NCBI GenBank assembly: GCA_008933615.1
Contig: WBUR01000018.1
Location: 1-64,000 of the forward strand
Origin: a bacterium
GTDB lineage: Bacteria; CLD3; SB21
DNA: 64,000 bases
Direction: 5' to 3'
Below are positions 1-64,000 of this stretch, piece after piece. Position 1 is the stretch's first letter; each line of letters starts with the position of its first letter. A program made the translations under genes and the position numbers. The notes below the pieces were generated by a model. The model ran no database searches, was not told the DNA's origin, and saw only the letters and a program-made list of their open reading frames with translations.

Positions 1-870
1 GGTTATAGTGATGGTCCAAGTCGTTTCCAACATATCTTCTGGAAACGTCGGTGGAAGCGGGTCGAGAGGGAAGGAATTTACAACCGAGGCATAGGCCGGA
101 GTAACAAACGATTTATCGCAATCATAATCGACCACGTGCGATTCAAGCAGTTGTCCCTGCCGGTTCATTTTGACATGGATACGCATACTGCCCAGCTTTG
201 CAAATGGACTGAAAAAGATCTTCGATGTAATAGCATACCATTTGTTTACCATCTTATTCTTCCACTTCAGCATGTACGGGGCAAATTCCCATTTATACGA
301 ACTCAATTCATATAAAAACCCCTGGGATGGGACTTCCGCCTCCCCGGTGATTTGTTCTTTAACGGATTTGCCGTCCGATTTTTTTAAAAATGGAAATACG
401 GGTTGTACAACCTGATTATTCTGAAATCGATCATCTTCAGTTTTTTCAGTCTTTGAATCCTCGCCCATGTCGTCTTTTGTCGCTGACTCTTTGTTCTCAA
501 CCACGGCTACGTTTTTTGAATTTTTTAAATGGTCGGGAATATCCAATAACTCGTTTTTAGAGTCGCGATCGGATAGGATTTTTGCATCTTCCGGTTTGAT
601 CTCATTAGCTTTGGGGTTTTCCAGAAGCTCTCTTGCCTTTTCAATTTCCTTGTCCTCCATCAAATTCAGAATCACCATCTTTTCGTCGTTAGACAATGGT
701 TTGATCGGAGCTACCTCATCTTTAATGATAAATTTCAATGAGAAAATCATAAAAAGATTAACGATAACGGACAGCAAAATACCCAATAATAACAGCTTCT
801 GTGAACTGCTTAGTTGCGGCGTACGAATGATGATGAGCAGGGAATCCCCGGCTCGGACTCTAATTTTCAT
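1..870 (-). CDS. TonB-like energy-transducer protein, 3' end cut by the window edge
   Basis: Reading the minus strand from the ATG at 870 gives 290 codons without a stop up to the window edge, so the C-terminal end lies outside. An in-frame stop lies just upstream of this ATG. The protein has a short basic N-terminus and one hydrophobic segment at about residues 25-47. A long charged, Lys/Glu-rich periplasmic linker follows, then a C-terminal part (SMRIHVKMNRQGQLLESHVV) that resembles the TonB C-terminal fold. TonB family members span the inner membrane and pass proton-motive energy to outer-membrane receptors. The Pro-rich linker of classical TonB is missing, so it may instead be a TonB/TolA-like structural protein. 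No ExbB or ExbD gene is adjacent in the window. Confidence 0.6.
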   Translation of the reverse strand, partial: MKIRVRAGDSLLIIIRTPQLSSSQKLLLLGILLSVIVNLFMIFSLKFIIKDEVAPIKPLSNDEKMVILNLMEDKEIEKARELLENPKANEIKPEDAKILSDRDSKNELLDIPDHLKNSKNVAVVENKESATKDDMGEDSKTEKTEDDRFQNNQVVQPVFPFLKKSDGKSVKEQITGEAEVPSQGFLYELSSYKWEFAPYMLKWKNKMVNKWYAITSKIFFSPFAKLGSMRIHVKMNRQGQLLESHVVDYDCDKSFVTPAYASVVNSFPLDPLPPTFPEDMLETTWTITIT

Positions 871-1106
871 TATGATCAGAATTTACAAAATTACCGGCAA
901 CAAATAAGGGTTTTTTTTTGATGAAAATCAAGGTGAAGTTCCGAAGTTGCCGGCCGTGTTACCGATGTTTCGGCAGAGAATGTGCGGGCAGAATAAATTC
1001 TATTTTGAGAAACCCGAAACGATTAGACTCTTGAAGATAATTTTAGTTTAACCGGCTGAGCGATCTTTAAATATCGACAATGTTAATGACAATTCCGTTT
1101 CACGAG

Positions 1107-2774
1107 CTAAGGCGTTTTCCGGTATAGTATTTTGCCTCCGACAATCGTTAAGATTACCGACGTTTTCAATATTTCTTTTGGTTCTATTGATGTAATGTCT
1201 TTGTCCAAGACAACCAAGTCGGCGAGTTTCCCTTTTTCAATTGAACCTTTCAACTCTTCGTCAAAAGAAGCATAAGCGGCATTGATCGTAAACCCTTTGA
1301 GCGCTTGCATTACATTCATTTTCTGATCGGGGAACCATCCGCCTTCGGGATATCCTTGTTGATCCTGGCGGGTGATTGCTGCATAAAATCCCCACAATGG
1401 ATTATTGGATTCCACCGGCGCATCGGAACCGTTACATAATATCGCGCCGCTATGTATGAACCGTTGCCACGCATAGGCGCCGAGAATTCGTTTTGGGCCA
1501 ACGCGAGCTTCCGCCCAGTACATATCCGATGTGCAATGCGTGGGCTGAACGGATGCTATAACGCCGAGTTTGGCGAAACGCGGGATATCAAACTCATTGG
1601 CCACCTGAGCGTGTTCAATTCGCAAGCGTTTGTTAATGCCGTACATATTGGTGCGCAGAAGAGCTTTTTCGTAGGCATCCAGCGTCATTCTATTCCCGCG
1701 ATCGCCGATCGCATGCGTGCATACCTGGTAGCCGTTTTCCAGAGCACGTTCTGTAATCTTTTGTATTCTGTCCGGATCGGTAACCGCAAGGCCGCTGTTT
1801 TGACTGTCGTCGGAATAAGGCTCAAGTAAAGCCGCGCCGCGTGAACCTAAAGCGCCATCCGCATATAATTTCACCGAAGTAATTTTTAGAAAATTGTCGA
1901 CATGAGTCGTATCGCGTTCCTTTTGAAAATATTCGTCTATCAACGCTTGATTTGAGCCGTCCAACATAGCGTAAATTCGTGTTGTCAGATTACCGCGTTT
2001 CGACATACTTTTGTACAACTCTATTTTCCGCGGCCCGACGCCGGCATCATGTACGGAGGTTAATCCGGCTTTTAAACATGACTCCATGGCGAGTTCCAGC
2101 GCCAGGCTGTCGTCTTCGCGTGTCGGAATGGGAATAATTTTAGTAAGCAGGGAAGTGGCATTATCAACCAAAACGCCGGTCGGATTGCCATTCTTATCCC
2201 TGATGATGTATCCGCCTGCAGGATCGGGCGTGTTTCTTGTAATGCCGGCGGCATCCAGCACTTTTTGATTAACTAGAATGGCATGGCCGTCGACTCGTTT
2301 TAGCATGACATAATAATTTCCTGAGCATGCATTCAGTTTTTCCGCAGTAGGAAATTCTTTGACAGCCCAATCGTTTTGGTCCCAGCCGCGCCCAAATATC
2401 CATTCGTTTTTTGGTGACGATTTGACTTTCGCTTCAACTAATTTTAAGATCTCATCGTAAGAAGCAGTGCCCGTGAGATCGAGTTCTAACAACAAACGGC
2501 CGAGGCTATTCATATGCAGGTGCGCGTCTATAAATCCGGGAAAAACGGAAGCGCCTTGTAGATCTTCCGAGCGTGAAGCAACGTATTTGGATCGAATAGT
2601 TTCATTTTTTCCAACTTCGATGATTCGGCCATCGCGAACGGCAATGGCTTCGGCATTCGGGTTTTTATCGTCAACCGTAATGATGCGGCCATTGAGCAGT
2701 AATAGATCGGCATTTTCTCTAAGGCCGCAACCGGCTAAAGTAAGACAGAGTAATAGGATTGTTCGTGATAACAT
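1107..2774 (-). CDS. YtcJ-type amidohydrolase, predicted lipoprotein
   Basis: Metal-dependent amidohydrolase of the amidohydrolase_3 (YtcJ) family, 555 residues, the usual length. A lipoprotein signal ends in LAGC with Cys16, so the enzyme is probably anchored facing the periplasm. A small beta domain (NGRIITVDD) precedes the TIM barrel. The metal site HLH is at 85-87 (FIDAHLHMNS). The family motifs HAIGDRG, IEHAQ and GSDAPVE follow, and a C-terminal beta-sandwich segment ends with ADLVVLD. Relatives hydrolyse N-acyl or cyclic amide bonds; the substrate cannot be read from sequence. It lies alone, 236 bp upstream of the TonB-like gene on the same strand. Confidence 0.88.
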   Translation of the reverse strand: MLSRTILLLCLTLAGCGLRENADLLLLNGRIITVDDKNPNAEAIAVRDGRIIEVGKNETIRSKYVASRSEDLQGASVFPGFIDAHLHMNSLGRLLLELDLTGTASYDEILKLVEAKVKSSPKNEWIFGRGWDQNDWAVKEFPTAEKLNACSGNYYVMLKRVDGHAILVNQKVLDAAGITRNTPDPAGGYIIRDKNGNPTGVLVDNATSLLTKIIPIPTREDDSLALELAMESCLKAGLTSVHDAGVGPRKIELYKSMSKRGNLTTRIYAMLDGSNQALIDEYFQKERDTTHVDNFLKITSVKLYADGALGSRGAALLEPYSDDSQNSGLAVTDPDRIQKITERALENGYQVCTHAIGDRGNRMTLDAYEKALLRTNMYGINKRLRIEHAQVANEFDIPRFAKLGVIASVQPTHCTSDMYWAEARVGPKRILGAYAWQRFIHSGAILCNGSDAPVESNNPLWGFYAAITRQDQQGYPEGGWFPDQKMNVMQALKGFTINAAYASFDEELKGSIEKGKLADLVVLDKDITSIEPKEILKTSVILTIVGGKILYRKTP

Positions 2775-2888
2775 AATACCTTTGTTGGAGTTGGTTTATT
2801 TAAATATGTTGTCCTACATTACACAGCCTGACGCCGGAAAAATTCGAAAATAATGGTTTTGGTCAACCTCGCAAGGTGGGGAGCTAGT

Positions 2889-4481
2889 CTATTTATCCTC
2901 ATTCCGTGTCCAACTAATGGTTGCCATCTGCGCGTCAAAATTTTTCATAAGGTCAATGGCGGCGTCCTCACAGATAATATTCTGTGTGTAAGCATTACGG
3001 ATCACGGTGCGCTGCAGGGTGAGCATCTGGTAATAGGTATTCTGCAAATGTGAATCGGCCAACGCGGGGTTTTTTGTCTGAAGGCGGGTCAGACTTTGTT
3101 CCGCATTTTGGATCGTGAACTCGTACTGTTCTTTTAAGCTCTGGTACACCGAGGAGGTAATCATTCCGCTGTGGAATTCCGTATCTAAGGCGGTCAATAC
3201 TGACTTTGCAGAAATGATAAGTCCCTGGCGTTTATCAAACTCGATCTGATCGGTGGAGATGGTTTGTAATTTGAAAAGTTTGAGGATCGGGCGCAGCGTG
3301 GTACCTTGAAGAATAAGAGATAAAAATACGATTCCAAATGTCAATACCGTCAATTGTTCCTTGTAGACCAACGAATCGGGAAGACTGATGACCAATGCCA
3401 TGGACAAGGAACCTTTTAGGTTTCCCAGCACCAATACGTGCTGCCATTTGAACGGAATTTCGTCGGGCAACTCCTTCATTTTTCGTCTGCCAAAGATATT
3501 GACAAGCAATGAAAACGGATAAATAAACACAACCCTGCCAAAGTTGACGGCAAACAGCGCGATCAGAATAATTCCGAAATGATCCAGCAGCATCGTAAAA
3601 TTAACTTGTAGTCCTATGATGATGAACAGTACGGAATTGAGCGTAAATGCTGCGAAACTCCAAAAAGAAGATAAGGCGATCTGTGTTGTGGCTGAAATGG
3701 CCATTCGTTGGCGAAACGTGCCCAGCATAAGCGACGTGGTAACGACTGCAACGATGGATGAGACGGTTAATTCTTCCGCTAATAGAAATATGCCGTAGAT
3801 AACCATGACGGTGAACATGATCTCCACCAAATGATCTTTGACTTTTTTCATGACCCAGCCCGCGCCGTATCCGCCGGCCATGCCCAGCACAAAACCGCCT
3901 GCGTACGACAGAATCAGGCTGAGTGTAAAACTGGTGTAATTGAGTTCCTGCAAATTTAAGTTTTCCACCAAGATCAGGGAAAGAATCAATTTGAAAATGA
4001 TGATCGCGGTGCCGTCGTTAAATAAACTTTCGCCTTCGACCAGCGTGGTCAGTTTCGCCGGCATCTTCAGTTCTTTGAATACAGATAAAATGGAGATCGT
4101 GTCCGTCGGCACGATCAGCGAAGCGAAAAGCAGGGCAGACATCCACGGAATATCCATCACTAAATGCGCCATCGCGCCCACAACAAGAATAGAAATGATC
4201 GTCCCCGGAATGGCCAGAGCAAATATGACCTTCCAATGTTGCCTCAGGTTGGTAATACTGGCGTTAAAGGCCGAATCAAAAAGCAGCGCCGGCAGAAAAA
4301 TATAAATGATGATCGAAGGATCGATAACCATCGTTGGAAATAACTTCGAGTAGCCGAGCCCGAATCCAGCCAAAACTAATCCGATGCTGTAGGGCAATTT
4401 GACCCTACGTACAGCGATGGAAACGATGATCGCGATAAAAAGAAGTATCAGTACGGATATAAGGGTGTCGTGGGTTTGCAT
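2889..4481 (-). CDS. CPA1-family Na+(K+)/H+ antiporter (NhaP-like)
   Basis: A 530-residue integral membrane antiporter with about 12 hydrophobic helices in residues 5-400 and a soluble C-terminal tail of about 120 residues. The conserved ion-binding motifs of the CPA1 family are present: TDT at 126-128 and ESLFNDGTA with Asn155-Asp156, the ND pair of electroneutral exchangers. It would swap cytoplasmic Na+ or K+ for H+ in the inner membrane. The helical, Gln-rich tail may be regulatory. It is the last gene of a four-gene minus-strand cluster (positions 8082 to 2889) of cation transport proteins, 35 bp after a small cNMP-binding protein that could sense a nucleotide signal for the set. Confidence 0.88.
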   Translation of the reverse strand: MQTHDTLISVLILLFIAIIVSIAVRRVKLPYSIGLVLAGFGLGYSKLFPTMVIDPSIIIYIFLPALLFDSAFNASITNLRQHWKVIFALAIPGTIISILVVGAMAHLVMDIPWMSALLFASLIVPTDTISILSVFKELKMPAKLTTLVEGESLFNDGTAIIIFKLILSLILVENLNLQELNYTSFTLSLILSYAGGFVLGMAGGYGAGWVMKKVKDHLVEIMFTVMVIYGIFLLAEELTVSSIVAVVTTSLMLGTFRQRMAISATTQIALSSFWSFAAFTLNSVLFIIIGLQVNFTMLLDHFGIILIALFAVNFGRVVFIYPFSLLVNIFGRRKMKELPDEIPFKWQHVLVLGNLKGSLSMALVISLPDSLVYKEQLTVLTFGIVFLSLILQGTTLRPILKLFKLQTISTDQIEFDKRQGLIISAKSVLTALDTEFHSGMITSSVYQSLKEQYEFTIQNAEQSLTRLQTKNPALADSHLQNTYYQMLTLQRTVIRNAYTQNIICEDAAIDLMKNFDAQMATISWTRNEDK

Positions 4482-4516
4482 TGAGATCGTAGGAAAAGAG
4501 TTGGAATACGAATGTT

Positions 4517-5023
4517 TTATTTTTCAACAGCCAGCACAAATGCCGTCGTAAGTTTCAGAATATCCTTATTTGCCCTTTTTAGGCGCTCGCTGATAATTTT
4601 TGCCAAATTGCGGAATATAATTGTCCCGATTTCATAATCGGATTCTACGAGTTTCGTAAAATCCAATCTGGAAATGCTGGCCAATTGACATTTATTCACA
4701 GCCGTTACCGTGGCGGACCGTTCGCTTTTTTCTTCAAACAAAGCCATTTCACCAAAACACGCGAAAAACTTGGAACTCAGTCGAATAAGCGACTTATCTT
4801 TAGTACTGGCTTCGTAATTTTCCATTTTGATTGTCATGAGCTTGGAAATTTCTACTTCACCGTCGAGTAAGATGAACATTTCCTCGCCACGGTCTCCGTC
4901 ATGGATTATCACGCTTCCGGCCGAATATTCAATTTCCCTCATGATTGATTTAAGTTTGATTAATTTTTCGCCGGTTAGCCCGGCAAAAATGGGAAACTTC
5001 TTTAGGAATTCAATTTCAAGCAT
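4517..5023 (-). CDS. Stand-alone cyclic-nucleotide-binding domain protein
   Basis: A 168-residue protein made almost entirely of one cNMP-binding beta-barrel (residues about 10-125). It has the phosphate-binding cassette FGEMALFEEKSERSATV, whose Gly-Glu and Arg positions match the family consensus. A helical end with LKRANKDILKLT follows. No DNA-binding helix-turn-helix and no membrane segment are visible, so it is not a CRP-type transcription factor. It sits between a K+ channel gene (15 bp away) and a CPA1 antiporter gene (35 bp away) on the same strand. It may therefore be a separately encoded regulatory subunit of one of these transporters. That role is inference from position only. Confidence 0.8.
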   Translation of the reverse strand: MLEIEFLKKFPIFAGLTGEKLIKLKSIMREIEYSAGSVIIHDGDRGEEMFILLDGEVEISKLMTIKMENYEASTKDKSLIRLSSKFFACFGEMALFEEKSERSATVTAVNKCQLASISRLDFTKLVESDYEIGTIIFRNLAKIISERLKRANKDILKLTTAFVLAVEK

Positions 5024-5038
5024 AGTGAATTTCTCGAT

Positions 5039-6220
5039 TTAATATTTCTCAGCGATAGCAATCGCAACATTATTCTTTTCGATTATATAATCCGAACCCG
5101 GATTAATGTTAACGGCCAGGCGTTCCTCTTCGGCAAATTTTTTGCCGGATTCTTGGAGTTTTTTTCGGATGAATTGATCGAGATACGAGTTATCATCAGA
5201 AAGCAAATCATTCAGCGCCATGCCTTTGGATTCTCTGGTGACTCCGATGAGGATGGCGCGTTTTTTTTCACTGAAATATGAGCACAGTTGGCCAAAAGTT
5301 TTACCAATGAATTCATCCGGAATGTCCATGCGCACAATTTCGTTTCCATAAGAGAAAGTCAGCAGTTCATCAACCACGCGAGGGACGCCAGGGCCCGTCA
5401 CATGCATGGCGAGCAGGAAACCGCTATATTTGTCACTGATAACAACGTCGTCGGCCTTAGCTCGCCGTAAATGGGACACGTTATCAGGATTGATAATATG
5501 AGCGTACAAACGCACTTTCGGATTCATGTTTTTTACGGTCAATGATGTGATGATAGTTTTCTCATCGGTTTTATTGACGCTGATTTCATTAATGTCTGCT
5601 ACGATAATCACGGATTCCGCCTGCCGGATACACGCCTTTTCTAAGATCGCGTCTTTTGAAAAATCTCCTGCAACGAAGCTGATCTCAGATTCAGTGTGTC
5701 GTGAGATTATTTCGCTTACCGGTCCAGGATCGCTGGAATTGACTAAAACGATGGATGGATAGTCCAATTCTTTTTCGAGTGTCAAAATGATATTCTCTAT
5801 ATTGAAATTCCATCCGCAGATCACAATGTGTCCTTTGAGTTTTACTTTTTCCAATCCTTGGCCCTTTCTAAGTCTTTGTTCAACAAATTTTGAAGAAATC
5901 GTAGCGGTCAGTACGGCAATAATGGATATTCCAAACAGACCGATGAAAGTGGCTGTAACCCGGCCCGCCGTGGTAACAGGGAAAAAATCACCATATCCTA
6001 TAGTAAAAACAGTAATGAAAGCCCACCATATGCCGACTCCCCAATCCTGAATAATGTTACCCGCAGTTTTTGACGGATCTGTTTCCAAAATAAAAATGAT
6101 AAATCCGCCGATATGGACGCAGAATAATAATGCAATAAAAATCTGGAACAACGTATTCTCTTTAAGAGCGAGTAACCTGCGTTTGAGGCGTTTTTTAAAA
6201 TGTAGTTTCTTGGCCCTCAT
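5039..6220 (-). CDS. Two-helix potassium channel with cytoplasmic RCK (TrkA-N) domain
   Basis: A basic N-terminus leads into two membrane helices around a pore loop with the K+ selectivity filter TIGYGD (residues 73-78 from the chosen start). An RCK/TrkA-N Rossmann domain starts near LKGHIVICGW, and a TrkA-C-like end follows. This is the MthK/Kch architecture: a K+ channel gated by a cytoplasmic ligand. An ATG at 6262 in the same frame would add 14 residues (MAAATRR...) and overlap the upstream antiporter gene by 34 bp. I prefer the ATG at 6220, which leaves an 8-bp gap. Neither has a clear ribosome-binding site. The gene is second in the ion-homeostasis cluster. Confidence 0.87.
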   Translation of the reverse strand: MRAKKLHFKKRLKRRLLALKENTLFQIFIALLFCVHIGGFIIFILETDPSKTAGNIIQDWGVGIWWAFITVFTIGYGDFFPVTTAGRVTATFIGLFGISIIAVLTATISSKFVEQRLRKGQGLEKVKLKGHIVICGWNFNIENIILTLEKELDYPSIVLVNSSDPGPVSEIISRHTESEISFVAGDFSKDAILEKACIRQAESVIIVADINEISVNKTDEKTIITSLTVKNMNPKVRLYAHIINPDNVSHLRRAKADDVVISDKYSGFLLAMHVTGPGVPRVVDELLTFSYGNEIVRMDIPDEFIGKTFGQLCSYFSEKKRAILIGVTRESKGMALNDLLSDDNSYLDQFIRKKLQESGKKFAEEERLAVNINPGSDYIIEKNNVAIAIAEKY

Positions 6221-6228
6221 AGATATCT

Positions 6229-8082
6229 TTAGCTGATAATTTCTTCTCGTTGCTGCAGCCATTCTACTTGTGTTTTCTTCAGCACCGCGGCATGTTCATG
6301 GTCGTTTAACAGATCGCGTATTACGGGAATCAGATGCAATGCGGCAAGCGTACGAGGAAGAAAAACGTAGTCTGCGCCGTCAGCGTACATTTTTAATGCG
6401 CGGGATGCGCTCTCGGCTGTAACAATTATTTTCGCGTGCGGACAAATAGTCTGAAGTTGTTTGATCATTTTAAGATTATCCGTTCCGACCAATACCGTGT
6501 CCGGAATCGTAGAAATCACAATTTTGGCGTCATGAATTCCCGCGTGATGCAGCGTATCCATGTGGCTGATATCGCCGTAAATGGCCTTCACGCCAATGGC
6601 GTCTAACTTGGAGTGCACGTTAGGATTAAAATCAACCACAACGATTTTTTCAAGTAAATTAGCTTCCTCCGTATTTTCCGAGTTGTTAATTTCCTGGATG
6701 TCACGGATCAGCGAACTTGCCACACGAAAGAATCCCAGAATGGCTATCTCTTTTCCCTCTTCCTCGGCCTTTGTTTCAATTACGCCGCCGGCATCCTTCA
6801 GGCCAATTCGCGACAATAGCCCCGATATGCTGCTCTGTATCGATTGATTATATTTGATCAGGTAAGGGGCGCATACGGAGGTAATAACGAAGACAAAAAT
6901 AATGATCGATAAGGTACTATTTCCTATATGTCCCGAACTGAATCCGATAGCCGCGATAACCAGAGAAAATTCGCTGAGATTTGCGAGATTGATCGACGGC
7001 AGGAGGCTGATACGATGCCCTTGTTTTAGGCTGTATAACACCGGAAATACGGAAAGAAACCGGCTGAGAATAAGAAATGCCGCCACGATGAACGCGACTC
7101 CGACAACGCCCAGATCATCAAACGGGTTCGGGACCTGCATACCGAGAGCGACAAAAAATAAAGTAACAAAAAAGTCCCGCAGACTGATAACTTTGGCGAT
7201 AACGTCGAGATTATAAGGAAACGTCGAAATAGATATACCCGCGATCAGAGCGCCCATTTCTATAGACAGGCCGAGTAATCCGGCAACACCGCATATAAAA
7301 AAACACCAGCCGAGAGAGACCACCAGGAGTAATTCAGGGATCTTTGCAATGGATTTGAAAAGTCTTGGCAGGACATACTTGCTGATCAAAAGACTCATGG
7401 CGACTAATGCGCCGCCTTTTACGAATGAAAACAGAATTGTTCCAATTTCAGGATTGGCAAGATTAGGCTGGACGCCGAGTATGATTATTGCCCAAAGATC
7501 CTGAAAAACCAAAACGCCGAGGGTTATGCGGCCGCCCAATGTGTCGAGCTCAAATTTGCCATATAATAATTTGACCACGATCGCCGTGCTGCTGAGTGCA
7601 CAACAGGCCGTCAGGTACAGCAGATCGTAATTTCCGCCGCCCACCGTAAACCCAAGAAGAGGAAAGAACGCCAGGCCGAGAAGGACACATATGATGAATT
7701 GAAAAACGCCCGATAGGATCAGCGCCTTGCCGGATTCCTTCAGCTTTTTCATATCGATCTCAAGTCCGATCATAAACAGCAGGAGAATCAAACCGATCTC
7801 CGCAATCACGGCTATATCCTCCTCACTCTTGACAAATGCAAATCCGATCTTAGGACCTATCACGACTCCTGCTGCAATGTACGCCAGTAGTAACGGTTGT
7901 TTCGCGAAGTGAGCCAGAAATGCCAACACGGTCGCAGCGAGAATACTAATACCAATACTCGACACCAGGTGGTGTCCTGAGCCGTCTCCTTCTCCGCCGG
8001 CCATCAGCACGGATGGCAGTAACAAGCAGAACATTACAGCAAAAAAGGACAGATAACTAACACGGTTTGGCCATATTTTCAT
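6229..8082 (-). CDS. CPA2-family K+(Na+)/H+ antiporter with TrkA-N domain (KefB/KefC-like)
   Basis: A 617-residue monovalent cation:proton antiporter-2. An N-terminal signal-like helix with a Gly/His-rich loop is followed by about 12 membrane helices (residues 40-425). A cytosolic TrkA-N NAD-binding domain begins around KEIAILGFFR and ends near residue 600. The family moves K+ or Na+ against H+; the Rossmann domain usually makes activity depend on nucleotides or glutathione. The first turn of that domain reads GFFRVA rather than the canonical GxGxxG, so NAD binding may be altered. It is the first gene of the cluster that continues with the K+ channel, the cNMP protein and the CPA1 antiporter. 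Confidence 0.88.
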   Translation of the reverse strand: MKIWPNRVSYLSFFAVMFCLLLPSVLMAGGEGDGSGHHLVSSIGISILAATVLAFLAHFAKQPLLLAYIAAGVVIGPKIGFAFVKSEEDIAVIAEIGLILLLFMIGLEIDMKKLKESGKALILSGVFQFIICVLLGLAFFPLLGFTVGGGNYDLLYLTACCALSSTAIVVKLLYGKFELDTLGGRITLGVLVFQDLWAIIILGVQPNLANPEIGTILFSFVKGGALVAMSLLISKYVLPRLFKSIAKIPELLLVVSLGWCFFICGVAGLLGLSIEMGALIAGISISTFPYNLDVIAKVISLRDFFVTLFFVALGMQVPNPFDDLGVVGVAFIVAAFLILSRFLSVFPVLYSLKQGHRISLLPSINLANLSEFSLVIAAIGFSSGHIGNSTLSIIIFVFVITSVCAPYLIKYNQSIQSSISGLLSRIGLKDAGGVIETKAEEEGKEIAILGFFRVASSLIRDIQEINNSENTEEANLLEKIVVVDFNPNVHSKLDAIGVKAIYGDISHMDTLHHAGIHDAKIVISTIPDTVLVGTDNLKMIKQLQTICPHAKIIVTAESASRALKMYADGADYVFLPRTLAALHLIPVIRDLLNDHEHAAVLKKTQVEWLQQREEIIS

Positions 8083-8350
8083 CGGTTTTTCTCCAAAGTA
8101 TGTAATAAATTAAATAATAAATTCCAGGTTGTTAAACAGGATTTGTATGGTCAAGAAAAGGATTGGTGATTGCTGATTAAACTTATGTACAAAATGACTT
8201 TGTTGCAATAATAAAATTGAAACTGGATTGAATAAAATTCATTTGGCTCTGAGAATTAGACTTGCAATTTAGTGCTCCGCCGTTTACATTTATCCAACCC
8301 ATCGAAAATCAAGTCATTCGGTTCCAGTCAAATTTTAAATTGAGGTGCTT

Positions 8351-11116
8351 ATGGCAATTTCCGGCAAGGCCAAGCCATTTTCAAAAAAAACTTCACCCAA
8401 AACTATGATATTCGGGATGGAAGAATTGAAAAAAGCAACCGGCCAAAGTGATGCAAAATCTCTGAATGCGGAACAAACGCGAATGAAGGAATTCACGCCC
8501 GGAGTTCCACCCTGGCGGCGATGGGGACCTTTTGTGGCTGAGAGGTCATGGGGAACCGTTCGCGAAGACTACAGCGCGAGCGGCGATGCATGGAACTATC
8601 TTACGCACGATATGGCGCGCAGCAAAGCGTACCGCTGGGGCGACGACGGCATCGCCGGCTTTTGCGATCGTTATCAGGTACTTACATTTGCGCCTGCGTT
8701 CTGGAACGGAAATGATCCTATACTAAAAGAACGATTGTTCGGACTAACATCCAGCGAAGGCAATCACGGCGAAGACGTCAAAGAATATTATTTCTACCTC
8801 GACGGCGTTCCCTCGCATGCTTACAATAAATATTTGTACAAATATCCGCAGTCCGAATATCCTTACCGGCAGTTGATTGAAGAAAACAAAAAACGTAACG
8901 GACAAGGCGATGAATTTGAATTGATTGATACCGGCGTTTTTGATCAGGATAAATACTTTGATGTTTTCATTGAATATGCCAAAGCGACCGGCGAAGATAT
9001 TTATATCCGGATCGAAGTGTTTAACCGCGGCAATGAGGCGGCGCCGTTTCATTTTGTGCCCAATTTGTGGTTTCGTAACCGCTGGAGCTGGACCAATCCG
9101 AGAACAGGGGAACCAAGCATTCAGCCCGGGCCGAAAGGAAAAAATTTCGTCAGCATTATGAGCGACGACTCGACTATGGAGCCGTTCAATAATTTGCCGT
9201 TTCAATACCAGTTGGGTAAGCGGTATCTGTATGCAGAAGGCCAGCCGGATTCTTATTTTACCGACAACGAAAGTAATTTAGAGAAATTGTATCGTGTGCC
9301 GAATTCAAAGGCATTCGTCAAAGATGCGTTTCACAGGCATATCGTTAATAAAGAAAATTGCGTTAATCCGGAGAAGATAGGAACTAAATCCTGTTTTCAT
9401 TTTAACGACATGATTCCGGCTAAACAGTCGAAGGTTTATCGATTACGTTTGACTTCAGAAACTTTGAGTGAGCCGTTCGAAGATTTTGACAAGCTGGTCA
9501 ATCAACGGCTGAAGGAGGCGGACGAATTTTATGAAACGGTATATCCACCCCGGGCCAGCAAAGAAGAAAAACGTATCTTGCGCCAAGCGTATGCGGGTTT
9601 GTTATGGACCAAACAAATTTATTTATATGATGTCAATCACTGGCTTCTCGGGGACGATCCAAGCGCACCTCCTCCAGATTCTCGCTGGTCAATCCGAAAT
9701 CATCACTGGCGCCATTTGAACTCTATGCGTATTATTTCCATGCCGGATAAATGGGAATACCCTTGGTTTGCCGCGTGGGATCTTGCTTTCCACACAATTG
9801 CCTTTGCAGATCTTGATATCGAATATTCTAAGGAAATGCTGTGGATCATGTTGTTCGAACAGTTCCAGCATCCTAACGGGCAAATTCCGGCGTATGAATG
9901 GGAATTCTCCGATCTCAATCCGCCGGTGCATGCCTGGGCAGTGTGGAAGGTGTACACGATGGACCGGGATAGAACGGGAAAACCCGATCTCGTTTTTCTT
10001 GAAAAATGTTTCCATAAACTGCTGATGAATTTTGCTTGGTGGATCAACAAGGTGGACGCGTCGGGAAACAATGTTTTTGAAGGCGGTTTTCTAGGGCTGG
10101 ACAATATTACTGTCGTGGACCGCAGTGAAAAACTTCCTGACGGTGCGGTGCTGGAGCAGTCCGATGCGACAGGCTGGATGGGCATGTTCTGCCTCAACCT
10201 GATGCGCATATGCCTGGAATTATCCAAACATAATAAAGTTTACGAAGGACTTGCGACGAAATTTGTTCAGCACTACATCTACGTTGGCTCTGCCATGAAA
10301 AACATGGGCGGGCAGGGCATTGAATTGTGGGACGAAGAGGACGGATTTTTTTATGACGTGCTGGTTTATCCCAACGGCGGAGGCCACGAAAAATTTCGCG
10401 TGCGTTCGTTGGTCGGGTTGATCGCTATGTATGCCATCGACACGTTGAAGGACACCGATGTAGAACAGAACAAGGAGTTCGTTTCCAATCTTGACTGGTT
10501 CATACGCAACCGCCCGGATATTGTGCGGCGTTGCGTTTACAGTGATGAAGTTGACGGCCAGCGCAGGCACGTCCTGTCGATAGTCGATTCGCATCAGCTC
10601 AAACGCATCATGGAACGTATGTGGGATGAGGATGAGTTTCTCTCCCCTGCGGGATTACGCAGTTTATCGAAGCACCACGCAAAAGATCCGTATTTTTTCG
10701 GACAGAAAAAAGTAGAATACGAACCCGGCGAAGCGATAAGCAAGATCAAAGGCGGTAACTCCAACTGGCGCGGCCCGATCTGGTTTCCAACCAGTTATTT
10801 GATGATCAATTCGCTCGTTAAATTCGGCGAAGCATTTGGAAAAGATTTCGGAATTACGGTGGATGGAGAATTTATCACACCGCACAGAATTGCGGAAGAA
10901 TTGGCCGAGCGTATGATCAAAATTTATGTGCCGGATAAGAACGGTAAACGAGCCGTGTACGGTAATATCAAAAAATTTCAGGAAGACACGCATTGGAAAG
11001 ATTATCTGCAATTTTTCGAATATTTTCATGGCGAGACCGGGCAGGGGCTCGGGGCGTCGCATCAGACAGGCTGGACAGGACTCATTGCTACGTTAATACA
11101 GGAGTGGAGGAAGTGA
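8351..11116 (+). CDS. GH63-like glucosidase (MGH1-type glycoside hydrolase), about 921 residues
   Basis: A large soluble protein with no signal peptide, related to the bacterial glucosidases of the GH63/MGH1 clan (inverting (alpha/alpha)6-barrel enzymes that act on alpha-glucosides or glucosylated polyols). The N-terminal half (to about 400) is beta-rich with many aromatic residues. The barrel follows, with PWFAAWDLAFH carrying the likely catalytic acid Asp and, near the end, SNWRGPIWFPTS and GASHQTGWTG. The start is the ATG at 8351, because GAGGTG lies six bases before it; a GTG at 8345 is less likely. It appears monocistronic and is followed by a strong bidirectional terminator. The natural substrate is unknown; trehalose, glycogen debris or compatible solutes are possible. 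Confidence 0.82.
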   Translation: MAISGKAKPFSKKTSPKTMIFGMEELKKATGQSDAKSLNAEQTRMKEFTPGVPPWRRWGPFVAERSWGTVREDYSASGDAWNYLTHDMARSKAYRWGDDGIAGFCDRYQVLTFAPAFWNGNDPILKERLFGLTSSEGNHGEDVKEYYFYLDGVPSHAYNKYLYKYPQSEYPYRQLIEENKKRNGQGDEFELIDTGVFDQDKYFDVFIEYAKATGEDIYIRIEVFNRGNEAAPFHFVPNLWFRNRWSWTNPRTGEPSIQPGPKGKNFVSIMSDDSTMEPFNNLPFQYQLGKRYLYAEGQPDSYFTDNESNLEKLYRVPNSKAFVKDAFHRHIVNKENCVNPEKIGTKSCFHFNDMIPAKQSKVYRLRLTSETLSEPFEDFDKLVNQRLKEADEFYETVYPPRASKEEKRILRQAYAGLLWTKQIYLYDVNHWLLGDDPSAPPPDSRWSIRNHHWRHLNSMRIISMPDKWEYPWFAAWDLAFHTIAFADLDIEYSKEMLWIMLFEQFQHPNGQIPAYEWEFSDLNPPVHAWAVWKVYTMDRDRTGKPDLVFLEKCFHKLLMNFAWWINKVDASGNNVFEGGFLGLDNITVVDRSEKLPDGAVLEQSDATGWMGMFCLNLMRICLELSKHNKVYEGLATKFVQHYIYVGSAMKNMGGQGIELWDEEDGFFYDVLVYPNGGGHEKFRVRSLVGLIAMYAIDTLKDTDVEQNKEFVSNLDWFIRNRPDIVRRCVYSDEVDGQRRHVLSIVDSHQLKRIMERMWDEDEFLSPAGLRSLSKHHAKDPYFFGQKKVEYEPGEAISKIKGGNSNWRGPIWFPTSYLMINSLVKFGEAFGKDFGITVDGEFITPHRIAEELAERMIKIYVPDKNGKRAVYGNIKKFQEDTHWKDYLQFFEYFHGETGQGLGASHQTGWTGLIATLIQEWRK

Positions 11117-11300
11117 GTTCGTTTACGCGTTATTTAACGACCATTAACCCGCTCGATAACAAATAATTCATTTTTCATAAATGCTCCTTTGGCTAAATTA
11201 CGGCGAAACATAAAGGTGTCGTCAAATTTCCTCAAGTTTATCGAACAATTGGGTGCAATTTCTAATGTACGAATGCTGTGTCGTAGGAAAAAATAAAAAA

Positions 11301-11326
11301 ACCCGCTGCATGAGCGGGTTTTTTTA
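11301..11326. terminator. Bidirectional intrinsic terminator between convergent genes
   Basis: A 7-bp perfect stem ACCCGCT/AGCGGGT with a 5-base loop lies between an A-rich run (11287-11300) and a T run (11319-11326). It can therefore stop transcription from both the glucosidase gene (plus) and the SWIB gene (minus). Confidence 0.85.
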
Positions 11327-11344
11327 TGTTATAGCGGTAAAGGA

Positions 11345-11698
11345 CTAGCTAACGTTCTTTGACACGAGTTTGGCAAGATCGAACATGGATACCTGATTCT
11401 TGCCGCCAAACAACGCACGAAGATTGGTGTCGGCGTTGATCATGCGCCGGTTCGTCTTGTCCTGCAGGCCGTTCTTTTTGATGTAATCCCAGATCTTCTT
11501 GATCATCTCGGTTCTCGGCCTCGGCTGGCTGCCGATAACCGCTGCAAGCGTCGCGCTGGGCGTCAGCTTGGCCATGAAAGCGGCGTTGGGTTTACGCGCC
11601 GATTTCTTTTTTGCCGGTTTTTTCTTCGCGGCCTTTTTTACGGTTTTCTTCGCAGCTTTTTTAGCCGCTTTTTTTTTGGCTGGTTTCTTTTTTGCCAT
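11345..11698 (-). CDS. Lys/Ala-rich SWIB/MDM2-domain DNA-associated protein
   Basis: A 117-residue protein. The first 40 residues are a histone-H1-like tail of AKK/PAKK repeats. The rest is a SWIB/MDM2 fold (LTPSATLAAVIGS ... MIKKIWDYIKKNGLQ ... INADTNLRALFGG ... DLAKLVSKNV). Similar proteins occur in chlamydiae and many environmental bacteria, where they are thought to bind or compact DNA. The ATG at 11698 is preferred over a GTG at 11710. The gene shares its terminator with the convergent glucosidase gene. The 185-bp upstream region is very AT-rich. The tail would bind nucleic acid by charge; the partner of the SWIB part is unknown. Confidence 0.85.
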   Translation of the reverse strand: MAKKKPAKKKAAKKAAKKTVKKAAKKKPAKKKSARKPNAAFMAKLTPSATLAAVIGSQPRPRTEMIKKIWDYIKKNGLQDKTNRRMINADTNLRALFGGKNQVSMFDLAKLVSKNVS

Positions 11699-11883
11699 GG
11701 TTTGTCTCACTCAAGTTAAGTTAAAGTATGTGTGTAGGTATACATAACAATGAAAAATGAAACTTTCAAAGGAAATATTCTTTTTTTTAAATATAGGATA
11801 GAATCCAAAAATTTGAATTCTTTTGCCAAATTGATTTTTTTTCTATAAAATCAACAATACTATAACCGACAGAATTTCTTTAT

Positions 11884-12888
11884 ATGTTCATGTATCTAAA
11901 AATTAGTTTGGTTTTATTTTTATTTTTTAAAAGCTGCGAACGGTCTTCTTCATCAACCGCTTCCAATGTTCCCATGGAATACGACATACTGTGGGAATCT
12001 GCCGGAGACATAAATGATCGTGTATATTGTTTACTGAATGTCGGGGCGACGTTATTTGCAGGAACGTATCATGGTTTGTTCGTCTCGACGGATAGCGGAC
12101 AAACTTGGGTGATCTCCAAAGATGGAATAACCTTGACGACGATCCGTGCTATGGTTGAAAAAGACGGAAATATTTTCTTGGGAGGAGGAATTCTGGAAGG
12201 CGGCGTTTCCGTCTCGCGCGACGGCGGAAAAAGTTGGCGCGATGCAAAAAACGGATTGCCGAATACTTCGGTGAGTTCACTCGCCGTTAGCGGCCAGAAG
12301 CTATATGCAGGAACGTTTGGGTATGGCGTTTTTGTTTCAGAGGATAACGGGCTAAACTGGCGCGCGGCCAACAAAGGACTGCCGGCGACGATTGGCGACG
12401 TTACGGCCTTAGCGGCGGACGGGGAACAAGTTTTTGCCTGTATCAACAGTGACACCGGCGGCGTCTTTATGACCAATGATAACGGTTCCGTGTGGTTCAA
12501 CATCAGCCGCGGCCTTCCTCCCGATCACGCGGATTTCACTTCGGTCGTTATTCGCGACAATGTTCTTCTGGTAAGCGCGGATGGCGATAGTGGTGGAGTC
12601 TTTGTCACTACCAACTATGGCGACAACTGGCGACGTATGAGCCTCAAGGATCGTTCCGTTACCTGTCTTGTCGTTAGCGGCCCCGTAATGATTGCCGGAG
12701 GGTTTGGCGGGGTGCAGTCTTCTACGGACAACGGTGACACATGGTTTGTTTCTGACAACGGCCTTTATCCACAGGGTTTACCGGATGTAAATTCCATTAT
12801 ACTGCTGCATGATCGCATTTTCGCCGGGTTAAATTTTGGCGGTGTATATTTTCTGATCCCCCCTAAAAAAATGTCTTATCTAAAGTAG
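11884..12888 (+). CDS. BNR/WD-like beta-propeller protein, possible lipoprotein
   Basis: A 334-residue exported protein. A hydrophobic leader ends near Cys18 (FFKSC, an imperfect lipobox). About six repeats of roughly 45-50 residues follow, each holding an SxDxGxxW Asp-box (for example STDSGQTWVI, SEDNGLNWRA, STDNGDTWFV). This is the BNR/sialidase-type Asp-box signature seen in Ycf48-like and sortilin-like propellers. No catalytic residues of sialidases are visible, so it is probably a binding or scaffolding propeller. AGT(Y/F)xGxFVS segments recur between blades. It is followed after 108 bp by a histidine kinase gene on the same strand, but a shared function is not evident. Confidence 0.75.
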   Translation: MFMYLKISLVLFLFFKSCERSSSSTASNVPMEYDILWESAGDINDRVYCLLNVGATLFAGTYHGLFVSTDSGQTWVISKDGITLTTIRAMVEKDGNIFLGGGILEGGVSVSRDGGKSWRDAKNGLPNTSVSSLAVSGQKLYAGTFGYGVFVSEDNGLNWRAANKGLPATIGDVTALAADGEQVFACINSDTGGVFMTNDNGSVWFNISRGLPPDHADFTSVVIRDNVLLVSADGDSGGVFVTTNYGDNWRRMSLKDRSVTCLVVSGPVMIAGGFGGVQSSTDNGDTWFVSDNGLYPQGLPDVNSIILLHDRIFAGLNFGGVYFLIPPKKMSYLK

Positions 12889-12996
12889 CCTTCCGATCCG
12901 TTTTCCGAAATATTTTTATTCTCTCGGGAATAAACCACCCGATCAACGGTTGTTATCCCTTGTTATGCACGAGACGATCATAAAAAAAGGTTATGA

Positions 12997-14856
12997 ATGA
13001 TTGAATATATATTGACGGCCAATAGGTTGAATGAAGCGGCTGCCATTTCTATGAAGGCTACTGAATTGGAAAAGGATCTAAATTCCTACATACGGCAAGA
13101 AACAATTTTGCGGCATGTATTGGAAACGACCTCGCGCGTGACGGGTGCGGAATTCCTGCAGTTATTAGTCTGTCGTCTTGCCGATGCGCTGAACATGCGC
13201 TACGCCTACATTACCGAATGTGATGAAACGACTGTAGGGCGCGTCAAAACTCTTGCCGTATGGACCGGATCGGAATTCGGTCAAAATTTCGAATATGACG
13301 TTATGGACACCCCGTGCAAAGACGTCATCAACGGAAACGTTTGTTATATTCCCGATAATATACAAAAAAAATATCCTCGTGACTTGATTCTGGCCGAATG
13401 GAACGCGGGGAGTTACGTCGGTATCCCAATCAGAGATAAGGACGGCAAAGTTAAAGGACATTTGGCCGTTTTGGATGAAAACGTAGCCCACGATGAAGCG
13501 TTCATCCTGAACGTCCTGCATGTTTTCGCGTTGCGCGCTGAAAGTGAAATGCAACGCATGCAGGATGATCGAAGAATAGCGGAACAGATAGACCGTTATA
13601 AAGAATCGGAAGCCGAATTGAAAAAGAAAAAAGAGGAGTTGGAGAAAGTTAATGCAATCGTATCGGCTATCAATTCTGAATTGAATGCAAAAGATTTACT
13701 TCAGTCGGTTTTGGAGCATACTAAATTTATCCAAGGAGTAGATAAAACGACCGCGATTCTGTACGATAAGAACTCCGGGGCGTTTCGACTGACGGCAAGC
13801 ACCGACCCGGAGATCAACAAAGAACTGCACATTGAGTTGACACCGGCAGAAGCGCACGCGAGATATGTGGAAGGTAATGAGGAAGTTTATGACGATATTT
13901 ATATTATTTCACACGTCAAGGGGCGATGCGCAGAGCACAAGGTTGCTCATCTCGGATTGCCGGCAAGCATACTTGCTATGCGAATTACAATTCAGGAAGC
14001 CGTAACGGGTTATCTTATTTTTAACAACATGAACGATCAATGCGCATTCGACTATCAGGACATAAGGCTTCTTGCATTATTGAAGTCCCATATTCATTCT
14101 GCTCTGATTAAAATTCGTATGTTGGAGGAATTAACCGATCTGAACGGAAAGAAAAACGAATTTCTCGGTATGGCTGCGCATGATCTAAGGAATCCGCTGC
14201 AGTGTCTGTCTGGATATATCAGCATGATGATCACTGATATCCGGCAGGAGAAATTAGATCCCGATTCAACCCTGATGGATCTTGAATGCATGCGTAAGTC
14301 CACCCTCAGGATGGGCCGTATGTTGGACGAATTATTAGATATATCAGCTATCGAGTCAGGTCAAATCCGATTAGAAATGGAATACGGTAACTTACAATCG
14401 ATCCTGTCTGAATCCATCGAAATGCATCAACGGCACGCGCAACAGAAAAATATTAAACTAAGCATTGACAGAAGGACGCAAGTTCCCAATCTGTATTTCG
14501 ACCGCACGCGGATGATTGACGTGGTTGATAATTTACTGAATAACGCTATTAAATATACGGCTTCCGGCGGCTCGGTTGATGTGACGTTTCAAGTTTGGCA
14601 GGGAAGTATCGTAATGCGCGTATCCGATACCGGCTTGGGCTTGGACGAAACGGATCTTAAAGAAATATTTCGTAGTTTTAAGAAGCTTAGCGCAAAGCCC
14701 ACCGGCGGTGAAACGAGTACTGGTTTAGGGTTGTTGATAGTGAAAAAGATTTTAGATAAACATGGCGGGTCCATCCAAGTTGAAAGCCGCAAGGGCGTTG
14801 GGTCAACATTCAGTATCTCTTTGCCTTTGACTCGTCATGAGAAAGATGTGTTGTAA
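12997..14856 (+). CDS. Soluble GAF-GAF sensor histidine kinase
   Basis: A 619-residue kinase without membrane helices. A helical N-terminus is followed by a first GAF domain (about 46-185), a charged coiled coil (190-222) and a second GAF domain (about 225-375). A HisKA domain carries the phospho-acceptor His395 in GMAAHDLRNP. The HATPase domain has the N-box (DNLLNNAIKY), G1 (DTGLGL) and G2 (STGLGLLIVKKI). GAF domains bind small ligands or chromophores; the ligand cannot be named. The ATG at 12997 has AAAAGG six bases upstream. No response regulator is adjacent, so it is an orphan kinase here. Confidence 0.9.
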   Translation: MIEYILTANRLNEAAAISMKATELEKDLNSYIRQETILRHVLETTSRVTGAEFLQLLVCRLADALNMRYAYITECDETTVGRVKTLAVWTGSEFGQNFEYDVMDTPCKDVINGNVCYIPDNIQKKYPRDLILAEWNAGSYVGIPIRDKDGKVKGHLAVLDENVAHDEAFILNVLHVFALRAESEMQRMQDDRRIAEQIDRYKESEAELKKKKEELEKVNAIVSAINSELNAKDLLQSVLEHTKFIQGVDKTTAILYDKNSGAFRLTASTDPEINKELHIELTPAEAHARYVEGNEEVYDDIYIISHVKGRCAEHKVAHLGLPASILAMRITIQEAVTGYLIFNNMNDQCAFDYQDIRLLALLKSHIHSALIKIRMLEELTDLNGKKNEFLGMAAHDLRNPLQCLSGYISMMITDIRQEKLDPDSTLMDLECMRKSTLRMGRMLDELLDISAIESGQIRLEMEYGNLQSILSESIEMHQRHAQQKNIKLSIDRRTQVPNLYFDRTRMIDVVDNLLNNAIKYTASGGSVDVTFQVWQGSIVMRVSDTGLGLDETDLKEIFRSFKKLSAKPTGGETSTGLGLLIVKKILDKHGGSIQVESRKGVGSTFSISLPLTRHEKDVL

Positions 14857-14980
14857 CAAAAAGAAGTTAAGAACGTAACATGTTGAGTTGAAGCGGAGGA
14901 TGATGCAGATTCTTATTGCAAAATTCCGCTAATGTATTAAATTAGGCGGCGTTGAAATTTACTAATAGTGAGGTTTCGGA

Positions 14981-15712
14981 ATGTTTAAATACTTGGTAAT
15001 TGTTTTCTTATTAATTTCTACATCGGCGATTGCCGGCACGATGTCTGACGGCGATCAGGAATTTGTCCGGATGAATTATCCCGCCGCTGAAGACATTTAT
15101 CTTTCCATTTTAACGCAGTCGCCGAAAAACGCCGACATCTTGTGGCGATTATCGCGGGTGTATGTGTGTATTGGCGATGTTACGCAGGACCATCAGCGCG
15201 AAACTTACTATCGAAAGGCTGTGGAATATGCCAGGAAAAGCATTGAAGCTAATTATGAAAAGTCAGAAGGGCATTCATGGCTGGCTGCAAGCCTGGGAAG
15301 TATTGCCATGTTTGAAGGAAGCCGAAGAAAGGTCGAATTGTGCCGTGAAATCAAGAGCGAACTCGATCTCGCGGTTAAACTGAATCCAAAGGACGATGTG
15401 GCTTACACGATTATGGGTTCCTTTTATCGCGCATTAGGAGGCATCAGCTGGGTCGAACATCAATTAGCTAATCTTTTGCTCGGCGGCTTACCGGACGGCG
15501 GTTATAAAGACGGCGAGGCGGCATTCAAAAACGCTATACAAATTTCTCCAAATGTTTTACGCCATCATTTTGAACTTGGCATGTTGTATTACGAATCGGG
15601 AAGAAAAGAGGAAGCAAAAAAAGAATTAAAAATTGCCAACTCCATGCCGATTCAATTAGCGAGCGACGCCCGGCGCAAACAGGTTACTCAAAAAATATTG
15701 GCAGAGTTTTGA
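14981..15712 (+). CDS. Exported TPR-repeat protein
   Basis: A 243-residue protein with a clean signal peptide (MFKYLVIVFLLISTSAIAG) and helix-turn-helix TPR-like repeats through residues 25-235. Recognisable parts are AEDIYLSILTQSPKNADILW and LRHHFELGMLYYESGRKEEA. The arrangement, including AVKLNPKDDVAYTIMGSFYR, resembles bacterial homologues of regulator of microtubule dynamics proteins, which are TPR-type periplasmic or membrane-associated adaptors. GAGGT lies seven bases before the ATG. No enzymatic motif is present, so a protein-binding role in the periplasm is the only supportable inference. Confidence 0.8.
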   Translation: MFKYLVIVFLLISTSAIAGTMSDGDQEFVRMNYPAAEDIYLSILTQSPKNADILWRLSRVYVCIGDVTQDHQRETYYRKAVEYARKSIEANYEKSEGHSWLAASLGSIAMFEGSRRKVELCREIKSELDLAVKLNPKDDVAYTIMGSFYRALGGISWVEHQLANLLLGGLPDGGYKDGEAAFKNAIQISPNVLRHHFELGMLYYESGRKEEAKKELKIANSMPIQLASDARRKQVTQKILAEF

Positions 15713-15758
15713 TCACCGATTAAATGATTTCCAGCTCTGCCATTTGTATCATAAAATT

Positions 15759-16568
15759 CTAAGCCGGCTTTTTGCCAAACACCGTGATACTAATGATCGA
15801 TGCCCCGGATTTTTGGAATTCCTCTAATTCCCTTTCGCTCAAATACTCACGCAATATGCTGTCAGGAACATGGATCTGTTTTTGTTTTTGAATTTTTGTT
15901 TCTGTAAACCCAGTTCTGTCAATTATTCCCGTATAATCTTTTTTCTGTAAAGCGCCTGAGATGCAGCCGGCATACATTACTGCGGCTGATTCTATGGCCG
16001 GCGGCAGTGTTCCTTCCAGAACCACATCCGATATGCTGAAATGCGCGCCCGGTTTGAGAATACGGAATATTTCTGAAAACGCTTTGTTTTTGTCCGGAAC
16101 TAAATTGAGAACGCAATTGCTGATCACCACATCGGTGGAATTATCTTCAACGGGCATGTTCTCAATATCGCCGAGACGGAAATCCATATTGGTAAAACCC
16201 AGCTTTTTGGTGTTTATATTTGCTTTCTCGATCATGGCCTCGGTCATATCGATGCCGATCACTCTGCCCTTAGGTCCTACCAGTTTGCGTGCGACAAAAG
16301 CGTCGTTGCCTGCTCCCGACCCGAGATCCACCACCGTATAGCCTTCGCGAATTTGTGCGAATTCCGTCGGGATGCCGCACCCCAGCGCCAGATCGGCATC
16401 CGGGTTGTATCCGTCTAATTTGGAATAATCGTCGCTGAAAACAGTATAGTCCACTGTGCCGCACCCACCCGCTCCGCAACAGGAGCCGGCATTTTCTGAA
16501 TAAGATTGCAGGGCAATCTGGCCGTATTTTTCTTTGACCATTTTCTTTACGTTATCTGAAGTTTCCAT
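15759..16568 (-). CDS. arsM: Arsenite S-adenosylmethionine methyltransferase
   Basis: A 269-residue SAM-dependent methyltransferase that turns As(III) into methylated arsenicals. The Rossmann SAM site is VVDLGSGAGNDAF (residues 79-91), followed by GRVIGIDMTEAM. The three conserved As(III)-binding cysteines of ArsM are present at Cys64 (LGCGIP), Cys152 (SNCVLNL) and Cys202 (AGCISGA). An extra N-terminal Cys-rich stretch (CC at 30-31, Cys36) precedes the family signature SDDYSKLDGY. It lies 28 bp downstream of an arsR gene on the same strand, so it is very likely derepressed by arsenite through that regulator. No arsenite efflux or reductase gene is next to it. Confidence 0.92.
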   Translation of the reverse strand: METSDNVKKMVKEKYGQIALQSYSENAGSCCGAGGCGTVDYTVFSDDYSKLDGYNPDADLALGCGIPTEFAQIREGYTVVDLGSGAGNDAFVARKLVGPKGRVIGIDMTEAMIEKANINTKKLGFTNMDFRLGDIENMPVEDNSTDVVISNCVLNLVPDKNKAFSEIFRILKPGAHFSISDVVLEGTLPPAIESAAVMYAGCISGALQKKDYTGIIDRTGFTETKIQKQKQIHVPDSILREYLSERELEEFQKSGASIISITVFGKKPA

Positions 16569-16596
16569 ATTTCAATTCCTTTCGGTTTACGTTAGG

Positions 16597-16917
16597 TTAA
16601 CAGCATTTATCCAGTTTCTTAAAAAGTTTAGTCAGTAGTTTATCAAATCCTTCAACTGCTTTGGTATTAATGCAGTAGCAGGAAGTTACTCCTTCGATCG
16701 TTCCTTGAATCAAACCTGCGTTTTTTAATTCTTTCAAGTGCTGGGATACGGTGGCCTGCGCTAGCGGGATCACGTCGACGATTTCGCCGCAAATGCATAC
16801 ATTCTGTTCCGCCAGCTTTTTCATGATGGCAATACGGGCCGGGTGGGCAAGGGCTTTGGCAAATGCCGCCAGCTTTATGTCTTCTGCATCAAAAGCATCT
16901 TTTTTCTGCGCCGCCAT
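16597..16917 (-). CDS. arsR: ArsR/SmtB-family metalloid-responsive repressor
   Basis: A 106-residue winged-helix repressor. The recognition helix is in PLAQATVSQHLKELKNAGLI (residues 51-70). Cys41 and Cys43 (NVCICGE) occupy the position of the ELCVC inducer motif of ArsR. Further cysteine pairs at 80/82 and at the C-terminus (105-106) could help to bind As(III). Its own promoter region holds a 9-4-9 palindrome, the likely operator. It is the first gene of a two-gene operon with arsM. Divergent from it, 162 bp away, starts the deoxyhypusine-synthase-like gene. Confidence 0.92.
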   Translation of the reverse strand: MAAQKKDAFDAEDIKLAAFAKALAHPARIAIMKKLAEQNVCICGEIVDVIPLAQATVSQHLKELKNAGLIQGTIEGVTSCYCINTKAVEGFDKLLTKLFKKLDKCC

Positions 16918-16938
16918 GGCACGTTCCTTTCTTTATTG

Positions 16939-16960
16939 TATATCGTAGATATACGATATA
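16939..16960. promoter_or_regulatory. Probable ArsR operator (9-4-9 palindrome)
   Basis: A perfect inverted repeat, TATATCGTA / TACGATATA, separated by four bases. It lies 22-43 bp upstream of the arsR start codon. AT-rich palindromes of this kind in this position are the usual binding sites of ArsR/SmtB repressors. The site overlaps where the arsR promoter would be. Confidence 0.7.
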
Positions 16961-17078
16961 TTAATGGATAAGTTTCATTTTGTCAAGAATTATTTCAAAA
17001 AACATTTATTCTTACAAAAAATCGTGTATTTTGTTGTCGGTAGGGTAATTGTACTTAACACACGTGAGAGGAGGAATC

Positions 17079-18056
17079 ATGGCAAACGGAGCCGTAACAC
17101 AATTTATAGACCATCATTACCGGCATTTTAATGCGGCAGCATTGGTTGATGCCGCGAAAGCATACAAACGCCATTTAGATAATGGCGGTAAATTTTTTAT
17201 GACTTTAGCCGGAGCGATGAGTACGGCGGAACTGGGGCTATCCCTTGCTGAAATGATCAGGCAGGATAAAGTTCATGCCATTACTTGTACAGGTGCTAAT
17301 CTTGAGGAAGATATATTTAATTTAGTTGCGCACGATTATTACGAACGTGTTCCGCATTACCGTGACCTGACTCCGCAAGATGAAGCCGGTTTGTTATCGC
17401 GGCACATGAACCGGGTAACGGACACATGTATTCCGGAGATGGAAGCTATGCGGCGTATCGAGGTTGCCGTTCTGGAGGAGTGGGTTACCGCAGAAAAAAA
17501 GGGGCAAAGATACTTCCCGCATGAATTTATGTACAAGATACTTCAAGGCGGCAAATTGAAACAACATTATCAAATTGATCCTAAGGATAGTTGGATGGTG
17601 GCCGCGGCGGAAAAAAATCTGCCGATGTTCGTTCCGGGATGGGAGGACGCAACGCTTGGTAATATGTATGCCGGACACTGCATCAGCGGCGATGTGAAGA
17701 ACGTTCACACCGTTCGCACCGGCATTGAATACATGATGTCATTGGCGGAATATTATACCGAAACGACTAAAAAATCTTCGTTAGGATTTTTTCAGATTGG
17801 AGGAGGCATTGCGGGCGATTTTCCGATTTGCGTCGTTCCGATGCTGCATCAGGATCTTCAAAGGGAAGAAGTGCCGCTCTGGGCGTATTTCTGTCAGATC
17901 AGCGATTCGACGACGAGTTACGGTTCCTACTCCGGCGCCGTGCCCAATGAAAAGATAACATGGGGAAAACTTGGCGTGGACACGCCAAAATTCATCATTG
18001 AATCCGACGCGACAATCGTTGCGCCGCTTATTTTTGCGTATGTGTTAGGCTGGTAA
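17079..18056 (+). CDS. Deoxyhypusine-synthase-family protein
   Basis: A 325-residue member of the deoxyhypusine synthase fold, which uses NAD and spermidine. FFMTLAGAMSTAELG and ITCTGANLEEDIFNL match NAD and substrate segments of the family. The catalytic lysine equivalent to human Lys329 is present in TWGKLGVD (Lys297), followed by SDATIVAPLI. Bacteria lack eIF5A, so the homologue probably makes another aminobutyl transfer product, for example homospermidine. The ATG at 17079 follows GAGGAGG and is preferred over a TTG at 17049. The gene converges on the sodium-pump operon with only 12 bp between stop codons. Confidence 0.85.
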   Translation: MANGAVTQFIDHHYRHFNAAALVDAAKAYKRHLDNGGKFFMTLAGAMSTAELGLSLAEMIRQDKVHAITCTGANLEEDIFNLVAHDYYERVPHYRDLTPQDEAGLLSRHMNRVTDTCIPEMEAMRRIEVAVLEEWVTAEKKGQRYFPHEFMYKILQGGKLKQHYQIDPKDSWMVAAAEKNLPMFVPGWEDATLGNMYAGHCISGDVKNVHTVRTGIEYMMSLAEYYTETTKKSSLGFFQIGGGIAGDFPICVVPMLHQDLQREEVPLWAYFCQISDSTTSYGSYSGAVPNEKITWGKLGVDTPKFIIESDATIVAPLIFAYVLGW

Positions 18057-18068
18057 AGAAAAATTGGA

Positions 18069-19199
18069 TTAACCCAAAATAGCGAGTAATATTCCTGCGG
18101 CAATTGCCGTTCCGATCACGCCGGCAACATTTGGCCCCATAGCATGCATAAGCAGGTAATTATGCGGATTGCTTTCCTGGCCGACGTTGTGTGATACGCG
18201 CGCCGCCATGGGAACGGCGGATACGCCGGCTGAACCGATCAAAGGATTCACTTTACCGCCGGTGAGTCGGTACATTATTTTTCCGAATAAAAGCCCGCCG
18301 ATAGTTGAAAAAGTAAAAGCAACGATTCCAAGCGATAAAATCTTTAACGTGTCGATCCGCAGAAATACTTCCGCGCTCATAGTGATTCCAACGCAGGTTC
18401 CAAGAAAAAAGGTAACAATATTGATCAGTTCATTTTGAGCCATGTTGGTCAATCGCTCCACGACGCCGCTTTCCCGCAATAAATTTCCGCCCATCAGCAT
18501 AGCAAGCAGCGGCGCGGCTGGAGGAACGATCAAAACTCCGACGAAAGTTACGGCCAGTGGAAAAATAACACGGATCTTTTTGGAGACCGGCCGCGGCGTT
18601 TCCATCACAACAAGCCGCTCTTTCTCCGTTGTCATATAACGCATGATCGGAGGTTGTATCAAAGGCACGAGCGCCATGTAGGAGTACGCGGACACGGCGA
18701 TAGGACCGAGCAGATGCGGCGCCAGTTTTAAAGAGAGATAGATAGCCGTGGGTCCATCAGCGCCGCCGATAATGCCAATGGCTGCGGCTTCTTTCAAATC
18801 AAAACCGAGTATCACAGCCATCATCAGCGCCATGAAAACGCCGAATTGAGCGGCGGCGCCCAGAATAAATGTTTTCGGATTTGCAAGCAAAGGGCCGAAA
18901 TCCGTCATAGCGCCGATTCCCAGAAATATTAGCGGAGGAAAAATCTCTAATTCGATGCCTTGAGATAAATAATAATATAATCCGCCGATCTCTGACCCCG
19001 TCGGTTCATTCATTAACCCGCTTCCCGGAAGATTGGCCAAAAAAGCGCCAAGCCCGATGGGCAGCAGCAGCAGCGGTTCAAATCCTCGTTTGATGGCTAG
19101 GTAGATCAGCAGAACGGCGATGGCGAGCATGACGACATTGCCCCAGGTCAGCGACCAAAAACCCATTCCGTGAATAAATTTTTCCAGATTTTCTAACAT
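18069..19199 (-). CDS. Sodium-pump decarboxylase beta subunit (OadB/MmdB family)
   Basis: A 376-residue integral membrane protein with about nine to ten helices. It holds the OadB signatures GAMTDFGPLLANP, IGGADGPTAIYLSLKLAP and SAVPMAARVSHNVG. The Asp in GGADGP belongs to the Na+ channel of this family. The beta subunit decarboxylates carboxybiotin and pumps Na+ out of the cell. It is the last gene of a tight minus-strand operon with carboxyltransferase, gamma-type anchor and biotin carrier, 3 bp after the carrier gene. This order fits methylmalonyl-CoA decarboxylase. Confidence 0.93.
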   Translation of the reverse strand: MLENLEKFIHGMGFWSLTWGNVVMLAIAVLLIYLAIKRGFEPLLLLPIGLGAFLANLPGSGLMNEPTGSEIGGLYYYLSQGIELEIFPPLIFLGIGAMTDFGPLLANPKTFILGAAAQFGVFMALMMAVILGFDLKEAAAIGIIGGADGPTAIYLSLKLAPHLLGPIAVSAYSYMALVPLIQPPIMRYMTTEKERLVVMETPRPVSKKIRVIFPLAVTFVGVLIVPPAAPLLAMLMGGNLLRESGVVERLTNMAQNELINIVTFFLGTCVGITMSAEVFLRIDTLKILSLGIVAFTFSTIGGLLFGKIMYRLTGGKVNPLIGSAGVSAVPMAARVSHNVGQESNPHNYLLMHAMGPNVAGVIGTAIAAGILLAILG

Positions 19200-19202
19200 C
19201 GT

Positions 19203-19595
19203 CTATTCGAAGGTGATCAAAATTTGCCCTGCCGTGATGGTCTCGGAAACTTTGACGTGAATGGTTTTTATTTTACCGTCCTGAGGGGACGCAATGTTGG
19301 TCTTCATCTTCATGGCCTCGACCGTGAATAGAACGTCATTGGCCTTGACGGCATCGTTCTCTTTTACCGGAATACTCAGTATGACGCCGTTAATCGGAGA
19401 CGTCAGCGTTTTTTTTGTTGCAGCGGATGTTTTCGTTTTTTTTGGGAGTGGGGTATTCACCGGCGATACATAACTATTGATAGTTGGAACAGGGGAACGA
19501 TAAATCTGCGGGTTATCTATCGCATCATCGTCATGAACTACTTCCACTTCCACTTCATAACGTTTGCCGTTAACGGTGATCATCAGTCGTTTCAT
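19203..19595 (-). CDS. Biotin carboxyl carrier subunit of the sodium-pump decarboxylase
   Basis: A 130-residue carrier protein. The N-terminal half is a small beta segment and a Pro/Thr/Lys-rich flexible linker. The C-terminal half is a biotinyl domain with EAMKM at 93-97, so Lys96 carries the biotin. The ATG at 19595 has AAGGAAA upstream. Its start lies one base past the stop codon of the preceding gamma-subunit gene, which suggests translational coupling. An upstream in-frame start at 19679 would lie inside the other gene and is not needed. The swinging biotin passes CO2 from the carboxyltransferase to the membrane beta subunit. Confidence 0.93.
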   Translation of the reverse strand: MKRLMITVNGKRYEVEVEVVHDDDAIDNPQIYRSPVPTINSYVSPVNTPLPKKTKTSAATKKTLTSPINGVILSIPVKENDAVKANDVLFTVEAMKMKTNIASPQDGKIKTIHVKVSETITAGQILITFE

Positions 19596-19596
19596 A

Positions 19597-19938
19597 TTAT
19601 TTCCTTTTTCGTATGGGGCGGGAGGCCATAATATTGAGGCGTCCGGTGACAGCCCAGGCGTCCTCGCCTCTATTGTCAAGAAAGCGGATTTTTCGAATTG
19701 TTATAGGCTTCCTCAGTGTAGTGAAAACGGCTGCTGAGATAACCGCCGCCAGTTCATCGTGAACTTCTTCCGGCTGAACTTCTACTTTTTTTGAATACCA
19801 TCGAATGCGCAGTGCATTGATTTTTTCATCAACCGATTTTATAAGCCAGATCATGAAAGCCAGTCCGGACAATGAGACAAAAACCGAAGTCATGCCGGCG
19901 ACGAGTAATAAAGAAGCTTCTAATAATTTTTCGATCAT
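19597..19938 (-). CDS. OadG-type (gamma/delta) small membrane subunit
   Basis: A 113-residue protein with one N-terminal membrane helix (LLLVAGMTSVFVSLSGLAFM) and a soluble tail, the layout of OadG/MmdD subunits that tie the carboxyltransferase to the membrane pump. The tail ends in a basic segment, RRIRF-like in character (TIRKIRFLD, RPIRKRK). It lies between the carboxyltransferase gene (21 bp away) and the biotin carrier gene. Sequence similarity in this subunit class is always weak. The call relies on membrane topology, size and position in the operon. Confidence 0.82.
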   Translation of the reverse strand: MIEKLLEASLLLVAGMTSVFVSLSGLAFMIWLIKSVDEKINALRIRWYSKKVEVQPEEVHDELAAVISAAVFTTLRKPITIRKIRFLDNRGEDAWAVTGRLNIMASRPIRKRK

Positions 19939-19959
19939 AAACGTTTCAGGTTATCCTGA

Positions 19960-21513
19960 TCACAATGGAATTAATCCGTGTTTTTTCTGAGGGCGCAGAT
20001 CGCGTTTATTGCGCAGCGATTCCAGCGCCACGGATAAATATCCGCGGGTTTGTTTCGGTTCGATCACGGAATCTACCAATCCTTTTGAAGCCGCGGCGTA
20101 CGGCGTACTAAATTCTTCTTTATATTCTTTGATCAATTCTTTTCTTTTTTCTTTCGGATCGGCAGCCGCTTTGATTTCATTTTTATAGAGAACGCCGACC
20201 GCTCCTTCTGCGCCCATAACGGCAATTTCCGCCGTAGGCCAAGCCACCACACGGTCTGCGCCGAGACTCTTGGCACACATAGCAAGATACGCTCCGCCGT
20301 AGGCTTTGCGAACGACGATTGAGATCTTCGGAACGGTTGCGGCTGAAAATGAGAATAACATTTTTGCGCCGTGGCGTATAATACCGCCGAATTCCTGCTC
20401 CACACCGGGTAAGAATCCCGGTACGTCTACAAAAGACACCAGCGGAATATTAAATGCATTGCAGAAACGGACAAACCGGGAGGATTTGTCCGATGCGTCA
20501 ATATCAATGGCGCCGAATTTCACAATCGGCTGGTTTGCGACAATTCCTACAACCCGGCCGTTGATACGTGCAAACGAACAGATAATATTTTTGGCATAAT
20601 GGCTGTGCACTTCAAACAGCGATCCTGAATCAAACACGCGCCGCAAAATGTCGTACATGTCATACGGCTCACGCGAGTCGTCAGGTACTATATAATTTAA
20701 CGCCTCATCCTCGATCATGAGAAGACTGTCGATCGGCAATGACGGCGGGTCTTCCGTATTATTGGTCGGCAAATAACTTAAAAGCGTATGGGCAATGTGA
20801 ATAGCTTCCTGATCATTAGCGGCGATAAAATGAACGTTACCGCTTTGAGACGCTTGCGCCGCCGCGCCGCCGAGTTCCTCGGCGGAAATAATCTCACCCG
20901 TTGCCGCCTTGATAACTTCCGGGCCGGCGATGAACATCTGCCCGGTATCTTTGACCATAATGATAAAATCCATCAACGCCGGCGAATACGCCGCACCGCC
21001 TGCGCAGGGTCCGGCAATGATAGCAATCTGAGGTACAACGCCCGAGAGCAGGGTATTATAGTAAAAAATTCTGCCGTATCCGCGCAGAGAATCCACGCCT
21101 TCCTGAATTCGCGCACCGCCGCTGTCATTGATGGAAATATACGGCGCGCCGGCTTTCAGAGCCATGTCCATGATTTCGCATATTTTCCACGCATGCGTGC
21201 CTCCGACGCTCCCGCCCATGACCATAAAATCCTGCGATGAAGCATACACCAGTCTCCCGCCAATGGCGCCTAATCCAGTAACCACGCCGTCGGCAGGCAG
21301 ATCTCTTTTATCCAGGCCGAATGCATGGGACTGATGCTCCGCAAAACGGTACAGTTCATCGTAAAACCCCTGATCATATAAAAGTTGCAGCCGTTCGCGC
21401 GCAGTCTGTTTGCCTAAGCTATGTTGCGTATCGATCCGATCAATACCTCCGCTTAGTTGTATATGTTCGTTTTTTGATTTTAGCAGTTCTAATTTTTTCT
21501 TTACGGTTGGCAT
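19960..21513 (-). CDS. mmdA: Methylmalonyl-CoA/propionyl-CoA carboxyltransferase alpha subunit
   Basis: A 517-residue acyl-CoA carboxyltransferase with N- and C-terminal crotonase-type halves. Motifs include GGARIQEGVDSLRGYGRIFY, GPCAGGAAYSPALMDF and FVDVPGFLPGVEQE, then GAEGAVGVLYKNEI. The length and motifs match MmdA/PccB. Because the next genes encode an OadG-like anchor, a biotin carrier and an OadB pump, the complex most likely works as Na+-pumping methylmalonyl-CoA decarboxylase rather than as a biosynthetic carboxylase. It could take part in propionate or succinate fermentation, or run in reverse. No biotin carboxylase gene is adjacent, which agrees with the decarboxylase reading. Confidence 0.9.
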   Translation of the reverse strand: MPTVKKKLELLKSKNEHIQLSGGIDRIDTQHSLGKQTARERLQLLYDQGFYDELYRFAEHQSHAFGLDKRDLPADGVVTGLGAIGGRLVYASSQDFMVMGGSVGGTHAWKICEIMDMALKAGAPYISINDSGGARIQEGVDSLRGYGRIFYYNTLLSGVVPQIAIIAGPCAGGAAYSPALMDFIIMVKDTGQMFIAGPEVIKAATGEIISAEELGGAAAQASQSGNVHFIAANDQEAIHIAHTLLSYLPTNNTEDPPSLPIDSLLMIEDEALNYIVPDDSREPYDMYDILRRVFDSGSLFEVHSHYAKNIICSFARINGRVVGIVANQPIVKFGAIDIDASDKSSRFVRFCNAFNIPLVSFVDVPGFLPGVEQEFGGIIRHGAKMLFSFSAATVPKISIVVRKAYGGAYLAMCAKSLGADRVVAWPTAEIAVMGAEGAVGVLYKNEIKAAADPKEKRKELIKEYKEEFSTPYAAASKGLVDSVIEPKQTRGYLSVALESLRNKRDLRPQKKHGLIPL

Positions 21514-21910
21514 TTTAATATTCCTTTATATCGCATGCTGGCGGAATCAAGGTAATCATCTTCCGTCTCAAAAAAAATGATATAAATCAGGTTTAAATAA
21601 TTGGTAAGCTAAAATATATTAAATAGTTAGGTGATATTGGGTTTAATTTTTTTTTGTGCTTATCGGGTTTACTCACAAGCATCATGGCGAGCCCTTCGGG
21701 GGCTCAGGACAAGCTTGTCGAACCATGACAACGTACAGTAAATTCAGCCTTCGACTCCGCTCTGCCTGAAGGCTATTTTATTTGTGAGCCAACCCGATAA
21801 GCACGTTTTTTTTAGGGATAACTGAAAAGGCAGCTTTGCGATGAAGGAAATTCTTGATTCAAATCCCGAAGCTTTATACATTTGCTTATTATACAAAGCG
21901 GATAGTTTAA
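21514..21910. other. Intergenic region with an inverted-repeat element
   Basis: 397 bp without a gene between the divergent mmdA-like gene and the membrane protein gene at 21911. The first 140 bp are AT-rich and should hold the promoter of the sodium-pump operon. Positions 21656-21804 are occupied by a separate inverted-repeat unit. No small reading frame of note was seen. Confidence 0.6.
21656..21804. repeat. 149-bp inverted-repeat unit, MITE- or REP-like
   Basis: The two 23-base ends (21656-21678 and 21782-21804) are inverted copies with two mismatches; the outer part reads GTGCTTATCGGGTT and AACCCGATAAGCAC. Inside lie GC-rich smaller hairpins, including GCCTTC/GAAGGC and the segment AAGCTTGTCGAACCATGAC. 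A T run follows the right end. It looks like a non-coding palindromic insertion unit. It could also act as a terminator on the plus strand. Confidence 0.7.
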
Positions 21911-22534
21911 ATGGATTCTACTCAAGAGACGATTGATTTTTTAAAAGCGATTGGGCCTTTTCTTGCGGTGCTCGCGCCGCTCATCGTCATATGGATTCAA
22001 AAAAAAGATAAACTGCAAAAAACAAAATATTTTGTTGAACTGGTCAAATCCTGGGAAGAATTGAAGCAGATCAAAATTCAACTGGAATCCGAGCATTCAT
22101 CTCCTATTGTTTTAGAAAAAGTAAATTCCCTACTCAGAGAAGTTGACAATGAGATCAATAGCACATCGGAGCGGTCCAATATTACGGTCTTTATGAGCAT
22201 TGTTTTTGTCGAGTCGGTGGTACTCGGAATTTTATTTTCCTCCTTGTCCGATTATTTTAATGCGGTTTTTGTAGGATCGTCCCGGGATTCGGGATTGTTG
22301 TTTCTCGAGGGCATGTTTAGATCCACGACGGCGCGGTTTGCATTGCTCATGGTTTTTGTAAGTATTTCTATTTTCCTGACGATTATCAGCACAAAGAAGA
22401 TGGTGAATAGAATTCAAAAAACGTATATTCGAAATTTGACTTTGTTGGCGGTGTTTAATGTTGTCCTGATTTCCGTTACGATAGTTATCAGTTTAATTCT
22501 AACTTTGCTCGACCCCATCAGTCCCTACTGGTAA
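21911..22534 (+). CDS. Hypothetical membrane protein with four helices
   Basis: A 207-residue protein not assigned to a family. One hydrophobic segment lies near the N-terminus (IGPFLAVLAPLIVIWI), followed by a charged helical stretch (residues 40-95) that looks like a cytoplasmic coiled coil (KSWEELKQIKIQLESE). Three further membrane helices lie at about 97-120, 143-163 and 178-203. The gene starts 107 bp after the inverted-repeat unit and is followed after 14 bp by a lipoprotein gene, so the two may be co-transcribed. No catalytic motif is visible. Confidence 0.7.
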   Translation: MDSTQETIDFLKAIGPFLAVLAPLIVIWIQKKDKLQKTKYFVELVKSWEELKQIKIQLESEHSSPIVLEKVNSLLREVDNEINSTSERSNITVFMSIVFVESVVLGILFSSLSDYFNAVFVGSSRDSGLLFLEGMFRSTTARFALLMVFVSISIFLTIISTKKMVNRIQKTYIRNLTLLAVFNVVLISVTIVISLILTLLDPISPYW

Positions 22535-22548
22535 ATTAAGGAGATTGT

Positions 22549-23010
22549 ATGAAATTTGTGGCGTTCACCTGTTTTTTTATTTTGTTAAGTTCGTGCAGCA
22601 ATTCAGATAAAAAGGATACAAATCTGGCTGAAGTTAAGACGGCGGTAAACGAAGGTAATGCTGCCTACATCCGCGCCAATGAAAAGGGCGACGCAGCGAT
22701 GTTTGCAAAACTATTTACCGACGACGGTATGATCGTTCATCCCAACGTGGAGCCGATCCGCGGAAAAGAACATATAAAAGCCGAAGTCGCGCGCATTATG
22801 AGTAAGTCGAAATTTACAGATTGGGAGCTTAACAGCCTTACTTTCTCGGTGAGCGGAAATCAGGCGTACGAATTAATTCAGTACGGATTCACGCTGCATC
22901 CGGAGGGCAAAAGCCCCATTGCTTTGTCCGGTAAATATCTGATGATTTGGAAACAACAATCGGACGGAAGCTGGAAAATCCAAATGCAAATGGCACAACC
23001 CAACGATTGA
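22549..23010 (+). CDS. SnoaL/DUF4440-like lipoprotein
   Basis: A 153-residue lipoprotein. The signal ends at LLSSC (Cys16), followed by Ser/Asn and a charged linker. The remainder has the NTF2-like cone fold of SnoaL/DUF4440 proteins: NAAYIRANEKGDAAMFAKLF, then TDDGMIVHPN and SGKYLMIWKQQSDGSWKIQ. Members bind small ligands or act as steroid isomerase-like enzymes; here no catalytic residue can be named. AAGGAG lies six bases before the ATG. It probably sits on the outer membrane and forms a small operon with the membrane protein gene upstream. Confidence 0.82.
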   Translation: MKFVAFTCFFILLSSCSNSDKKDTNLAEVKTAVNEGNAAYIRANEKGDAAMFAKLFTDDGMIVHPNVEPIRGKEHIKAEVARIMSKSKFTDWELNSLTFSVSGNQAYELIQYGFTLHPEGKSPIALSGKYLMIWKQQSDGSWKIQMQMAQPND

Positions 23011-23167
23011 AGCTTACATGAACTTCCTGCTTTTTGTTAATAATAAAAATGAAACAAAACTCACTTCTCTTCAGTAAACAGCCTCAACCCATTTCCAAAG
23101 CTGCTTGTAAATAAATTTTTATATCAAATGGCTGTTCAATTTGTTTCTTCAAAAGAAAGGATGTTGT

Positions 23168-23701
23168 ATGATTTCATTTATTTCAAAATGCGTGGTCTTA
23201 CTTGTCGCTTTGCAGGCATTATATTCAAATGCTGCTGCTCAGGCCAATGTGAAGCCATGTTCCACGCCCGAAGCGCGCCAGTTTGATTTTTGGGTTGGCG
23301 AATGGGAACTGACTTGGAGCGACGGGAAGGGCGGGCTGACCGTGGGTTCTAATTCCGTCACGCAACTTTTTGACGGGTGCGCGATTCAGGAAAATTTCAA
23401 AGATACAACGCAGTCTTTTTTTGGCATGAGTGTGTCCATGTACAGTACGCTATTGAATAAATGGCAGCAAACATGGGTCGATAATCAGGGAGCCTACCTT
23501 GATTTTGTTGGCGAGTTCAAAGACGGAAAGATGGTTCTTGAACGCAGTTTTACCACGCCCAAAGGAAAGAAGATTTCCCAACGTATGATATTTTATAATA
23601 TTACGGAAAATGAAATGGACTGGAATTGGGAAAAATCGGATGACGAAGGTAAAACATGGACGGTCGCCTGGAAAATTCATTATAAGAGAAAAAACGGCTA
23701 A
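23168..23701 (+). CDS. Exported DUF1579-like beta-barrel protein
   Basis: A 177-residue secreted protein. A signal peptide ends in NAAAQA, and the mature part begins with CSTPEARQFDFWVGEWELTW. The FDFWVGEW motif followed by alternating beta strands (QTWVDNQGAYLDFVGEF, MIFYNITENEMDWNWEKS) is typical of DUF1579 and related lipocalin-like barrels. The function is unknown. Many homologues sit beside SnoaL or DUF4440 genes, as here. The ATG at 23168 is preferred over the upstream start at 23141 because the signal peptide begins there and AAAGG precedes it. Confidence 0.75.
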   Translation: MISFISKCVVLLVALQALYSNAAAQANVKPCSTPEARQFDFWVGEWELTWSDGKGGLTVGSNSVTQLFDGCAIQENFKDTTQSFFGMSVSMYSTLLNKWQQTWVDNQGAYLDFVGEFKDGKMVLERSFTTPKGKKISQRMIFYNITENEMDWNWEKSDDEGKTWTVAWKIHYKRKNG

Positions 23702-23721
23702 ACATTCGTTCCTGCGGCGGA

Positions 23722-26019
23722 TTAGGGCAGAACTTCAAACGACAACTCATCTACAATTGTTTTTTGATTAAAATCTCCTTCTGCCCGTATCCGGTATGTG
23801 CCGGGCGACAGATTCCACGTGACTCTGAAAGGTTTAGAGGCGGCCTGATAATAGCTATTGTTCACATACCATCGTATTTCATTTAATTGTTCGGGCGCCA
23901 AAGCTTCAAAATAAATAGATTGATAGGATCGTTTCAAATTCGGATCGATTTTGAAAATGGCTTTATTTTTAGGATAAATTATTCTTATTCCCGTTTTCTC
24001 TTGTAGTATGTCCACGGATAACTTTTTCTCTTCGGAGGATGTCAAATTATAGCCGGAATATTGGGTCAGCCACTTTTGGTATACCGGCGTGAGAACGGAG
24101 TAATTCAAAACTCCGTTCGATTGGTGAAAAGCACACATTGTTTTCGGTTCGGTTCCTCCAATGAAAAATTCCTCGATCACTGCGCTGCATCCGATGTGCG
24201 GCAAATCTCCCGACATAGAACATACGTTTTTTTTCACTATGCTTGCCGGCACCGTCATTATTGTGGGATTGCGATCCTTGTATAAATGCATCATGATATC
24301 ATGAAAGATCGGCCCTGCCCCGGTAACTCCCGATATCTGGCGCATAGGCGTATTGTCAAAATTTCCAACCCAAATTCCAACCGTATAATCCGCAGTATAT
24401 CCCACGGTCATATTATCTTTGAAATCGGAAGACGTCCCGGTTTTTGCAGCGCAGGGAAAAGGCAACGATAAAGGGGAATCAAAACCGAAGGCAGGCGTCC
24501 GCGCGTTATTATCGGATAAAATATCAGTGATCAAAAAGCTGATCTGCGGTGAGAAAATATTATCGCGTACGGTGTGAACCGGTTGTTCCATTATAAACCG
24601 AGGCTCGATCCATCGTCCTTGGTTAGCGAGAATAGAATAAGCGCGCGTCAATTCAAACAATGTAACTTCACCGTTTCCCAGTGTCAATCCATGTCCGTAG
24701 AATTCCGGCGTTTCAGTAAGGGAGTTTACGCCGCACGCATGCAAAGTCGAAAGCAGAGATTCGACGCCGATATTTTGCAGAACGCGAACGGCGGATACGT
24801 TGTAGGAACATGCCAGCGCCATTCGTGCGCGAACGGGTCCGTGAAACTGATTGTCATAATTGTGCGGCGTGAAGTTAGCTTTTTCCGACGGGATCACCGT
24901 TTCAATGTCCGGAACGATCGTCGAGGCTGTCAGTCCTTTATTCATCGCGGCGGCATACGTGAACGGCTTCAATGCCGAACCGGGCTGGCGTTTTGCAAAA
25001 ACAGCATTGTACTGCCCGTCATGCCGTTCATCAAAATAGTCGGATGAACCTGCCAGCGCCAAAACGTCGCCCGTTTTATTGTTTAAAATGACCACGGCGG
25101 CGTTGGTTACATTTTCGGGTTGCAGATTCGTGATGTGGCCCTGTATGATTTTTTCAACTTCTGTTTGCAACGACAGATCGAGAGTCGAGTGAATGCTGCC
25201 GCCGCTTCCATAGCCGTTTTGAATAAGATAATCACAGAAGTGCGGCGCGAAAAATGCGGAAGATTTAGGGAACAAAAAGACGGGCTCGTTCCGTGCGCGG
25301 TCCCATTCGTCTTTAGAAATTATTGTAGCTTCAAAGAGCTTTGTCAGTATGAAAGATTGCCTCTGCCTTGACGCGGAGGCGTCTTTGTACGGATTATAAT
25401 GCGTCGGGGACTTCGGTAATGCTATTAAAAAAGACGCTTCCGCCCAAGTGAGGTCTTTGGCTGTTTTGCCGAGATAGAGTTGCGAGGCCGCTTCGATTCC
25501 AAACGTTTGATTGCCGAAAGGAACGCGGTTAAAATAATGTTCCAGAATTTTGTTTTTTGAAAGCGTATGTTCGAGTCTTACGGCATACCACATTTCAATC
25601 GTCTTATAAAAAATATTTCTGGGAAAGCGGAACATGTTACGAATCACTTGCTGCGTAATCGTCGAGCCGCCGCTGACAATTTTACCGGATGACAGATTCT
25701 GCCAGAAGGCGCGCGCAAGGGCAAGCGGGTCGATGCCGCCATGGGCGTAAAACCTCTTATCTTCAGCTGTGATCGCGGCCTCGACGGCGCGTGAACTGAT
25801 CTCCGCCAGCGGCGTCCAGTGGCCTTTACCCTGTTGGATAGACAGAACTTCTCTTAGTAAGTACCCGTTACGGTCCAAGATTTTAATCGAAGCCACTTCA
25901 TCGAATGAGAGATCGCTTCCGGAAATCGGATAGAAAAAAGATAATAATCCCAGTAAGCAGGCAAAAACTACATCAATTTTCTGATTTTTTTTCATTTCAT
26001 ATCGGGAGAAGATTTGCAT
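23722..26019 (-). CDS. pbpC: Penicillin-binding protein 1C, bifunctional peptidoglycan synthase
   Basis: A 765-residue class A PBP. A membrane anchor (about 16-34) is followed by a GT51 glycosyltransferase domain with EDKRFYAHGGIDP (Glu86) and STITQQVIRN. The transpeptidase domain has SALK (Ser348), SYN (405-407) and KTG (526-528). The C-terminal BiPBP_C beta domain lies at about 680-765 (YWNV-like WYVNNSYYQ). It polymerises and cross-links peptidoglycan in the periplasm. Glycan and peptide active-site motifs are all intact. An in-frame ATG at 25995 would shorten the protein by eight residues; neither start has a clear ribosome site. No alpha-2-macroglobulin partner gene is adjacent. Confidence 0.92.
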   Translation of the reverse strand: MQIFSRYEMKKNQKIDVVFACLLGLLSFFYPISGSDLSFDEVASIKILDRNGYLLREVLSIQQGKGHWTPLAEISSRAVEAAITAEDKRFYAHGGIDPLALARAFWQNLSSGKIVSGGSTITQQVIRNMFRFPRNIFYKTIEMWYAVRLEHTLSKNKILEHYFNRVPFGNQTFGIEAASQLYLGKTAKDLTWAEASFLIALPKSPTHYNPYKDASASRQRQSFILTKLFEATIISKDEWDRARNEPVFLFPKSSAFFAPHFCDYLIQNGYGSGGSIHSTLDLSLQTEVEKIIQGHITNLQPENVTNAAVVILNNKTGDVLALAGSSDYFDERHDGQYNAVFAKRQPGSALKPFTYAAAMNKGLTASTIVPDIETVIPSEKANFTPHNYDNQFHGPVRARMALACSYNVSAVRVLQNIGVESLLSTLHACGVNSLTETPEFYGHGLTLGNGEVTLFELTRAYSILANQGRWIEPRFIMEQPVHTVRDNIFSPQISFLITDILSDNNARTPAFGFDSPLSLPFPCAAKTGTSSDFKDNMTVGYTADYTVGIWVGNFDNTPMRQISGVTGAGPIFHDIMMHLYKDRNPTIMTVPASIVKKNVCSMSGDLPHIGCSAVIEEFFIGGTEPKTMCAFHQSNGVLNYSVLTPVYQKWLTQYSGYNLTSSEEKKLSVDILQEKTGIRIIYPKNKAIFKIDPNLKRSYQSIYFEALAPEQLNEIRWYVNNSYYQAASKPFRVTWNLSPGTYRIRAEGDFNQKTIVDELSFEVLP

Positions 26020-26065
26020 AAATTACACGAGATTGATCTAAAAAGCAAAAAACACGAATTTATCA

Positions 26066-26127
26066 CCCGCTGATTTTGCTGATATACGCGGTAAACGTAC
26101 TCAACGAAGATTTGTGTCATCTGCGGG
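26066..26127. repeat. Degenerate CCCGC(A/T)GAT inverted-repeat remnant
   Basis: CCCGCTGATTTTGCTGATAT on the left faces ATTTGTGTCATCTGCGGG on the right as imperfect inverted ends. The words resemble the GATTCACAGAT-type repeats around the GxxExxY gene at 29.1 kb. It lies between two divergent genes. It may be a solo remnant of the same kind of element; the support is weak. Confidence 0.35.
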
Positions 26128-26181
26128 AATACTATAGACATTGCGTCGTTTTATCATCTTCATTATTTGAGAGGAAAAAAC

Positions 26182-26856
26182 ATGAAATCATGGTTTGGCG
26201 CTCTTTTTATTTTAATTAATACAACTTATCTGCCTGCCCAGAATGAGGCGAAACCCGTATCGATGAATTTTTTGAGTGACTTAGAAAAACAGGTTTATTA
26301 TGAACTGAACCGGGTTCGCTCTAACCCGAAAGAGTATGCGAAGCATGTTAAGAGAGTCATGGGATTATTTGACGGTAATCTCATGAAGTATCCCGGAGAA
26401 ACGGCGATCATGACAACAGAAGGCGAGAGTGCGGCGGCAGAATGTTATGATTTTTTGATGGCGGCAGAACCAGTCGATACATTGCGCGTATCACGCGGCT
26501 TGTCAATGGCGGCGAGGGATCATGCCGACGATCAGGGTGAGACAACAGAAACAGGACACACCGGCCGCGACGGGAGCTCGCCGTTTGACCGGATCGAACG
26601 CTATGGGCAATGGCTTTCAACGGCAGGCGAGAACGTGGACTATGGAAATAATATCGCGCGTCGAATCGTTTTATCGTTGATTATCGACGACGGCGTACCG
26701 TCGCGCGGCCACCGAAAAAACATTTTTAATCCGCAATTCAAAGTGGTTGGCATTGCGTGCGGGCCGCATCAGCAGTATCGTTATATGTGTGTTATGGATC
26801 TGGCGGGAGGATTTAAAGCTAAGAAGACAGGCGCGACTGTGCGAGGTGAAGATTAG
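26182..26856 (+). CDS. Secreted CAP-domain (SCP/PR1) protein
   Basis: A 224-residue exported protein. After a signal peptide (ending near YLPAQN) comes a CAP fold. It has a helix with VYYELNRVRSNPKEYAKHV, the central SMAARDHADDQG segment and GHTGRDGSSPFDRIERYG, which holds the conserved His. HRKNIFNPQFKVVGIACG follows, then a C-terminal strand with MDLAGGF. CAP proteins bind lipids, divalent metal or peptides and are found outside the cytoplasm. Their bacterial roles are mostly unknown. The ATG at 26182 follows GAGAGGAAAAA and is preferred over the TTG at 26167. It stands alone, divergent from pbpC. Confidence 0.88.
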   Translation: MKSWFGALFILINTTYLPAQNEAKPVSMNFLSDLEKQVYYELNRVRSNPKEYAKHVKRVMGLFDGNLMKYPGETAIMTTEGESAAAECYDFLMAAEPVDTLRVSRGLSMAARDHADDQGETTETGHTGRDGSSPFDRIERYGQWLSTAGENVDYGNNIARRIVLSLIIDDGVPSRGHRKNIFNPQFKVVGIACGPHQQYRYMCVMDLAGGFKAKKTGATVRGED

Positions 26857-27033
26857 AAGGGAGAAGAGACTACAATCATCACATTTCTGCTTCCTCGGCC
26901 ATGACCCCTATGGGTTACTTGTATTAAAGCTGGTTTTTCAGCGATGATAAATACTTTGAAACCTTTTGGAATAATTTTTCGTAGAAGTAGTTAGATTTAC
27001 TAAAGACTTCAAATTTCTCCTCTCCTCCTCATA

Positions 27034-27069
27034 AGAAAGTCCCGCGGCGTTAAAACTGCGGGGCTTTCT
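27034..27069. terminator. Bidirectional hairpin between convergent genes
   Basis: AGAAAG-T-CCCGC pairs with GCGGG-G-CTTTCT as a 12-bp stem with one G:U pair around a 12-base loop. It lies between the CAP gene (plus) and the ABC-F gene (minus, stop at 27073). The T tract is short on both sides, so efficiency may be modest. Confidence 0.65.
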
Positions 27070-27072
27070 ATT

Positions 27073-28986
27073 TTACATCAGTTTTTGCCATTCTTCGTAG
27101 AGTTTGGTTATCTTTTCAGTAACCACGTGGTATTGATTCTGCAAATGTTGCGATTTTTCAGCCTTTTTGTAAACCTCAGGATCCGACAATTCCGTTTCAA
27201 TTTCCAATTTTAGTTTCTCCTGTTCCTGAATAGCCCGTTCAATATCGGCAATTTTCTTTTGATGTTTTTTTTCTTCCGCCGCTAATTTTTTTTTCTCATC
27301 GCGTTCTGCGGCTCTTTTAGCCTTGTCTTCCGGGATAACGGGCTTGGATATCTTGGCGTTTTCAACAACCACTTCAACTTCTTTCAATTTGCAGTCGTGA
27401 TAGTAATCAAAGTTTCCTAGATACGTTTTAATTTTACCGTCTCTTATCTCGATCACTTTGTTGACCAGATTATTCATAAAATGCCGGTCGTGAGAAACGA
27501 TGAGCAAGGTTCCCTGAAATTCCGTTAACGCGCCCTGTAGAATTTCTTTGGATTGCGCGTCGATATGATTGGTCGGTTCGTCCAGAATGATGAAATTGGC
27601 CGGATTCAAAAGCATTTTTGCAAAAGCCAGACGCGATTTTTCACCGCCGCTCAATACGCCGACCTTTTTATAAATATCATCGCCTGAAAACAAAAACGCG
27701 CCTAGAATAGTTCGTAATACCAGCGGGGGCTGATTGGAGCCCGACGAAGCCACTTCTTCATAGGCCGTCTTCGCCGCATCCAATTTATCCGACTGCTGTT
27801 GCGCGAAATATTCGAGCGTGACGTTATGCCCAAGTGAAACCGATCCGCTGTCAGGCGTTTCAAAACCGGAGATGATGCGCAGCAGTGTAGATTTTCCCGC
27901 GCCGTTGGCCCCGATGAGCGCAACTTTCTCGCCGCGTTCCAGCGTCAGGTTGAGAGGTTTCAAAACGGTTCGGCCGTCGTAACTCTTGGAGATATCCTGA
28001 ATTTCCAGTACTACGCGGCCGCTTTTCTGAGGTTGAGGGAAGCGGAACTGGATAGCTTTTTTTTCATCATCGGGAAGCTGGATCTTGTCCATGTGATCGA
28101 GAAACTTTATTTTGCTTTGCGCCTGTCGGGCTTTCGAAGCTTTGTAACGAAAACGGTCGATGAATAACTGAATCCGCTGAATCTCGCTCTGTTGGCGCTC
28201 GTATGAACTGAGCAGTTGTTCCTCGGCCATCGCTTTTTGTTCTTCAAATGATTCGTAATCGCCGTAGTAGTCCGTCAGAACAAAGCGATCCAACTCGGTA
28301 ATACGATTGCAAACTTTGTCAATGAAGTAGCGATCATGTGAAACGAGCAGGATAGCGCCTTCATAATTATTCAGATAATTTTCAAGCCATTCGATCGATT
28401 CGATATCAAGGTGATTCGTGGGTTCGTCCAGCAGAAGCAGATCGGGATTTTGCAGTAACAATTTGGCGAGCGCAATCCGCATCTGCCAGCCGCCGCTGAA
28501 GAGTTCGCACATTTTTGTAAAATCGGATTCTTTAAAACCGAGGCCGACCAGAACCTTTGCCGCTTTTGACTCGATCGAAAAGCCGTCGAGGTCTTCGAAA
28601 CGGTGCTGGAGATTTCCATACGTATCGATCATTTTATGAAACTCGTCCGATTCATGGTCGATCGTGGTCATCGCGATTTCGATCTTTTTCATTCTTTCAT
28701 GAACGTCGATCACTTCCTCAAATGCGGTCATTACCTCATGGATCAACTCCTTGCCGTGTGCATGCAGCCCGTCTTGCGGCAAATAGCCGATCTGCAGATT
28801 TTTATTATGCGCCGCGACTCCGGAGGTAGGCTGAAATTGTTTATTGATGATCTTGAGCAGGGTAGATTTTCCCACACCATTGGCGCCGATGAGAGCCACG
28901 CGGTCTTTGCGGTTGATCTGCCAGCTTAGATCGCGGAAGAGTGCGCGTCCGCCGAAGTCGACGGTGATGTTAACAAGTTGAAGCAT
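27073..28986 (-). CDS. ABC-F family ATPase (Uup/YheS-like)
   Basis: A 637-residue soluble protein with two ABC cassettes and no membrane domain. Walker A motifs are GANGVGKSTL (near 35) and GANGAGKSTL (near 365). The signatures LFSGGWQMR and VLSGGEKSR and Walker B motifs (LLLLDEPTNHLD, FIILDEPTNHID) are intact. The linker between the cassettes and a long Lys/Glu-rich C-terminal coiled coil (about 560-637) are present. ABC-F proteins act on the ribosome at the tRNA exit site, or, in the Uup group, on nucleic-acid junctions. The assignment to a subgroup is uncertain. The gene convergently faces the CAP gene and shares a terminator. Confidence 0.92.
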   Translation of the reverse strand: MLQLVNITVDFGGRALFRDLSWQINRKDRVALIGANGVGKSTLLKIINKQFQPTSGVAAHNKNLQIGYLPQDGLHAHGKELIHEVMTAFEEVIDVHERMKKIEIAMTTIDHESDEFHKMIDTYGNLQHRFEDLDGFSIESKAAKVLVGLGFKESDFTKMCELFSGGWQMRIALAKLLLQNPDLLLLDEPTNHLDIESIEWLENYLNNYEGAILLVSHDRYFIDKVCNRITELDRFVLTDYYGDYESFEEQKAMAEEQLLSSYERQQSEIQRIQLFIDRFRYKASKARQAQSKIKFLDHMDKIQLPDDEKKAIQFRFPQPQKSGRVVLEIQDISKSYDGRTVLKPLNLTLERGEKVALIGANGAGKSTLLRIISGFETPDSGSVSLGHNVTLEYFAQQQSDKLDAAKTAYEEVASSGSNQPPLVLRTILGAFLFSGDDIYKKVGVLSGGEKSRLAFAKMLLNPANFIILDEPTNHIDAQSKEILQGALTEFQGTLLIVSHDRHFMNNLVNKVIEIRDGKIKTYLGNFDYYHDCKLKEVEVVVENAKISKPVIPEDKAKRAAERDEKKKLAAEEKKHQKKIADIERAIQEQEKLKLEIETELSDPEVYKKAEKSQHLQNQYHVVTEKITKLYEEWQKLM

Positions 28987-28991
28987 ATATT

Positions 28992-29087
28992 ATTGCCACA
29001 GATTCCCGGATTAAGAGAAAATTTGTTATTGAAAACCAAATTGCCACAGATTCACAGATTAAGAGAAAGTTTTTTATTAAAAACCAA
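28992..29087. repeat. Two tandem 48-bp repeats containing GCCACAGATT
   Basis: Copies 28992-29039 and 29040-29087 abut exactly and differ at five positions. Both start with ATTGCCACAGATTC and end with AAAACCAA-type A-rich tails. The second copy carries one arm of the inverted repeat that bounds the GxxExxY gene. Confidence 0.85.
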
Positions 29088-29520
29088 ATTCGAAACTAAC
29101 CTTACAGATTATAAGATAACTCTTTTTGTAACTAACGAATTTTCACCAAAGTTGACAATTAGACCCAAGGGACACTTCGATATGGCGAGATAGTTTATCA
29201 CCCAAGCGTAATGTTCGTCTACTATTCCTTTTTGAGCCTTGACTTCTAATATGATTTTATTAAACACTACAAAATCAGCATAGAAAAAATGGGGCAGGAT
29301 CACTCCTTTATATTCAACCTTGAATTGTTTTTCACGGGCATACGGGATGTTGTTTTGATTGAACTCATGTTCTATGGCATCCTTATAAACTATTTCGAGT
29401 AACCCTTTGCCTAAAGTGCGGTGAACTTCCATGCATAGACCAATGATCTGATAGCTTTGTTCCTGTAACGGGTATTTATCTTCGGTGTATTTCATATTTT
29501 CTGATCTGTGAATCTGTGGC
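29043..29520. mobile_element. Candidate mobile unit: GxxExxY gene bounded by 17-bp inverted repeats
   Basis: GCCACAGATTCACAGAT at 29043-29059 and its exact reverse complement at 29504-29520 enclose a single gene of 128 codons. The whole unit of 478 bp fits between the ABC-F gene and the M48 protease gene, whose stop codon comes 4 bp after the right repeat. The left repeat is part of a 48-bp tandem duplication. No transposase is present. The structure suggests a passenger element; mobility is inference. Confidence 0.5.
29109..29495 (-). CDS. GxxExxY (PDDEXK_3) nuclease-fold protein
   Basis: A 128-residue protein with the name-giving motif GLLEIVY (Gly31, Glu34, Tyr37). The PD-(D/E)xK-like active site is made of Asp74 (FYADF) and Glu84/Lys86 (ILEVKA). 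The family (Pfam PDDEXK_3) is common in environmental bacteria and has no proven function; a nuclease activity is predicted from the fold only. The ATG at 29495 is chosen because the protein then begins with the usual MKYTEDKYPL-type start. The gene is flanked by inverted repeats and lies within a 478-bp unit that seems inserted between two housekeeping-type genes. Confidence 0.87.
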   Translation of the reverse strand: MKYTEDKYPLQEQSYQIIGLCMEVHRTLGKGLLEIVYKDAIEHEFNQNNIPYAREKQFKVEYKGVILPHFFYADFVVFNKIILEVKAQKGIVDEHYAWVINYLAISKCPLGLIVNFGENSLVTKRVIL

Positions 29521-29523
29521 CTC

Positions 29524-30630
29524 CTACAATACAAAAGCTTCTGCGGCGCGAACACGTTTTGATATCGCCGGATGAGAATAGAACAAAAATTCCACCACGG
29601 GATGCGGCTCGTCGTCTGCCAGATTCATTAGAGACAACCGCTGCATAGCGCTGATAAAGGCGGTTTTGTTCTTGGTTTTATTCAGTGCATACGCATCCGC
29701 CTGTCGTTCATACACACGGCTCAGCGCATTATTGATCGGGCCGGTTATGAAGCCGAACAGCATCAGAAGTAATCCTAGCAAAGGCAGGGCGGCAAGGTCC
29801 GTGATAGACGTTAACCCGAAAACGGGAAGCAGAAGTTCGTATAACCATGACGTAACAAAAAGCCCGAGAAAAATACTGACCATGCTCAGCAGCATGCTCT
29901 TGGTAATATGTTTATGATAATAGTGGCCAACTTCATGCGCGAAAACAACTTCGATTTCCTCATCGGAAAAATTTTCGAGTAACGTATCCGCCAGAATGAT
30001 CCTTTTGGATTTCCCGATTCCTGCAAAAGCCGCGTTCGCTTTTTTGGTGGTTTTGCTCATGTTAAATTCAAATATGCCCGAGATGTTCATATTTACGCCG
30101 GAACAAAGCCGGATCAATTTATTCTTCAGCGATTCGTTTTCGATGGGCTTGAATTTATAAAACAACGGGAATATCACGGTCGGCGCAATTCGCGCTAGCA
30201 GAACGGAAAACAAAAAGAAAACTATTGCAACGGGCAACCACCAATTACCCTGAAAAACGTTTAGGGAATAATAAAACACCAGGAGCAGCGGCAGACCGAT
30301 AACGGCTCCAACTCCGACGCCTTTTAGATTTTCCTTTATCCACTGATAAAAAGTCTGATTGGACATACCGTATTGATGTTCCATCCGATATCCGGTGTAG
30401 TAACTGATCGGAAATGTCAACGCACTTTCAATAAATCCGATGATGACCACAAACCACACGAACCGGGTGTACATATTGCCGGATAAAGATTCCACGTAGC
30501 GGCTGATCGCACTGCTGAATCCGGTCATGACGATGGCTATGATAAAAGCGATGCCGAGCGCCGTACTGAATAAAGAAAGGGTTAATTTGATTCGGTTATA
30601 TTTTTTTTTGTCAACGGTATCCGCGTTCAT
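29524..30630 (-). CDS. M48-family membrane zinc metallopeptidase
   Basis: A 368-residue membrane protease of the M48 type (HtpX/Ste24-like). Several hydrophobic helices (about 15-40, 58-78, 108-122, 131-150 and two after the active site) surround the zinc site HEVGH at 232-236. The third ligand is probably the Glu in SRVYERQADAYAL. IAPTVIFPLFYKFKP is a conserved Ste24 segment. It would cleave membrane or misfolded proteins at the inner membrane. Its stop codon nearly touches the right inverted repeat of the GxxExxY unit. A 421-bp region separates it from the divergent gatD-like gene. Confidence 0.88.
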   Translation of the reverse strand: MNADTVDKKKYNRIKLTLSLFSTALGIAFIIAIVMTGFSSAISRYVESLSGNMYTRFVWFVVIIGFIESALTFPISYYTGYRMEHQYGMSNQTFYQWIKENLKGVGVGAVIGLPLLLVFYYSLNVFQGNWWLPVAIVFFLFSVLLARIAPTVIFPLFYKFKPIENESLKNKLIRLCSGVNMNISGIFEFNMSKTTKKANAAFAGIGKSKRIILADTLLENFSDEEIEVVFAHEVGHYYHKHITKSMLLSMVSIFLGLFVTSWLYELLLPVFGLTSITDLAALPLLGLLLMLFGFITGPINNALSRVYERQADAYALNKTKNKTAFISAMQRLSLMNLADDEPHPVVEFLFYSHPAISKRVRAAEAFVL

Positions 30631-31051
30631 TTGCTTCCTTCTTTTTGAGGGCGCAATTTAAAAAAATATCAGCCAATAACAAACTAAAAAACCTTGAAAG
30701 AGGGTACGCGAAGATACTCCATGGAAACTTCGGCATTAACGGGCTAGACTTGTGCATTAAACCAATATAGTTTCTTAGAACAGATACAGTTTCCAGTTCA
30801 AATGGCTGATTAATAGAGTGGACTTAAAATCGCGAAATAAGCCCGAAAGACTCAATGCAAAGATTGTGACATAAATCTCATTGACATTTGATTTCGGGCA
30901 TTGTAAATTTTTCAAGAGCAAATCGTAGCTCTTTCTAATTTTATGATTATTGATTCCTATGAAAAAATTCATCTACTTCCTCGAAGCCAAAAAAAAATCC
31001 AGAATCTTTTTAAACTTACCGTATTCTCAGTAAAGTGGAATTAAAAACAAT
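30631..31051. other. Intergenic region with candidate promoter
   Basis: 421 AT-rich bases between the divergent M48 protease gene and the gatD-like gene. A sigma-70-like promoter facing gatD is seen at 30881-30909. A 65-codon frame on the minus strand (30775-30972) has no ribosome site and no family features and was not accepted. I see no RNA gene or repeat in it. Confidence 0.5.
30881..30909 (+). promoter_or_regulatory. Candidate sigma-70 promoter of the gatD-like gene
   Basis: TTGACA, 17 bases, TAAATT. The -35 box is consensus and the -10 box is weak. Transcription would start near 30916 and leave a leader of about 136 nt before the ATG at 31052, which has no strong ribosome-binding site. 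Confidence 0.4.
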
Positions 31052-32437
31052 ATGAGCGATAATATTTTTCAAGGCTACCGTGGACACGCATTAGAAGTAC
31101 TGAAAAAATACACCGCGCGAGTTTGGGCGGCCGTGGATGTCGAAACGACGCGCGGACTCTTTCAGGGAACTATATTGCCGCGCGCGGAAAACACGGACGA
31201 TGAACATATCGTTTTGAAGATCAGCACCGGATATAATATCGGCCTGGACGTCAATACGATCACCGATATACATGAAACCGGATTTAAAAAAGCCAATTAC
31301 CAGATTCCTGAAAAACAGTTTCCGAATACCAAAGGACTGCCGCACGTCAAATTATTCGGAACGGGCGGCACGATCGCCTCGCGTCTCGATTACAGGACGG
31401 GCGCAGTTATTCCGGCGTTTTCTCCGGGAGAACTGTACGGCGCGGTGCCTGAGTTGGCTGATATTTGCAATGTAGATACCGAGAAAATATTTGCCGTGTT
31501 CAGCGAGAATATGGGACCGAAGCAATATATCGCGCTTGCTCACGCCATCGTCAAAGAGATCAGAAGCGGCATTGACGGCATAGTGGTCGGCCATGGCACC
31601 GATACCTTGCAGCACACCGCCGCGGTGCTGACGTATATGGTGCAAAATTCTCCCGTGCCCATCATCATGGTCGGTTCCCAGCGATCGTCCGACCGTCCGA
31701 GTTCCGACGCCGCGCTGAATCTGATGCATGCGATGTTTACAGCCGGCACGTCGGACATTGCCGAAGTAATGGTGTGTATGTTCGGCCCGACGTCCGACGA
31801 GTACGGACTGCTTCACCGCGGAACGCGCGTCAGAAAAATGCATTCGTCCTATCGCTCCACATTCAGAACCATCGGCGACACGCCCGTGGCAATGGTTACC
31901 AGAAAAAAAATCACGCACATCAAAAAGGAATACAATCATCGCAGAAAAGACAAGAACGTGGATCTTTTTCCATTCTTCAGCGAAAAAGCGACGATGCTGT
32001 ATTATTATCCGGGGATGAAACCAGATGTGATGTTCGCGATGATCGATGCGGGTTATAAAGGCATTATCATCGTCGGAACGGGCCTGGGGCATGTGAATAA
32101 GGAACTGTATCCGGCGATAGTCAAAGCAAAAGAAGAAGGCGTTTCGGTATTCATGGTGGTGCAGACGATCTGGGGTTATGTGCACATGTTTGTGTACGAT
32201 ACCGGGCGCGACATGATGGCCAAAGGCGTCGTGCCGCTGGGCAATATGTTACCTGAGACAGCGTACATCAAACTCGGCTGGGTGCTCGGGCAGGCCGAAG
32301 ATCCCGTCGAAGTGAAAAAGATGATGCTCACGCCGATCTGTTCAGATATCACTGAACGCGAACCGTACAACGGTTATCTCGTCCTGCAGGGCGGCGTGCC
32401 GGAGGTAGAAGAGTTTGTGAGGAAGGTGCATAAGTAG
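31052..32437 (+). CDS. GatD-like asparaginase-family protein (archaeal-type Glu-tRNA amidotransferase subunit D)
   Basis: A 461-residue protein with the GatD architecture. A small N-terminal beta domain (about 20-90, RVWAAVDVETTRGLFQGTIL) is followed by an L-asparaginase fold. Catalytic threonine motifs are TGGTIAS (Thr107) and HGTDT (181-185); VGSQRSSDRPSSDAALNL and a C-terminal asparaginase domain follow. In Archaea GatD works with GatE to make Gln-tRNA(Gln); the asparaginase part supplies ammonia. No GatE gene is in the window, and most bacteria use GatCAB. It may therefore be a stand-alone amidohydrolase derived from GatD. The length and both catalytic motifs are intact. Confidence 0.82.
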   Translation: MSDNIFQGYRGHALEVLKKYTARVWAAVDVETTRGLFQGTILPRAENTDDEHIVLKISTGYNIGLDVNTITDIHETGFKKANYQIPEKQFPNTKGLPHVKLFGTGGTIASRLDYRTGAVIPAFSPGELYGAVPELADICNVDTEKIFAVFSENMGPKQYIALAHAIVKEIRSGIDGIVVGHGTDTLQHTAAVLTYMVQNSPVPIIMVGSQRSSDRPSSDAALNLMHAMFTAGTSDIAEVMVCMFGPTSDEYGLLHRGTRVRKMHSSYRSTFRTIGDTPVAMVTRKKITHIKKEYNHRRKDKNVDLFPFFSEKATMLYYYPGMKPDVMFAMIDAGYKGIIIVGTGLGHVNKELYPAIVKAKEEGVSVFMVVQTIWGYVHMFVYDTGRDMMAKGVVPLGNMLPETAYIKLGWVLGQAEDPVEVKKMMLTPICSDITEREPYNGYLVLQGGVPEVEEFVRKVHK

Positions 32438-32457
32438 GGTCGAACCGCCCCCTGTCT

Positions 32458-32527
32458 CCCCCGCCTTACCAAGGCGGGGGTCGTACTAATTCGATTAGTA
32501 CGTGCCCTCTCCTTACCAAGGAGAGGG
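32458..32527. repeat. Three consecutive perfect hairpins after gatD
   Basis: Hairpin 1 (32458-32480) is C5-GCCTT/AAGGC-G5 with a short centre. Hairpin 2 (32482-32502) is CGTACTAAT / ATTAGTACG. Hairpin 3 (32505-32527) is CCCTCTCCTT / AAGGAGAGGG. Hairpins 1 and 3 share the centre TTACCAA. The first returns at 33952-33974. They may serve as a terminator-like 3' end or as dispersed palindromes. Confidence 0.7.
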
Positions 32528-32537
32528 ACAGGGTGAG

Positions 32538-32671
32538 GTTGCCGAACCCACGAATACCCTGACTAATCTCTATCGGATGGTTAAATTCATAACGTCTGTC
32601 GGCGCCATTTTATCGTAGAACTTAAAATCATGATAAATTTAATAACTGTAATATTGCTGAAACGAAATTGC
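32538..32671 (+). repeat. Promoter-bearing direct repeat, copy A
   Basis: This segment matches 33988-34119 through several shared words (GTTGCC, CCCACGAAT, AATCTCT, ATCATGAT, CGAAATTGC) in the same order. It contains a promoter-like pair CTGACT-16-TTAAAT at 32559-32586, upstream of the TPR gene. Identity is partial, so the copies are old. Confidence 0.55.
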
Positions 32672-32704
32672 CTAAAAACATTAACGGTTAAGGAGAAATG
32701 ATCG

Positions 32705-33900
32705 ATGAATAAGATTTTGTTGCTCTTACTTATTTTCACACTTACAAACGTATTACGATCCCAGACCACTCTCGACATCAATGACAGTGATATTAAGCTG
32801 ACGCTACCAGCCAAATGGAAAATGGCCGGCGACGAAAATAATAAAGGAGTACGGCTTGTGACCATCGCCAGAGAAGCTTCAGCGACTTAAAGAACCGGAG
32901 CGTCGTACCGACATTTTCAATGGTCTTTGAGAAAGTACCCGTTAACCTTGATCCGATCAAATACAGTCTGAAATACCGGCATTTTAACGTGGAGGAAACA
33001 TTCATTCATGAATCCGGAAAGATGGGTTTGAGATATGCCGTTGGGTACCGTGGAACTTATAAATACGACGACATTGAACATACGATCTATGCTGTTTACG
33101 CGGTAAATGGTGAGAACGGAATCCAAATAGTGGCCGATGTAACGACGGATCTTTTCCCGACTGTACAAGAAGAGTTTCTCCTCATGCTAAAAAGTATGGA
33201 ACTGAAAACCGTGTATGACACCTCGATGGTTATGAAGACCCGGTTTGTTTCAGCAGGTGAGCTCGCATTTGAGAACTATCTCAATAATAAAAAAGATAAA
33301 AAAGCGGAAGCGCAAGTAATGGGATCGGGGGATTCGACTTACATTTTTTTCATCCTTGCCAAGAACACAAAGGGTCTCGGCGAGAAATTATATTACTTAG
33401 AGGAATTTGCTGCTCGGAATCCTAAATTAGGCCTTGATGAATTGTATTTTGAGAGAGGTATGGCCCGGCAGCACCTCAATATGTACGATTCCGCCCTGAC
33501 CGACTTTATCAGATTGGAACACATGCATCCCAACGACCCTTCTATATATTATCTGAAGGGTGAACTGTATTCGAAGATCGACAGCTTTGCAACCGCGCTT
33601 ACGTATGTGAATAAGACACTGGAACTGGACAAAGAATGGTATCTAGCACATTTTATCAAAGGGACATGCCTGGTAGAATTGAAACGATACGACGAAGCGA
33701 TGAAAGCCCTCGACCTGGCGATCAAATATGACGAAAAGAATGCGCAGGCCGTTTTCATGAAAGGACGCGCTTATTACGGGAAAAAAGATTACAAGAAAGC
33801 GATCTCACTGTGGGAAAAAGTGAAGAAAATGGATCCAAGATCCACGGATTATGTGAATGGCTGGATCCAATATGCGGTCGATTTTCAGAAAAATAAGTAA
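32705..33900 (+). pseudogene. Exported TPR-repeat protein gene split by a frameshift
   Basis: The first part (32705-32890) encodes a signal peptide and mature start (SQTTLDINDSDIKLTLPAKW), then stops after 61 codons. The frame one base back continues without a stop from about 32850 to 33900 and reads LKNRSVVPTFSMVFEKVPVN across the break. A full product of about 397 residues can therefore be rebuilt by a single-base change near 32870-32885. The second part has a domain of about 90 residues followed by four to five TPR units (MYDSALTDFIRLEHMHPNDP, FATALTYVNKTLELDKEWYL, YDEAMKALDLAIKYDEKNAQ, YKKAISLWEKVKKMDP). No slippery heptamer is present at the junction, so a real mutation or a base-calling error is more likely than programmed frameshifting. 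Confidence 0.75.
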
Positions 33901-33987
33901 CGATTCAAACCGCCCCCACTTGGAATATTTCTCAAAACTTCAATAGTTCGACCCCCGCCTTGCCAAGGCGGGGGAGAAAAGGGGGCG

Positions 33988-34119
33988 GTTGCCCACGAAT
34001 CCCTTGACAAATCTCTGTCGGGTGTGTACATTGTGAGCGTCTCATCGTGGTTCTTTTTCATCGTGGAGACTTCAATCATGATCAATTCAGAAACCGAAAT
34101 TTTGTTTGAACGAAATTGC
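33988..34119 (+). repeat. Promoter-bearing direct repeat, copy B
   Basis: The second copy of the segment at 32538-32671. It lies downstream of the TPR gene and upstream of the cassette-like gene. It has a better promoter than copy A (TTGACA-17-TACATT) and ends in the same CGAAATTGC word. Confidence 0.55.
34004..34032 (+). promoter_or_regulatory. Candidate sigma-70 promoter reading into the cassette
   Basis: TTGACA, 17 bases, TACATT. Transcription would start near 34040 and run through the 34111-34157 hairpin into the gene at 34209. It could supply expression of an inserted cassette in the way an integron Pc promoter does. Confidence 0.5.
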
Positions 34120-34157
34120 GTATATATCCCATTTTTACAGCGATACACGCAATTTCG
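34111..34157. repeat. 15-bp inverted repeat upstream of the cassette
   Basis: CGAAATTGCGTATAT and ATACACGCAATTTCG pair with one mismatch around a 17-base loop. The hairpin lies directly before the core-like site GTTATAC at 34169-34175. It may be part of the original insertion target. Confidence 0.6.
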
Positions 34158-34169
34158 GTAATGTATAAG

Positions 34170-35335
34170 TTATACGCTATGTGCCTCTCAATCCTAACAT
34201 CTTAGTGCATGACCGATTTTGTATACAAGGATGGACTATATCGTCCGACGATAAAAACGATTTACATCTTCCTAGATGATGGAGGCCAACGAGAAGCTGA
34301 CTATTATGGTTTCACTACCTTGCTGATCGACGAATTTTCTTTTCAATCACTTGAATCACAGGTTTTTTCCCTTTGCAAACAGTTCAATATCACAGAACTC
34401 CATGCCATGAAATTACATCAGGAAGGACAATTAATTGATGATATGAACACATACGATACATTCTACACTACTATTTTGGATTCCCTCGCTAGTGTTCTGG
34501 AAAAAGCCAATTACTGTTATCTACGATCCATTTTAGCTTCTAAGAAGATAATTGATAAGGTAAACAAATTTCATTTTGATACTCTCAAGGATAGCAGTGT
34601 TATAATGCGTGGGAAACCACTCCCAACAGAGATTTTGAAATTATATCAATATGTTGCATTTCCAGTAGATCAGAGTTTACACAAAATAGACTGTGACAGC
34701 ACTGTTAGCATTAACTTGCAAGTTGATAGAAAAGACGAACTCGATTCAACAATACTGAACAAGAAGACATATTTATCTGGCCATCATGTATCGAATTTTT
34801 ACAATGCGGCAGAATTAATTCCTCGGTTATTAAATATCCTTATCGAACTTGGCTTAAAAAAACAATGCAAAATATCCAACTTTTCAATTGTATCGGACAA
34901 AGTTTCTCCTGGAATTGGAGTGGTTGATGCCATAGCAAATTTTGGGTTTAATTTTGCAAAGTGTGCAATCAAACCTGTACCGTCGCAAACTGAACAAAGA
35001 AAATCTGATTTATTCACTCACTTTTTGAATCGAATAAGTTGGTCTACCGACCAAGTAACTACCGTAAAATCGTCAATCAGAAATTCAATTACATTTGAGA
35101 ATGGAAGTTTCCATTATTTGACTGACACGCCCATTTCGGTTTTCGAGATGAAACATTAAGCGAGGCACACAGCGTATAACATGCGGCTTCCACGAGCCGC
35201 TTCGCGACGCCTTTTGATTTGACGATAGAGAGATTGTGGGCGTTGCTTCGCCAGTAGCTCGCTCACGTATTGAGTATGTTCTTAATTAACTATAATTTTC
35301 CTTGCGTGCGAGCTACTGCGTGTAGCCGCTCAGCG
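34170..35335 (+). mobile_element. Solitary integron-cassette-like unit
   Basis: One gene in forward orientation is bounded by a core-like site G|TTATAC at 34169 and a second G|TTATCT at 35335, which closes an attC-like structure. The first 20 bases after the left junction (GTTATACGCT...) are the inverted complement of 35161-35180 (...AGCGTATAAC), 18 of 20 matching. This is the relation expected between the start of a cassette and the left arm of its attC. No integrase gene lies in the window. Confidence 0.55.
34209..35159 (+). CDS. Cassette-borne protein, possibly DUF3800-like
   Basis: A 316-residue soluble protein with no clear family. The start, IYIFLDDGGQREADYYGFTT, resembles the YIDESG-type N-terminus of DUF3800 proteins (RNase-H-like fold). 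Other parts, such as ELHAMKLHQEG and FSIVSDKVSPGIGVVDAIAN, fit an alpha/beta fold with acidic residues near strands. The base composition is clearly more AT-rich than the neighbours, and the gene lies inside a cassette-like unit. Both facts suggest horizontal gain. DUF3800 genes are often found in defence or mobile contexts, but the present match is weak and function remains unknown. The ATG at 34209 has no strong ribosome site. Confidence 0.65.
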   Translation: MTDFVYKDGLYRPTIKTIYIFLDDGGQREADYYGFTTLLIDEFSFQSLESQVFSLCKQFNITELHAMKLHQEGQLIDDMNTYDTFYTTILDSLASVLEKANYCYLRSILASKKIIDKVNKFHFDTLKDSSVIMRGKPLPTEILKLYQYVAFPVDQSLHKIDCDSTVSINLQVDRKDELDSTILNKKTYLSGHHVSNFYNAAELIPRLLNILIELGLKKQCKISNFSIVSDKVSPGIGVVDAIANFGFNFAKCAIKPVPSQTEQRKSDLFTHFLNRISWSTDQVTTVKSSIRNSITFENGSFHYLTDTPISVFEMKH

Positions 35336-35341
35336 TTATCT
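35174..35341 (+). repeat. attC-like recombination site
   Basis: The left arm GTATAAC plus TGCGGCT faces the right arm AGCCGCT plus GCGTTATC. The ends pair as an R''-L''/L'-R' bulged hairpin. An inner stem pairs AGTAGCTCGC(TC)ACG (35253-35267) with CGTGCGAGCTACT (35305-35317). The 168-bp length is at the long end of known attC sites. The right core has T instead of a purine at one RRR position, so it is not a perfect consensus. Confidence 0.55.
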
Positions 35342-35441
35342 TTGCAGAAAACGACAATTAAAAATATACGTGGAGCAGCGACCACTCCAAAAACGGGCGA
35401 CACCGAAAAGCCAAACGAGTAGGACGAATTGAGGAATGAGT

Positions 35442-35888
35442 ATGACCAACAGCGTAACCTTGCATAGGGTTCTTAAAGTAACTCCTGAAAAAGTATACCG
35501 GGCTTTTACGGATGCTAATGCCATGTCGTTTTGGATCCCGCCTTATGGATTTTTATGCGTGGTGCATCAGATGGATGTGCGTGTGGGCGGCAGTTATAAA
35601 ATGTCCTTTATTAATTTTTCAACCGGAAACGGACATTCTTTTGGAGGAACGTTTTTGGAAATAAAACCGAATGAATTCATAAAACATACCGATAAATTTG
35701 ACGACCCGAACCTGCCCGGTGAAATGATCACGTCGATTTCGCTCACGAAAGTTTCCTGCGGCACCGAATTAAAAATCGTTCAAGAGGGCATTCCTTCGGT
35801 CATCCCGGCAGAGATGTGTTATCTCGGCTGGCAAGAGTCGTTAGAAAAATTAGCAAAGTTAGTTGAACCGGAAATTCCGGATGCTTAA
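35442..35888 (+). CDS. SRPBCC (AHSA1-like) protein
   Basis: A 148-residue protein of the START/SRPBCC superfamily, AHSA1 branch. VTLHRVLKVTPEKVYRAFTD followed by MSFWIPPYGF, then VGGSYKMSFINFSTG and a C-terminal helix (CYLGWQESLEKLAKLVEPE), match the family order. These proteins have a hydrophobic pocket and often bind lipids or drugs; Hsp90 stimulation holds only for the eukaryotic branch. The ATG at 35442 is preferred over the one at 35436 because TGAGGA ends six bases before it. The gene follows the attC-like site directly and could once have been a second cassette, but no attC follows it. Confidence 0.85.
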   Translation: MTNSVTLHRVLKVTPEKVYRAFTDANAMSFWIPPYGFLCVVHQMDVRVGGSYKMSFINFSTGNGHSFGGTFLEIKPNEFIKHTDKFDDPNLPGEMITSISLTKVSCGTELKIVQEGIPSVIPAEMCYLGWQESLEKLAKLVEPEIPDA

Positions 35889-35957
35889 TTTTTCCGGGCG
35901 ACAAATCAACAAATGGAATAGTATTATTTCATAAAAACTAACTGCACGTCGTGTGTT

Positions 35958-36088
35958 ATGAATATTCTAATTTCCGAAATGAAATCCCCCTATATCCCCC
36001 TTTTCAAGGGGGACAAATCCGAATACTGCATTAACCATTCCCCCTTGCAAAGGGGGTTAGGGGGATTGCTTGAATGGTCAATATTCAT
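35958..36088. mobile_element. 131-bp miniature inverted-repeat element over a gene start
   Basis: Perfect 9-bp terminal inverted repeats ATGAATATT (35958-35966) and AATATTCAT (36080-36088) enclose C/G-rich palindromes (CCCCCTTTTCAAGGGGG and CCCCCTTGCAAAGGGGG). No coding capacity of its own is likely. The right end supplies the probable ATG of the following hydrolase gene. Confidence 0.6.
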
Positions 36089-36875
36089 GCCTGTAATGAT
36101 TGTTTTTTTATGCCTCTCCTCCTGCGACGGCATCGTCAATTGGATGTCCTTTCACCCGGACACGAATACCTATATAGCAGAAAAAGACCTGCCGGAGTAT
36201 GTTCATGTAGTTAAGATACGCACGTCGGACAGCCTTACGATACAGGGGCTTTATTTTTCGGATAAAAACGATTCCGTCAAGTCGAAGATCATCGTTTATT
36301 TTCACGGCAATGCAGGGAATATGTATCATCGAATTACGGAAGGCGCGAAGTTGTTTGAGTTGGGCTACGACGTGCTGGTCGTGAGTTACCGAGGCTATGC
36401 GCGCAGTGAAGGGAGCCCGTCGGAGCAGGGGATCTATACCGACGGCAGGGCGGCGTTGGATTTCGTCACGCGCGATCTCGGATATAAGATGAACGACGCA
36501 GTGATCTATGGCCGCTCTATCGGAACGACGGTTGCGATCGACGCCGCGCAGGGGCTGGATATTGCGAAACTTATTCTCATCACACCACTATCTTCCGGCG
36601 CCGCGTATGCAGAAGCGAAAGGCTTGGAGTGGCTGGAATTCATGGTAGGAAAGCCCTTTCCATCCATCGATAAAATAAATAATGTAAAATGCCCGCTGTT
36701 GATTATTCACGGCGACGCGGACGAAGTGATACCGCAGAGGCTCGGCCTGGATCTGTATAAGGCATATTCGGGCATGAAAAAATTTATTTCCATTCCGGGC
36801 GGTGGACACAATAACCTGGATTATGTTTACCCCGATTTTTATTGGCGTTCGATCAAAGAGTTTTTGTATGAGTAA
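36087..36875 (+). CDS. Alpha/beta-hydrolase lipoprotein
   Basis: A 262-residue serine hydrolase from the ATG at 36087. A lipoprotein signal ends LSSC (Cys13). The fold shows VYFHGNAGN (oxyanion hole), the nucleophile elbow GRSIG (Ser144), HGDADEVIP (Asp212) and GGGHNNL (His241), so the triad is complete. It resembles the YfhR/BEM46-type membrane-anchored hydrolases; the substrate is unknown. A longer frame from 35958 would add 43 residues encoded by a miniature inverted-repeat element and place the lipoprotein signal in the middle of the protein. That start is therefore rejected. Confidence 0.82.
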   Translation: MPVMIVFLCLSSCDGIVNWMSFHPDTNTYIAEKDLPEYVHVVKIRTSDSLTIQGLYFSDKNDSVKSKIIVYFHGNAGNMYHRITEGAKLFELGYDVLVVSYRGYARSEGSPSEQGIYTDGRAALDFVTRDLGYKMNDAVIYGRSIGTTVAIDAAQGLDIAKLILITPLSSGAAYAEAKGLEWLEFMVGKPFPSIDKINNVKCPLLIIHGDADEVIPQRLGLDLYKAYSGMKKFISIPGGGHNNLDYVYPDFYWRSIKEFLYE

Positions 36876-36886
36876 ATAGACGGATC

Positions 36887-36907
36887 GTCATGCTGAGCCT
36901 GTCGAAG
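36887..36907. repeat. Short dispersed repeat word
   Basis: ATGCTGAGCCTGTCGAAG in the gap after the hydrolase gene. Related words (TCAGGACAAGCTTGTCGAAC) lie inside the inverted-repeat unit at 21.7 kb. Such words recur in many bacterial genomes next to genes; here only a fragment is left. Confidence 0.35.
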
Positions 36908-37005
36908 CAGGGCGGAGAATTAATAATGTCACTCTTTGGCAGCGGAATACGAAAAATATTATTGGCCGGTTTATTACCAGATATCATTTTCAAAGGAGAC
37001 AAGAT

Positions 37006-37320
37006 ATGTCAGGATCTGTCATAACGCGCATCTGGCACGGTAAGACCAAAGCCGAGCATGCCGAGGAATATCTGGAATTTGTTGTCAAAACGGGCGTGCG
37101 GGATTACAAAAAAACGCCGGGTAATCTTTCAGTTCAGATCCTGAGGCGCATCGACGGCGCAGAGTGTCATTTCTGGACGGTGACGCGATGGAACAGCGTG
37201 GAGAATATCAAGAAATTCGCCGGCGAGGATTACGAAAAGGCGCATTATTATCCAGAGGATAAGAACTATTTATTAGAATTTGAACCTAACGTTATTCATT
37301 GCGAGACGTTTGATTATTGA
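37006..37320 (+). CDS. Antibiotic-biosynthesis-monooxygenase-like (ABM) small protein
   Basis: A 104-residue protein with the ferredoxin-like ABM fold pattern: ITRIWHGKTKAEHAEEYLEF, then PGNLSVQILRRIDGAECHFW and WNSVENIKKFAGEDYEKAHY. The family holds quinol monooxygenases, heme-degrading enzymes and proteins without known activity. Aromatic and His residues line the presumed pocket, but no specific heme motif can be claimed. AAAGGAG lies ahead of the ATG. It appears monocistronic, convergent with the acid phosphatase gene. Confidence 0.78.
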   Translation: MSGSVITRIWHGKTKAEHAEEYLEFVVKTGVRDYKKTPGNLSVQILRRIDGAECHFWTVTRWNSVENIKKFAGEDYEKAHYYPEDKNYLLEFEPNVIHCETFDY

Positions 37321-37350
37321 GCCAACGGTCACCCTTACAGAACTCAATAT

Positions 37351-38142
37351 TTACTTCACGCGAAGCGCCGCTCTTTGTTTCGCATCCCGCGTACTATCCG
37401 GCAGTCCGTATTTGTAATCGTAAATTGCTTCTTCCCAGTCGCCGTAGATCGGGTTGGGGAGGATGATAAATTTACTGCCCCACTGATCTTTCAGTTTTTC
37501 CACACCGTCAAAGCGTTCCGCAATACTCTTCTTTTCAAAAATGTACGTAAAATCATTAAGATTATCGCCGCAAAGTAGTACGACCTCGTGCGTCTCGGCC
37601 ACTTTCAATCGGCGTTTTTCCTTGCCGCCGGGTTCTGTTCGCAGCAATACGTGGCTGTCATCAGCCTGCGGGAATCCCATTTTGACGAGGTTGGCCAGCG
37701 TACCTTCTTTTTCTTCGGACTTACGATTGGAAATATAAAAGACTTCCGCGCCTTTGGATACGGCATAGTTCATGAACTCCAATGCGCCGGGAACCGGAAT
37801 GGACTGCGCGCCCTGGGTCCATGCTTTCCACGTAGCCTGCGAAAAAGATCCATCCGTAACGATTAGGTTTGCGTTGTATGGACTGTTGTCCAAAACCGTT
37901 TCGTCAATGTCCACGATCACGGCGGGTTTTTTATCGAATTTATTCTGAAGCGCTTCGTCGAGCCTGAACTTTGCCAGCGCGTAGGCCTGATAACACAATG
38001 CGCGGTATTCTCCCGATGTCTGGTGCCATAGCATAGCATTGACCGCAATCGCGTTCTTTGATCGTTCGATGGTATTTGTCTGCGTGCGCAAGGCTGTGCA
38101 GGAAATAAATGTGAAGAAGATCAGTATGAAAATGTGTTTCAT
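37351..38142 (-). CDS. Class B/C-type acid phosphatase lipoprotein (5'-nucleotidase, e(P4) family)
   Basis: A 263-residue HAD-superfamily phosphatase. A signal with lipobox FISC (Cys15) anchors it to the outer membrane or the periplasmic face. The catalytic motif is DIDETVLDN (Asp78, Asp80), followed by GAEVFYISNR (motif II) and a C-terminal acidic motif LLCGDNLNDF. The e(P4) group removes phosphate from nucleotides such as NMN so that the nucleoside can be taken up. Length and motif spacing fit the family. A repeat-rich 382-bp region lies upstream of its start. Confidence 0.9.
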   Translation of the reverse strand: MKHIFILIFFTFISCTALRTQTNTIERSKNAIAVNAMLWHQTSGEYRALCYQAYALAKFRLDEALQNKFDKKPAVIVDIDETVLDNSPYNANLIVTDGSFSQATWKAWTQGAQSIPVPGALEFMNYAVSKGAEVFYISNRKSEEKEGTLANLVKMGFPQADDSHVLLRTEPGGKEKRRLKVAETHEVVLLCGDNLNDFTYIFEKKSIAERFDGVEKLKDQWGSKFIILPNPIYGDWEEAIYDYKYGLPDSTRDAKQRAALRVK

Positions 38143-38179
38143 GTCGGTTTCTCCTTATGTGATATTAGGTTTGGGTATT

Positions 38180-38379
38180 GGTGTTATTTCCCCTTTAGCA
38201 AAGGGATTCGGTATTATTCCCCGTTAACAAAGGGATTCGGTATTATTCCGCGTTAACAAAGGGATTCGGTATTATTTCCCGTTAGCAAAGGGTTTCGGTA
38301 TCATTCCCCCTCAGCAAAGGGTTTCGGTATCATTCCCCCTCAGCAAAGGGTTTCGGTATTATTCCCCCTTAGCAAAGGG
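38180..38379. repeat. Tandem array of seven about 29-bp units
   Basis: Units start at 38180, 38210, 38239, 38268, 38297, 38326 and 38355. The core is GGTATTATTCCCC(T/G)TTAGC followed by AAAGGG(A/T)TTC. The first is 30 bases and the last is cut at AAAGGG. Units 5 and 6 are identical. There are no spacers, so this is not CRISPR. Each unit contains a weak CCC...GGG dyad. Confidence 0.9.
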
Positions 38380-38404
38380 TGTACACCCTTTGCTAAGGGG
38401 GAAT
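38361..38404. repeat. 44-bp perfect palindrome
   Basis: ATTCCCCCTTAGCAAAGGG then TGTACA then its exact complement, 22 bp per arm with no loop. It ends the 29-bp array. In RNA it would make a very stable hairpin; in DNA it could extrude a cruciform. Confidence 0.92.
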
Positions 38405-38438
38405 TAGTGGGTACAAAAATTTAGCGGTTAATATAAAA

Positions 38439-38493
38439 TCAAGCTTTCCCGAATAAACTCAAGCTTTCCCGAATAAACTCAAGCTTTCCCGAA
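38439..38493. repeat. Three tandem 20-bp units
   Basis: TCAAGCTTTCCCGAATAAAC is repeated at 38439, 38459 and 38479; the third copy is cut after CCCGAA. The first two are identical. Confidence 0.9.
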
Positions 38494-38524
38494 ATGTTTC
38501 ATGATTGCGCAATTAATGCCCATA

Positions 38525-39913
38525 CTAAAATTCAAATGTCCCCAACCGATCCGGAACGGTAACGTTGTTGAATCCTTCGACGCGAAGTGCCGCTGCGAAA
38601 GGCTGACTTTGCGTTTCTTCACCGTGAACCAGAAAAACAGACGCCTGCTTGCCAACTTTTTTTACGAATTTCATCAGATCGTTCTTATCCGCGTGCCCGC
38701 TGAATGAATTGAGCTTCACGACGTTTGCATTTACTGCATACTCCTCGCCAAATATTTTTATCGGACTGATTTTGTCTACTAATTTTCTTCCCAACGTATG
38801 TTCCGCCATGAACCCTACGATCAGTATCGTATTATTTGAATTCTCGATATTGTTCGCGAGATGGTGCAGAATGCGGCCTGCCTCGCACATACCGGAGGCG
38901 GATACGATAATACACGGTTCCTTGAGGTCATTCAACTTTTTAGACTCGTCGGCCTTTTTGATGTAACGCAACCCATCAAAGCTAAAAGGGTTATCGTTTT
39001 TCGAGAGCAAGTATTGCGCTTCAGCGTCGTAGTATCGCGGATATTTCTTGAACACTTCGGTCACATTTACCGCCAATGGACTGTCAACAAAAACAGGTAT
39101 CCCCGGCACTAGTTTATTTTCATACAGTTTGTTTAAATGATATACAATTTCCTGTGTTCGCTCAACGCTGAAAGCCGGAATGATGATCTTTCCGTTCTTC
39201 TTAACGGTTTCTTTGATCACTCTGACCAGATCGCCTTGAATTTCTTTTGCCGGATCGTGAAGCTTATTTCCATAAGTGCTTTCCGAGATCAAAAGATCCA
39301 AATATGTGATCTGATCGGGGTCTTCGATGATCGGCAGATTGGACCTTCCGAGATCGCCGGTGAATCCCATACGCAACGTTTTGCTATTTTCAACGATCTC
39401 GAGCAGAAGCATCGCGGAACCAAACATGTGGCCCGCATTAAAAAAAGTTACCTTGACATTCGGAATGGGTTGAAACGTTTGTCCGTAATCGATGCCTTTA
39501 AAATGTTTCAGCGAGGCCTCTGCGTCTTTGATCGTATACAACGGTTTGCGGAGCATTTCGCCTTTTTTGGCAAGCCGCTTATTCATGAATTCTACATCAC
39601 GTTCCTGAATGAACGCCGAATCCTGCAGCATCACCGTACAGAGATCAACCGTGGGCGCGGTACAATGGATGGCTCCGTTAAATCCCTGCTGAACGAGATT
39701 CGGAATATTTCCGCTGTGGTCAATGTGAGCATGGGAAAGAACCATGGCATCCACTTCCGCCGGATCGAATGGGAAATTTTTATTTCGGCTGAATGCTTCG
39801 TCACGTCGTCCCTGGAAAAGGCCGCAATCAAGGAGAAGTTTTTTCCCTCCAATGGTAAGAAGATGTTGTGAGCCGGTTACGCTTTTTGCAGCGCCGCAGA
39901 ATTGTATGTCCAT
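38525..39913 (-). CDS. MBL-fold/beta-CASP RNase-like metallo-hydrolase
   Basis: A 462-residue protein with the metallo-beta-lactamase core motif HAHIDH (His61, His63, Asp65, His66), a beta-CASP domain (about 185-350; IIPAFSVERTQEIVYHL) and a C-terminal RMMBL segment (LNSFSGHADKNDLMKFV). This is the CPSF73/RNase J-like arrangement of Zn-dependent endo- or exoribonucleases. Bacterial members of this length (YSH1-type) process or decay RNA. The key His and Asp residues are all present. The upstream neighbour is an NAD-binding protein on the same strand, 81 bp away. Confidence 0.9.
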   Translation of the reverse strand: MDIQFCGAAKSVTGSQHLLTIGGKKLLLDCGLFQGRRDEAFSRNKNFPFDPAEVDAMVLSHAHIDHSGNIPNLVQQGFNGAIHCTAPTVDLCTVMLQDSAFIQERDVEFMNKRLAKKGEMLRKPLYTIKDAEASLKHFKGIDYGQTFQPIPNVKVTFFNAGHMFGSAMLLLEIVENSKTLRMGFTGDLGRSNLPIIEDPDQITYLDLLISESTYGNKLHDPAKEIQGDLVRVIKETVKKNGKIIIPAFSVERTQEIVYHLNKLYENKLVPGIPVFVDSPLAVNVTEVFKKYPRYYDAEAQYLLSKNDNPFSFDGLRYIKKADESKKLNDLKEPCIIVSASGMCEAGRILHHLANNIENSNNTILIVGFMAEHTLGRKLVDKISPIKIFGEEYAVNANVVKLNSFSGHADKNDLMKFVKKVGKQASVFLVHGEETQSQPFAAALRVEGFNNVTVPDRLGTFEF

Positions 39914-39993
39914 GATCTCCTCTAAATTTAGTGAATACGGCTAACCGCAAAGAGCGCAAAGGCCGCTAAGAAAATGCTTGACGTACTGTGCGG

Positions 39994-40671
39994 TTATGTT
40001 TTCGTTTTCATTTTTTCGTCATAAATAGTCTGGATCACATCGGATTCATAGGTGCGCTTGCCCTGCAAGTCGAGTTTCGCCATGGTGACCATTGCCTCCG
40101 CCACAACCAATGCCCGGATCGCGCGGTATTTCCGCCATCGCCCGATGAGAATGAAGCCGAAGATCCTGAAAAGGAACATGGCGATCTTTTCGCCAAGCCG
40201 GAATTCCGCGCGGTTTCCCAGCAACAGCGACGGGCGGAAGATATGAATGGCGCTGAATTTCAATCCTGAAACGGCTTCTTCTATGTTGCCTTTGACCCGA
40301 TTATAAAAAACACCCGATTTGGATGACGCACCCAACGCCGTGACAATGAGAAGTTGCCCCGCGCCATTTCGTGATGCAATGGTTGCGATGTTATACGGGT
40401 ATGTAAAATCAACTTTGTAAAACGCATCTTGCGATCCGGCTGTTTTTATGGTCGTGCCCAAACAGCAAAACACCTCGTCCGCTTTTATTAAGTGCGCATG
40501 GTATTCCAAATTATCAAAATCAACCACTTGTTGCTGCAACTTGGGATGTTGGAGCGGCAGTGCTTTTCTCACGAATACGATGACTTTGGAATAGAGTTCC
40601 TCTCGCAGAAGGGCATCTAAACACGAACTTCCAATAAGCCCGCCGGCGCCGACAAGTAGAGCAGTTCGCAT
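39994..40671 (-). CDS. NAD(P)H-binding SDR-type protein (HTATIP2-like)
   Basis: A 225-residue Rossmann protein. The nucleotide-binding motif LLVGAGGLIGSSCLD lies at the N-terminus; the ATG at 40671 is chosen because the fold begins there. FCCLGTTIKTAGSQDAFYKVD and VTALGASSKSGVFYNRVKG match atypical SDR proteins of the HTATIP2/YbjT type. A hydrophobic helix near 165-180 follows. These proteins lack the canonical YxxxK triad, and YNRVKG is the closest match. The likely role is NAD(P)-dependent binding or reduction. An upstream in-frame start at 40695 adds eight residues and is less likely. Confidence 0.85.
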   Translation of the reverse strand: MRTALLVGAGGLIGSSCLDALLREELYSKVIVFVRKALPLQHPKLQQQVVDFDNLEYHAHLIKADEVFCCLGTTIKTAGSQDAFYKVDFTYPYNIATIASRNGAGQLLIVTALGASSKSGVFYNRVKGNIEEAVSGLKFSAIHIFRPSLLLGNRAEFRLGEKIAMFLFRIFGFILIGRWRKYRAIRALVVAEAMVTMAKLDLQGKRTYESDVIQTIYDEKMKTKT

Positions 40672-40826
40672 ATATACCGTGAATAGTTTGATCAAAAACT
40701 TATTAAATTTTACACAATTTTTTCAGTAATTACAGTAAAAAAGTTGTCTTTTCAGAAAAGTTTTATTACTATGAGTCATTCACAAAACACAGAGTTATTC
40801 ACATCGTAAACAAAAGGAGTATTATC

Positions 40827-41657
40827 ATGCGAAACATGATTATGTTCATGCTGGCCATCGCGTTGATCCCATCATTGGATGCACAGATTGCGATTCCCCG
40901 CCAGAGCCCAAAGGCTACCGTTACACAGACGGTCGGTATCACCGAAGTCTCGATCTCGTATTGCCGCCCTGCAGTAAAAGGCAGAGAGATCTGGGGCAAA
41001 CTGGTTCCATACAACGAAGTATGGCGAACGGGGGCCAATGAGAATACGACGTTCACGATCAGCGATACCGTGAAGATTGAGGGAACGAAACTTGCGCCCG
41101 GGACGTACGGATTACAAACCATTCCGAACACGGACGAATGGACGATTGTATTGAGTAAAGACGCTAAACTTTGGGGCGCATTTAATTATAAACCTGAAAA
41201 TGACGCTCTGCGTTTTAAAGTGAAGCCGCAGTCTGCTGAAATAGTAGAACGTATGCGATTCTCATTTGAAGATGTTACGGATAATTCGGCCATGGTGACG
41301 TTGCAATGGGAAAAATTAAAAGTTGTGTTCAAGATCGAAGTTGAAACCCAGGTTTTTACTCTTGCTAAAGCGCGCTCAGCCATTACATGGCAGCCGACAA
41401 TGCAGGCAGCAAATTATTGTTTAGAAAACAACGTGAATCTCGATGAGGCGATGAAATGGATCGATATTTCTATAACGATCCAGGAAAATTACTGGAATCA
41501 CCGAGTCAAAGCGCAATTGCTGACCAAATTCAATAAACAGGCAGATGCTGTAAAGACGATGGAAAAAGCATTACAGTTTGCGAAGTCCATGCCCGAACCG
41601 CCGTTTAATATGAAACAGACGGAAGATATGCTGGCCGAATGGAAAAAGAAGAAATAA
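40827..41657 (+). CDS. DUF2911 protein, first of three tandem paralogues
   Basis: A 276-residue exported protein with a signal peptide (ending LDAQ). The DUF2911 domain (about 28-180) has the signature YCRPAVKGREIWGKLVPYNE then VWRTGANENTTFTIS and LAPGTYGLQTIP. A helical C-terminal region (about 190-276) resembles TPR-type helices. DUF2911 proteins are predicted to be secreted beta-sandwich proteins of unknown function, common in Bacteroidota and relatives. AAAGGAG stands seven bases before the ATG. A terminator follows. Confidence 0.85.
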   Translation: MRNMIMFMLAIALIPSLDAQIAIPRQSPKATVTQTVGITEVSISYCRPAVKGREIWGKLVPYNEVWRTGANENTTFTISDTVKIEGTKLAPGTYGLQTIPNTDEWTIVLSKDAKLWGAFNYKPENDALRFKVKPQSAEIVERMRFSFEDVTDNSAMVTLQWEKLKVVFKIEVETQVFTLAKARSAITWQPTMQAANYCLENNVNLDEAMKWIDISITIQENYWNHRVKAQLLTKFNKQADAVKTMEKALQFAKSMPEPPFNMKQTEDMLAEWKKKK

Positions 41658-41676
41658 TTCATAACCCATAAGGGTC

Positions 41677-41713
41677 AAAAGCATACATACGACAGTGTGT
41701 ATGCTTTTTTTTT
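41677..41713 (+). terminator. Intrinsic terminator after the first DUF2911 gene
   Basis: GCATACATA pairs with TGTGTATGC (one G:U), loop of six bases, followed by nine T residues at 41705-41713. A run of A precedes the stem. Confidence 0.88.
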
Positions 41714-41810
41714 GTAACAAAAGCGCTCGGTGGGCGTAAACTAGCCATTCAAATAAATTCATATCTTATATGCCATTCTTTTTTTCATCGCATTAAAATG
41801 AGGAGTTATC

Positions 41811-42356
41811 ATGAAGCGTTTCACGGATTTCAGTTTTTGGATCGTCATCCTATCGTGTTTAGCGATCATGCAGTATGAATTGGTTGGCCAGGAAAAAGAA
41901 GTTAGGCCGAGCCCACCTGCAAAAGTTTCATTCAATTTAAATGGAAATGATATTGTCATTGACTATTCCAGTCCGTCCGTTAAGGGCCGCGAGATATGGG
42001 GAAAATTGGTTCCTTTCGATAAAGTATGGCGGGCGGGCGCGAATGAGAACACCACCATTTCGTTTTCAAAACCTGTTATGATCGAAGGTAAGAAACTGGT
42101 CGCAGGAACGTACGGCTTTCATACTATTCCATCAAAAAACGAATGGATCATCATTTTTAGCAACGATGCTAAGGAATGGGGCAGTTACAAATATAAACAG
42201 GAACGTGATGCGCTTCGGGTCACGGTGAAGCCGCAGGCAAACGCATTGCAGGAAAAGTTGGTCTATACCATTGACAAGGCCGATAATAAAAAAGCAAAAG
42301 CCGTATTGGCCTGGGAAAAACTAAAAATTGCATTCACCATAGAAAATGTTGAATAG
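41811..42356 (+). CDS. DUF2911 protein, second paralogue (domain only)
   Basis: A 181-residue version without the helical C-terminus. A signal or anchor helix (ending near VGQE) is followed by the same domain: YSSPSVKGREIWGKLVPFDK, VWRAGANENTTISF and LVAGTYGFHTIP. It is about as close to the neighbours as they are to each other, which shows an old tandem duplication. The shared terminator ahead and 114 bp behind suggest that each gene has its own promoter. No metal or catalytic motif can be assigned. Confidence 0.85.
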   Translation: MKRFTDFSFWIVILSCLAIMQYELVGQEKEVRPSPPAKVSFNLNGNDIVIDYSSPSVKGREIWGKLVPFDKVWRAGANENTTISFSKPVMIEGKKLVAGTYGFHTIPSKNEWIIIFSNDAKEWGSYKYKQERDALRVTVKPQANALQEKLVYTIDKADNKKAKAVLAWEKLKIAFTIENVE

Positions 42357-42470
42357 TAATTCATTAACCAATGAAGGAGCGGTTAAAGGCGGGCTTAAAA
42401 TAAAAAATTGACCGCAATAATCGAAAGTATTTGTTCCTAACTAATCACATACTAATAATAGGAGGAAAAA

Positions 42471-43565
42471 ATGAAAGTAATTATTCACTCGGCATGGTTC
42501 GTAGCCATGCTCTCAGTTCTGAGCCTAACAAGTTTGTCATCGCAGGAATTGCTGATTCTGCCGGACGCAAGTCCCGCGGCCATGGTCATGCAGGAGGTCG
42601 GTATTTCCAAAGTAAAGATCAGTTACCACAGCCCCGCAGTCAATGGCCGTGAGGTTTGGGGCAAACTGGTTCCGTATGGCTGGGAGGCGCCAACTGCTTT
42701 TGGAAACGGTAAAGCAACGCCATGGCGCGCCGGAGCAAATGAAAACACAAGCATTACGTTTACGCACGATGCGATGGTTGAAGGCAAGCCTCTGCGCGCA
42801 GGCACGTATGGATTATTTATGGTGACCGGACCGGATCAATGGACGGTCATATTCAGCAAGAATTCAACCTCCTGGGGACAATTCTTTTATGAGGAATCCG
42901 AAGACGCTTTGCGCGTGACCGTAAAGCCGGTGGCAGTAAGTGAATCGCAAGATCGATTGAGTTACGGTTTCGATAATACTAATACCAAACAAACCACGGC
43001 TTATTTGCGCTGGGAAAAACTGAAAGTTCCTTTCACCATAACTTTTGACACACCGGCTATTGTTGTCGAGAACCTGAAGAACCAATTACGCAACAGAAAT
43101 GCTTTTAGCGGAGCAATGTTGATTCGGGCAGCCAATTACTGCCTTCAGAACGATATAGCGCTGGATCAGGCTGCGCTATGGGCCGAACGAGCCTTTGCGT
43201 TTGGCGGCGGTAACGGGGCGCGATTTGCGAAGGCCACGATACTCGAGAAACAAGGTAAAATTGCTGAGGCGGACGCTCTGCGTAAGACGACTGCAGAGAA
43301 TGCCAATGAAATTGAGATGAACGCTTACGGGTATGAAATGCTCGGCCAGAAAAAGTTCGATCAGGCAATTGAGATTTTTAAAACCAATACGGTAAGATTT
43401 CCTAAATCATGGAATGTCTGGGACAGCCTTGCCGACGGTTATGACCAGAAGGGCGAGAAGAAGTTGGCAATTGAAAATTACAATAAAGCTTTGAAGCTGG
43501 TAACGGATGACGGGAATAAAGGTAGAATCGGGGATATTCTGAAAAGATTAAACGCAAGCAAGTAG
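42471..43565 (+). CDS. DUF2911 protein with C-terminal TPR region, third paralogue
   Basis: A 364-residue exported protein. It has a signal peptide (ending LSSQ) and a DUF2911 domain with VNGREVWGKLVPYG, a short insert (WEAPTAFGNGKAT) and PWRAGANENTSITF. C-terminal TPR helices lie at about 205-360 (FDQAIEIFKTNTVRFPKSWN, DGYDQKGEKKLAIENYNKAL). AGGAGG lies six bases before the start. It is followed by a bidirectional terminator shared with the symporter gene. The TPR part suggests a docking role absent from the second copy. Confidence 0.87.
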   Translation: MKVIIHSAWFVAMLSVLSLTSLSSQELLILPDASPAAMVMQEVGISKVKISYHSPAVNGREVWGKLVPYGWEAPTAFGNGKATPWRAGANENTSITFTHDAMVEGKPLRAGTYGLFMVTGPDQWTVIFSKNSTSWGQFFYEESEDALRVTVKPVAVSESQDRLSYGFDNTNTKQTTAYLRWEKLKVPFTITFDTPAIVVENLKNQLRNRNAFSGAMLIRAANYCLQNDIALDQAALWAERAFAFGGGNGARFAKATILEKQGKIAEADALRKTTAENANEIEMNAYGYEMLGQKKFDQAIEIFKTNTVRFPKSWNVWDSLADGYDQKGEKKLAIENYNKALKLVTDDGNKGRIGDILKRLNASK

Positions 43566-43589
43566 AATCTGATTTGGGTTGAAGTTATG

Positions 43590-43629
43590 AAAAGCCTGTG
43601 AGGTACTAATACTCACGGGCTTTTTCTTT
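43590..43629. terminator. Bidirectional intrinsic terminator
   Basis: AAAAGCCTGTGAG pairs with CTCACGGGCTTTT (one G:U) around a nine-base loop, with T-rich sequence on the plus side. It overlaps the stop codon of the minus-strand symporter gene at 43606. Confidence 0.85.
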
Positions 43630-45315
43630 TGTAAACGGCTGGAACGCAAGCGAGAGCAGCATGACCAGCACGCACCCGATTACATTGTACCAAAGAAAAG
43701 AAATTTCCGTAAAAAGAAAACATAGGATCACGGCGATCTCTGCAACAACTGCGGCAAAAAAAACCGAAGTTCCGCGAATGAATTTCATATAAAATCCGAC
43801 TAAAAAAATTCCGAGTATAGTTCCATAAAACAGAGAACCCAGAATATTCACCGCTTCGATCAGGGACCCCAGCAGGCTTGCGAACTGCGCGAAGAAGATC
43901 GCGTAGATACCCCAAAAAACGGTCGCTAGCTTTGTAATAAGAACCGTTTGTTTTTCATCGCCGGAAGTGTGTATTTGTTTTTTGATTAAACGTCTGTATA
44001 TATCGACCACCGTCGTGGACGCCAGCGCATTCAGTTCTGAAGCTGTCGACGACATGGATGCCGCGAATATGGCTGCAATCACCATGCCGACAAGCCCGAC
44101 AGGCAAATACGTAATTACAAAATTCAAAAAAATATAATTGGCGTCGTTCGTATTGGCCGACGGGTCGTTAACCTTCATCAAAGCCGTGGCCTCAGAGCGA
44201 ATAGCGCGAAGCCCGTCGTTGCTCATTTTTAATTCCCGTTGAATGGCGGCGATCTTACTTTCGTCCTTATCGTGAATGGCTGTGAGAAGGCTATTAAGTT
44301 GAATTTCTTTGTCTTTAAAAACAGTTACATGCTGTTCTTCTAATTTTTTGTAATCTGCTGCATACCGGCCGGTTTGAAGTTTTTGCGTTTCGACCGTGTT
44401 AAAAAAAACAGGGGGCGTGACGAACTGGTAAAATACAAACAACATGACGCCAAGAAATAGAATGGAAAATTGCATGGGAACTTTTACCAGGCCGTTACAC
44501 AGCAATCCAAGGCGGCTTTGCGTAACGGATTGTCCGGTCAAATAGCGTCCGACCTGGGATTGATCCGTTCCAAAATATGCGAGTTGCAAAAACAGGCCGC
44601 CGATAATTCCCGACCATATAGTATAGCGGTCGTTCAGATTAAACGAAAAATCAATCGTATTTAGCTTTTCCATTTTTCCCGCAACGTGCAATGCATCGAT
44701 AAATGACAGTTGCGGCGGCAAAAGGTAAATCATCGTGCCGAATGCAGCTATCATTCCGGCCGTAATGATGATCATTTGATGGGTCTGCGTCCAACTCACT
44801 GCGCGCGTGCCGCCGGAGGCCGTGTAAATAATGACCAGTCCGCCCATAATGATATTGGTCCAGTACAAGTTCCATCCTAGCAAAACCGACAATATGATCG
44901 ACGGAGCGTAAATAGTTAATCCGGCGCCCAGCCCGCGTTGAATAGTAAATAAAAAGACGGCAAGCAGCCGGGTTTTCAGGTCAAATTGAGTTTCAAGATA
45001 TTCATATGCCGTGTAGATCTTCAACCGGTGATAGATCGGTACGGCGGTCACGGATAAAATTACCATCGCCAGCGGCAGTCCGAAATAAAATTGAACGAAT
45101 CGCATTCCGTCGATATAGGATTGTCCCGGCGTCGACATGAAAGTGATAGCGCTGGCCTGCGTGGCCATGATCGATAGACAGATCGTGTACCATTTCATAT
45201 CATTACCGGACAGTAAATATCCCCGCATGTCTTTGCTGCCACGGCCTTTCCAGACGCCGTAGCTGACAATAAATACAAGCGATGATACTAAAACGATCCA
45301 GTCGAACGTTGTCAT
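43606..45315 (-). CDS. Sodium:solute symporter (SSS family)
   Basis: A 569-residue transporter with about 13 membrane helices, LeuT-like fold. Family segments include SIMATQASAITFMSTPGQSY, GGTRAVSWTQTHQ and AAIFAASMSSTASELNALAS, the last close to the SSS signature. A hydrophilic insert of about 90 residues (about 315-405) lies between two helices; it is a feature of a subgroup of bacterial SSS proteins. It would take up a sugar, amino acid or vitamin with Na+. Na+ coupling fits the sodium pump elsewhere in the window. The 40-residue membrane peptide gene just upstream is probably co-transcribed. Confidence 0.9.
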   Translation of the reverse strand: MTTFDWIVLVSSLVFIVSYGVWKGRGSKDMRGYLLSGNDMKWYTICLSIMATQASAITFMSTPGQSYIDGMRFVQFYFGLPLAMVILSVTAVPIYHRLKIYTAYEYLETQFDLKTRLLAVFLFTIQRGLGAGLTIYAPSIILSVLLGWNLYWTNIIMGGLVIIYTASGGTRAVSWTQTHQMIIITAGMIAAFGTMIYLLPPQLSFIDALHVAGKMEKLNTIDFSFNLNDRYTIWSGIIGGLFLQLAYFGTDQSQVGRYLTGQSVTQSRLGLLCNGLVKVPMQFSILFLGVMLFVFYQFVTPPVFFNTVETQKLQTGRYAADYKKLEEQHVTVFKDKEIQLNSLLTAIHDKDESKIAAIQRELKMSNDGLRAIRSEATALMKVNDPSANTNDANYIFLNFVITYLPVGLVGMVIAAIFAASMSSTASELNALASTTVVDIYRRLIKKQIHTSGDEKQTVLITKLATVFWGIYAIFFAQFASLLGSLIEAVNILGSLFYGTILGIFLVGFYMKFIRGTSVFFAAVVAEIAVILCFLFTEISFLWYNVIGCVLVMLLSLAFQPFTKEKAREY

Positions 45316-45336
45316 ACAAAAACCGGTTGATTGGGA

Positions 45337-45459
45337 TTAATTAAAAGCTGATGAGAAAAGATAGAATATGATTATCAGTAGTACCAGAAAGAAAATGACA
45401 AGCAGATACCATGATCGCCATGTTTTAAAGGGAGCCGGACTTGGTTCTGTCTCACGCAT
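45337..45459 (-). CDS. 40-residue single-helix membrane peptide
   Basis: A small gene between the PIG-L deacetylase gene (stop at 45485) and the SSS symporter gene (start at 45315), spacing 25 and 21 bp. It encodes a polar Pro-rich N-terminus, FKTWRSWY, and one membrane helix of about 20 hydrophobic residues with a short tail. The position and lack of rare codons suggest a real small protein, perhaps a subunit of the symporter. There is no clear ribosome-binding site. Confidence 0.65.
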   Translation of the reverse strand: MRETEPSPAPFKTWRSWYLLVIFFLVLLIIIFYLFSSAFN

Positions 45460-45484
45460 GGTTATCTGCTATAGTTGTTCAGTA

Positions 45485-47977
45485 TTATTTGGCTTTTCCT
45501 GATGAGATCATATTAACAAAAATTTTATACGCCCCGGGAACGCCGGCGGGCAGTTGGCGGAACCACGAGTAGCCGCTATAAATAAAAACGCCTTTTCCGT
45601 AACGGGTGAATAACATACCGCCGTTTTTTGCGGTTTCACCCGGATCGTTAGCGGAAAATACGGTTTCATATTTAGCGTCCCAGGGGTTGGCGAAATAAAG
45701 ACCGCGTTCCTGCACCCACCCTGAGAAATCCTGCTCTGTTATAAGGTTTGGATAACGCATAACGACGTGATCTTTTAAAAGTATACCGATGGGCGCATCC
45801 TCAAAAGTCACGCGCTCGTTGGTAATCTTAAATGGATAAGGTCCGATATTATCAACAGCCAATCCGCGCGGCGTATTATACTGCACGATGAGCGTTCCGC
45901 CGTTCTCAACATATCTCATCAATTTATTCTGCGCAAATTTTAATCTCGGCCGCGTATTGTACGCGCGAATACCGGCAACTATGGCGTCGTATGCTTCGAA
46001 TTGCCCGCGTTCCAGCTCCTCATCGCTGATCAGCTTCACGTTGATTCCGAGTTGGCCCAGATATTCGGGAATCTGATCGCCTGAGCCCATGATGTATCCG
46101 ATCTGCCGCGCTTCGGTTTGAATATCAAGACGAATGAGTTTGGCCTTTGCCGGCGGAAACAAAGTTTGGATAGGAATATGATCATACTGGATAGATTGAA
46201 TGCTTTGTGTGTACATTTTTCCGTCGACCGCAGCCTCGGCCGTAAAGAATCCGTCGGAGTTCGAAGCGGGCGGCTGAATGGAAAATTGTAATTTCGTTTC
46301 GTCGTATTTATTTTTTAGTTCAAACGGGATAGATTCAGGGGATAAGGCCCATCCTTTGGGTAATTGTAGTCTCAGATTCCCGTTGACGTTCGCCGCTCCG
46401 CTTTTTAATGTTAGCGTAATAGTTTTCGGGAGGTTGCTTGAAAAAAGATAAACCTTTTCTTCGAGGTTCACAGCAACGGATGGAACTATGGCAAACGGCC
46501 GGTAACGTTCCCCTTTTACAGGATCGGTCCACCGGTACAGGACGGGTATGTGAAAACTTAGAAGTTCTCCGTCCGCCTTAACGATAAACTCAACATACAG
46601 AGCCGAAGGATTTTCCGCTGAACCGATTTTTTTTTGGTCATCAACTGCAAACATGCCCTTCGTTGGTTCTTTAGCAATCCAATAAGGCTCTGTATAGTTT
46701 GCATCGGAGGTAATGGTTACCTGGTTCGACGAACTTACGAATTTTCCTTTTCTAAGTTCAACTGATGCAAGTGTGTCGGGAGTCTGGAACGGAAAATTAA
46801 TTTTTTGGAGTGCGAGCGGATACGTCGTACGATTGATGATCGCCGCCGTTATTTTTATTTGGTTCCCGGGTGCAGCTGCATAATCATCGGCAATCGCTTC
46901 CATCCAGATTCCAGCGCATGACCGGATAACCTCACGCAATTCTTTTTGCTTTTGTTTGACCCTGACATTGTCAGGTAATTGATTCATCTGTCGATAGGCT
47001 TTGATGAGTTGCGGAATTGAAGCGGAAGGATTTTCAGGATTGAATTTCCTGTAAATGTCGTCAAGTATTGCTCCGACTTCTTTACCGCCAGGAATACGCG
47101 ACCAGGTTAAATCAATCCCGTCGAACAGATCGTTCGCCGCAGGCTCGCCTTTGGTCAGGTCAAAATAGTTTAATGTTTCTGCGCGTTGTCCGCTTACGCC
47201 GAATCCCTGGCTTTTGTGCATACTGCGGCTTTCCGCCGCCAATTCCGTGTACGACTTTCCAAGCAGCGGATCATATTCGCCGATATCCAATCGTATCAAT
47301 GTACTTAGATCTGCCTTTCGTTCCTGCAATGCCGGAAGCCATGCGTTCCAAAAAATCCTTTTGGCCTGCCAAGGTTCGACGTATTTCAGTTGCTCAGGAA
47401 ATTGAGAAGCGTCGGCGGCCAATGAAAAAGCTTCCTGCGCAATAATAGCAGACGCCGTATGTTGACCGTGCCCGCCTTCGCCGGTGGAAGGAAACCTGGT
47501 AATTATGATGTCCGGCTTAAACGAACGGATAACCCAGACAACATCTGATAATACCTTCTGTCTGTCCCAGATTGTGAAAGTTTCTTCCGGAGATTTAGTG
47601 TATCCAAAGTCGATCGCGCGCGTAAAAAATTGTTCCGCGCCGTCCAGTCTCCGCGCCGCAAGTAATTCCTGCGTTCGGATAATGCCAAGCAGTTCGCTCT
47701 GCTCGGTTCCGATCAGATTTTGTCCGCCGTCTCCTCGCGTAAGGGCAAGATATCCCGTTCGCAATAAGCGATGATTGGCGCAATAAGCCAGCACGGCCGT
47801 ATTTTCGTCATCAGGATGCGCCGCGATATATAATACACTGCCCAAAGCCGTCAGTTTTTTTAATGAAGCCTGAAGTTGCGCGGCGTCAGGATTGGGCATT
47901 ATTTGTCCTTGAAGAGGCGCGCTTATCAGATTGAGAAGCAGGAAACCTCCAAACAATAAACGAAAACATGTTTGCAT
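45485..47977 (-). CDS. Large PIG-L family (LmbE-like) deacetylase
   Basis: An 830-residue exported protein. A signal peptide (ending LQGQ) is followed by a PIG-L domain (about 45-290) with the metal motif AHPDDE (His54, Asp56-Asp57). RGDGGQNLIG and the third His in GEGGHGQHT are also seen. The rest (about 330-830) is beta-rich and contains a glutamine-amidotransferase-like or ThuA-like segment near the end (YDAIVAGIRAYNT, ENGGTLIVQYN). The family removes N-acetyl groups from GlcNAc-type sugars. This long form is common near SSS transporters and may process imported or surface glycans. It is first in a likely operon with the membrane peptide and the symporter. Confidence 0.87.
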   Translation of the reverse strand: MQTCFRLLFGGFLLLNLISAPLQGQIMPNPDAAQLQASLKKLTALGSVLYIAAHPDDENTAVLAYCANHRLLRTGYLALTRGDGGQNLIGTEQSELLGIIRTQELLAARRLDGAEQFFTRAIDFGYTKSPEETFTIWDRQKVLSDVVWVIRSFKPDIIITRFPSTGEGGHGQHTASAIIAQEAFSLAADASQFPEQLKYVEPWQAKRIFWNAWLPALQERKADLSTLIRLDIGEYDPLLGKSYTELAAESRSMHKSQGFGVSGQRAETLNYFDLTKGEPAANDLFDGIDLTWSRIPGGKEVGAILDDIYRKFNPENPSASIPQLIKAYRQMNQLPDNVRVKQKQKELREVIRSCAGIWMEAIADDYAAAPGNQIKITAAIINRTTYPLALQKINFPFQTPDTLASVELRKGKFVSSSNQVTITSDANYTEPYWIAKEPTKGMFAVDDQKKIGSAENPSALYVEFIVKADGELLSFHIPVLYRWTDPVKGERYRPFAIVPSVAVNLEEKVYLFSSNLPKTITLTLKSGAANVNGNLRLQLPKGWALSPESIPFELKNKYDETKLQFSIQPPASNSDGFFTAEAAVDGKMYTQSIQSIQYDHIPIQTLFPPAKAKLIRLDIQTEARQIGYIMGSGDQIPEYLGQLGINVKLISDEELERGQFEAYDAIVAGIRAYNTRPRLKFAQNKLMRYVENGGTLIVQYNTPRGLAVDNIGPYPFKITNERVTFEDAPIGILLKDHVVMRYPNLITEQDFSGWVQERGLYFANPWDAKYETVFSANDPGETAKNGGMLFTRYGKGVFIYSGYSWFRQLPAGVPGAYKIFVNMISSGKAK

Positions 47978-48083
47978 AATGAATTGATTTATATTTTAGA
48001 ATAGTGAAGAGTCATTACGTTTTTAACAATAATTTGTTGCATGTGCGGTGAGAATTGACCCGTTTGGTTCATTCTGTCCGGAG

Positions 48084-48518
48084 TTAAACCCGGTGATGAT
48101 CGCCGCGCCAATTCTGGATTGATTTCTTAATATCATCTTGGCTCAAATTCTCGGCTGCCGCGCGTTTTGAGAGCTCAATAAATTCTTCGTCTTTGGCAAA
48201 TCGCAGCCCTATAACCTGTTGTAGCGTGAGGCGGGGATCCATCAATTTTCCGGTTAATACAAAATGACGTAAATTCTCTTCAGCCCGAATCGCCCTATCC
48301 TGCGCGCGAAGAGCAAACAAACGTGCATAGAAATAAATGAATGTGAGGATGATGAACGTCAACACCATCATAGCGGCGTCTAATCTTCCATGGCCCCGGC
48401 TGTAAGCGTTTCCGAAATGTACGATGGAGCCTATTCCCAGGGCCAGCAGTAAAGCAAAAGCAACGAAATGAAAAAGAGGAACAATTCGCCGGTGATTGGC
48501 ATAATTCTGCGTTTCCAT
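48084..48518 (-). CDS. DUF6526 membrane protein
   Basis: A 144-residue protein matching DUF6526 in layout: METQNYANHRRIVPLFHFV at the N-terminus, two membrane helices (about 13-32 and 47-67), then a soluble tail with RAIRAEENLRHFVLTGKLMD and LSQDDIKKSIQNWR. The function is unknown. It is preceded by a DoxX-type gene 40 bp upstream, and the pair may be one unit. Downstream after 106 bp is the large PIG-L gene. Confidence 0.78.
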   Translation of the reverse strand: METQNYANHRRIVPLFHFVAFALLLALGIGSIVHFGNAYSRGHGRLDAAMMVLTFIILTFIYFYARLFALRAQDRAIRAEENLRHFVLTGKLMDPRLTLQQVIGLRFAKDEEFIELSKRAAAENLSQDDIKKSIQNWRGDHHRV

Positions 48519-48558
48519 GGTATCTCCTGGTTTATGAGAAGCAGCTTTTTAAGCTAAA

Positions 48559-49005
48559 TTATATGCTGTTGACCTTTTTTTTATCAAGATAACTATCCAC
48601 CGATAATGTTCCGGAGCCGTATATGGTTATCAGGCAAACCAAGAACAAGACCAGTGCAGAAAATTCCAAAGATTGATCTTTTGAAAAAAGGCCTTCTTTC
48701 AAGTGCACTAAAAAAACGGCTCCAAAAAGGATCGGCAGTTGTATCGCCGCGCCGATGCGTGTGATCATACCGATGGCCATGAGAAGTCCGCCGGCAATAT
48801 GTCCCATAGCAACATAGTGAACGAGCAGGGTATTCCATGCGCTGTAATTGCCGGACTCCATTACCAGAGAAGCTACATAATCCGGCTGCCATAAAAAATA
48901 AATTCCTTTGACGAGTAAACCGATCCCCAAATATATTCGCATAAGGTCAAAACACCAATCACGATGTTTTTCAATCCAATCGATCATATCTTTCATTTTT
49001 TTCAT
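48559..49005 (-). CDS. DoxX-family membrane protein
   Basis: A 148-residue protein with four membrane helices (about 18-40, 62-80, 84-101 and 115-135), as in DoxX/DoxD-like proteins. LMRIYLGIGLLVKGIYFL and GMITRIGAAIQLPILFG are typical segments. Such proteins are linked to thiosulfate or oxidative-stress-related membrane functions; the specific role is not known. The N-terminus is polar (MIDWIEKHRD). It is followed by DUF6526 and preceded by an amidohydrolase gene on the same strand. Confidence 0.8.
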   Translation of the reverse strand: MKKMKDMIDWIEKHRDWCFDLMRIYLGIGLLVKGIYFLWQPDYVASLVMESGNYSAWNTLLVHYVAMGHIAGGLLMAIGMITRIGAAIQLPILFGAVFLVHLKEGLFSKDQSLEFSALVLFLVCLITIYGSGTLSVDSYLDKKKVNSI

Positions 49006-49066
49006 TGATCCTCCTTTGCGAATAAGTTAATAGACAGGAAAGATTTATTAGGGCAGCGGCGCCCGG

Positions 49067-50347
49067 TCATTGTTTATATATTTTACCATCCTTCATAACG
49101 AAACTTACATTTTCAAGAACGGAAATGTTCTTTAACGGATCTTCTTTCACGGCGATAATATCCGCATATGCGCCGGGTGAAATTTCCCCGATCTTTCCCC
49201 AGGCGTCGAGCATCTCGGCGGCCATGCTGGTTGCGGATTTGATCGCCTGCATCGGCGACATACCCCATTTAACCATGTAGGAAAATTCCTTCGCCTGATT
49301 TTCAGTCCAGGGGAAACCGCCAACGTCCGTTCCGAAGACGATTTTTACGCCGGACTTTAATGCCTTATTGAAGACCGTGGGCAGGATTTCATTAAATTGT
49401 TTATTGATCGGACTACCTGCCGCCGCGCGTCCTTCCGCGACCCAGACATTTACATATATGGTAGGGCACCAGTATATGTTTTTCTCGATCATGAGCCGCA
49501 TACACTCGTCATCCATCGCGAAGCCGTGTTCGATGGAATTGGCGCCGGCATTAATCGCATAAATGATTCCGTCCCGTGTTACCGCATGCGCGGCCAGTTT
49601 TTTTCTGGAAACCTTGGTTTCATCGCCGATGGCGGTGATCTCTTCGTTCGTGAAATTGGGTATACTGCGGAATGAGCCGTCGGGCAGGCGATAGTAACCG
49701 CGGTCGGCATAAATTTTGATCCAGTCAATGCCATAGGAAATCTGCTCACGAACCGCTTTTCGCGCTTCGTCAGCGCCGGTAATTTCCTGCACGCCCTTCG
49801 GCATGTGTAATTCCCAGGCATAGGTCTTATTGCTCAAGATATAGTGTCCGGTGGTGTTAATTGCGCGCCCCGAAACATACATGCGCGGCCCGTCTATTAC
49901 GCCGTTGTTGATCGCCTTTTTTAGATCCACATCAGCATACATAGCTCCTTCGGTTTCGACGTCGCGCAGCGTGGTGAACCCGTTCATCAACGCGATTTTA
50001 CATGCGAGCGAAGCGCGCAGGGTGCGATAGGGGATAGATTCCTTCAGTATTTGTTCCGCATAATCCTCTTCGGTAATGTCGCCTTGAAGCAAAACGTGTG
50101 TGTGTCCGTCGATAAGCCCCGGTAATACGGTATATCCGGACAGATCGATAATTTTAGCTCCTTTAGGAATGGAGAGATTCTGTCCGACCTGTTTTATTAT
50201 ATTTTCTTCAACAATGATCACGGCGTTTTCTGTAACCTGATCTTTTTTTCCGTCAATGAGTCTGCCGCATTTGATGGCAGTCGTGTTTTGCGCAAGTGCA
50301 GGAAAAGCGAGAACTAGACTGAAAAGAATATATTCAATGATTTTCAT
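49067..50347 (-). CDS. Exported metal-dependent amidohydrolase (imidazolonepropionase/prolidase-like)
   Basis: A 426-residue protein with a signal peptide (ending ALAQ). The amidohydrolase motifs are GLIDGHTH (HxH), a Lys in DWIKIYADRGYY, AHAVTRDG, EHGFAMD and the Asp in VFGTDVGGFPW. The C-terminal strand is YADIIAVKEDPL. It belongs to the exported branch that includes imidazolonepropionase-like and Xaa-Pro dipeptidase-like enzymes; the substrate cannot be given. A second amidohydrolase of a different subfamily lies at 1.1 kb. The gene follows the rhodanese gene by 49 bp. Confidence 0.88.
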   Translation of the reverse strand: MKIIEYILFSLVLAFPALAQNTTAIKCGRLIDGKKDQVTENAVIIVEENIIKQVGQNLSIPKGAKIIDLSGYTVLPGLIDGHTHVLLQGDITEEDYAEQILKESIPYRTLRASLACKIALMNGFTTLRDVETEGAMYADVDLKKAINNGVIDGPRMYVSGRAINTTGHYILSNKTYAWELHMPKGVQEITGADEARKAVREQISYGIDWIKIYADRGYYRLPDGSFRSIPNFTNEEITAIGDETKVSRKKLAAHAVTRDGIIYAINAGANSIEHGFAMDDECMRLMIEKNIYWCPTIYVNVWVAEGRAAAGSPINKQFNEILPTVFNKALKSGVKIVFGTDVGGFPWTENQAKEFSYMVKWGMSPMQAIKSATSMAAEMLDAWGKIGEISPGAYADIIAVKEDPLKNISVLENVSFVMKDGKIYKQ

Positions 50348-50396
50348 AACAAACTCCCATAATTAGTGAAAATGAAAAAAAACGATTCTTCCTGAA

Positions 50397-50774
50397 TTAT
50401 TTTCCTTTTTCAATATCTACATTCATTTCTTTAAAAGCGCCCCAGCCTCCTGCAACTGAAAACACGTTGGTATAACCCATTTTCTGGAGGTTATCGGCGA
50501 CCAGCACTGATCGGAAACCGCCGCCGCAATACAAATACAGCGGCTGCGCCATGTCGGGATGTTTTTTTTCGATATCGCGTTCAATAATCCCTTTCCCCAA
50601 ATGTTCCGAACCTTTAACATGTCCGGCGGCATACTCACTTTCTTCCCGAACATCGATCAGTGCAACCTGCGGATCGGTTTCCATCGCAGAAAGCGTTTCT
50701 TCCGTGCTGACTTCTTTGATATGTTGTTTGGAATCGTGTATCAGTTTCAGAAATGCAGGGGAGTGGTGTTTCAT
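50397..50774 (-). CDS. Single-domain rhodanese-like sulfurtransferase
   Basis: A 125-residue rhodanese domain. The catalytic loop is CGGGFRS with Cys83. LIDVREESEYAAGHVKGSEHL is the family's N-terminal signature. It would carry a persulfide on Cys83 and pass sulfur to thiol acceptors; no partner is evident. The upstream rsgA gene is separated by a terminator (50806-50835), so it probably has its own promoter. The amidohydrolase gene follows it. Confidence 0.9.
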   Translation of the reverse strand: MKHHSPAFLKLIHDSKQHIKEVSTEETLSAMETDPQVALIDVREESEYAAGHVKGSEHLGKGIIERDIEKKHPDMAQPLYLYCGGGFRSVLVADNLQKMGYTNVFSVAGGWGAFKEMNVDIEKGK

Positions 50775-50805
50775 TGCCGGTTCCTTCAGATGGTTTCATA
50801 TGAAA

Positions 50806-50835
50806 TAAAAACAGAGCGGGACGGCTGTCCCGCTC
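50806..50835 (-). terminator. Intrinsic terminator of rsgA
   Basis: GAGCGGGAC / GTCCCGCTC, nine perfect base pairs around four bases. On the minus strand it is followed by TGTTTTTATTT. It lies 10 bp after the rsgA stop codon. Confidence 0.88.
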
Positions 50836-50845
50836 CTTGCCGCCG

Positions 50846-51910
50846 TTATTTTTTTTTGTAACTGTGCTTATGCGCCGAGGTAATTTTCTTCCAGCGTATT
50901 TTTTCTGCCCGCGCGGCATTCGCATCCTGACGTAATTCAAGATATCGGATTTCTTTCTGCATCTTTAAATAATTATTGAACCGCGCCTGATCCAGAACGC
51001 CATCGTTCAAAGCCGTTTGAACGGCGCATCCGGGCTCGGTCTGATGCCGGCAATCCCTGAAGCGGCATTCGCGCGCCAAGGATTCGATATCGTCAAAGGC
51101 GCTGCTCAGACTCTCTTCACCGCTCCATAACTGCAACTCACGCATGCCCGGCGTATCGATCAGTAATCCACCGCCGGGTAAGATGAATAGCTCCCGCCGG
51201 CTGGTCGTATGTTTTCCCGTATGCGTGATATGGCGAACTTCCTGAACTTGTTGAATTTCGCTTCCAAGCAGTTTATTGATGATCGTCGATTTTCCTACGC
51301 CTGAAGAACCGAGCAATGCCGCCGTTTTCCCATGGCCGATACTCGAAGGAATCGTATCCATACCTTCGTGCAGCATCGCAGACAACACATGAACCGGAAT
51401 ACCCGGAGCGATAGATTTTACTTCCGTTAATTTTGCATCGACGTCGGAACAAATATCCGCCTTGTTAAGCAAAATAACGGGCTCAGCGCCGCTTTCCCGA
51501 GCCATGATGATATAACGCTCGATCCGCCGTATGTTAAAGTCTTCGTCTAATCCTGAGACGACAAAAGCGATATCAATATTTGCGGCAACGATTTGTTCTT
51601 CCGTTGTCTCGCCGGCAACTTTTCGCGAAAACTTGGTTTGTCGCGGCAAGACGGCATGGATCGATGCGTAGCTGTCATCGGGAATGGCATGAATAACAAC
51701 CCAATCGCCGACGGCCGGAAAATCTTCGCGCCGTTCCGCGTCAAATCTGAATTTGCCTGTCACTTCGCCCGTCAGCTGGCCAATTTCAGTATATATCTCA
51801 TAACGTTCTTTATGTTCAACCAATACCCGCCCAACCGAAAAGTTCTCGGAATGAAACGACTGAAAATGTTTTTCAAAAAAAGAGTTCCACCCTAAGGATT
51901 TTAAATTCAC
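50846..51910 (-). CDS. rsgA: Ribosome-assembly GTPase RsgA
   Basis: A 354-residue circularly permuted GTPase that matures the small ribosomal subunit. An N-terminal OB fold is followed by the permuted order of motifs: NKAD (149-152), P-loop GSSGVGKST (201-209), DTPG (252-255). The C-terminal zinc site is made of Cys282, Cys287, His289 and Cys295. The basic end (SAHKHSYKKK) suits RNA contact. All features are intact. It is followed by its own terminator. Confidence 0.95.
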   Translation of the reverse strand: MNLKSLGWNSFFEKHFQSFHSENFSVGRVLVEHKERYEIYTEIGQLTGEVTGKFRFDAERREDFPAVGDWVVIHAIPDDSYASIHAVLPRQTKFSRKVAGETTEEQIVAANIDIAFVVSGLDEDFNIRRIERYIIMARESGAEPVILLNKADICSDVDAKLTEVKSIAPGIPVHVLSAMLHEGMDTIPSSIGHGKTAALLGSSGVGKSTIINKLLGSEIQQVQEVRHITHTGKHTTSRRELFILPGGGLLIDTPGMRELQLWSGEESLSSAFDDIESLARECRFRDCRHQTEPGCAVQTALNDGVLDQARFNNYLKMQKEIRYLELRQDANAARAEKIRWKKITSAHKHSYKKK

Positions 51911-52013
51911 CGGTGTATCCTCCGCTATAAATTTGTGTGTTTTTCAGTTACGGAAGATGCTGTATTGAATGGATAAAGGACAAGAAAAGCTGGTTTCATT
52001 ACGATGTCCAATT

Positions 52014-52033
52014 GTATGCTGATCTCAGCATAC
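52014..52033. repeat. Palindrome GTATGCTGA-TC-TCAGCATAC
   Basis: A perfect 9-bp inverted repeat with a two-base centre in the gap between rsgA and the cation-exchanger gene, about 104 bp upstream of the rsgA start. It could be a regulator site or a small hairpin; no family can be named. Confidence 0.45.
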
Positions 52034-52199
52034 GCAGTAGGAATGCGTGAAATGAGAATTTGCCTCAAACCCTATTTCGTATCAATTACCCGTAACTGAG
52101 TAAATTATTTGGGTACGGACATTTACGGCAAGCATAGATACTCCTTTGTTGGTTTCGAGTAGGTTACTTAAGCGGGTGAATTAAAGCAATTAATAAATA

Positions 52200-53849
52200 C
52201 TAATTTGTGTACGTGAATAAAAAGTACAGCAAAAGAACATAAATTCCCGTCATCGAGGCCGCGTCCAGATTGTTCACGGATTTTTCCTGTTCGAGGTACT
52301 GATGCAGGGTGTGAAATAACGGGAATAACAGCAACATCAGAAGACAGGTCGTGATATTGATCGGAATAGAATATATTGCATTGCCCGTAACAAGGCCGCT
52401 GATGCCGATAAGAAGAAGGGCAAATGGAAGCAGAAGAAACATGACCTGAGTAAGTCCGCCGAATACATTGCTCAGCGCGATTCCGAGTTCGCCCCGCCTA
52501 TGCGCTTTGTATACGATGATGTATTCGCTGATACCTGCGAAAAGTGCAAGCAGTGCGGCCGTCGGAACAGTTGGTAAACCAATGCTATTGAGAGCGGTCT
52601 CTGCAAAACCTCCGATACTGTCGCCGCCGCAGTACGCTCCGAAGACGCCGAGAAGGAACATTGTGGCAATGCCATTCCAGCTTGTGTCATGTCCAAGATT
52701 TTCAGGATCGGGAGGAAAGGATTCTGCGTCATCTTTACCTTCGCCGTAATAGCGAACCAGCATCAGCACATAATAACCGTAAATAACAAAGAGAATAATT
52801 CCGATCAGGATAAGATCAAATCCTACAAATGTCGTCCGTGACATCTCCACGCGCATAACCAGCATCACAATACCGATGATCAACGTGATCGCGCTGCCGG
52901 CGATAAGCAGTTCGCCTCCGGCCCTCGTGAGTGAGCGGGGCATGGTATAACAACCGTCGTGATCTTTCGGCAGGAAGAAAGAATAAATTGAATAGGCGAG
53001 CGCATTGTTAAAGATCGTTATGATCGTGGTAACATAGGCCGCCAATGGATCGATAAGAATGAGAAATGCAATCACGACAAATTCCGGCAGCGTACTCAGC
53101 ATCGAGCCGACGGTACCTGAAATAAATCCGTCCCATTTATATCTCGCGCCTATTCGCTCGACGCCGATAATGAAACCTTCGCATGAACCCTGCAGAATGA
53201 ACATACCGCAGATCAGTTGAAAAACGGCAAATTCTATTTCATATGCTTTGACTGAAATCACCGGGAAAAGGTCGTTATACAATACCATGGCCCACATGAT
53301 CATACCGATGCCCATGAAGCGCTGCCACATGGTGATACCGCGGTACTGGGCCTCGAGCGCGCGCATGGCTGTCGACAACCAGACATTCTTTTTGGGTAAG
53401 GTGACCGCAATGCCCTTGAGCCGTTGTACCATAAGTTCCTCAAGAGCGCGTTTGAGTTCCGGCGACTCCGCTACGGCAACATCAAATGAATCCTTATTTA
53501 TTTTCCACACGATCATATCGGTTTCAGCGGTAACGGTCGCCGTTCTTTTGTCGCCGGTCAGAAGCGCAATCTCGCCGACTACGCTGCCGGCGCCTACATG
53601 CCATGCGTCAGTGGAATCTGTTCGATGCACGCGCGCCAGCCCCTGTTCGATAAAATACAGCGCGTCGCCCAAATCGCCTTGGCTCATGAGAACGGTTCCG
53701 GCAGCGTACGGTAATTGTTCCACAAACGGTACCAGCGAAAGAATTTCTTCGGCAGGCAGTGCGCGAAGAATTTCAATTCGGCTCAGTCTTTTAAGCACTT
53801 CAGATTTCGGATGTTTTTGCAATGCCTGGGCTGGGTCTGTTTTACTCAT
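52200..53849 (-). CDS. cNMP-binding domain fused to a CaCA-type cation exchanger
   Basis: A 549-residue protein. An N-terminal cyclic-nucleotide-binding barrel (about 20-140; GDLGDALYFIEQG, VGEIALLTGDKRTATV) is joined by a helical linker (LSTAMRALEAQYRGIT) to a membrane domain of about ten helices. Two alpha-repeat-like segments, GTVGSMLSTLPEFVVIA and ALFAGISEYIIVYKAHRRGE, resemble the inverted repeats of the Ca2+/cation antiporter (CaCA) superfamily. The arrangement suggests a second-messenger-gated exchanger. The ATG at 53849 is preferred over the TTG at 53876. This is the second cNMP-linked cation transporter context in the window. Confidence 0.75.
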   Translation of the reverse strand: MSKTDPAQALQKHPKSEVLKRLSRIEILRALPAEEILSLVPFVEQLPYAAGTVLMSQGDLGDALYFIEQGLARVHRTDSTDAWHVGAGSVVGEIALLTGDKRTATVTAETDMIVWKINKDSFDVAVAESPELKRALEELMVQRLKGIAVTLPKKNVWLSTAMRALEAQYRGITMWQRFMGIGMIMWAMVLYNDLFPVISVKAYEIEFAVFQLICGMFILQGSCEGFIIGVERIGARYKWDGFISGTVGSMLSTLPEFVVIAFLILIDPLAAYVTTIITIFNNALAYSIYSFFLPKDHDGCYTMPRSLTRAGGELLIAGSAITLIIGIVMLVMRVEMSRTTFVGFDLILIGIILFVIYGYYVLMLVRYYGEGKDDAESFPPDPENLGHDTSWNGIATMFLLGVFGAYCGGDSIGGFAETALNSIGLPTVPTAALLALFAGISEYIIVYKAHRRGELGIALSNVFGGLTQVMFLLLPFALLLIGISGLVTGNAIYSIPINITTCLLMLLLFPLFHTLHQYLEQEKSVNNLDAASMTGIYVLLLYFLFTYTN

Positions 53850-53894
53850 GTGCGGTTTTGCTTGTTTGATAAACAAAATTCCAACGTTGTAATT

Positions 53895-54290
53895 TTAATT
53901 CAAAAATAAAGCCCGCTCCTCCGGACTGGGCATTCGGCACGATGCCTTCTTTCCGAATATTTTATAGCGGTTATTCGCTACAATGTCATAAAAAAAATCG
54001 CGAAGGAACCTAGGAAGGATGTAGAACACCGTTGTTAACTTCCAGATTCCGCCAATTTTAATCATAATATGCAGAATAGCATCCGATTTATAATACAGGG
54101 CTCCGCAGTCTTTGCATACGATCGTTTCCGGGTTATTCGTTAAAGAGCCGGGCAATTCGCGTAAAGCCGTTTCGCCCTGCAGCGGCGCAAAAAGAAAAAT
54201 TCTGTTTTTATCATGCCGTATAAGAAAATCTACAGCGCGATTGCATAACCCACACACGCCGTCAAAAAAAATGATTGGTTTTTGAGCCAT
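53895..54290 (-). CDS. DCC-family thiol-disulfide oxidoreductase-like protein
   Basis: A 131-residue DUF393 protein. The name-giving DxxCxxC motif is FFDGVCGLCNRAVDFLIRHD (Asp10, Cys13, Cys16). VCKDCGALYYKSDAIL is the second family block. Members are predicted thioredoxin-like oxidoreductases without a shown substrate. It starts 4 bp after the stop of the preceding gene, which implies translational coupling. Confidence 0.88.
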   Translation of the reverse strand: MAQKPIIFFDGVCGLCNRAVDFLIRHDKNRIFLFAPLQGETALRELPGSLTNNPETIVCKDCGALYYKSDAILHIMIKIGGIWKLTTVFYILPRFLRDFFYDIVANNRYKIFGKKASCRMPSPEERALFLN

Positions 54291-54294
54291 ACGC

Positions 54295-54981
54295 CTATTG
54301 TTGGGAATTCAAAAACGTCTTGCCGAATTGGTGTATCAGTTTCGGAAAATGATCCCTAACCATGAGCAGCGACGGCTGCAGAATGTTGCCAACTAAGGTT
54401 TTGTCGTGAACGTCAAACGCCTCTTGGCGCGTTCTTGTCAGCATACGATTAACAGGATAGATAAGATTATTTAGGTCAATATAAGTTTCAAGAAATCGAG
54501 TTACAAGAAATTTATTAATGAGATCATCTAACCCGTCGAGCTTGTGATCAAAATGTTTTTCCAGTATATGAACTATGTCTTTTACCCGAATTGCGCCGAT
54601 TGATTCATAAAATCGCCGCGCAAGATCTGATGATTGTGTCAACAGTAAGTGATCCAATAGTATCTCGACCAGAACATGAGCCAAAAAAAAAGGCCGTATG
54701 TTCAGTTTTTCAGAAATTTCCTTCTTCAGAATATTGCGAGTGCCGTCGTAGGAGTTTTTGAAAAAATCAGAACGATGAAAAAACGTATCCATTTCCAGGT
54801 GGTTGAGAATTCCCTGCCACAGTTCGCTATGGTTCGCATGAATTTGAGATGCATGAAAGCGTAACGTTCGATCGTACACGCTCAGTATATCCGGCAAAAC
54901 GACGCCGAAATGAAATTCAGCCGAAGCGGGGGTATCTACGGGCTGTTGAGTGTTAAAATAGTAATGAGTAAGGTAGTTCAT
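54295..54981 (-). CDS. Hypothetical helical protein, weakly like ACP phosphodiesterase (DUF479)
   Basis: A 228-residue soluble, His-rich helical protein. The start MNYLTHYYF, the segment GVVLPDILSVYDRTLRFHAS and HLEMDTFFHRSDFF have the spacing of His and Asp residues seen in AcpH-type (DUF479) phosphodiesterases. Overall similarity is low. It might be a metal-dependent hydrolase with an HD-like fold. It forms a two-gene unit with the DCC gene. On the other side is the thrS promoter region, divergent. Confidence 0.5.
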   Translation of the reverse strand: MNYLTHYYFNTQQPVDTPASAEFHFGVVLPDILSVYDRTLRFHASQIHANHSELWQGILNHLEMDTFFHRSDFFKNSYDGTRNILKKEISEKLNIRPFFLAHVLVEILLDHLLLTQSSDLARRFYESIGAIRVKDIVHILEKHFDHKLDGLDDLINKFLVTRFLETYIDLNNLIYPVNRMLTRTRQEAFDVHDKTLVGNILQPSLLMVRDHFPKLIHQFGKTFLNSQQ

Positions 54982-55052
54982 TTACTAAAATCCGGGGTTC
55001 TTGCTTAAAGAAGATACATATATGTCGACAGGATAAAAAGGCCATTTTATAT

Positions 55053-55081
55053 TTGACTTTTGATTGCAAATCCTGTATAAT
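55053..55081 (+). promoter_or_regulatory. Sigma-70 promoter of the thrS-infC operon
   Basis: TTGACT, 17 bases, TATAAT: nearly perfect consensus. Transcription would start near 55088 and leave a leader of about 122 nt before the thrS start. Confidence 0.8.
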
Positions 55082-55087
55082 GGCCTC

Positions 55088-55209
55088 GCTTGAACCCACG
55101 TTCGGGCTAAATAAATTAAAATGTTCGCCTTAAGCGGACTACCTTGATTAACCCAAGGCTATCTACTGGTTCTTGGGTCACAAATAATTCAGGTGAAGGA
55201 ATAGAGAGT
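55088..55209 (+). promoter_or_regulatory. Structured thrS leader
   Basis: Two hairpins can be drawn: GTTCGC/GCGGAC (55123-55139, one G:U) and ACCCAAG/CTTGGGT (55151-55178). The second ends about 30 nt ahead of the ribosome-binding site. It has no T-box consensus that I can see. It may support autoregulation by ThrRS or simple folding. Confidence 0.4.
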
Positions 55210-57147
55210 TTGGCACAAATTAATATCACCTTTCCCGACAAATCGGTAAGACAGTTCGACGCAGGTATTACGCCGCAAGGTATCGCTGCGTCCATCAGCC
55301 GCGGCTTAGCGGAAAAGTGCGTTGCCGCGGAGATCAACGGCAAAACGGTTGATCTGAGCTATCCGATCCAGCAGGATGCATCCGTTAAATTATTGACCAC
55401 AGATACGCCCGAAGGCATGCAGATTTTCTGGCATTCTTCGACGCACGTGATGGCGCAGGCAGTAAAACGCCTTTGGCCCAAAGCGAAGCTGGAAGACGGA
55501 CCTCCGACGGAAGCGGGATTTTTCTACGATATTTTATTTCCGGAACCGATCAGTCAGGACGACTTTCCGAAGATCGAAGCGGAAATGGCGAATATCGTGA
55601 AGGAAAAATTTTCAACTTCACGAAAAGAACTTTCACAAACAGAAGCAATTTCATTTTTCAAATCCATCGGTGAAGACTTTAAGATTCCGATTATAGAAAA
55701 TGTTCCTTCAGGCGATACGATCAGCACCTACACGCAGGGCGAGTTTACCGATCTGTGCCGCGGCCCGCATATCCCGAATGTAGGGATGGTCAAAGCATTC
55801 AAGATCATGTCCGTGGCGGGCGCATTTTACAAAGGCGATGAAAATAATATTCAGCTTCAGCGTTTGCGCGCCATTAGTTTCCCGAATAAAAAGCAGTTAG
55901 ATGAATACCTGCACATGCTCGAGGAGGCTAAGAAAAGGGATCATCGCAAACTCGGCCAGGAACTTGAATTATTTTATCTTTCGCCTAAAGTTGGCGGAGG
56001 CTTGCCGCTTTGGCTTCCCAACGGAACCACTTTACGTGAGACGCTGGTTGACTTTCTGAGAGATGAACAAAAAAAACAAGGCTATCTGCCGGTTGTGACG
56101 CCTCATATCGGAAATATTGAATTGTATAAAACCTCCGGACACTATCCGTATTATAAGGATTCACAATTTGCGCCGATCACGATGGGAGACGGCGAACAAT
56201 TTCTTCTCAAGCCGATGAACTGTCCCCATCATATTCAGATTTACGCATCCAAACCGCGGAGTTATCGCGATCTTCCGATTCGTCTGGCGGAATTTGGCAC
56301 CGTGTATCGGTATGAGCAATCGGGTGAATTGAACGGCTTAACCCGCGTACGCGGATTTACCGTGGACGATTCCCACTTATTTGTTCGTCCGGACCAGGTC
56401 AAAGAAGAAATGTGCCGCGTCATATCGCTGATTCAGTATGTGTTTAAAACGCTCGGATTCAAAGACTTCAGAACGCGTCTTTCTTTCCGTGATGATAGTA
56501 ATGAAAAATACGGCGGCGAGATTGCACTTTGGGAGATCGCGCAGAAAGATATTCAGGAAGCGGCGGACGAAATGAAATTAGATTATTTTGTCGGCATTGG
56601 CGAAGCCGCTTTCTACGGCCCTAAAATAGATTTCATGATCAAAGACGTGCTTGGCAGAACCTGGCAATTGGGCACCGTTCAATTGGACTATGTATTGCCT
56701 GAGCGGTTCAAAATAGAATACACCGGAGCGGATGGCCAGAAACATCGTCCCATCATGATTCACCGCGCGCCGTTCGGTTCGCTGGAGCGATTCATCGGAA
56801 TTTTGATCGAACAGTTTGCCGGCAATTTCCCGGTTTGGCTGGCACCCGTGCAGGCCATTCTGCTGCCCATTTCCGACCATCACGCGGCTTATGCGCAAGA
56901 AACGAAAGAAAAACTAATCCTTGCCGGAGTACGAGCCGATATCGACACGCGCAATGAGAAGATCGGTTATAAAATTCGCGAATCGGAATTAAAAAAGATT
57001 CCGTATATTCTTGTGGTCGGCGACAAAGAATTACAAAGCCGGTCGGTATCCGTTCGTCGCCACGGCAAAGGCGACCTGGGCTCGCAGGCAACAGGTGAAT
57101 TTTTGGACAAAATTTCGAATGAAATCAAAAATAAAGTTATGGAATAA
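55210..57147 (+). CDS. thrS: Threonyl-tRNA synthetase
   Basis: A 645-residue class II synthetase. It has a TGS domain (residues 1-60), an editing/SAD domain with HSSTHVMAQAV and DLCRGPHIPN, a catalytic core (about 240-540) with the Zn ligand in MNCPHHIQIY and motif 2 YRYEQSGELNGLTRVRGFT, and an anticodon-binding domain to the end. The start is a TTG at 55210: GAAGGAATAGAGAG precedes it and the TGS domain begins at once. A TTG at 55144 would add 22 odd residues that overlap the leader hairpins. It is first in the translation operon. Confidence 0.95.
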   Translation: MAQINITFPDKSVRQFDAGITPQGIAASISRGLAEKCVAAEINGKTVDLSYPIQQDASVKLLTTDTPEGMQIFWHSSTHVMAQAVKRLWPKAKLEDGPPTEAGFFYDILFPEPISQDDFPKIEAEMANIVKEKFSTSRKELSQTEAISFFKSIGEDFKIPIIENVPSGDTISTYTQGEFTDLCRGPHIPNVGMVKAFKIMSVAGAFYKGDENNIQLQRLRAISFPNKKQLDEYLHMLEEAKKRDHRKLGQELELFYLSPKVGGGLPLWLPNGTTLRETLVDFLRDEQKKQGYLPVVTPHIGNIELYKTSGHYPYYKDSQFAPITMGDGEQFLLKPMNCPHHIQIYASKPRSYRDLPIRLAEFGTVYRYEQSGELNGLTRVRGFTVDDSHLFVRPDQVKEEMCRVISLIQYVFKTLGFKDFRTRLSFRDDSNEKYGGEIALWEIAQKDIQEAADEMKLDYFVGIGEAAFYGPKIDFMIKDVLGRTWQLGTVQLDYVLPERFKIEYTGADGQKHRPIMIHRAPFGSLERFIGILIEQFAGNFPVWLAPVQAILLPISDHHAAYAQETKEKLILAGVRADIDTRNEKIGYKIRESELKKIPYILVVGDKELQSRSVSVRRHGKGDLGSQATGEFLDKISNEIKNKVME

Positions 57148-57177
57148 TAGTGATCATTCTAAAAAAGGAGAACCGCC

Positions 57178-57693
57178 ATCAGTAAAGAAGATAAAATCAG
57201 AATGAACGAACATATCCGTGTGGCGAAAGTCCGCCTTATCGGATCGACGGGTGAACAAATCGGCGTGGTCGACACCGTCGAAGCGCTTCGTAAGGCGCGC
57301 GAAGAAAATCTGGATCTGCTGGAGATTGTGCCCAATGCGGAACCGCCGGTTTGTAAGATCATTGATTACGGCAAGTACCGCTACGAGATCCAGAAACGGG
57401 AAAAAGACGCCCGGAAAAAACATACCCATCAGGGGGAAGTAAAAGAACTTCGGTTTCGCCCGGCAACGGATGACCATGACTACCAGTTTAAAATGAAACA
57501 CGCTTTTAATTTTCTAAAAGACGGCTATAAGGTCAAATTGGTTATCGTCTACAAAGGGCGTGAAATTACGAATAAAGAATTTGGTATCGAGTTAGCCGAG
57601 CGCATGGTAAAGGACCTCGACGAGGTTGGTAAACTGGACGACCAGATGAAATTTGAAGGACGCAATATGGTGATGGTATTTGTTAAGAAATAG
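57178..57693 (+). CDS. infC: Translation initiation factor IF-3 with ATC start codon
   Basis: A 171-residue IF-3. The N-domain has RMNEHIRVAKVRLIGSTGEQ, the linker is Lys-rich (KREKDARKKHTHQ), and the C-domain begins at VKELRFRPATDDHDY. The reading frame continues upstream of the ATG at 57202 to an ATC at 57178 that lies seven bases after AGGAG. Initiation at a non-AUG codon (AUU/AUC) is a known conserved trait of infC and gives autoregulation, because IF-3 rejects such starts. An ATG start would lose the SKEDKIR segment and its ribosome site. The gene follows thrS after 30 bp. Confidence 0.92.
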   Translation: MSKEDKIRMNEHIRVAKVRLIGSTGEQIGVVDTVEALRKAREENLDLLEIVPNAEPPVCKIIDYGKYRYEIQKREKDARKKHTHQGEVKELRFRPATDDHDYQFKMKHAFNFLKDGYKVKLVIVYKGREITNKEFGIELAERMVKDLDEVGKLDDQMKFEGRNMVMVFVKK

Positions 57694-57755
57694 CATCACG
57701 AAGGAAAAACATTCCCTAATCAAAATCGAAATTAAACCAAAAAGGAGAATATACA

Positions 57756-57953
57756 ATGCCAAAAATGAAAACGAACAGCGGCGCAAAAAAACGATTTCAG
57801 TTGACCGGTAAAGGAAAATTGATGCGGAAAAAAGCAACCGCGCGCCATCTTTTAAGCAGTAAATCCAATCGCCGTAAAAGCGATCTGGGCGGAAAACATC
57901 TTGTGGACGATACCGACGTCAACCGCGTGTTGACCATGCTGGGTAAGAAGTAA
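57756..57953 (+). CDS. rpmI: Large-subunit ribosomal protein bL35
   Basis: A 65-residue basic protein with the bL35 pattern MPKMKTNSGAKKRFQLTGKG at the start, RHLLSSKSNRRKSDL in the middle and VLTMLGKK at the end. AGGAG stands seven bases before the ATG. It is the third gene in thrS-infC-rpmI-rplT, the classical order. Confidence 0.97.
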   Translation: MPKMKTNSGAKKRFQLTGKGKLMRKKATARHLLSSKSNRRKSDLGGKHLVDDTDVNRVLTMLGKK

Positions 57954-57992
57954 GCGACTTAAGAAATTATAATCATTTAATAGGAGAAAACC

Positions 57993-58343
57993 ATGCCACG
58001 TTCAACCAATAACCCGGCATCCAAAGCTCGCCGCAAGAAGATATTTAATCAGGCGAAGGGCAATTTTGGTAAAAGAAAGAATGTACTGCGTACCGCCATT
58101 GAAACGGTCGAAAAAGGAATGACCTATGCGACGCGCGATCGCAAGCTGAAAAAGCGTAATTTCCGTTCTCTGTGGATCGTCCGCATCAATGCGGCTGTTC
58201 GTGAACACGGAATGAGCTACTCAAAATTTATCAGCTCTCTGAAGAAACATAACATTGACATCAACCGCAAAGTTTTGGCCGATCTGGCGATGAACGATGC
58301 AGCGGCATTCAACAAACTGATCGAAACGGCAAAACAAGCGTAG
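57993..58343 (+). CDS. rplT: Large-subunit ribosomal protein bL20
   Basis: A 116-residue protein of the usual length. The helical N-terminus ([20 protein letters not shown]) binds 23S rRNA, and [20 protein letters not shown] is the family signature. In several bacteria L20 also represses its own mRNA. A strong terminator follows, so the operon ends here. Confidence 0.97.
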
Positions 58344-58391
58344 GTGATCGGTTGTTGATTTTCTAGTTGAAAACTGCTGATTTTGATACGG

Positions 58392-58431
58392 GCATTTAGC
58401 GATTTCCATGTTGCTAAATGCTCTTTTTTTT
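58392..58431 (+). terminator. Intrinsic terminator after rplT
   Basis: GCATTTAGC pairs with GCTAAATGC (nine perfect pairs), loop of 12 bases, then TC and eight T residues. It separates rplT from pheS. Confidence 0.92.
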
Positions 58432-58475
58432 GTATATTTAGTTCGTTTATTTACGGAGGTTTTTACATATAAGTC

Positions 58476-59486
58476 ATGATTGAATTAGAAAAAATTAAAG
58501 AGCAATTTCTCTCCGAAGTTGACGGAAAGAAGCTCGGCCGGTCGGATTGGGAGAAGATTCATACCAAATATATTGGCCGAAAGGGTTTGATTACGGAGGC
58601 GACGATTCAATTGAAAGACCTTCCGAAAGAACAAAAACCACAGTTCGGGAAAGTATTAAATGAAGTCAAGAGTTTTGTTGAAAAAAAATTAGGAGAAATC
58701 AAGGAGGAACTGCTTAAATCGGAAGATGCGCTTCAGGATCATTTTGATTTTACTCTGCCGGAGCGGAAACAATTTATCGGCCATACTCATCCTCTGACGC
58801 AGATACTGGATGAGATCAAATCCATATTTGACAGCATGGGTTTTACCGTTGCGGACGGACCGGAAGTTGAACTTGACTATTACAATTTTGAAGCGGTGAA
58901 TATTCCGAAAGATCATCCCGCGCGGGATATGCAGGATACTTTTTTTTTCAGCGATAACGTCGTGTTAAGAACGCATACGACGCCCGTGCAGGCGCGCATG
59001 ATGGAAAAACAGAAGCCGCCGATCCGCATTATATGTCCTGGCAGAGTATACCGTAAAGACACGCCGGATGCGACGCATTTGCCTGTGTTTAATCAGGTTG
59101 AAGGGTTGGTGGTCGATGAAAACGTCACGTTCGCTGATCTAAAAGGAACGATTGGCACATTCGTTCATCGAATGTTTGGTAAAGAAATCGGCACGCGTTT
59201 TAGGCCGTCATTTTTTTCATTTACGGAACCCAGCGCTGAGGTTGATATCAGTTGTATTTTCTGTAAGGGTAAAGGTTGCCGTGTATGCAAAAATTCAGGC
59301 TGGATCGAGATCATGGGATCCGGCATGGTCAATCCGAAATTATATGAATATGCAGGATATGAAAAAGGCCGTTACAGCGGGTATGCGTTCGGTATGGGCG
59401 TTGAGCGCATTGCGATGTTAGCTTATGATGTCAACGATCTGCGGCTGTTCCTGGAAAATGATATTCGTTTTTTGCGGCAATTCTAA
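58476..59486 (+). CDS. pheS: Phenylalanyl-tRNA synthetase alpha subunit
   Basis: A 336-residue class II synthetase subunit. An N-terminal coiled coil (about 1-85) is followed by the catalytic domain with HPLTQILDEI, RTHTTPVQARMM, RVYRKDTPDATHLPVFNQVEGL and GMGVERIAML (motif 3). A Cys pair segment ISCIFCKGKGCRVCKNSGW carries four cysteines that may bind zinc, as in many bacterial PheS. GGAGG lies 15 bases before the ATG, and an in-frame stop lies just upstream. No pheT follows within 4.5 kb, so the beta subunit must be encoded elsewhere. Confidence 0.95.
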   Translation: MIELEKIKEQFLSEVDGKKLGRSDWEKIHTKYIGRKGLITEATIQLKDLPKEQKPQFGKVLNEVKSFVEKKLGEIKEELLKSEDALQDHFDFTLPERKQFIGHTHPLTQILDEIKSIFDSMGFTVADGPEVELDYYNFEAVNIPKDHPARDMQDTFFFSDNVVLRTHTTPVQARMMEKQKPPIRIICPGRVYRKDTPDATHLPVFNQVEGLVVDENVTFADLKGTIGTFVHRMFGKEIGTRFRPSFFSFTEPSAEVDISCIFCKGKGCRVCKNSGWIEIMGSGMVNPKLYEYAGYEKGRYSGYAFGMGVERIAMLAYDVNDLRLFLENDIRFLRQF

Positions 59487-59525
59487 AGTGTCGAAAAAAA
59501 CATAAAAGTTAAGAAAGGTTAAATA

Positions 59526-59738
59526 ATGTTTGGTGTATTGAGGTTTTTGCTTTTAGGTATTTTGTTTTATGCCGTATTTAAAGCGGTGCGATTTATTTTT
59601 CAAATGACGAATGCAAATCGGCATCGTCGACAAGGCGGTTTTCAGAATCAAAAACACAGCGATCCCTCGAAAGAGGTTAAGAACGCGTCGTTCAAATCGG
59701 AAGACGTTCAGGATGCGAATTTCAAGGACATAAAATAA
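59526..59738 (+). CDS. Small DUF4834-like membrane protein
   Basis: A 70-residue protein with one N-terminal membrane helix (LRFLLLGILFYAVFKAVRFI) and a polar basic tail with HRRQGGFQNQKHSDP. It resembles DUF4834 small membrane proteins. AAAGG lies eight bases ahead of the ATG. It is placed between pheS and a ridA-type gene, and its function is unknown. Confidence 0.65.
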   Translation: MFGVLRFLLLGILFYAVFKAVRFIFQMTNANRHRRQGGFQNQKHSDPSKEVKNASFKSEDVQDANFKDIK

Positions 59739-59783
59739 TGTCCCATCCGGATATGCACGCAAAATAAACACATAGGAATTATC

Positions 59784-60170
59784 ATGATAAGAGATATTGT
59801 CAAAACAAGTAACGCACCGGCGCCGATCGGGCCTTATAATCAGGCTATTATTGCTTCCGGCAAAATGATATTCACATCGGGACAAATATGCATCGACCCT
59901 AAGACCAATCAGGTTATGGCATTGGATATCAAAGGACAGACGCGCCTTGTGCTGGAGAATATTAAGGCGATATTAACGGCCGGAGGTTCGAGCATGAAAA
60001 ATGTAATCAAGACATCAGTGTTTTTGAAAAATATGTCGGATTTCACTGCAATGAATGAAGTCTACGCTGAATATTTATCTGAAAATGCACCAGCGCGCTC
60101 AACCGTTGAAGTTGCACGACTGCCGAAAGACGTACTGGTAGAAATTGACTGTATTGCTCTGGTCGATTAG
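59784..60170 (+). CDS. RidA-family enamine/imine deaminase
   Basis: A 128-residue trimeric Rid-fold protein. [43 protein letters not shown] and [19 protein letters not shown] carry the family's active-site residues, including the conserved Arg in PARSTVEV. It hydrolyses reactive 2-aminoacrylate and similar imines made by PLP enzymes. It shares the strand with the neighbouring lipid kinase gene (65 bp later), but a common pathway is not evident. Confidence 0.92.
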
Positions 60171-60235
60171 CTTATCTGTAATTTGTATGGACGCATAATG
60201 CTATGCGGTTCTCACTAACATTACTATAAAAAAGT

Positions 60236-61171
60236 ATGAATCGTAAGTGGTTTGTCGTGATTAACCCGGCCTCAAACAGGGGATCGGGGGCGAAATCTGA
60301 ACCGGAGATCCGTCATTGGTTAGACAGGCAAAAGATTGACCATGATGTTTTGGTTACCACCCAATCCAGCGAGGCTTTGCCGTACGTAATTGAAAAAACG
60401 TATAGTCACGACGTCATCATTGCCGCCGGCGGCGATGGAACCGTTCACGAGGTCATCAATGGGATGATGCAGGCGCGCGTTAAAAACGGAAAAAACGATA
60501 ACATGGCTGCTCTGGGCGTTCTGCCTATAGGCTCCGGCAATGATTTTGTCAAAATGATTAATATTCCCGTACATCTCCAAAAAGCGTTCAATATCCTGGA
60601 ACAAAAAAAGATCATGCCCGTGGACGTAGGGCAGATAAGTGTCGATGGAAATCATACACGTTTTTTTAATAACAATATTGGGGTTGGTTTTGACGCTTAT
60701 GTGAATTATGAGAGCATCAAAATAAAACATCTTCGCGGAGTTGCTATATATTTAACTGCGGTGCTCAAATCGTTATTCAAATATAAGCCGCCTTTTATGC
60801 GGGTTGATATCGGCGGCGAAAAATTCAGCCGCAACATTTTGATGTTAACTATCGGTAACGGGAAATGCTCCGGCGGCGGATTCTATATCACCCCGAACGC
60901 TAAAATAGACGACGGGTTCTTTGACGTATGCGCAATAGATGCGATGGGCAAAGGGCGTATGCTTTCGAGCTTGGTGAAAGTAATGAAAGGGGCGCATCTG
61001 AATGTGGCCGGCGTCATGCTTCGGCGCGCGACGGAGGTTGAGATCCATTCTGACGAGGCGCTTCCTATTCATGCTGACGGCGAAGTAGTCACGCTGGATG
61101 CGCATGAAATCAAGCTCAAGATCATACCTTCAGCTTTGCAGGTCATTCACGGTAATCACATGGCATTATAA
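60236..61171 (+). CDS. Diacylglycerol kinase-family lipid kinase (YegS/DgkB-like)
   Basis: A 311-residue kinase with the DAGK catalytic motif VVINPASNRGSG, AAGGDGTVHEVINGMM and LGVLPIGSGNDFVKM. The second domain is beta-rich, with GNGKCSGGGFYITPNAKIDDG and IHADGEVV at the end. It phosphorylates a lipid such as diacylglycerol at the membrane. All glycine-rich nucleotide motifs are intact. It ends 9 bp before the sensor kinase gene, so they may be transcribed together. Confidence 0.92.
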   Translation: MNRKWFVVINPASNRGSGAKSEPEIRHWLDRQKIDHDVLVTTQSSEALPYVIEKTYSHDVIIAAGGDGTVHEVINGMMQARVKNGKNDNMAALGVLPIGSGNDFVKMINIPVHLQKAFNILEQKKIMPVDVGQISVDGNHTRFFNNNIGVGFDAYVNYESIKIKHLRGVAIYLTAVLKSLFKYKPPFMRVDIGGEKFSRNILMLTIGNGKCSGGGFYITPNAKIDDGFFDVCAIDAMGKGRMLSSLVKVMKGAHLNVAGVMLRRATEVEIHSDEALPIHADGEVVTLDAHEIKLKIIPSALQVIHGNHMAL

Positions 61172-61180
61172 TTTTTAGAT

Positions 61181-62887
61181 ATGGCAGATAACGAGAAAAA
61201 AACGGCGGACTCCTCCGAAGATAAATCCGAGGCGTATTATCAGGATGAGGTTCAGATCGTCGAATATGAATTGACAACCAAGAAAGCGTCGCGTCGTCAG
61301 CGGCATGTCGTTGAAGATTTTTCAATGGACGGGCTTTTTCTTGATACCATGTCTTTGATCGAGGACGTCAACAAAGAGACGACGTTCAAGAAACAGAAAA
61401 AATCTTTCGAACAGGAACGTGAACGTCTTTTGGAAGAAGCCGGCTCCAATCCACAGACTCAACTCGAAGTCATTCAGGCCTACTCGGTTAATTTCATGCG
61501 TAATGTTTCGGACGAATTGACCGGTCTGGCTCATGAGATCGAAAATCAAAAACTAGTCGTAGGCCGGAATCAGGAAGTGGCCAATCAGTGCTACAATGTT
61601 CGCGAATGTCCTGATCATGCGTGTATTGCCTATCAGGCGGTGAATCCGCGATGCTGGTTTGTTGCCGGCGAAAACTGCGGATGCCGTACGCATTTGGGAA
61701 TCCCTTCCTGTTATGAGTGCCAGGTTTTTCAAATGGCTACGAAAGATCCGGTGACGCGCATCCGCGAAACGGTATTTTATGTGCTCGGATTAGTGCGAAA
61801 CCGCACGGAAAAGCTGCGTGCTTTTGAACGCGACGTAAAGGAATTGAAAGACCGGTTGCATCAAACGCAGGTCATCCATAAGCAGGAACATATCTCGGTC
61901 ATGGATGAAGCCTTATTCGAAAAGCAAGTTCTGGGCGAACTGGTTAACATCACCAAAAAGACCGGGCAAGAGGATTCGGAACCAAACAGGGAAATTTTTG
62001 ATCAGCATAAAATATTGACGGAACAGCTTGGCGCGGCGTATTTGCAATTGCAGTCTTTGACTTCGGAATTGGAACGGAGCAATAAAGAGCTTGAAGAAAA
62101 AATCGCCGACCGGACGGAGGAATTGAGAAAAAGCAACGTTGCCTTGCGAGAAGCTGTAAAGAAAGCGCAGGAGGCCGACAGTTTAAAATCCGAATTTATC
62201 GCCAATGTGAGTCATGAATTGCGAACGCCGCTTAATTCCATTATAGGTTTTTCAAAAGTGCTGATGAGCGGTATTGACGGCGACATTACGGATACCCAGC
62301 GCGTGGACCTTTCGGCAATTTATAACAGCGGGCGGCATTTGTTGGAAATCATCAACAGCATACTTGAACTGTCCAAGATAGAAGCCGGAAAAATGGAACT
62401 TCATAGTACGACTTTTGATTTAGTGCCGATCGTTCATGAAATCGTGACCGCGAGCCAGACTCTTGTCATGGGTAAGAAGATTAAGATCGAAAGTAAGATT
62501 GAAGGAACCATTCCTGTTATCGAAGCTGATGTCACTAAAATACGGCAAATTATTTTTAATCTTATTTCCAATGCTGCAAAATTTACCGAAGAAGGATTTA
62601 TCACCGTTCGACTACGCGCCGACAAAAGCCGCGTTGCTGTCAGCGTGATCGACACAGGAATTGGAATTGATAAAGATCATATTGACGCCGTTTTTGAAAG
62701 ATTTCGTCAAGTGGACGGTTCTACGACCCGGAAAGCCGGCGGAACGGGTCTCGGCTTAAGTATTGCGAAAAAATTCGTCGAAATGCATGGCGGAGAAATG
62801 CGTGTGGATAGTAAACTCGGTAAAGGTTCAGTTTTCACCATGATACTTCCCCTTAAGCAGAAATCATCTGAACCAAAAAAAGAATAA
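61181..62887 (+). CDS. Soluble histidine kinase with an eight-cysteine sensor segment
   Basis: A 568-residue kinase without membrane helices. Residues 1-125 are charged and helical. A Cys-rich segment at 137-180 has Cys137, 143, 148, 158, 166, 168, 177 and 180. It carries an RCW motif and resembles the CW-type Cys-rich redox or metal segments found in some signalling proteins. Helices follow (about 190-335, ending LEEKIADRTEELRKSN), then HisKA with His345 (NVSHELRTPLNS) and an HATPase domain with DTGIGI and GGTGLGLSIAKKFVEMHGGE. The signal could be redox state, oxygen, metal or an iron-sulfur cluster. The adjacent HD-GYP response regulator gene (7 bp away) is the likely partner. Confidence 0.88.
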   Translation: MADNEKKTADSSEDKSEAYYQDEVQIVEYELTTKKASRRQRHVVEDFSMDGLFLDTMSLIEDVNKETTFKKQKKSFEQERERLLEEAGSNPQTQLEVIQAYSVNFMRNVSDELTGLAHEIENQKLVVGRNQEVANQCYNVRECPDHACIAYQAVNPRCWFVAGENCGCRTHLGIPSCYECQVFQMATKDPVTRIRETVFYVLGLVRNRTEKLRAFERDVKELKDRLHQTQVIHKQEHISVMDEALFEKQVLGELVNITKKTGQEDSEPNREIFDQHKILTEQLGAAYLQLQSLTSELERSNKELEEKIADRTEELRKSNVALREAVKKAQEADSLKSEFIANVSHELRTPLNSIIGFSKVLMSGIDGDITDTQRVDLSAIYNSGRHLLEIINSILELSKIEAGKMELHSTTFDLVPIVHEIVTASQTLVMGKKIKIESKIEGTIPVIEADVTKIRQIIFNLISNAAKFTEEGFITVRLRADKSRVAVSVIDTGIGIDKDHIDAVFERFRQVDGSTTRKAGGTGLGLSIAKKFVEMHGGEMRVDSKLGKGSVFTMILPLKQKSSEPKKE

Positions 62888-62893
62888 AGGAAC

Positions 62894-64000
62894 TTGACTA
62901 CGCCAAAAAAAGCAACAAAAATACTTTACGTTGAGGATAATGAGATGAATCGCCTGCTGGTGCGGCGATTGCTCGAACCGCGCGGGTATCAGCTCTTTGA
63001 GGCCAACGACGGCATCAGCGGCGTGAAATTGGCAGAGGAAATCGAACCTGATTTGATTTTGATGGATATCAATTTGCCTTTGCTGGACGGCCATGCCGCA
63101 ACGACGCGTATCAAAAGTATTGACAGGCTGGCCGGCATTCCTATCATTGCGCTTACGTCCAACGTTATGGAAGGTGACCGACAGCGATCACTTGTAGCCG
63201 GCTGCGACGGGTACATTAAGAAACCGCTTGACGTTGATGAATTCCCGGGGCAGATCGAAGGTTATTTGCGCGGAAATCGTGAAAAAGTAGAAGAAAATGA
63301 TGAGCAGGTTTTTTATAAAGAATACAGCGCCAAGCTCGTACTTAAGTTACAAAAACACATTGAGGAACTCGAAGAAAAAAACCAAAAGATCGAACAGCAG
63401 TCCAAGGAAATGCGCGAGGCCTATCTGGGTATCATTTTGTCATTTGTACGGGCTGTGGAAGAAAAACATTCTTATACGGCCGGCCATTCCGCGCGCGTGC
63501 GGTCTTTTTGTTTGAAAATAGGCGAGAAGTTGCAGCTCGATTTACACCAGATGGAGAATCTCGGGCAAGGGGCATTGCTGCATGATATTGGAAAACTGGT
63601 GGTCGAAATTTCCAGTTTAAAAAATGTTACCGGACTCTCTGATCAGGAATGGGAGGAAATGAAGAAACATCCGGAGATCGGATACAAAATTCTCAAACCA
63701 ATTAAATTTTTGTCAGGTATTGTGAATATGGTACATCAGCATCATGAACGCTGGGACGGAAAAGGTTATCCACAAGGTTTGAAAGGAGACCAAATTGATT
63801 TTCTGGCCAGCATTGTTGCGGTGGCAGACAGCTACGATGCGATGACTTCTCAGCGCGGTTACAACAAAGTCTTAACCGTCGAAGAAGTTATTGATGAGTT
63901 CCGAAAATGCTCCGGCACAAAATATAACCCCGTTGTCGTTGATGGATTAATAGCGGTATTGGCTGATATACGACAACGTGATTCCAGCAGGGTCCATTAA
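62894..64000 (+). CDS. Response regulator with HD-GYP c-di-GMP phosphodiesterase output
   Basis: A 368-residue two-domain regulator. The receiver domain (about 8-125) has EDN at 14-16, phospho-acceptor Asp58 (LMDINLP), Thr88 and Lys110. A coiled coil (about 145-175) leads to an HD-GYP domain with His230-Asp231 (LLHDIGK) and HHERWDGKGYP (283-293), the c-di-GMP phosphodiesterase signature. The start is TTG at 62894 with AAAGGA upstream, 7 bp after the kinase stop. The stop codon occupies the last three bases of the window. Together the pair would tie the Cys-rich sensor to c-di-GMP turnover. Confidence 0.93.
   Translation: MTTPKKATKILYVEDNEMNRLLVRRLLEPRGYQLFEANDGISGVKLAEEIEPDLILMDINLPLLDGHAATTRIKSIDRLAGIPIIALTSNVMEGDRQRSLVAGCDGYIKKPLDVDEFPGQIEGYLRGNREKVEENDEQVFYKEYSAKLVLKLQKHIEELEEKNQKIEQQSKEMREAYLGIILSFVRAVEEKHSYTAGHSARVRSFCLKIGEKLQLDLHQMENLGQGALLHDIGKLVVEISSLKNVTGLSDQEWEEMKKHPEIGYKILKPIKFLSGIVNMVHQHHERWDGKGYPQGLKGDQIDFLASIVAVADSYDAMTSQRGYNKVLTVEEVIDEFRKCSGTKYNPVVVDGLIAVLADIRQRDSSRVH

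Follow-up and report, generated by a model that had tools for sequence, protein, structure and literature searches.

A gene cassette between conserved flanks

The stretch of DNA analysed here (the window) comprises 64,000 nucleotides of contig WBUR01000018.1. It belongs to the MAG designated G000, in which this contig is numbered C18; C-numbers denote contigs throughout. The locus contains the following features:

31052..32437, plus strand: GatD/asparaginase-like gene in the conserved neighbourhood on the left (family assigned by reading the sequence); its ortholog precedes the same leader and cassette on C118 of the congeneric genome G001
34004..34032, plus strand: Pc-like promoter in the leader, TTGACA-17-TACATT, a consensus match
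34078..34161, plus strand: leader ORF of 27 aa, MINSETEILFERNCVYIPFLQRYTQFR, downstream of the promoter and running through the attI-like repeat
34114..34169, plus strand: attI-like site (attI-2), composed of AATTGCG, 27 bases, CGCAATT, 14 bases and the crossover G|TT
34170..35335, plus strand: gene cassette of 1166 bp, bounded by the two crossovers
34209..35159, plus strand: cassette ORF of 316 aa, with weak DUF3800 likeness at residues 16-94
35174..35341, plus strand: attC site with R'' at 35174-35180 (GTATAAC) and R' at 35335-35341 (GTTATCT)
35365..35429, plus strand: DUF805 RNA (RF03081) in the conserved right flank, directly upstream of the AHSA1-domain gene
35436..35888, plus strand: AHSA1-domain gene, the first gene of the conserved right flank

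The unit boundaries, the ORF and the attC-like site with an R''-to-R' span of 168 bp, which had been proposed in a sequence-only reading of the window, were confirmed by direct inspection, the left crossover being read as G|TTATAC after position 34169. The same reading had noted that the start of the cassette and the left arm of the attC are complementary in 18 of 20 bases. This value was reproduced and is specific to the register, as neighbouring registers yielded 2-11 complementary bases; moreover, the start hexamer of the cassette is complementary to its own R'' at all six positions. The site displays the complementary R''/R' and L''/L' boxes and the G|TT crossover that characterize an attC. 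Its folding energy alone is uninformative (z -0.8), and the attC was accepted as real on account of its repeat family and the cassette geometry. The gene is AT-rich, as described before, with a GC content of 36% in the 1-kb bin 34001-35000 against about 45% around it. Judged by repeat family and geometry, the segment 34170-35335 is a genuine integron gene cassette with a true attC. The locus contains this one attC only, and none of the neighbouring ORFs between 28000 and 42000 is a recombinase gene.

For the 316-aa cassette protein, a weak DUF3800-like start had been suggested. This likeness was recovered for residues 16-94 when the protein was aligned to 13 DUF3800 proteins with hhalign (P 1e-4, probability 58%), but no match to the Pfam family DUF3800 (PF12686) over the gathering score was obtained. 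The protein may at most represent a distant DUF3800 relative. AlphaFold prediction from the single sequence resulted in a pLDDT of 36 and was disregarded. Among plasmids, phages and named genomes, the search for homologs yielded nothing but this same cassette in a single sister MAG (JAEUSJ010000206.1), the sequence of which matches that of C118 in G001.

The locus is conserved in three genomes with varying cassettes

In G001, the same cassette is located on C118 behind the same 175-bp leader and downstream of the same GatD-like gene. The two copies of the cassette gene differ by one base, at position 34903, whereas the attC sites of G000 and G001 differ by about 6% (35187-35247), and C118 ends inside the attC. 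Possible reasons for a diverged attC behind a near-identical gene are attC conversion, attC exchange or an error at the end of the G001 contig. Relatives that carry the gene without any attC-like sequence would have spoken against the sequence-only reading; in G001, the gene is accompanied by its attC. In the second congeneric genome, G002, the leader on C263 is 78% identical and located behind the same M48-like peptidase gene, but the cassette next to it carries another gene (379 aa) and a decayed attC.

The right flank, beginning at about 35333-35340, is conserved chromosome (93% in C92 of G001 and 86% in C185 of G002). On C92, a different gene (160 aa) and the GCGTTATC sequence, which could be a decayed cassette, lie ahead of this flank. 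The DUF805 RNA was considered as a part of the cassette system and rejected, since it sits in the right flank that is kept in G001 and G002. A second copy of this RNA (RF03081) is located on C35 at about 5141-5210.

The attC belongs to a large family with cassette arrays elsewhere in the genome

The sequence-only reading had described a solitary cassette without integrase and had suggested searching the genome for intI and further attC copies. The cassette is indeed alone at its locus with no integrase adjoining, but G000 harbours about 50 relatives of its attC, most of them 75-94% identical, as well as a recombinase on C71, which, as described below, lacks the I2 segment of IntI. The right-end motif of the window attC is present in 44 exact copies in G000, all of them on contigs with arrays or stray cassettes. 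The sites of the family are mostly found on contigs of 3.5-6.6 kb (C68, C72, C73, C76, C77, C79, C80, C81 and C84). These short contigs are read as fragments of arrays, because repeats break the assemblies of cassette arrays, and they carry no flanks. The median length of the 40 complete cassettes on array contigs is 725 bp.

The alignment of 32 attC copies, with the boxes assigned by eye by the analyst, revealed R'', L'', L' and R' boxes together with short spacers that remain unpaired and a single additional base in the L'' arm. Among the 44 pairable cassettes, 43 begin with a hexamer that is exactly complementary to their own R''; after shuffling, this count averaged 9.9 and did not exceed 20. 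Such agreement is expected if each cassette was once circular with one attC. The same attC is present in many copies in G001 and G002. In addition, stray attC sites without an attI-like repeat were observed outside the array in G000, which are candidates for off-target insertions or relics:

C31:50895-51900
C33:17577-17686
C62:1130-1238

A putative promoter and an attI-like site precede the cassette

The sequence-only reading had placed a consensus-like promoter ahead of the gene. The promoter at 34004-34032 proved to be a consensus match; however, it belongs to the flank and lies outside the cassette. Both hexamers are also found in the leaders of C118 in G001 and C263 in G002. Between the promoter and the cassette we observed the inverted repeat designated attI-2. 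A matching layout, AATTGCG-27-CGCAATT-14-G|TTA, is located between an integrase gene and the first cassette on C71 of G000, C146 of G001 and C186 of G002. Without mismatches, the pattern occurs in G000 only at the window and at C71:123-181 (attI-1), and elsewhere on C118 and C146 of G001 and C186 of G002, although its rarity is no independent test, as the pattern was derived from these same sites. The second attI-like site of G002, on C263, has a spacer of 13 instead of 14 bases; owing to this difference of one base, the ungapped comparison of the C263 and C186 sites shows no similarity.

The attI-1 and attI-2 sites are identical at 34 of 58 positions (59%), against a shuffled mean of 14.5 and with none of 200000 shuffles reaching 34; the best placement of the C71 site in the window is at 34169, and unrelated places score up to 30. 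The left flank of the window cassette is assigned to the attI-like sites by homology only. Going by these layouts, all three members of the genus possess two attI-like sites per genome, one beside the integrase and one at the window locus without an integrase. The leader ORF may be comparable to ORF11 of attI1; its reading frame is not maintained in G002. The window further contains a REP-like dispersed repeat (33907-33992), which also occurs at several places in G001 and G002.

The integrase beside attI-1 lacks the IntI-specific segment

The tyrosine recombinase gene on C71 (433-1323, minus strand) is located directly upstream of attI-1 and the start of the cassettes and runs in the same direction as these. 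The integrase likewise lies upstream of the attI in the direction of the cassettes in all three congeners. A direct link between attI-1 and the main array is seen only in the first cassettes of each contig. The protein contains the tyrosine recombinase domain PF00589 (E 1e-40). The E-values obtained with the integron integrase model TIGR02249 were set aside, since control genomes also respond through their Xer proteins; the model positions left unmatched and the distance between the catalytic boxes served as criteria instead. The C71 integrase matches TIGR02249 in two pieces, with model positions of about 179-240 missing, and scores 220.9 bits against a cut-off of 265. Correspondingly, residues 180-252 of VchIntIA (2a3v) remain unmatched, whereas the alignment with XerA (5hxy) contains no large gap. 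The distance between box I and box II amounts to 91-92 aa in six integrases of the C71 family as compared to 132-134 aa in 16 canonical IntIs including IntI1, and to 99 aa in the XerC/D-type protein of G000 itself. Separately from the C71 gene, G000 has an XerC/D-type gene on C28. According to these alignments, the C71 integrase lacks about 42 residues, which are the IntI-specific segment containing helix I2. Helix I2 has been reported to be unique to IntI, to be necessary for cassette capture and to be the innovation that created integron integrases (PMC7790495).

A canonical IntI over the cut-off was detected in none of nine genomes of the class, seven of which are of good quality, whereas the same search detected one in 53 of 386 sampled genomes. 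After removal of the insert columns, tree calculation placed the canonical IntIs and the I2-less recombinases on opposite sides of a split with 100/100 support. A single clade of canonical IntIs and the integrases of the C71 family was rejected by the AU test (p 0.013), while the union of all attC-linked integrases was not clearly rejected (p 0.057). As the test is only partly decisive, an independent origin of the I2-less integrases is not proven. A long recombinase on C33 was considered as well and discarded, as no attI-like repeat matching the pattern is found behind the gene.

The same arrangement is found in other genomes

In a genome of the same family, G006, contig C351 carries an I2-less integrase followed by an attI-like repeat and a cassette whose attC is clear, although different, while contigs C41 of G004 and C80 of G003 end just past the attI-like sequence. 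Outside the class, an I2-less integrase with an attI-like repeat and two or more attC-bearing cassettes is present on C55 of G094 and in the one-contig genome G268. The genes on these cassettes include PIN-domain and HicB/HicA-like genes, as named from reading the sequence. An automatic finder of cassette units returned two units each in G268 and G094, and 0-3 in controls, so that in these two cases sequence reading carries as much weight as the number of units. Canonical IntIs are present elsewhere in G094, but not in G268. C27 of G335 and C163 of G052 stop at or just after the attI.

The I2-less recombinases of G014, G215 and G093 were rejected as members of this group, because what looks to be an IS91-type transposase gene lies behind them and no attC is present. 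At loci L171, L174 and L176, in three unrelated genomes, related I2-less tyrosine recombinases are followed by an apparent IS91-type transposase gene.

A probable second attI platform loaded in trans

Considering the cassette geometry, the attC family, the paired attI-like sites, the conserved locus with its varying cassettes, the order of integrase, attI and cassettes and the absence of the IntI segment, all of which are read from sequence, we regard it as probable that the window locus is a second, integrase-less attI platform, into which an I2-less integron integrase of the Xer type inserts cassettes in trans. The C71 integrase would excise cassettes as circles and, acting in trans, would connect attI-2 and the folded attC at G|TT; integrases of the C71 type would also integrate cassettes via their attC at attI-1. 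The cassette gene at attI-2 would be transcribed from the promoter at 34004-34032. We infer the recombination by the C71 integrase, its action in trans at attI-2 and the transcription of the cassette from the arrangement of these elements. In addition, we lean towards the broader notion of a second kind of integron, in which I2-less Xer-type recombinases, apart from IntI on the tree and occurring in several bacterial lineages, would capture genuine attC cassettes at an attI of their own, would shuffle them and, in this genus, would also serve a second, promoter-bearing attI without integrase.

The single cassette and the lack of an adjacent integrase would also be consistent with a chance insertion at a secondary site that is not an attI and forms no functional platform, and the stray cassettes on C31, C33 and C62, which lack an attI-like repeat, suggest that off-target insertion occurs in G000. 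However, an attI-like left flank is found in this genome only here and beside the integrase, and three genomes have retained flank and promoter, G002 with a different cassette, which renders such an insertion improbable. Somewhat less remote, although still unlikely, is a relic of a split or deleted integron from which rearrangement removed the integrase and almost all cassettes, leaving a site that is out of use. The decayed attC at the G002 site and the possible decayed cassette on C92 of G001, represented by the 160-aa gene and the GCGTTATC sequence, would be in line with this scenario. In contrast, the attI repeat and both promoter hexamers are retained in all three genomes, and the cassettes of G000 and G001 are intact and nearly identical with well-formed ends, suggesting a recent insertion.

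Alternatively, a canonical IntI that has been lost or is missing from the MAGs might move the arrays, with the I2-less recombinase being a bystander. The genomes being MAGs and thus incomplete, a canonical intI could reside in an unbinned contig, and the reported need for I2 in cassette capture (PMC7790495) speaks for such an enzyme. Yet, besides the lack of a canonical IntI over the cut-off in the nine genomes of the class, there is none in the one-contig genome G268, where two cassettes follow an I2-less integrase, and the I2-less integrase is located directly upstream of the attI in several genera; we therefore give this alternative only a minor chance. An assembly artefact that skipped an array between the window cassette and the right flank would be compatible with the break of C118 inside the attC of the same cassette, behind which an array could follow, and with the array contigs of G000 being devoid of flanks. 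The window attC is unique, though, and the longest exact run that it shares with the other contigs compared is 48 bp, which would not suffice for a join at the final k-mer sizes commonly used. A collapse at the C18 join is thus hardly to be expected, and the left junction of attI-2 and cassette stands either way.

Relation to known systems

The putative trans-loaded platform and its arrays resemble sedentary chromosomal integrons in that the cassettes of G000 measure about 0.5-1.3 kb and have one attC each, with a G|TT crossover, R''/L''/L'/R' boxes and the extra base in L'', and in that an attI lies upstream of the first cassette with a promoter, predicted in our case, reading into the array. 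Unlike in sedentary chromosomal integrons, the integrase is devoid of the I2 segment and runs in cassette direction, and there is a second attI without an integrase. The C71 integrase aligns with canonical IntIs (IntI1, VchIntIA; TIGR02249) over the N-terminal domain and both catalytic halves, the C-terminal region included, but lacks about 42 residues between boxes I and II, scores below the TIGR02249 cut-off and takes a separate position on the tree. In its length, the spacing of its catalytic boxes and the absence of large gaps it is similar to XerA/XerC-like recombinases (NF040815; 5hxy, 4a8e), with the difference that its gene is located beside an attI and attC cassettes and is not a housekeeping gene.

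The sequence-only reading had interpreted the locus as a CALIN- or SALIN-type trapping of a cassette outside an integron. The integrase is indeed not adjacent to the window cassette, as in these elements. In contrast to them, the locus comprises a single attC as well as a promoter and an attI-like site at the point of insertion, conserved in three genomes and occupied by a different cassette in G002, which speaks against this interpretation. With one attC, where at least two are needed, and an attI present, it does not fall into the CALIN class.

In the literature, the attI is placed immediately beside intI, and genome searches identify IntI through its specific domain (PMC9668308). We found no earlier report of I2-less integron integrases or of a second attI without integrase in the open-access PMC literature. 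The NCBI model NF040815 is already named 'site-specific tyrosine recombinase/integron integrase'; the kinship of such recombinases to integron integrases has already been noted, but not the arrangement. If our reading is correct, software that depends on the IntI-specific domain would report such arrays as lacking an integrase, and I2-less integrases could account for part of the large and taxonomically broad CALIN class. Moreover, the requirement of I2 for the recombination of folded attC sites would become directly testable with natural enzymes, and a promoter-bearing attI without an integrase would suggest that a dedicated expression site can receive cassettes in trans.

ORF-less cassettes in the arrays

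The oriented array contigs of G000 contain a family of cassettes of 550-610 bp without a long ORF (C68:3363, C72:170, C76:3079, C80:18, C84:1561 and C84:2159), the bodies of which are 79-90% identical. These multi-copy cassettes are possibly promoter-carrying or spacer cassettes.
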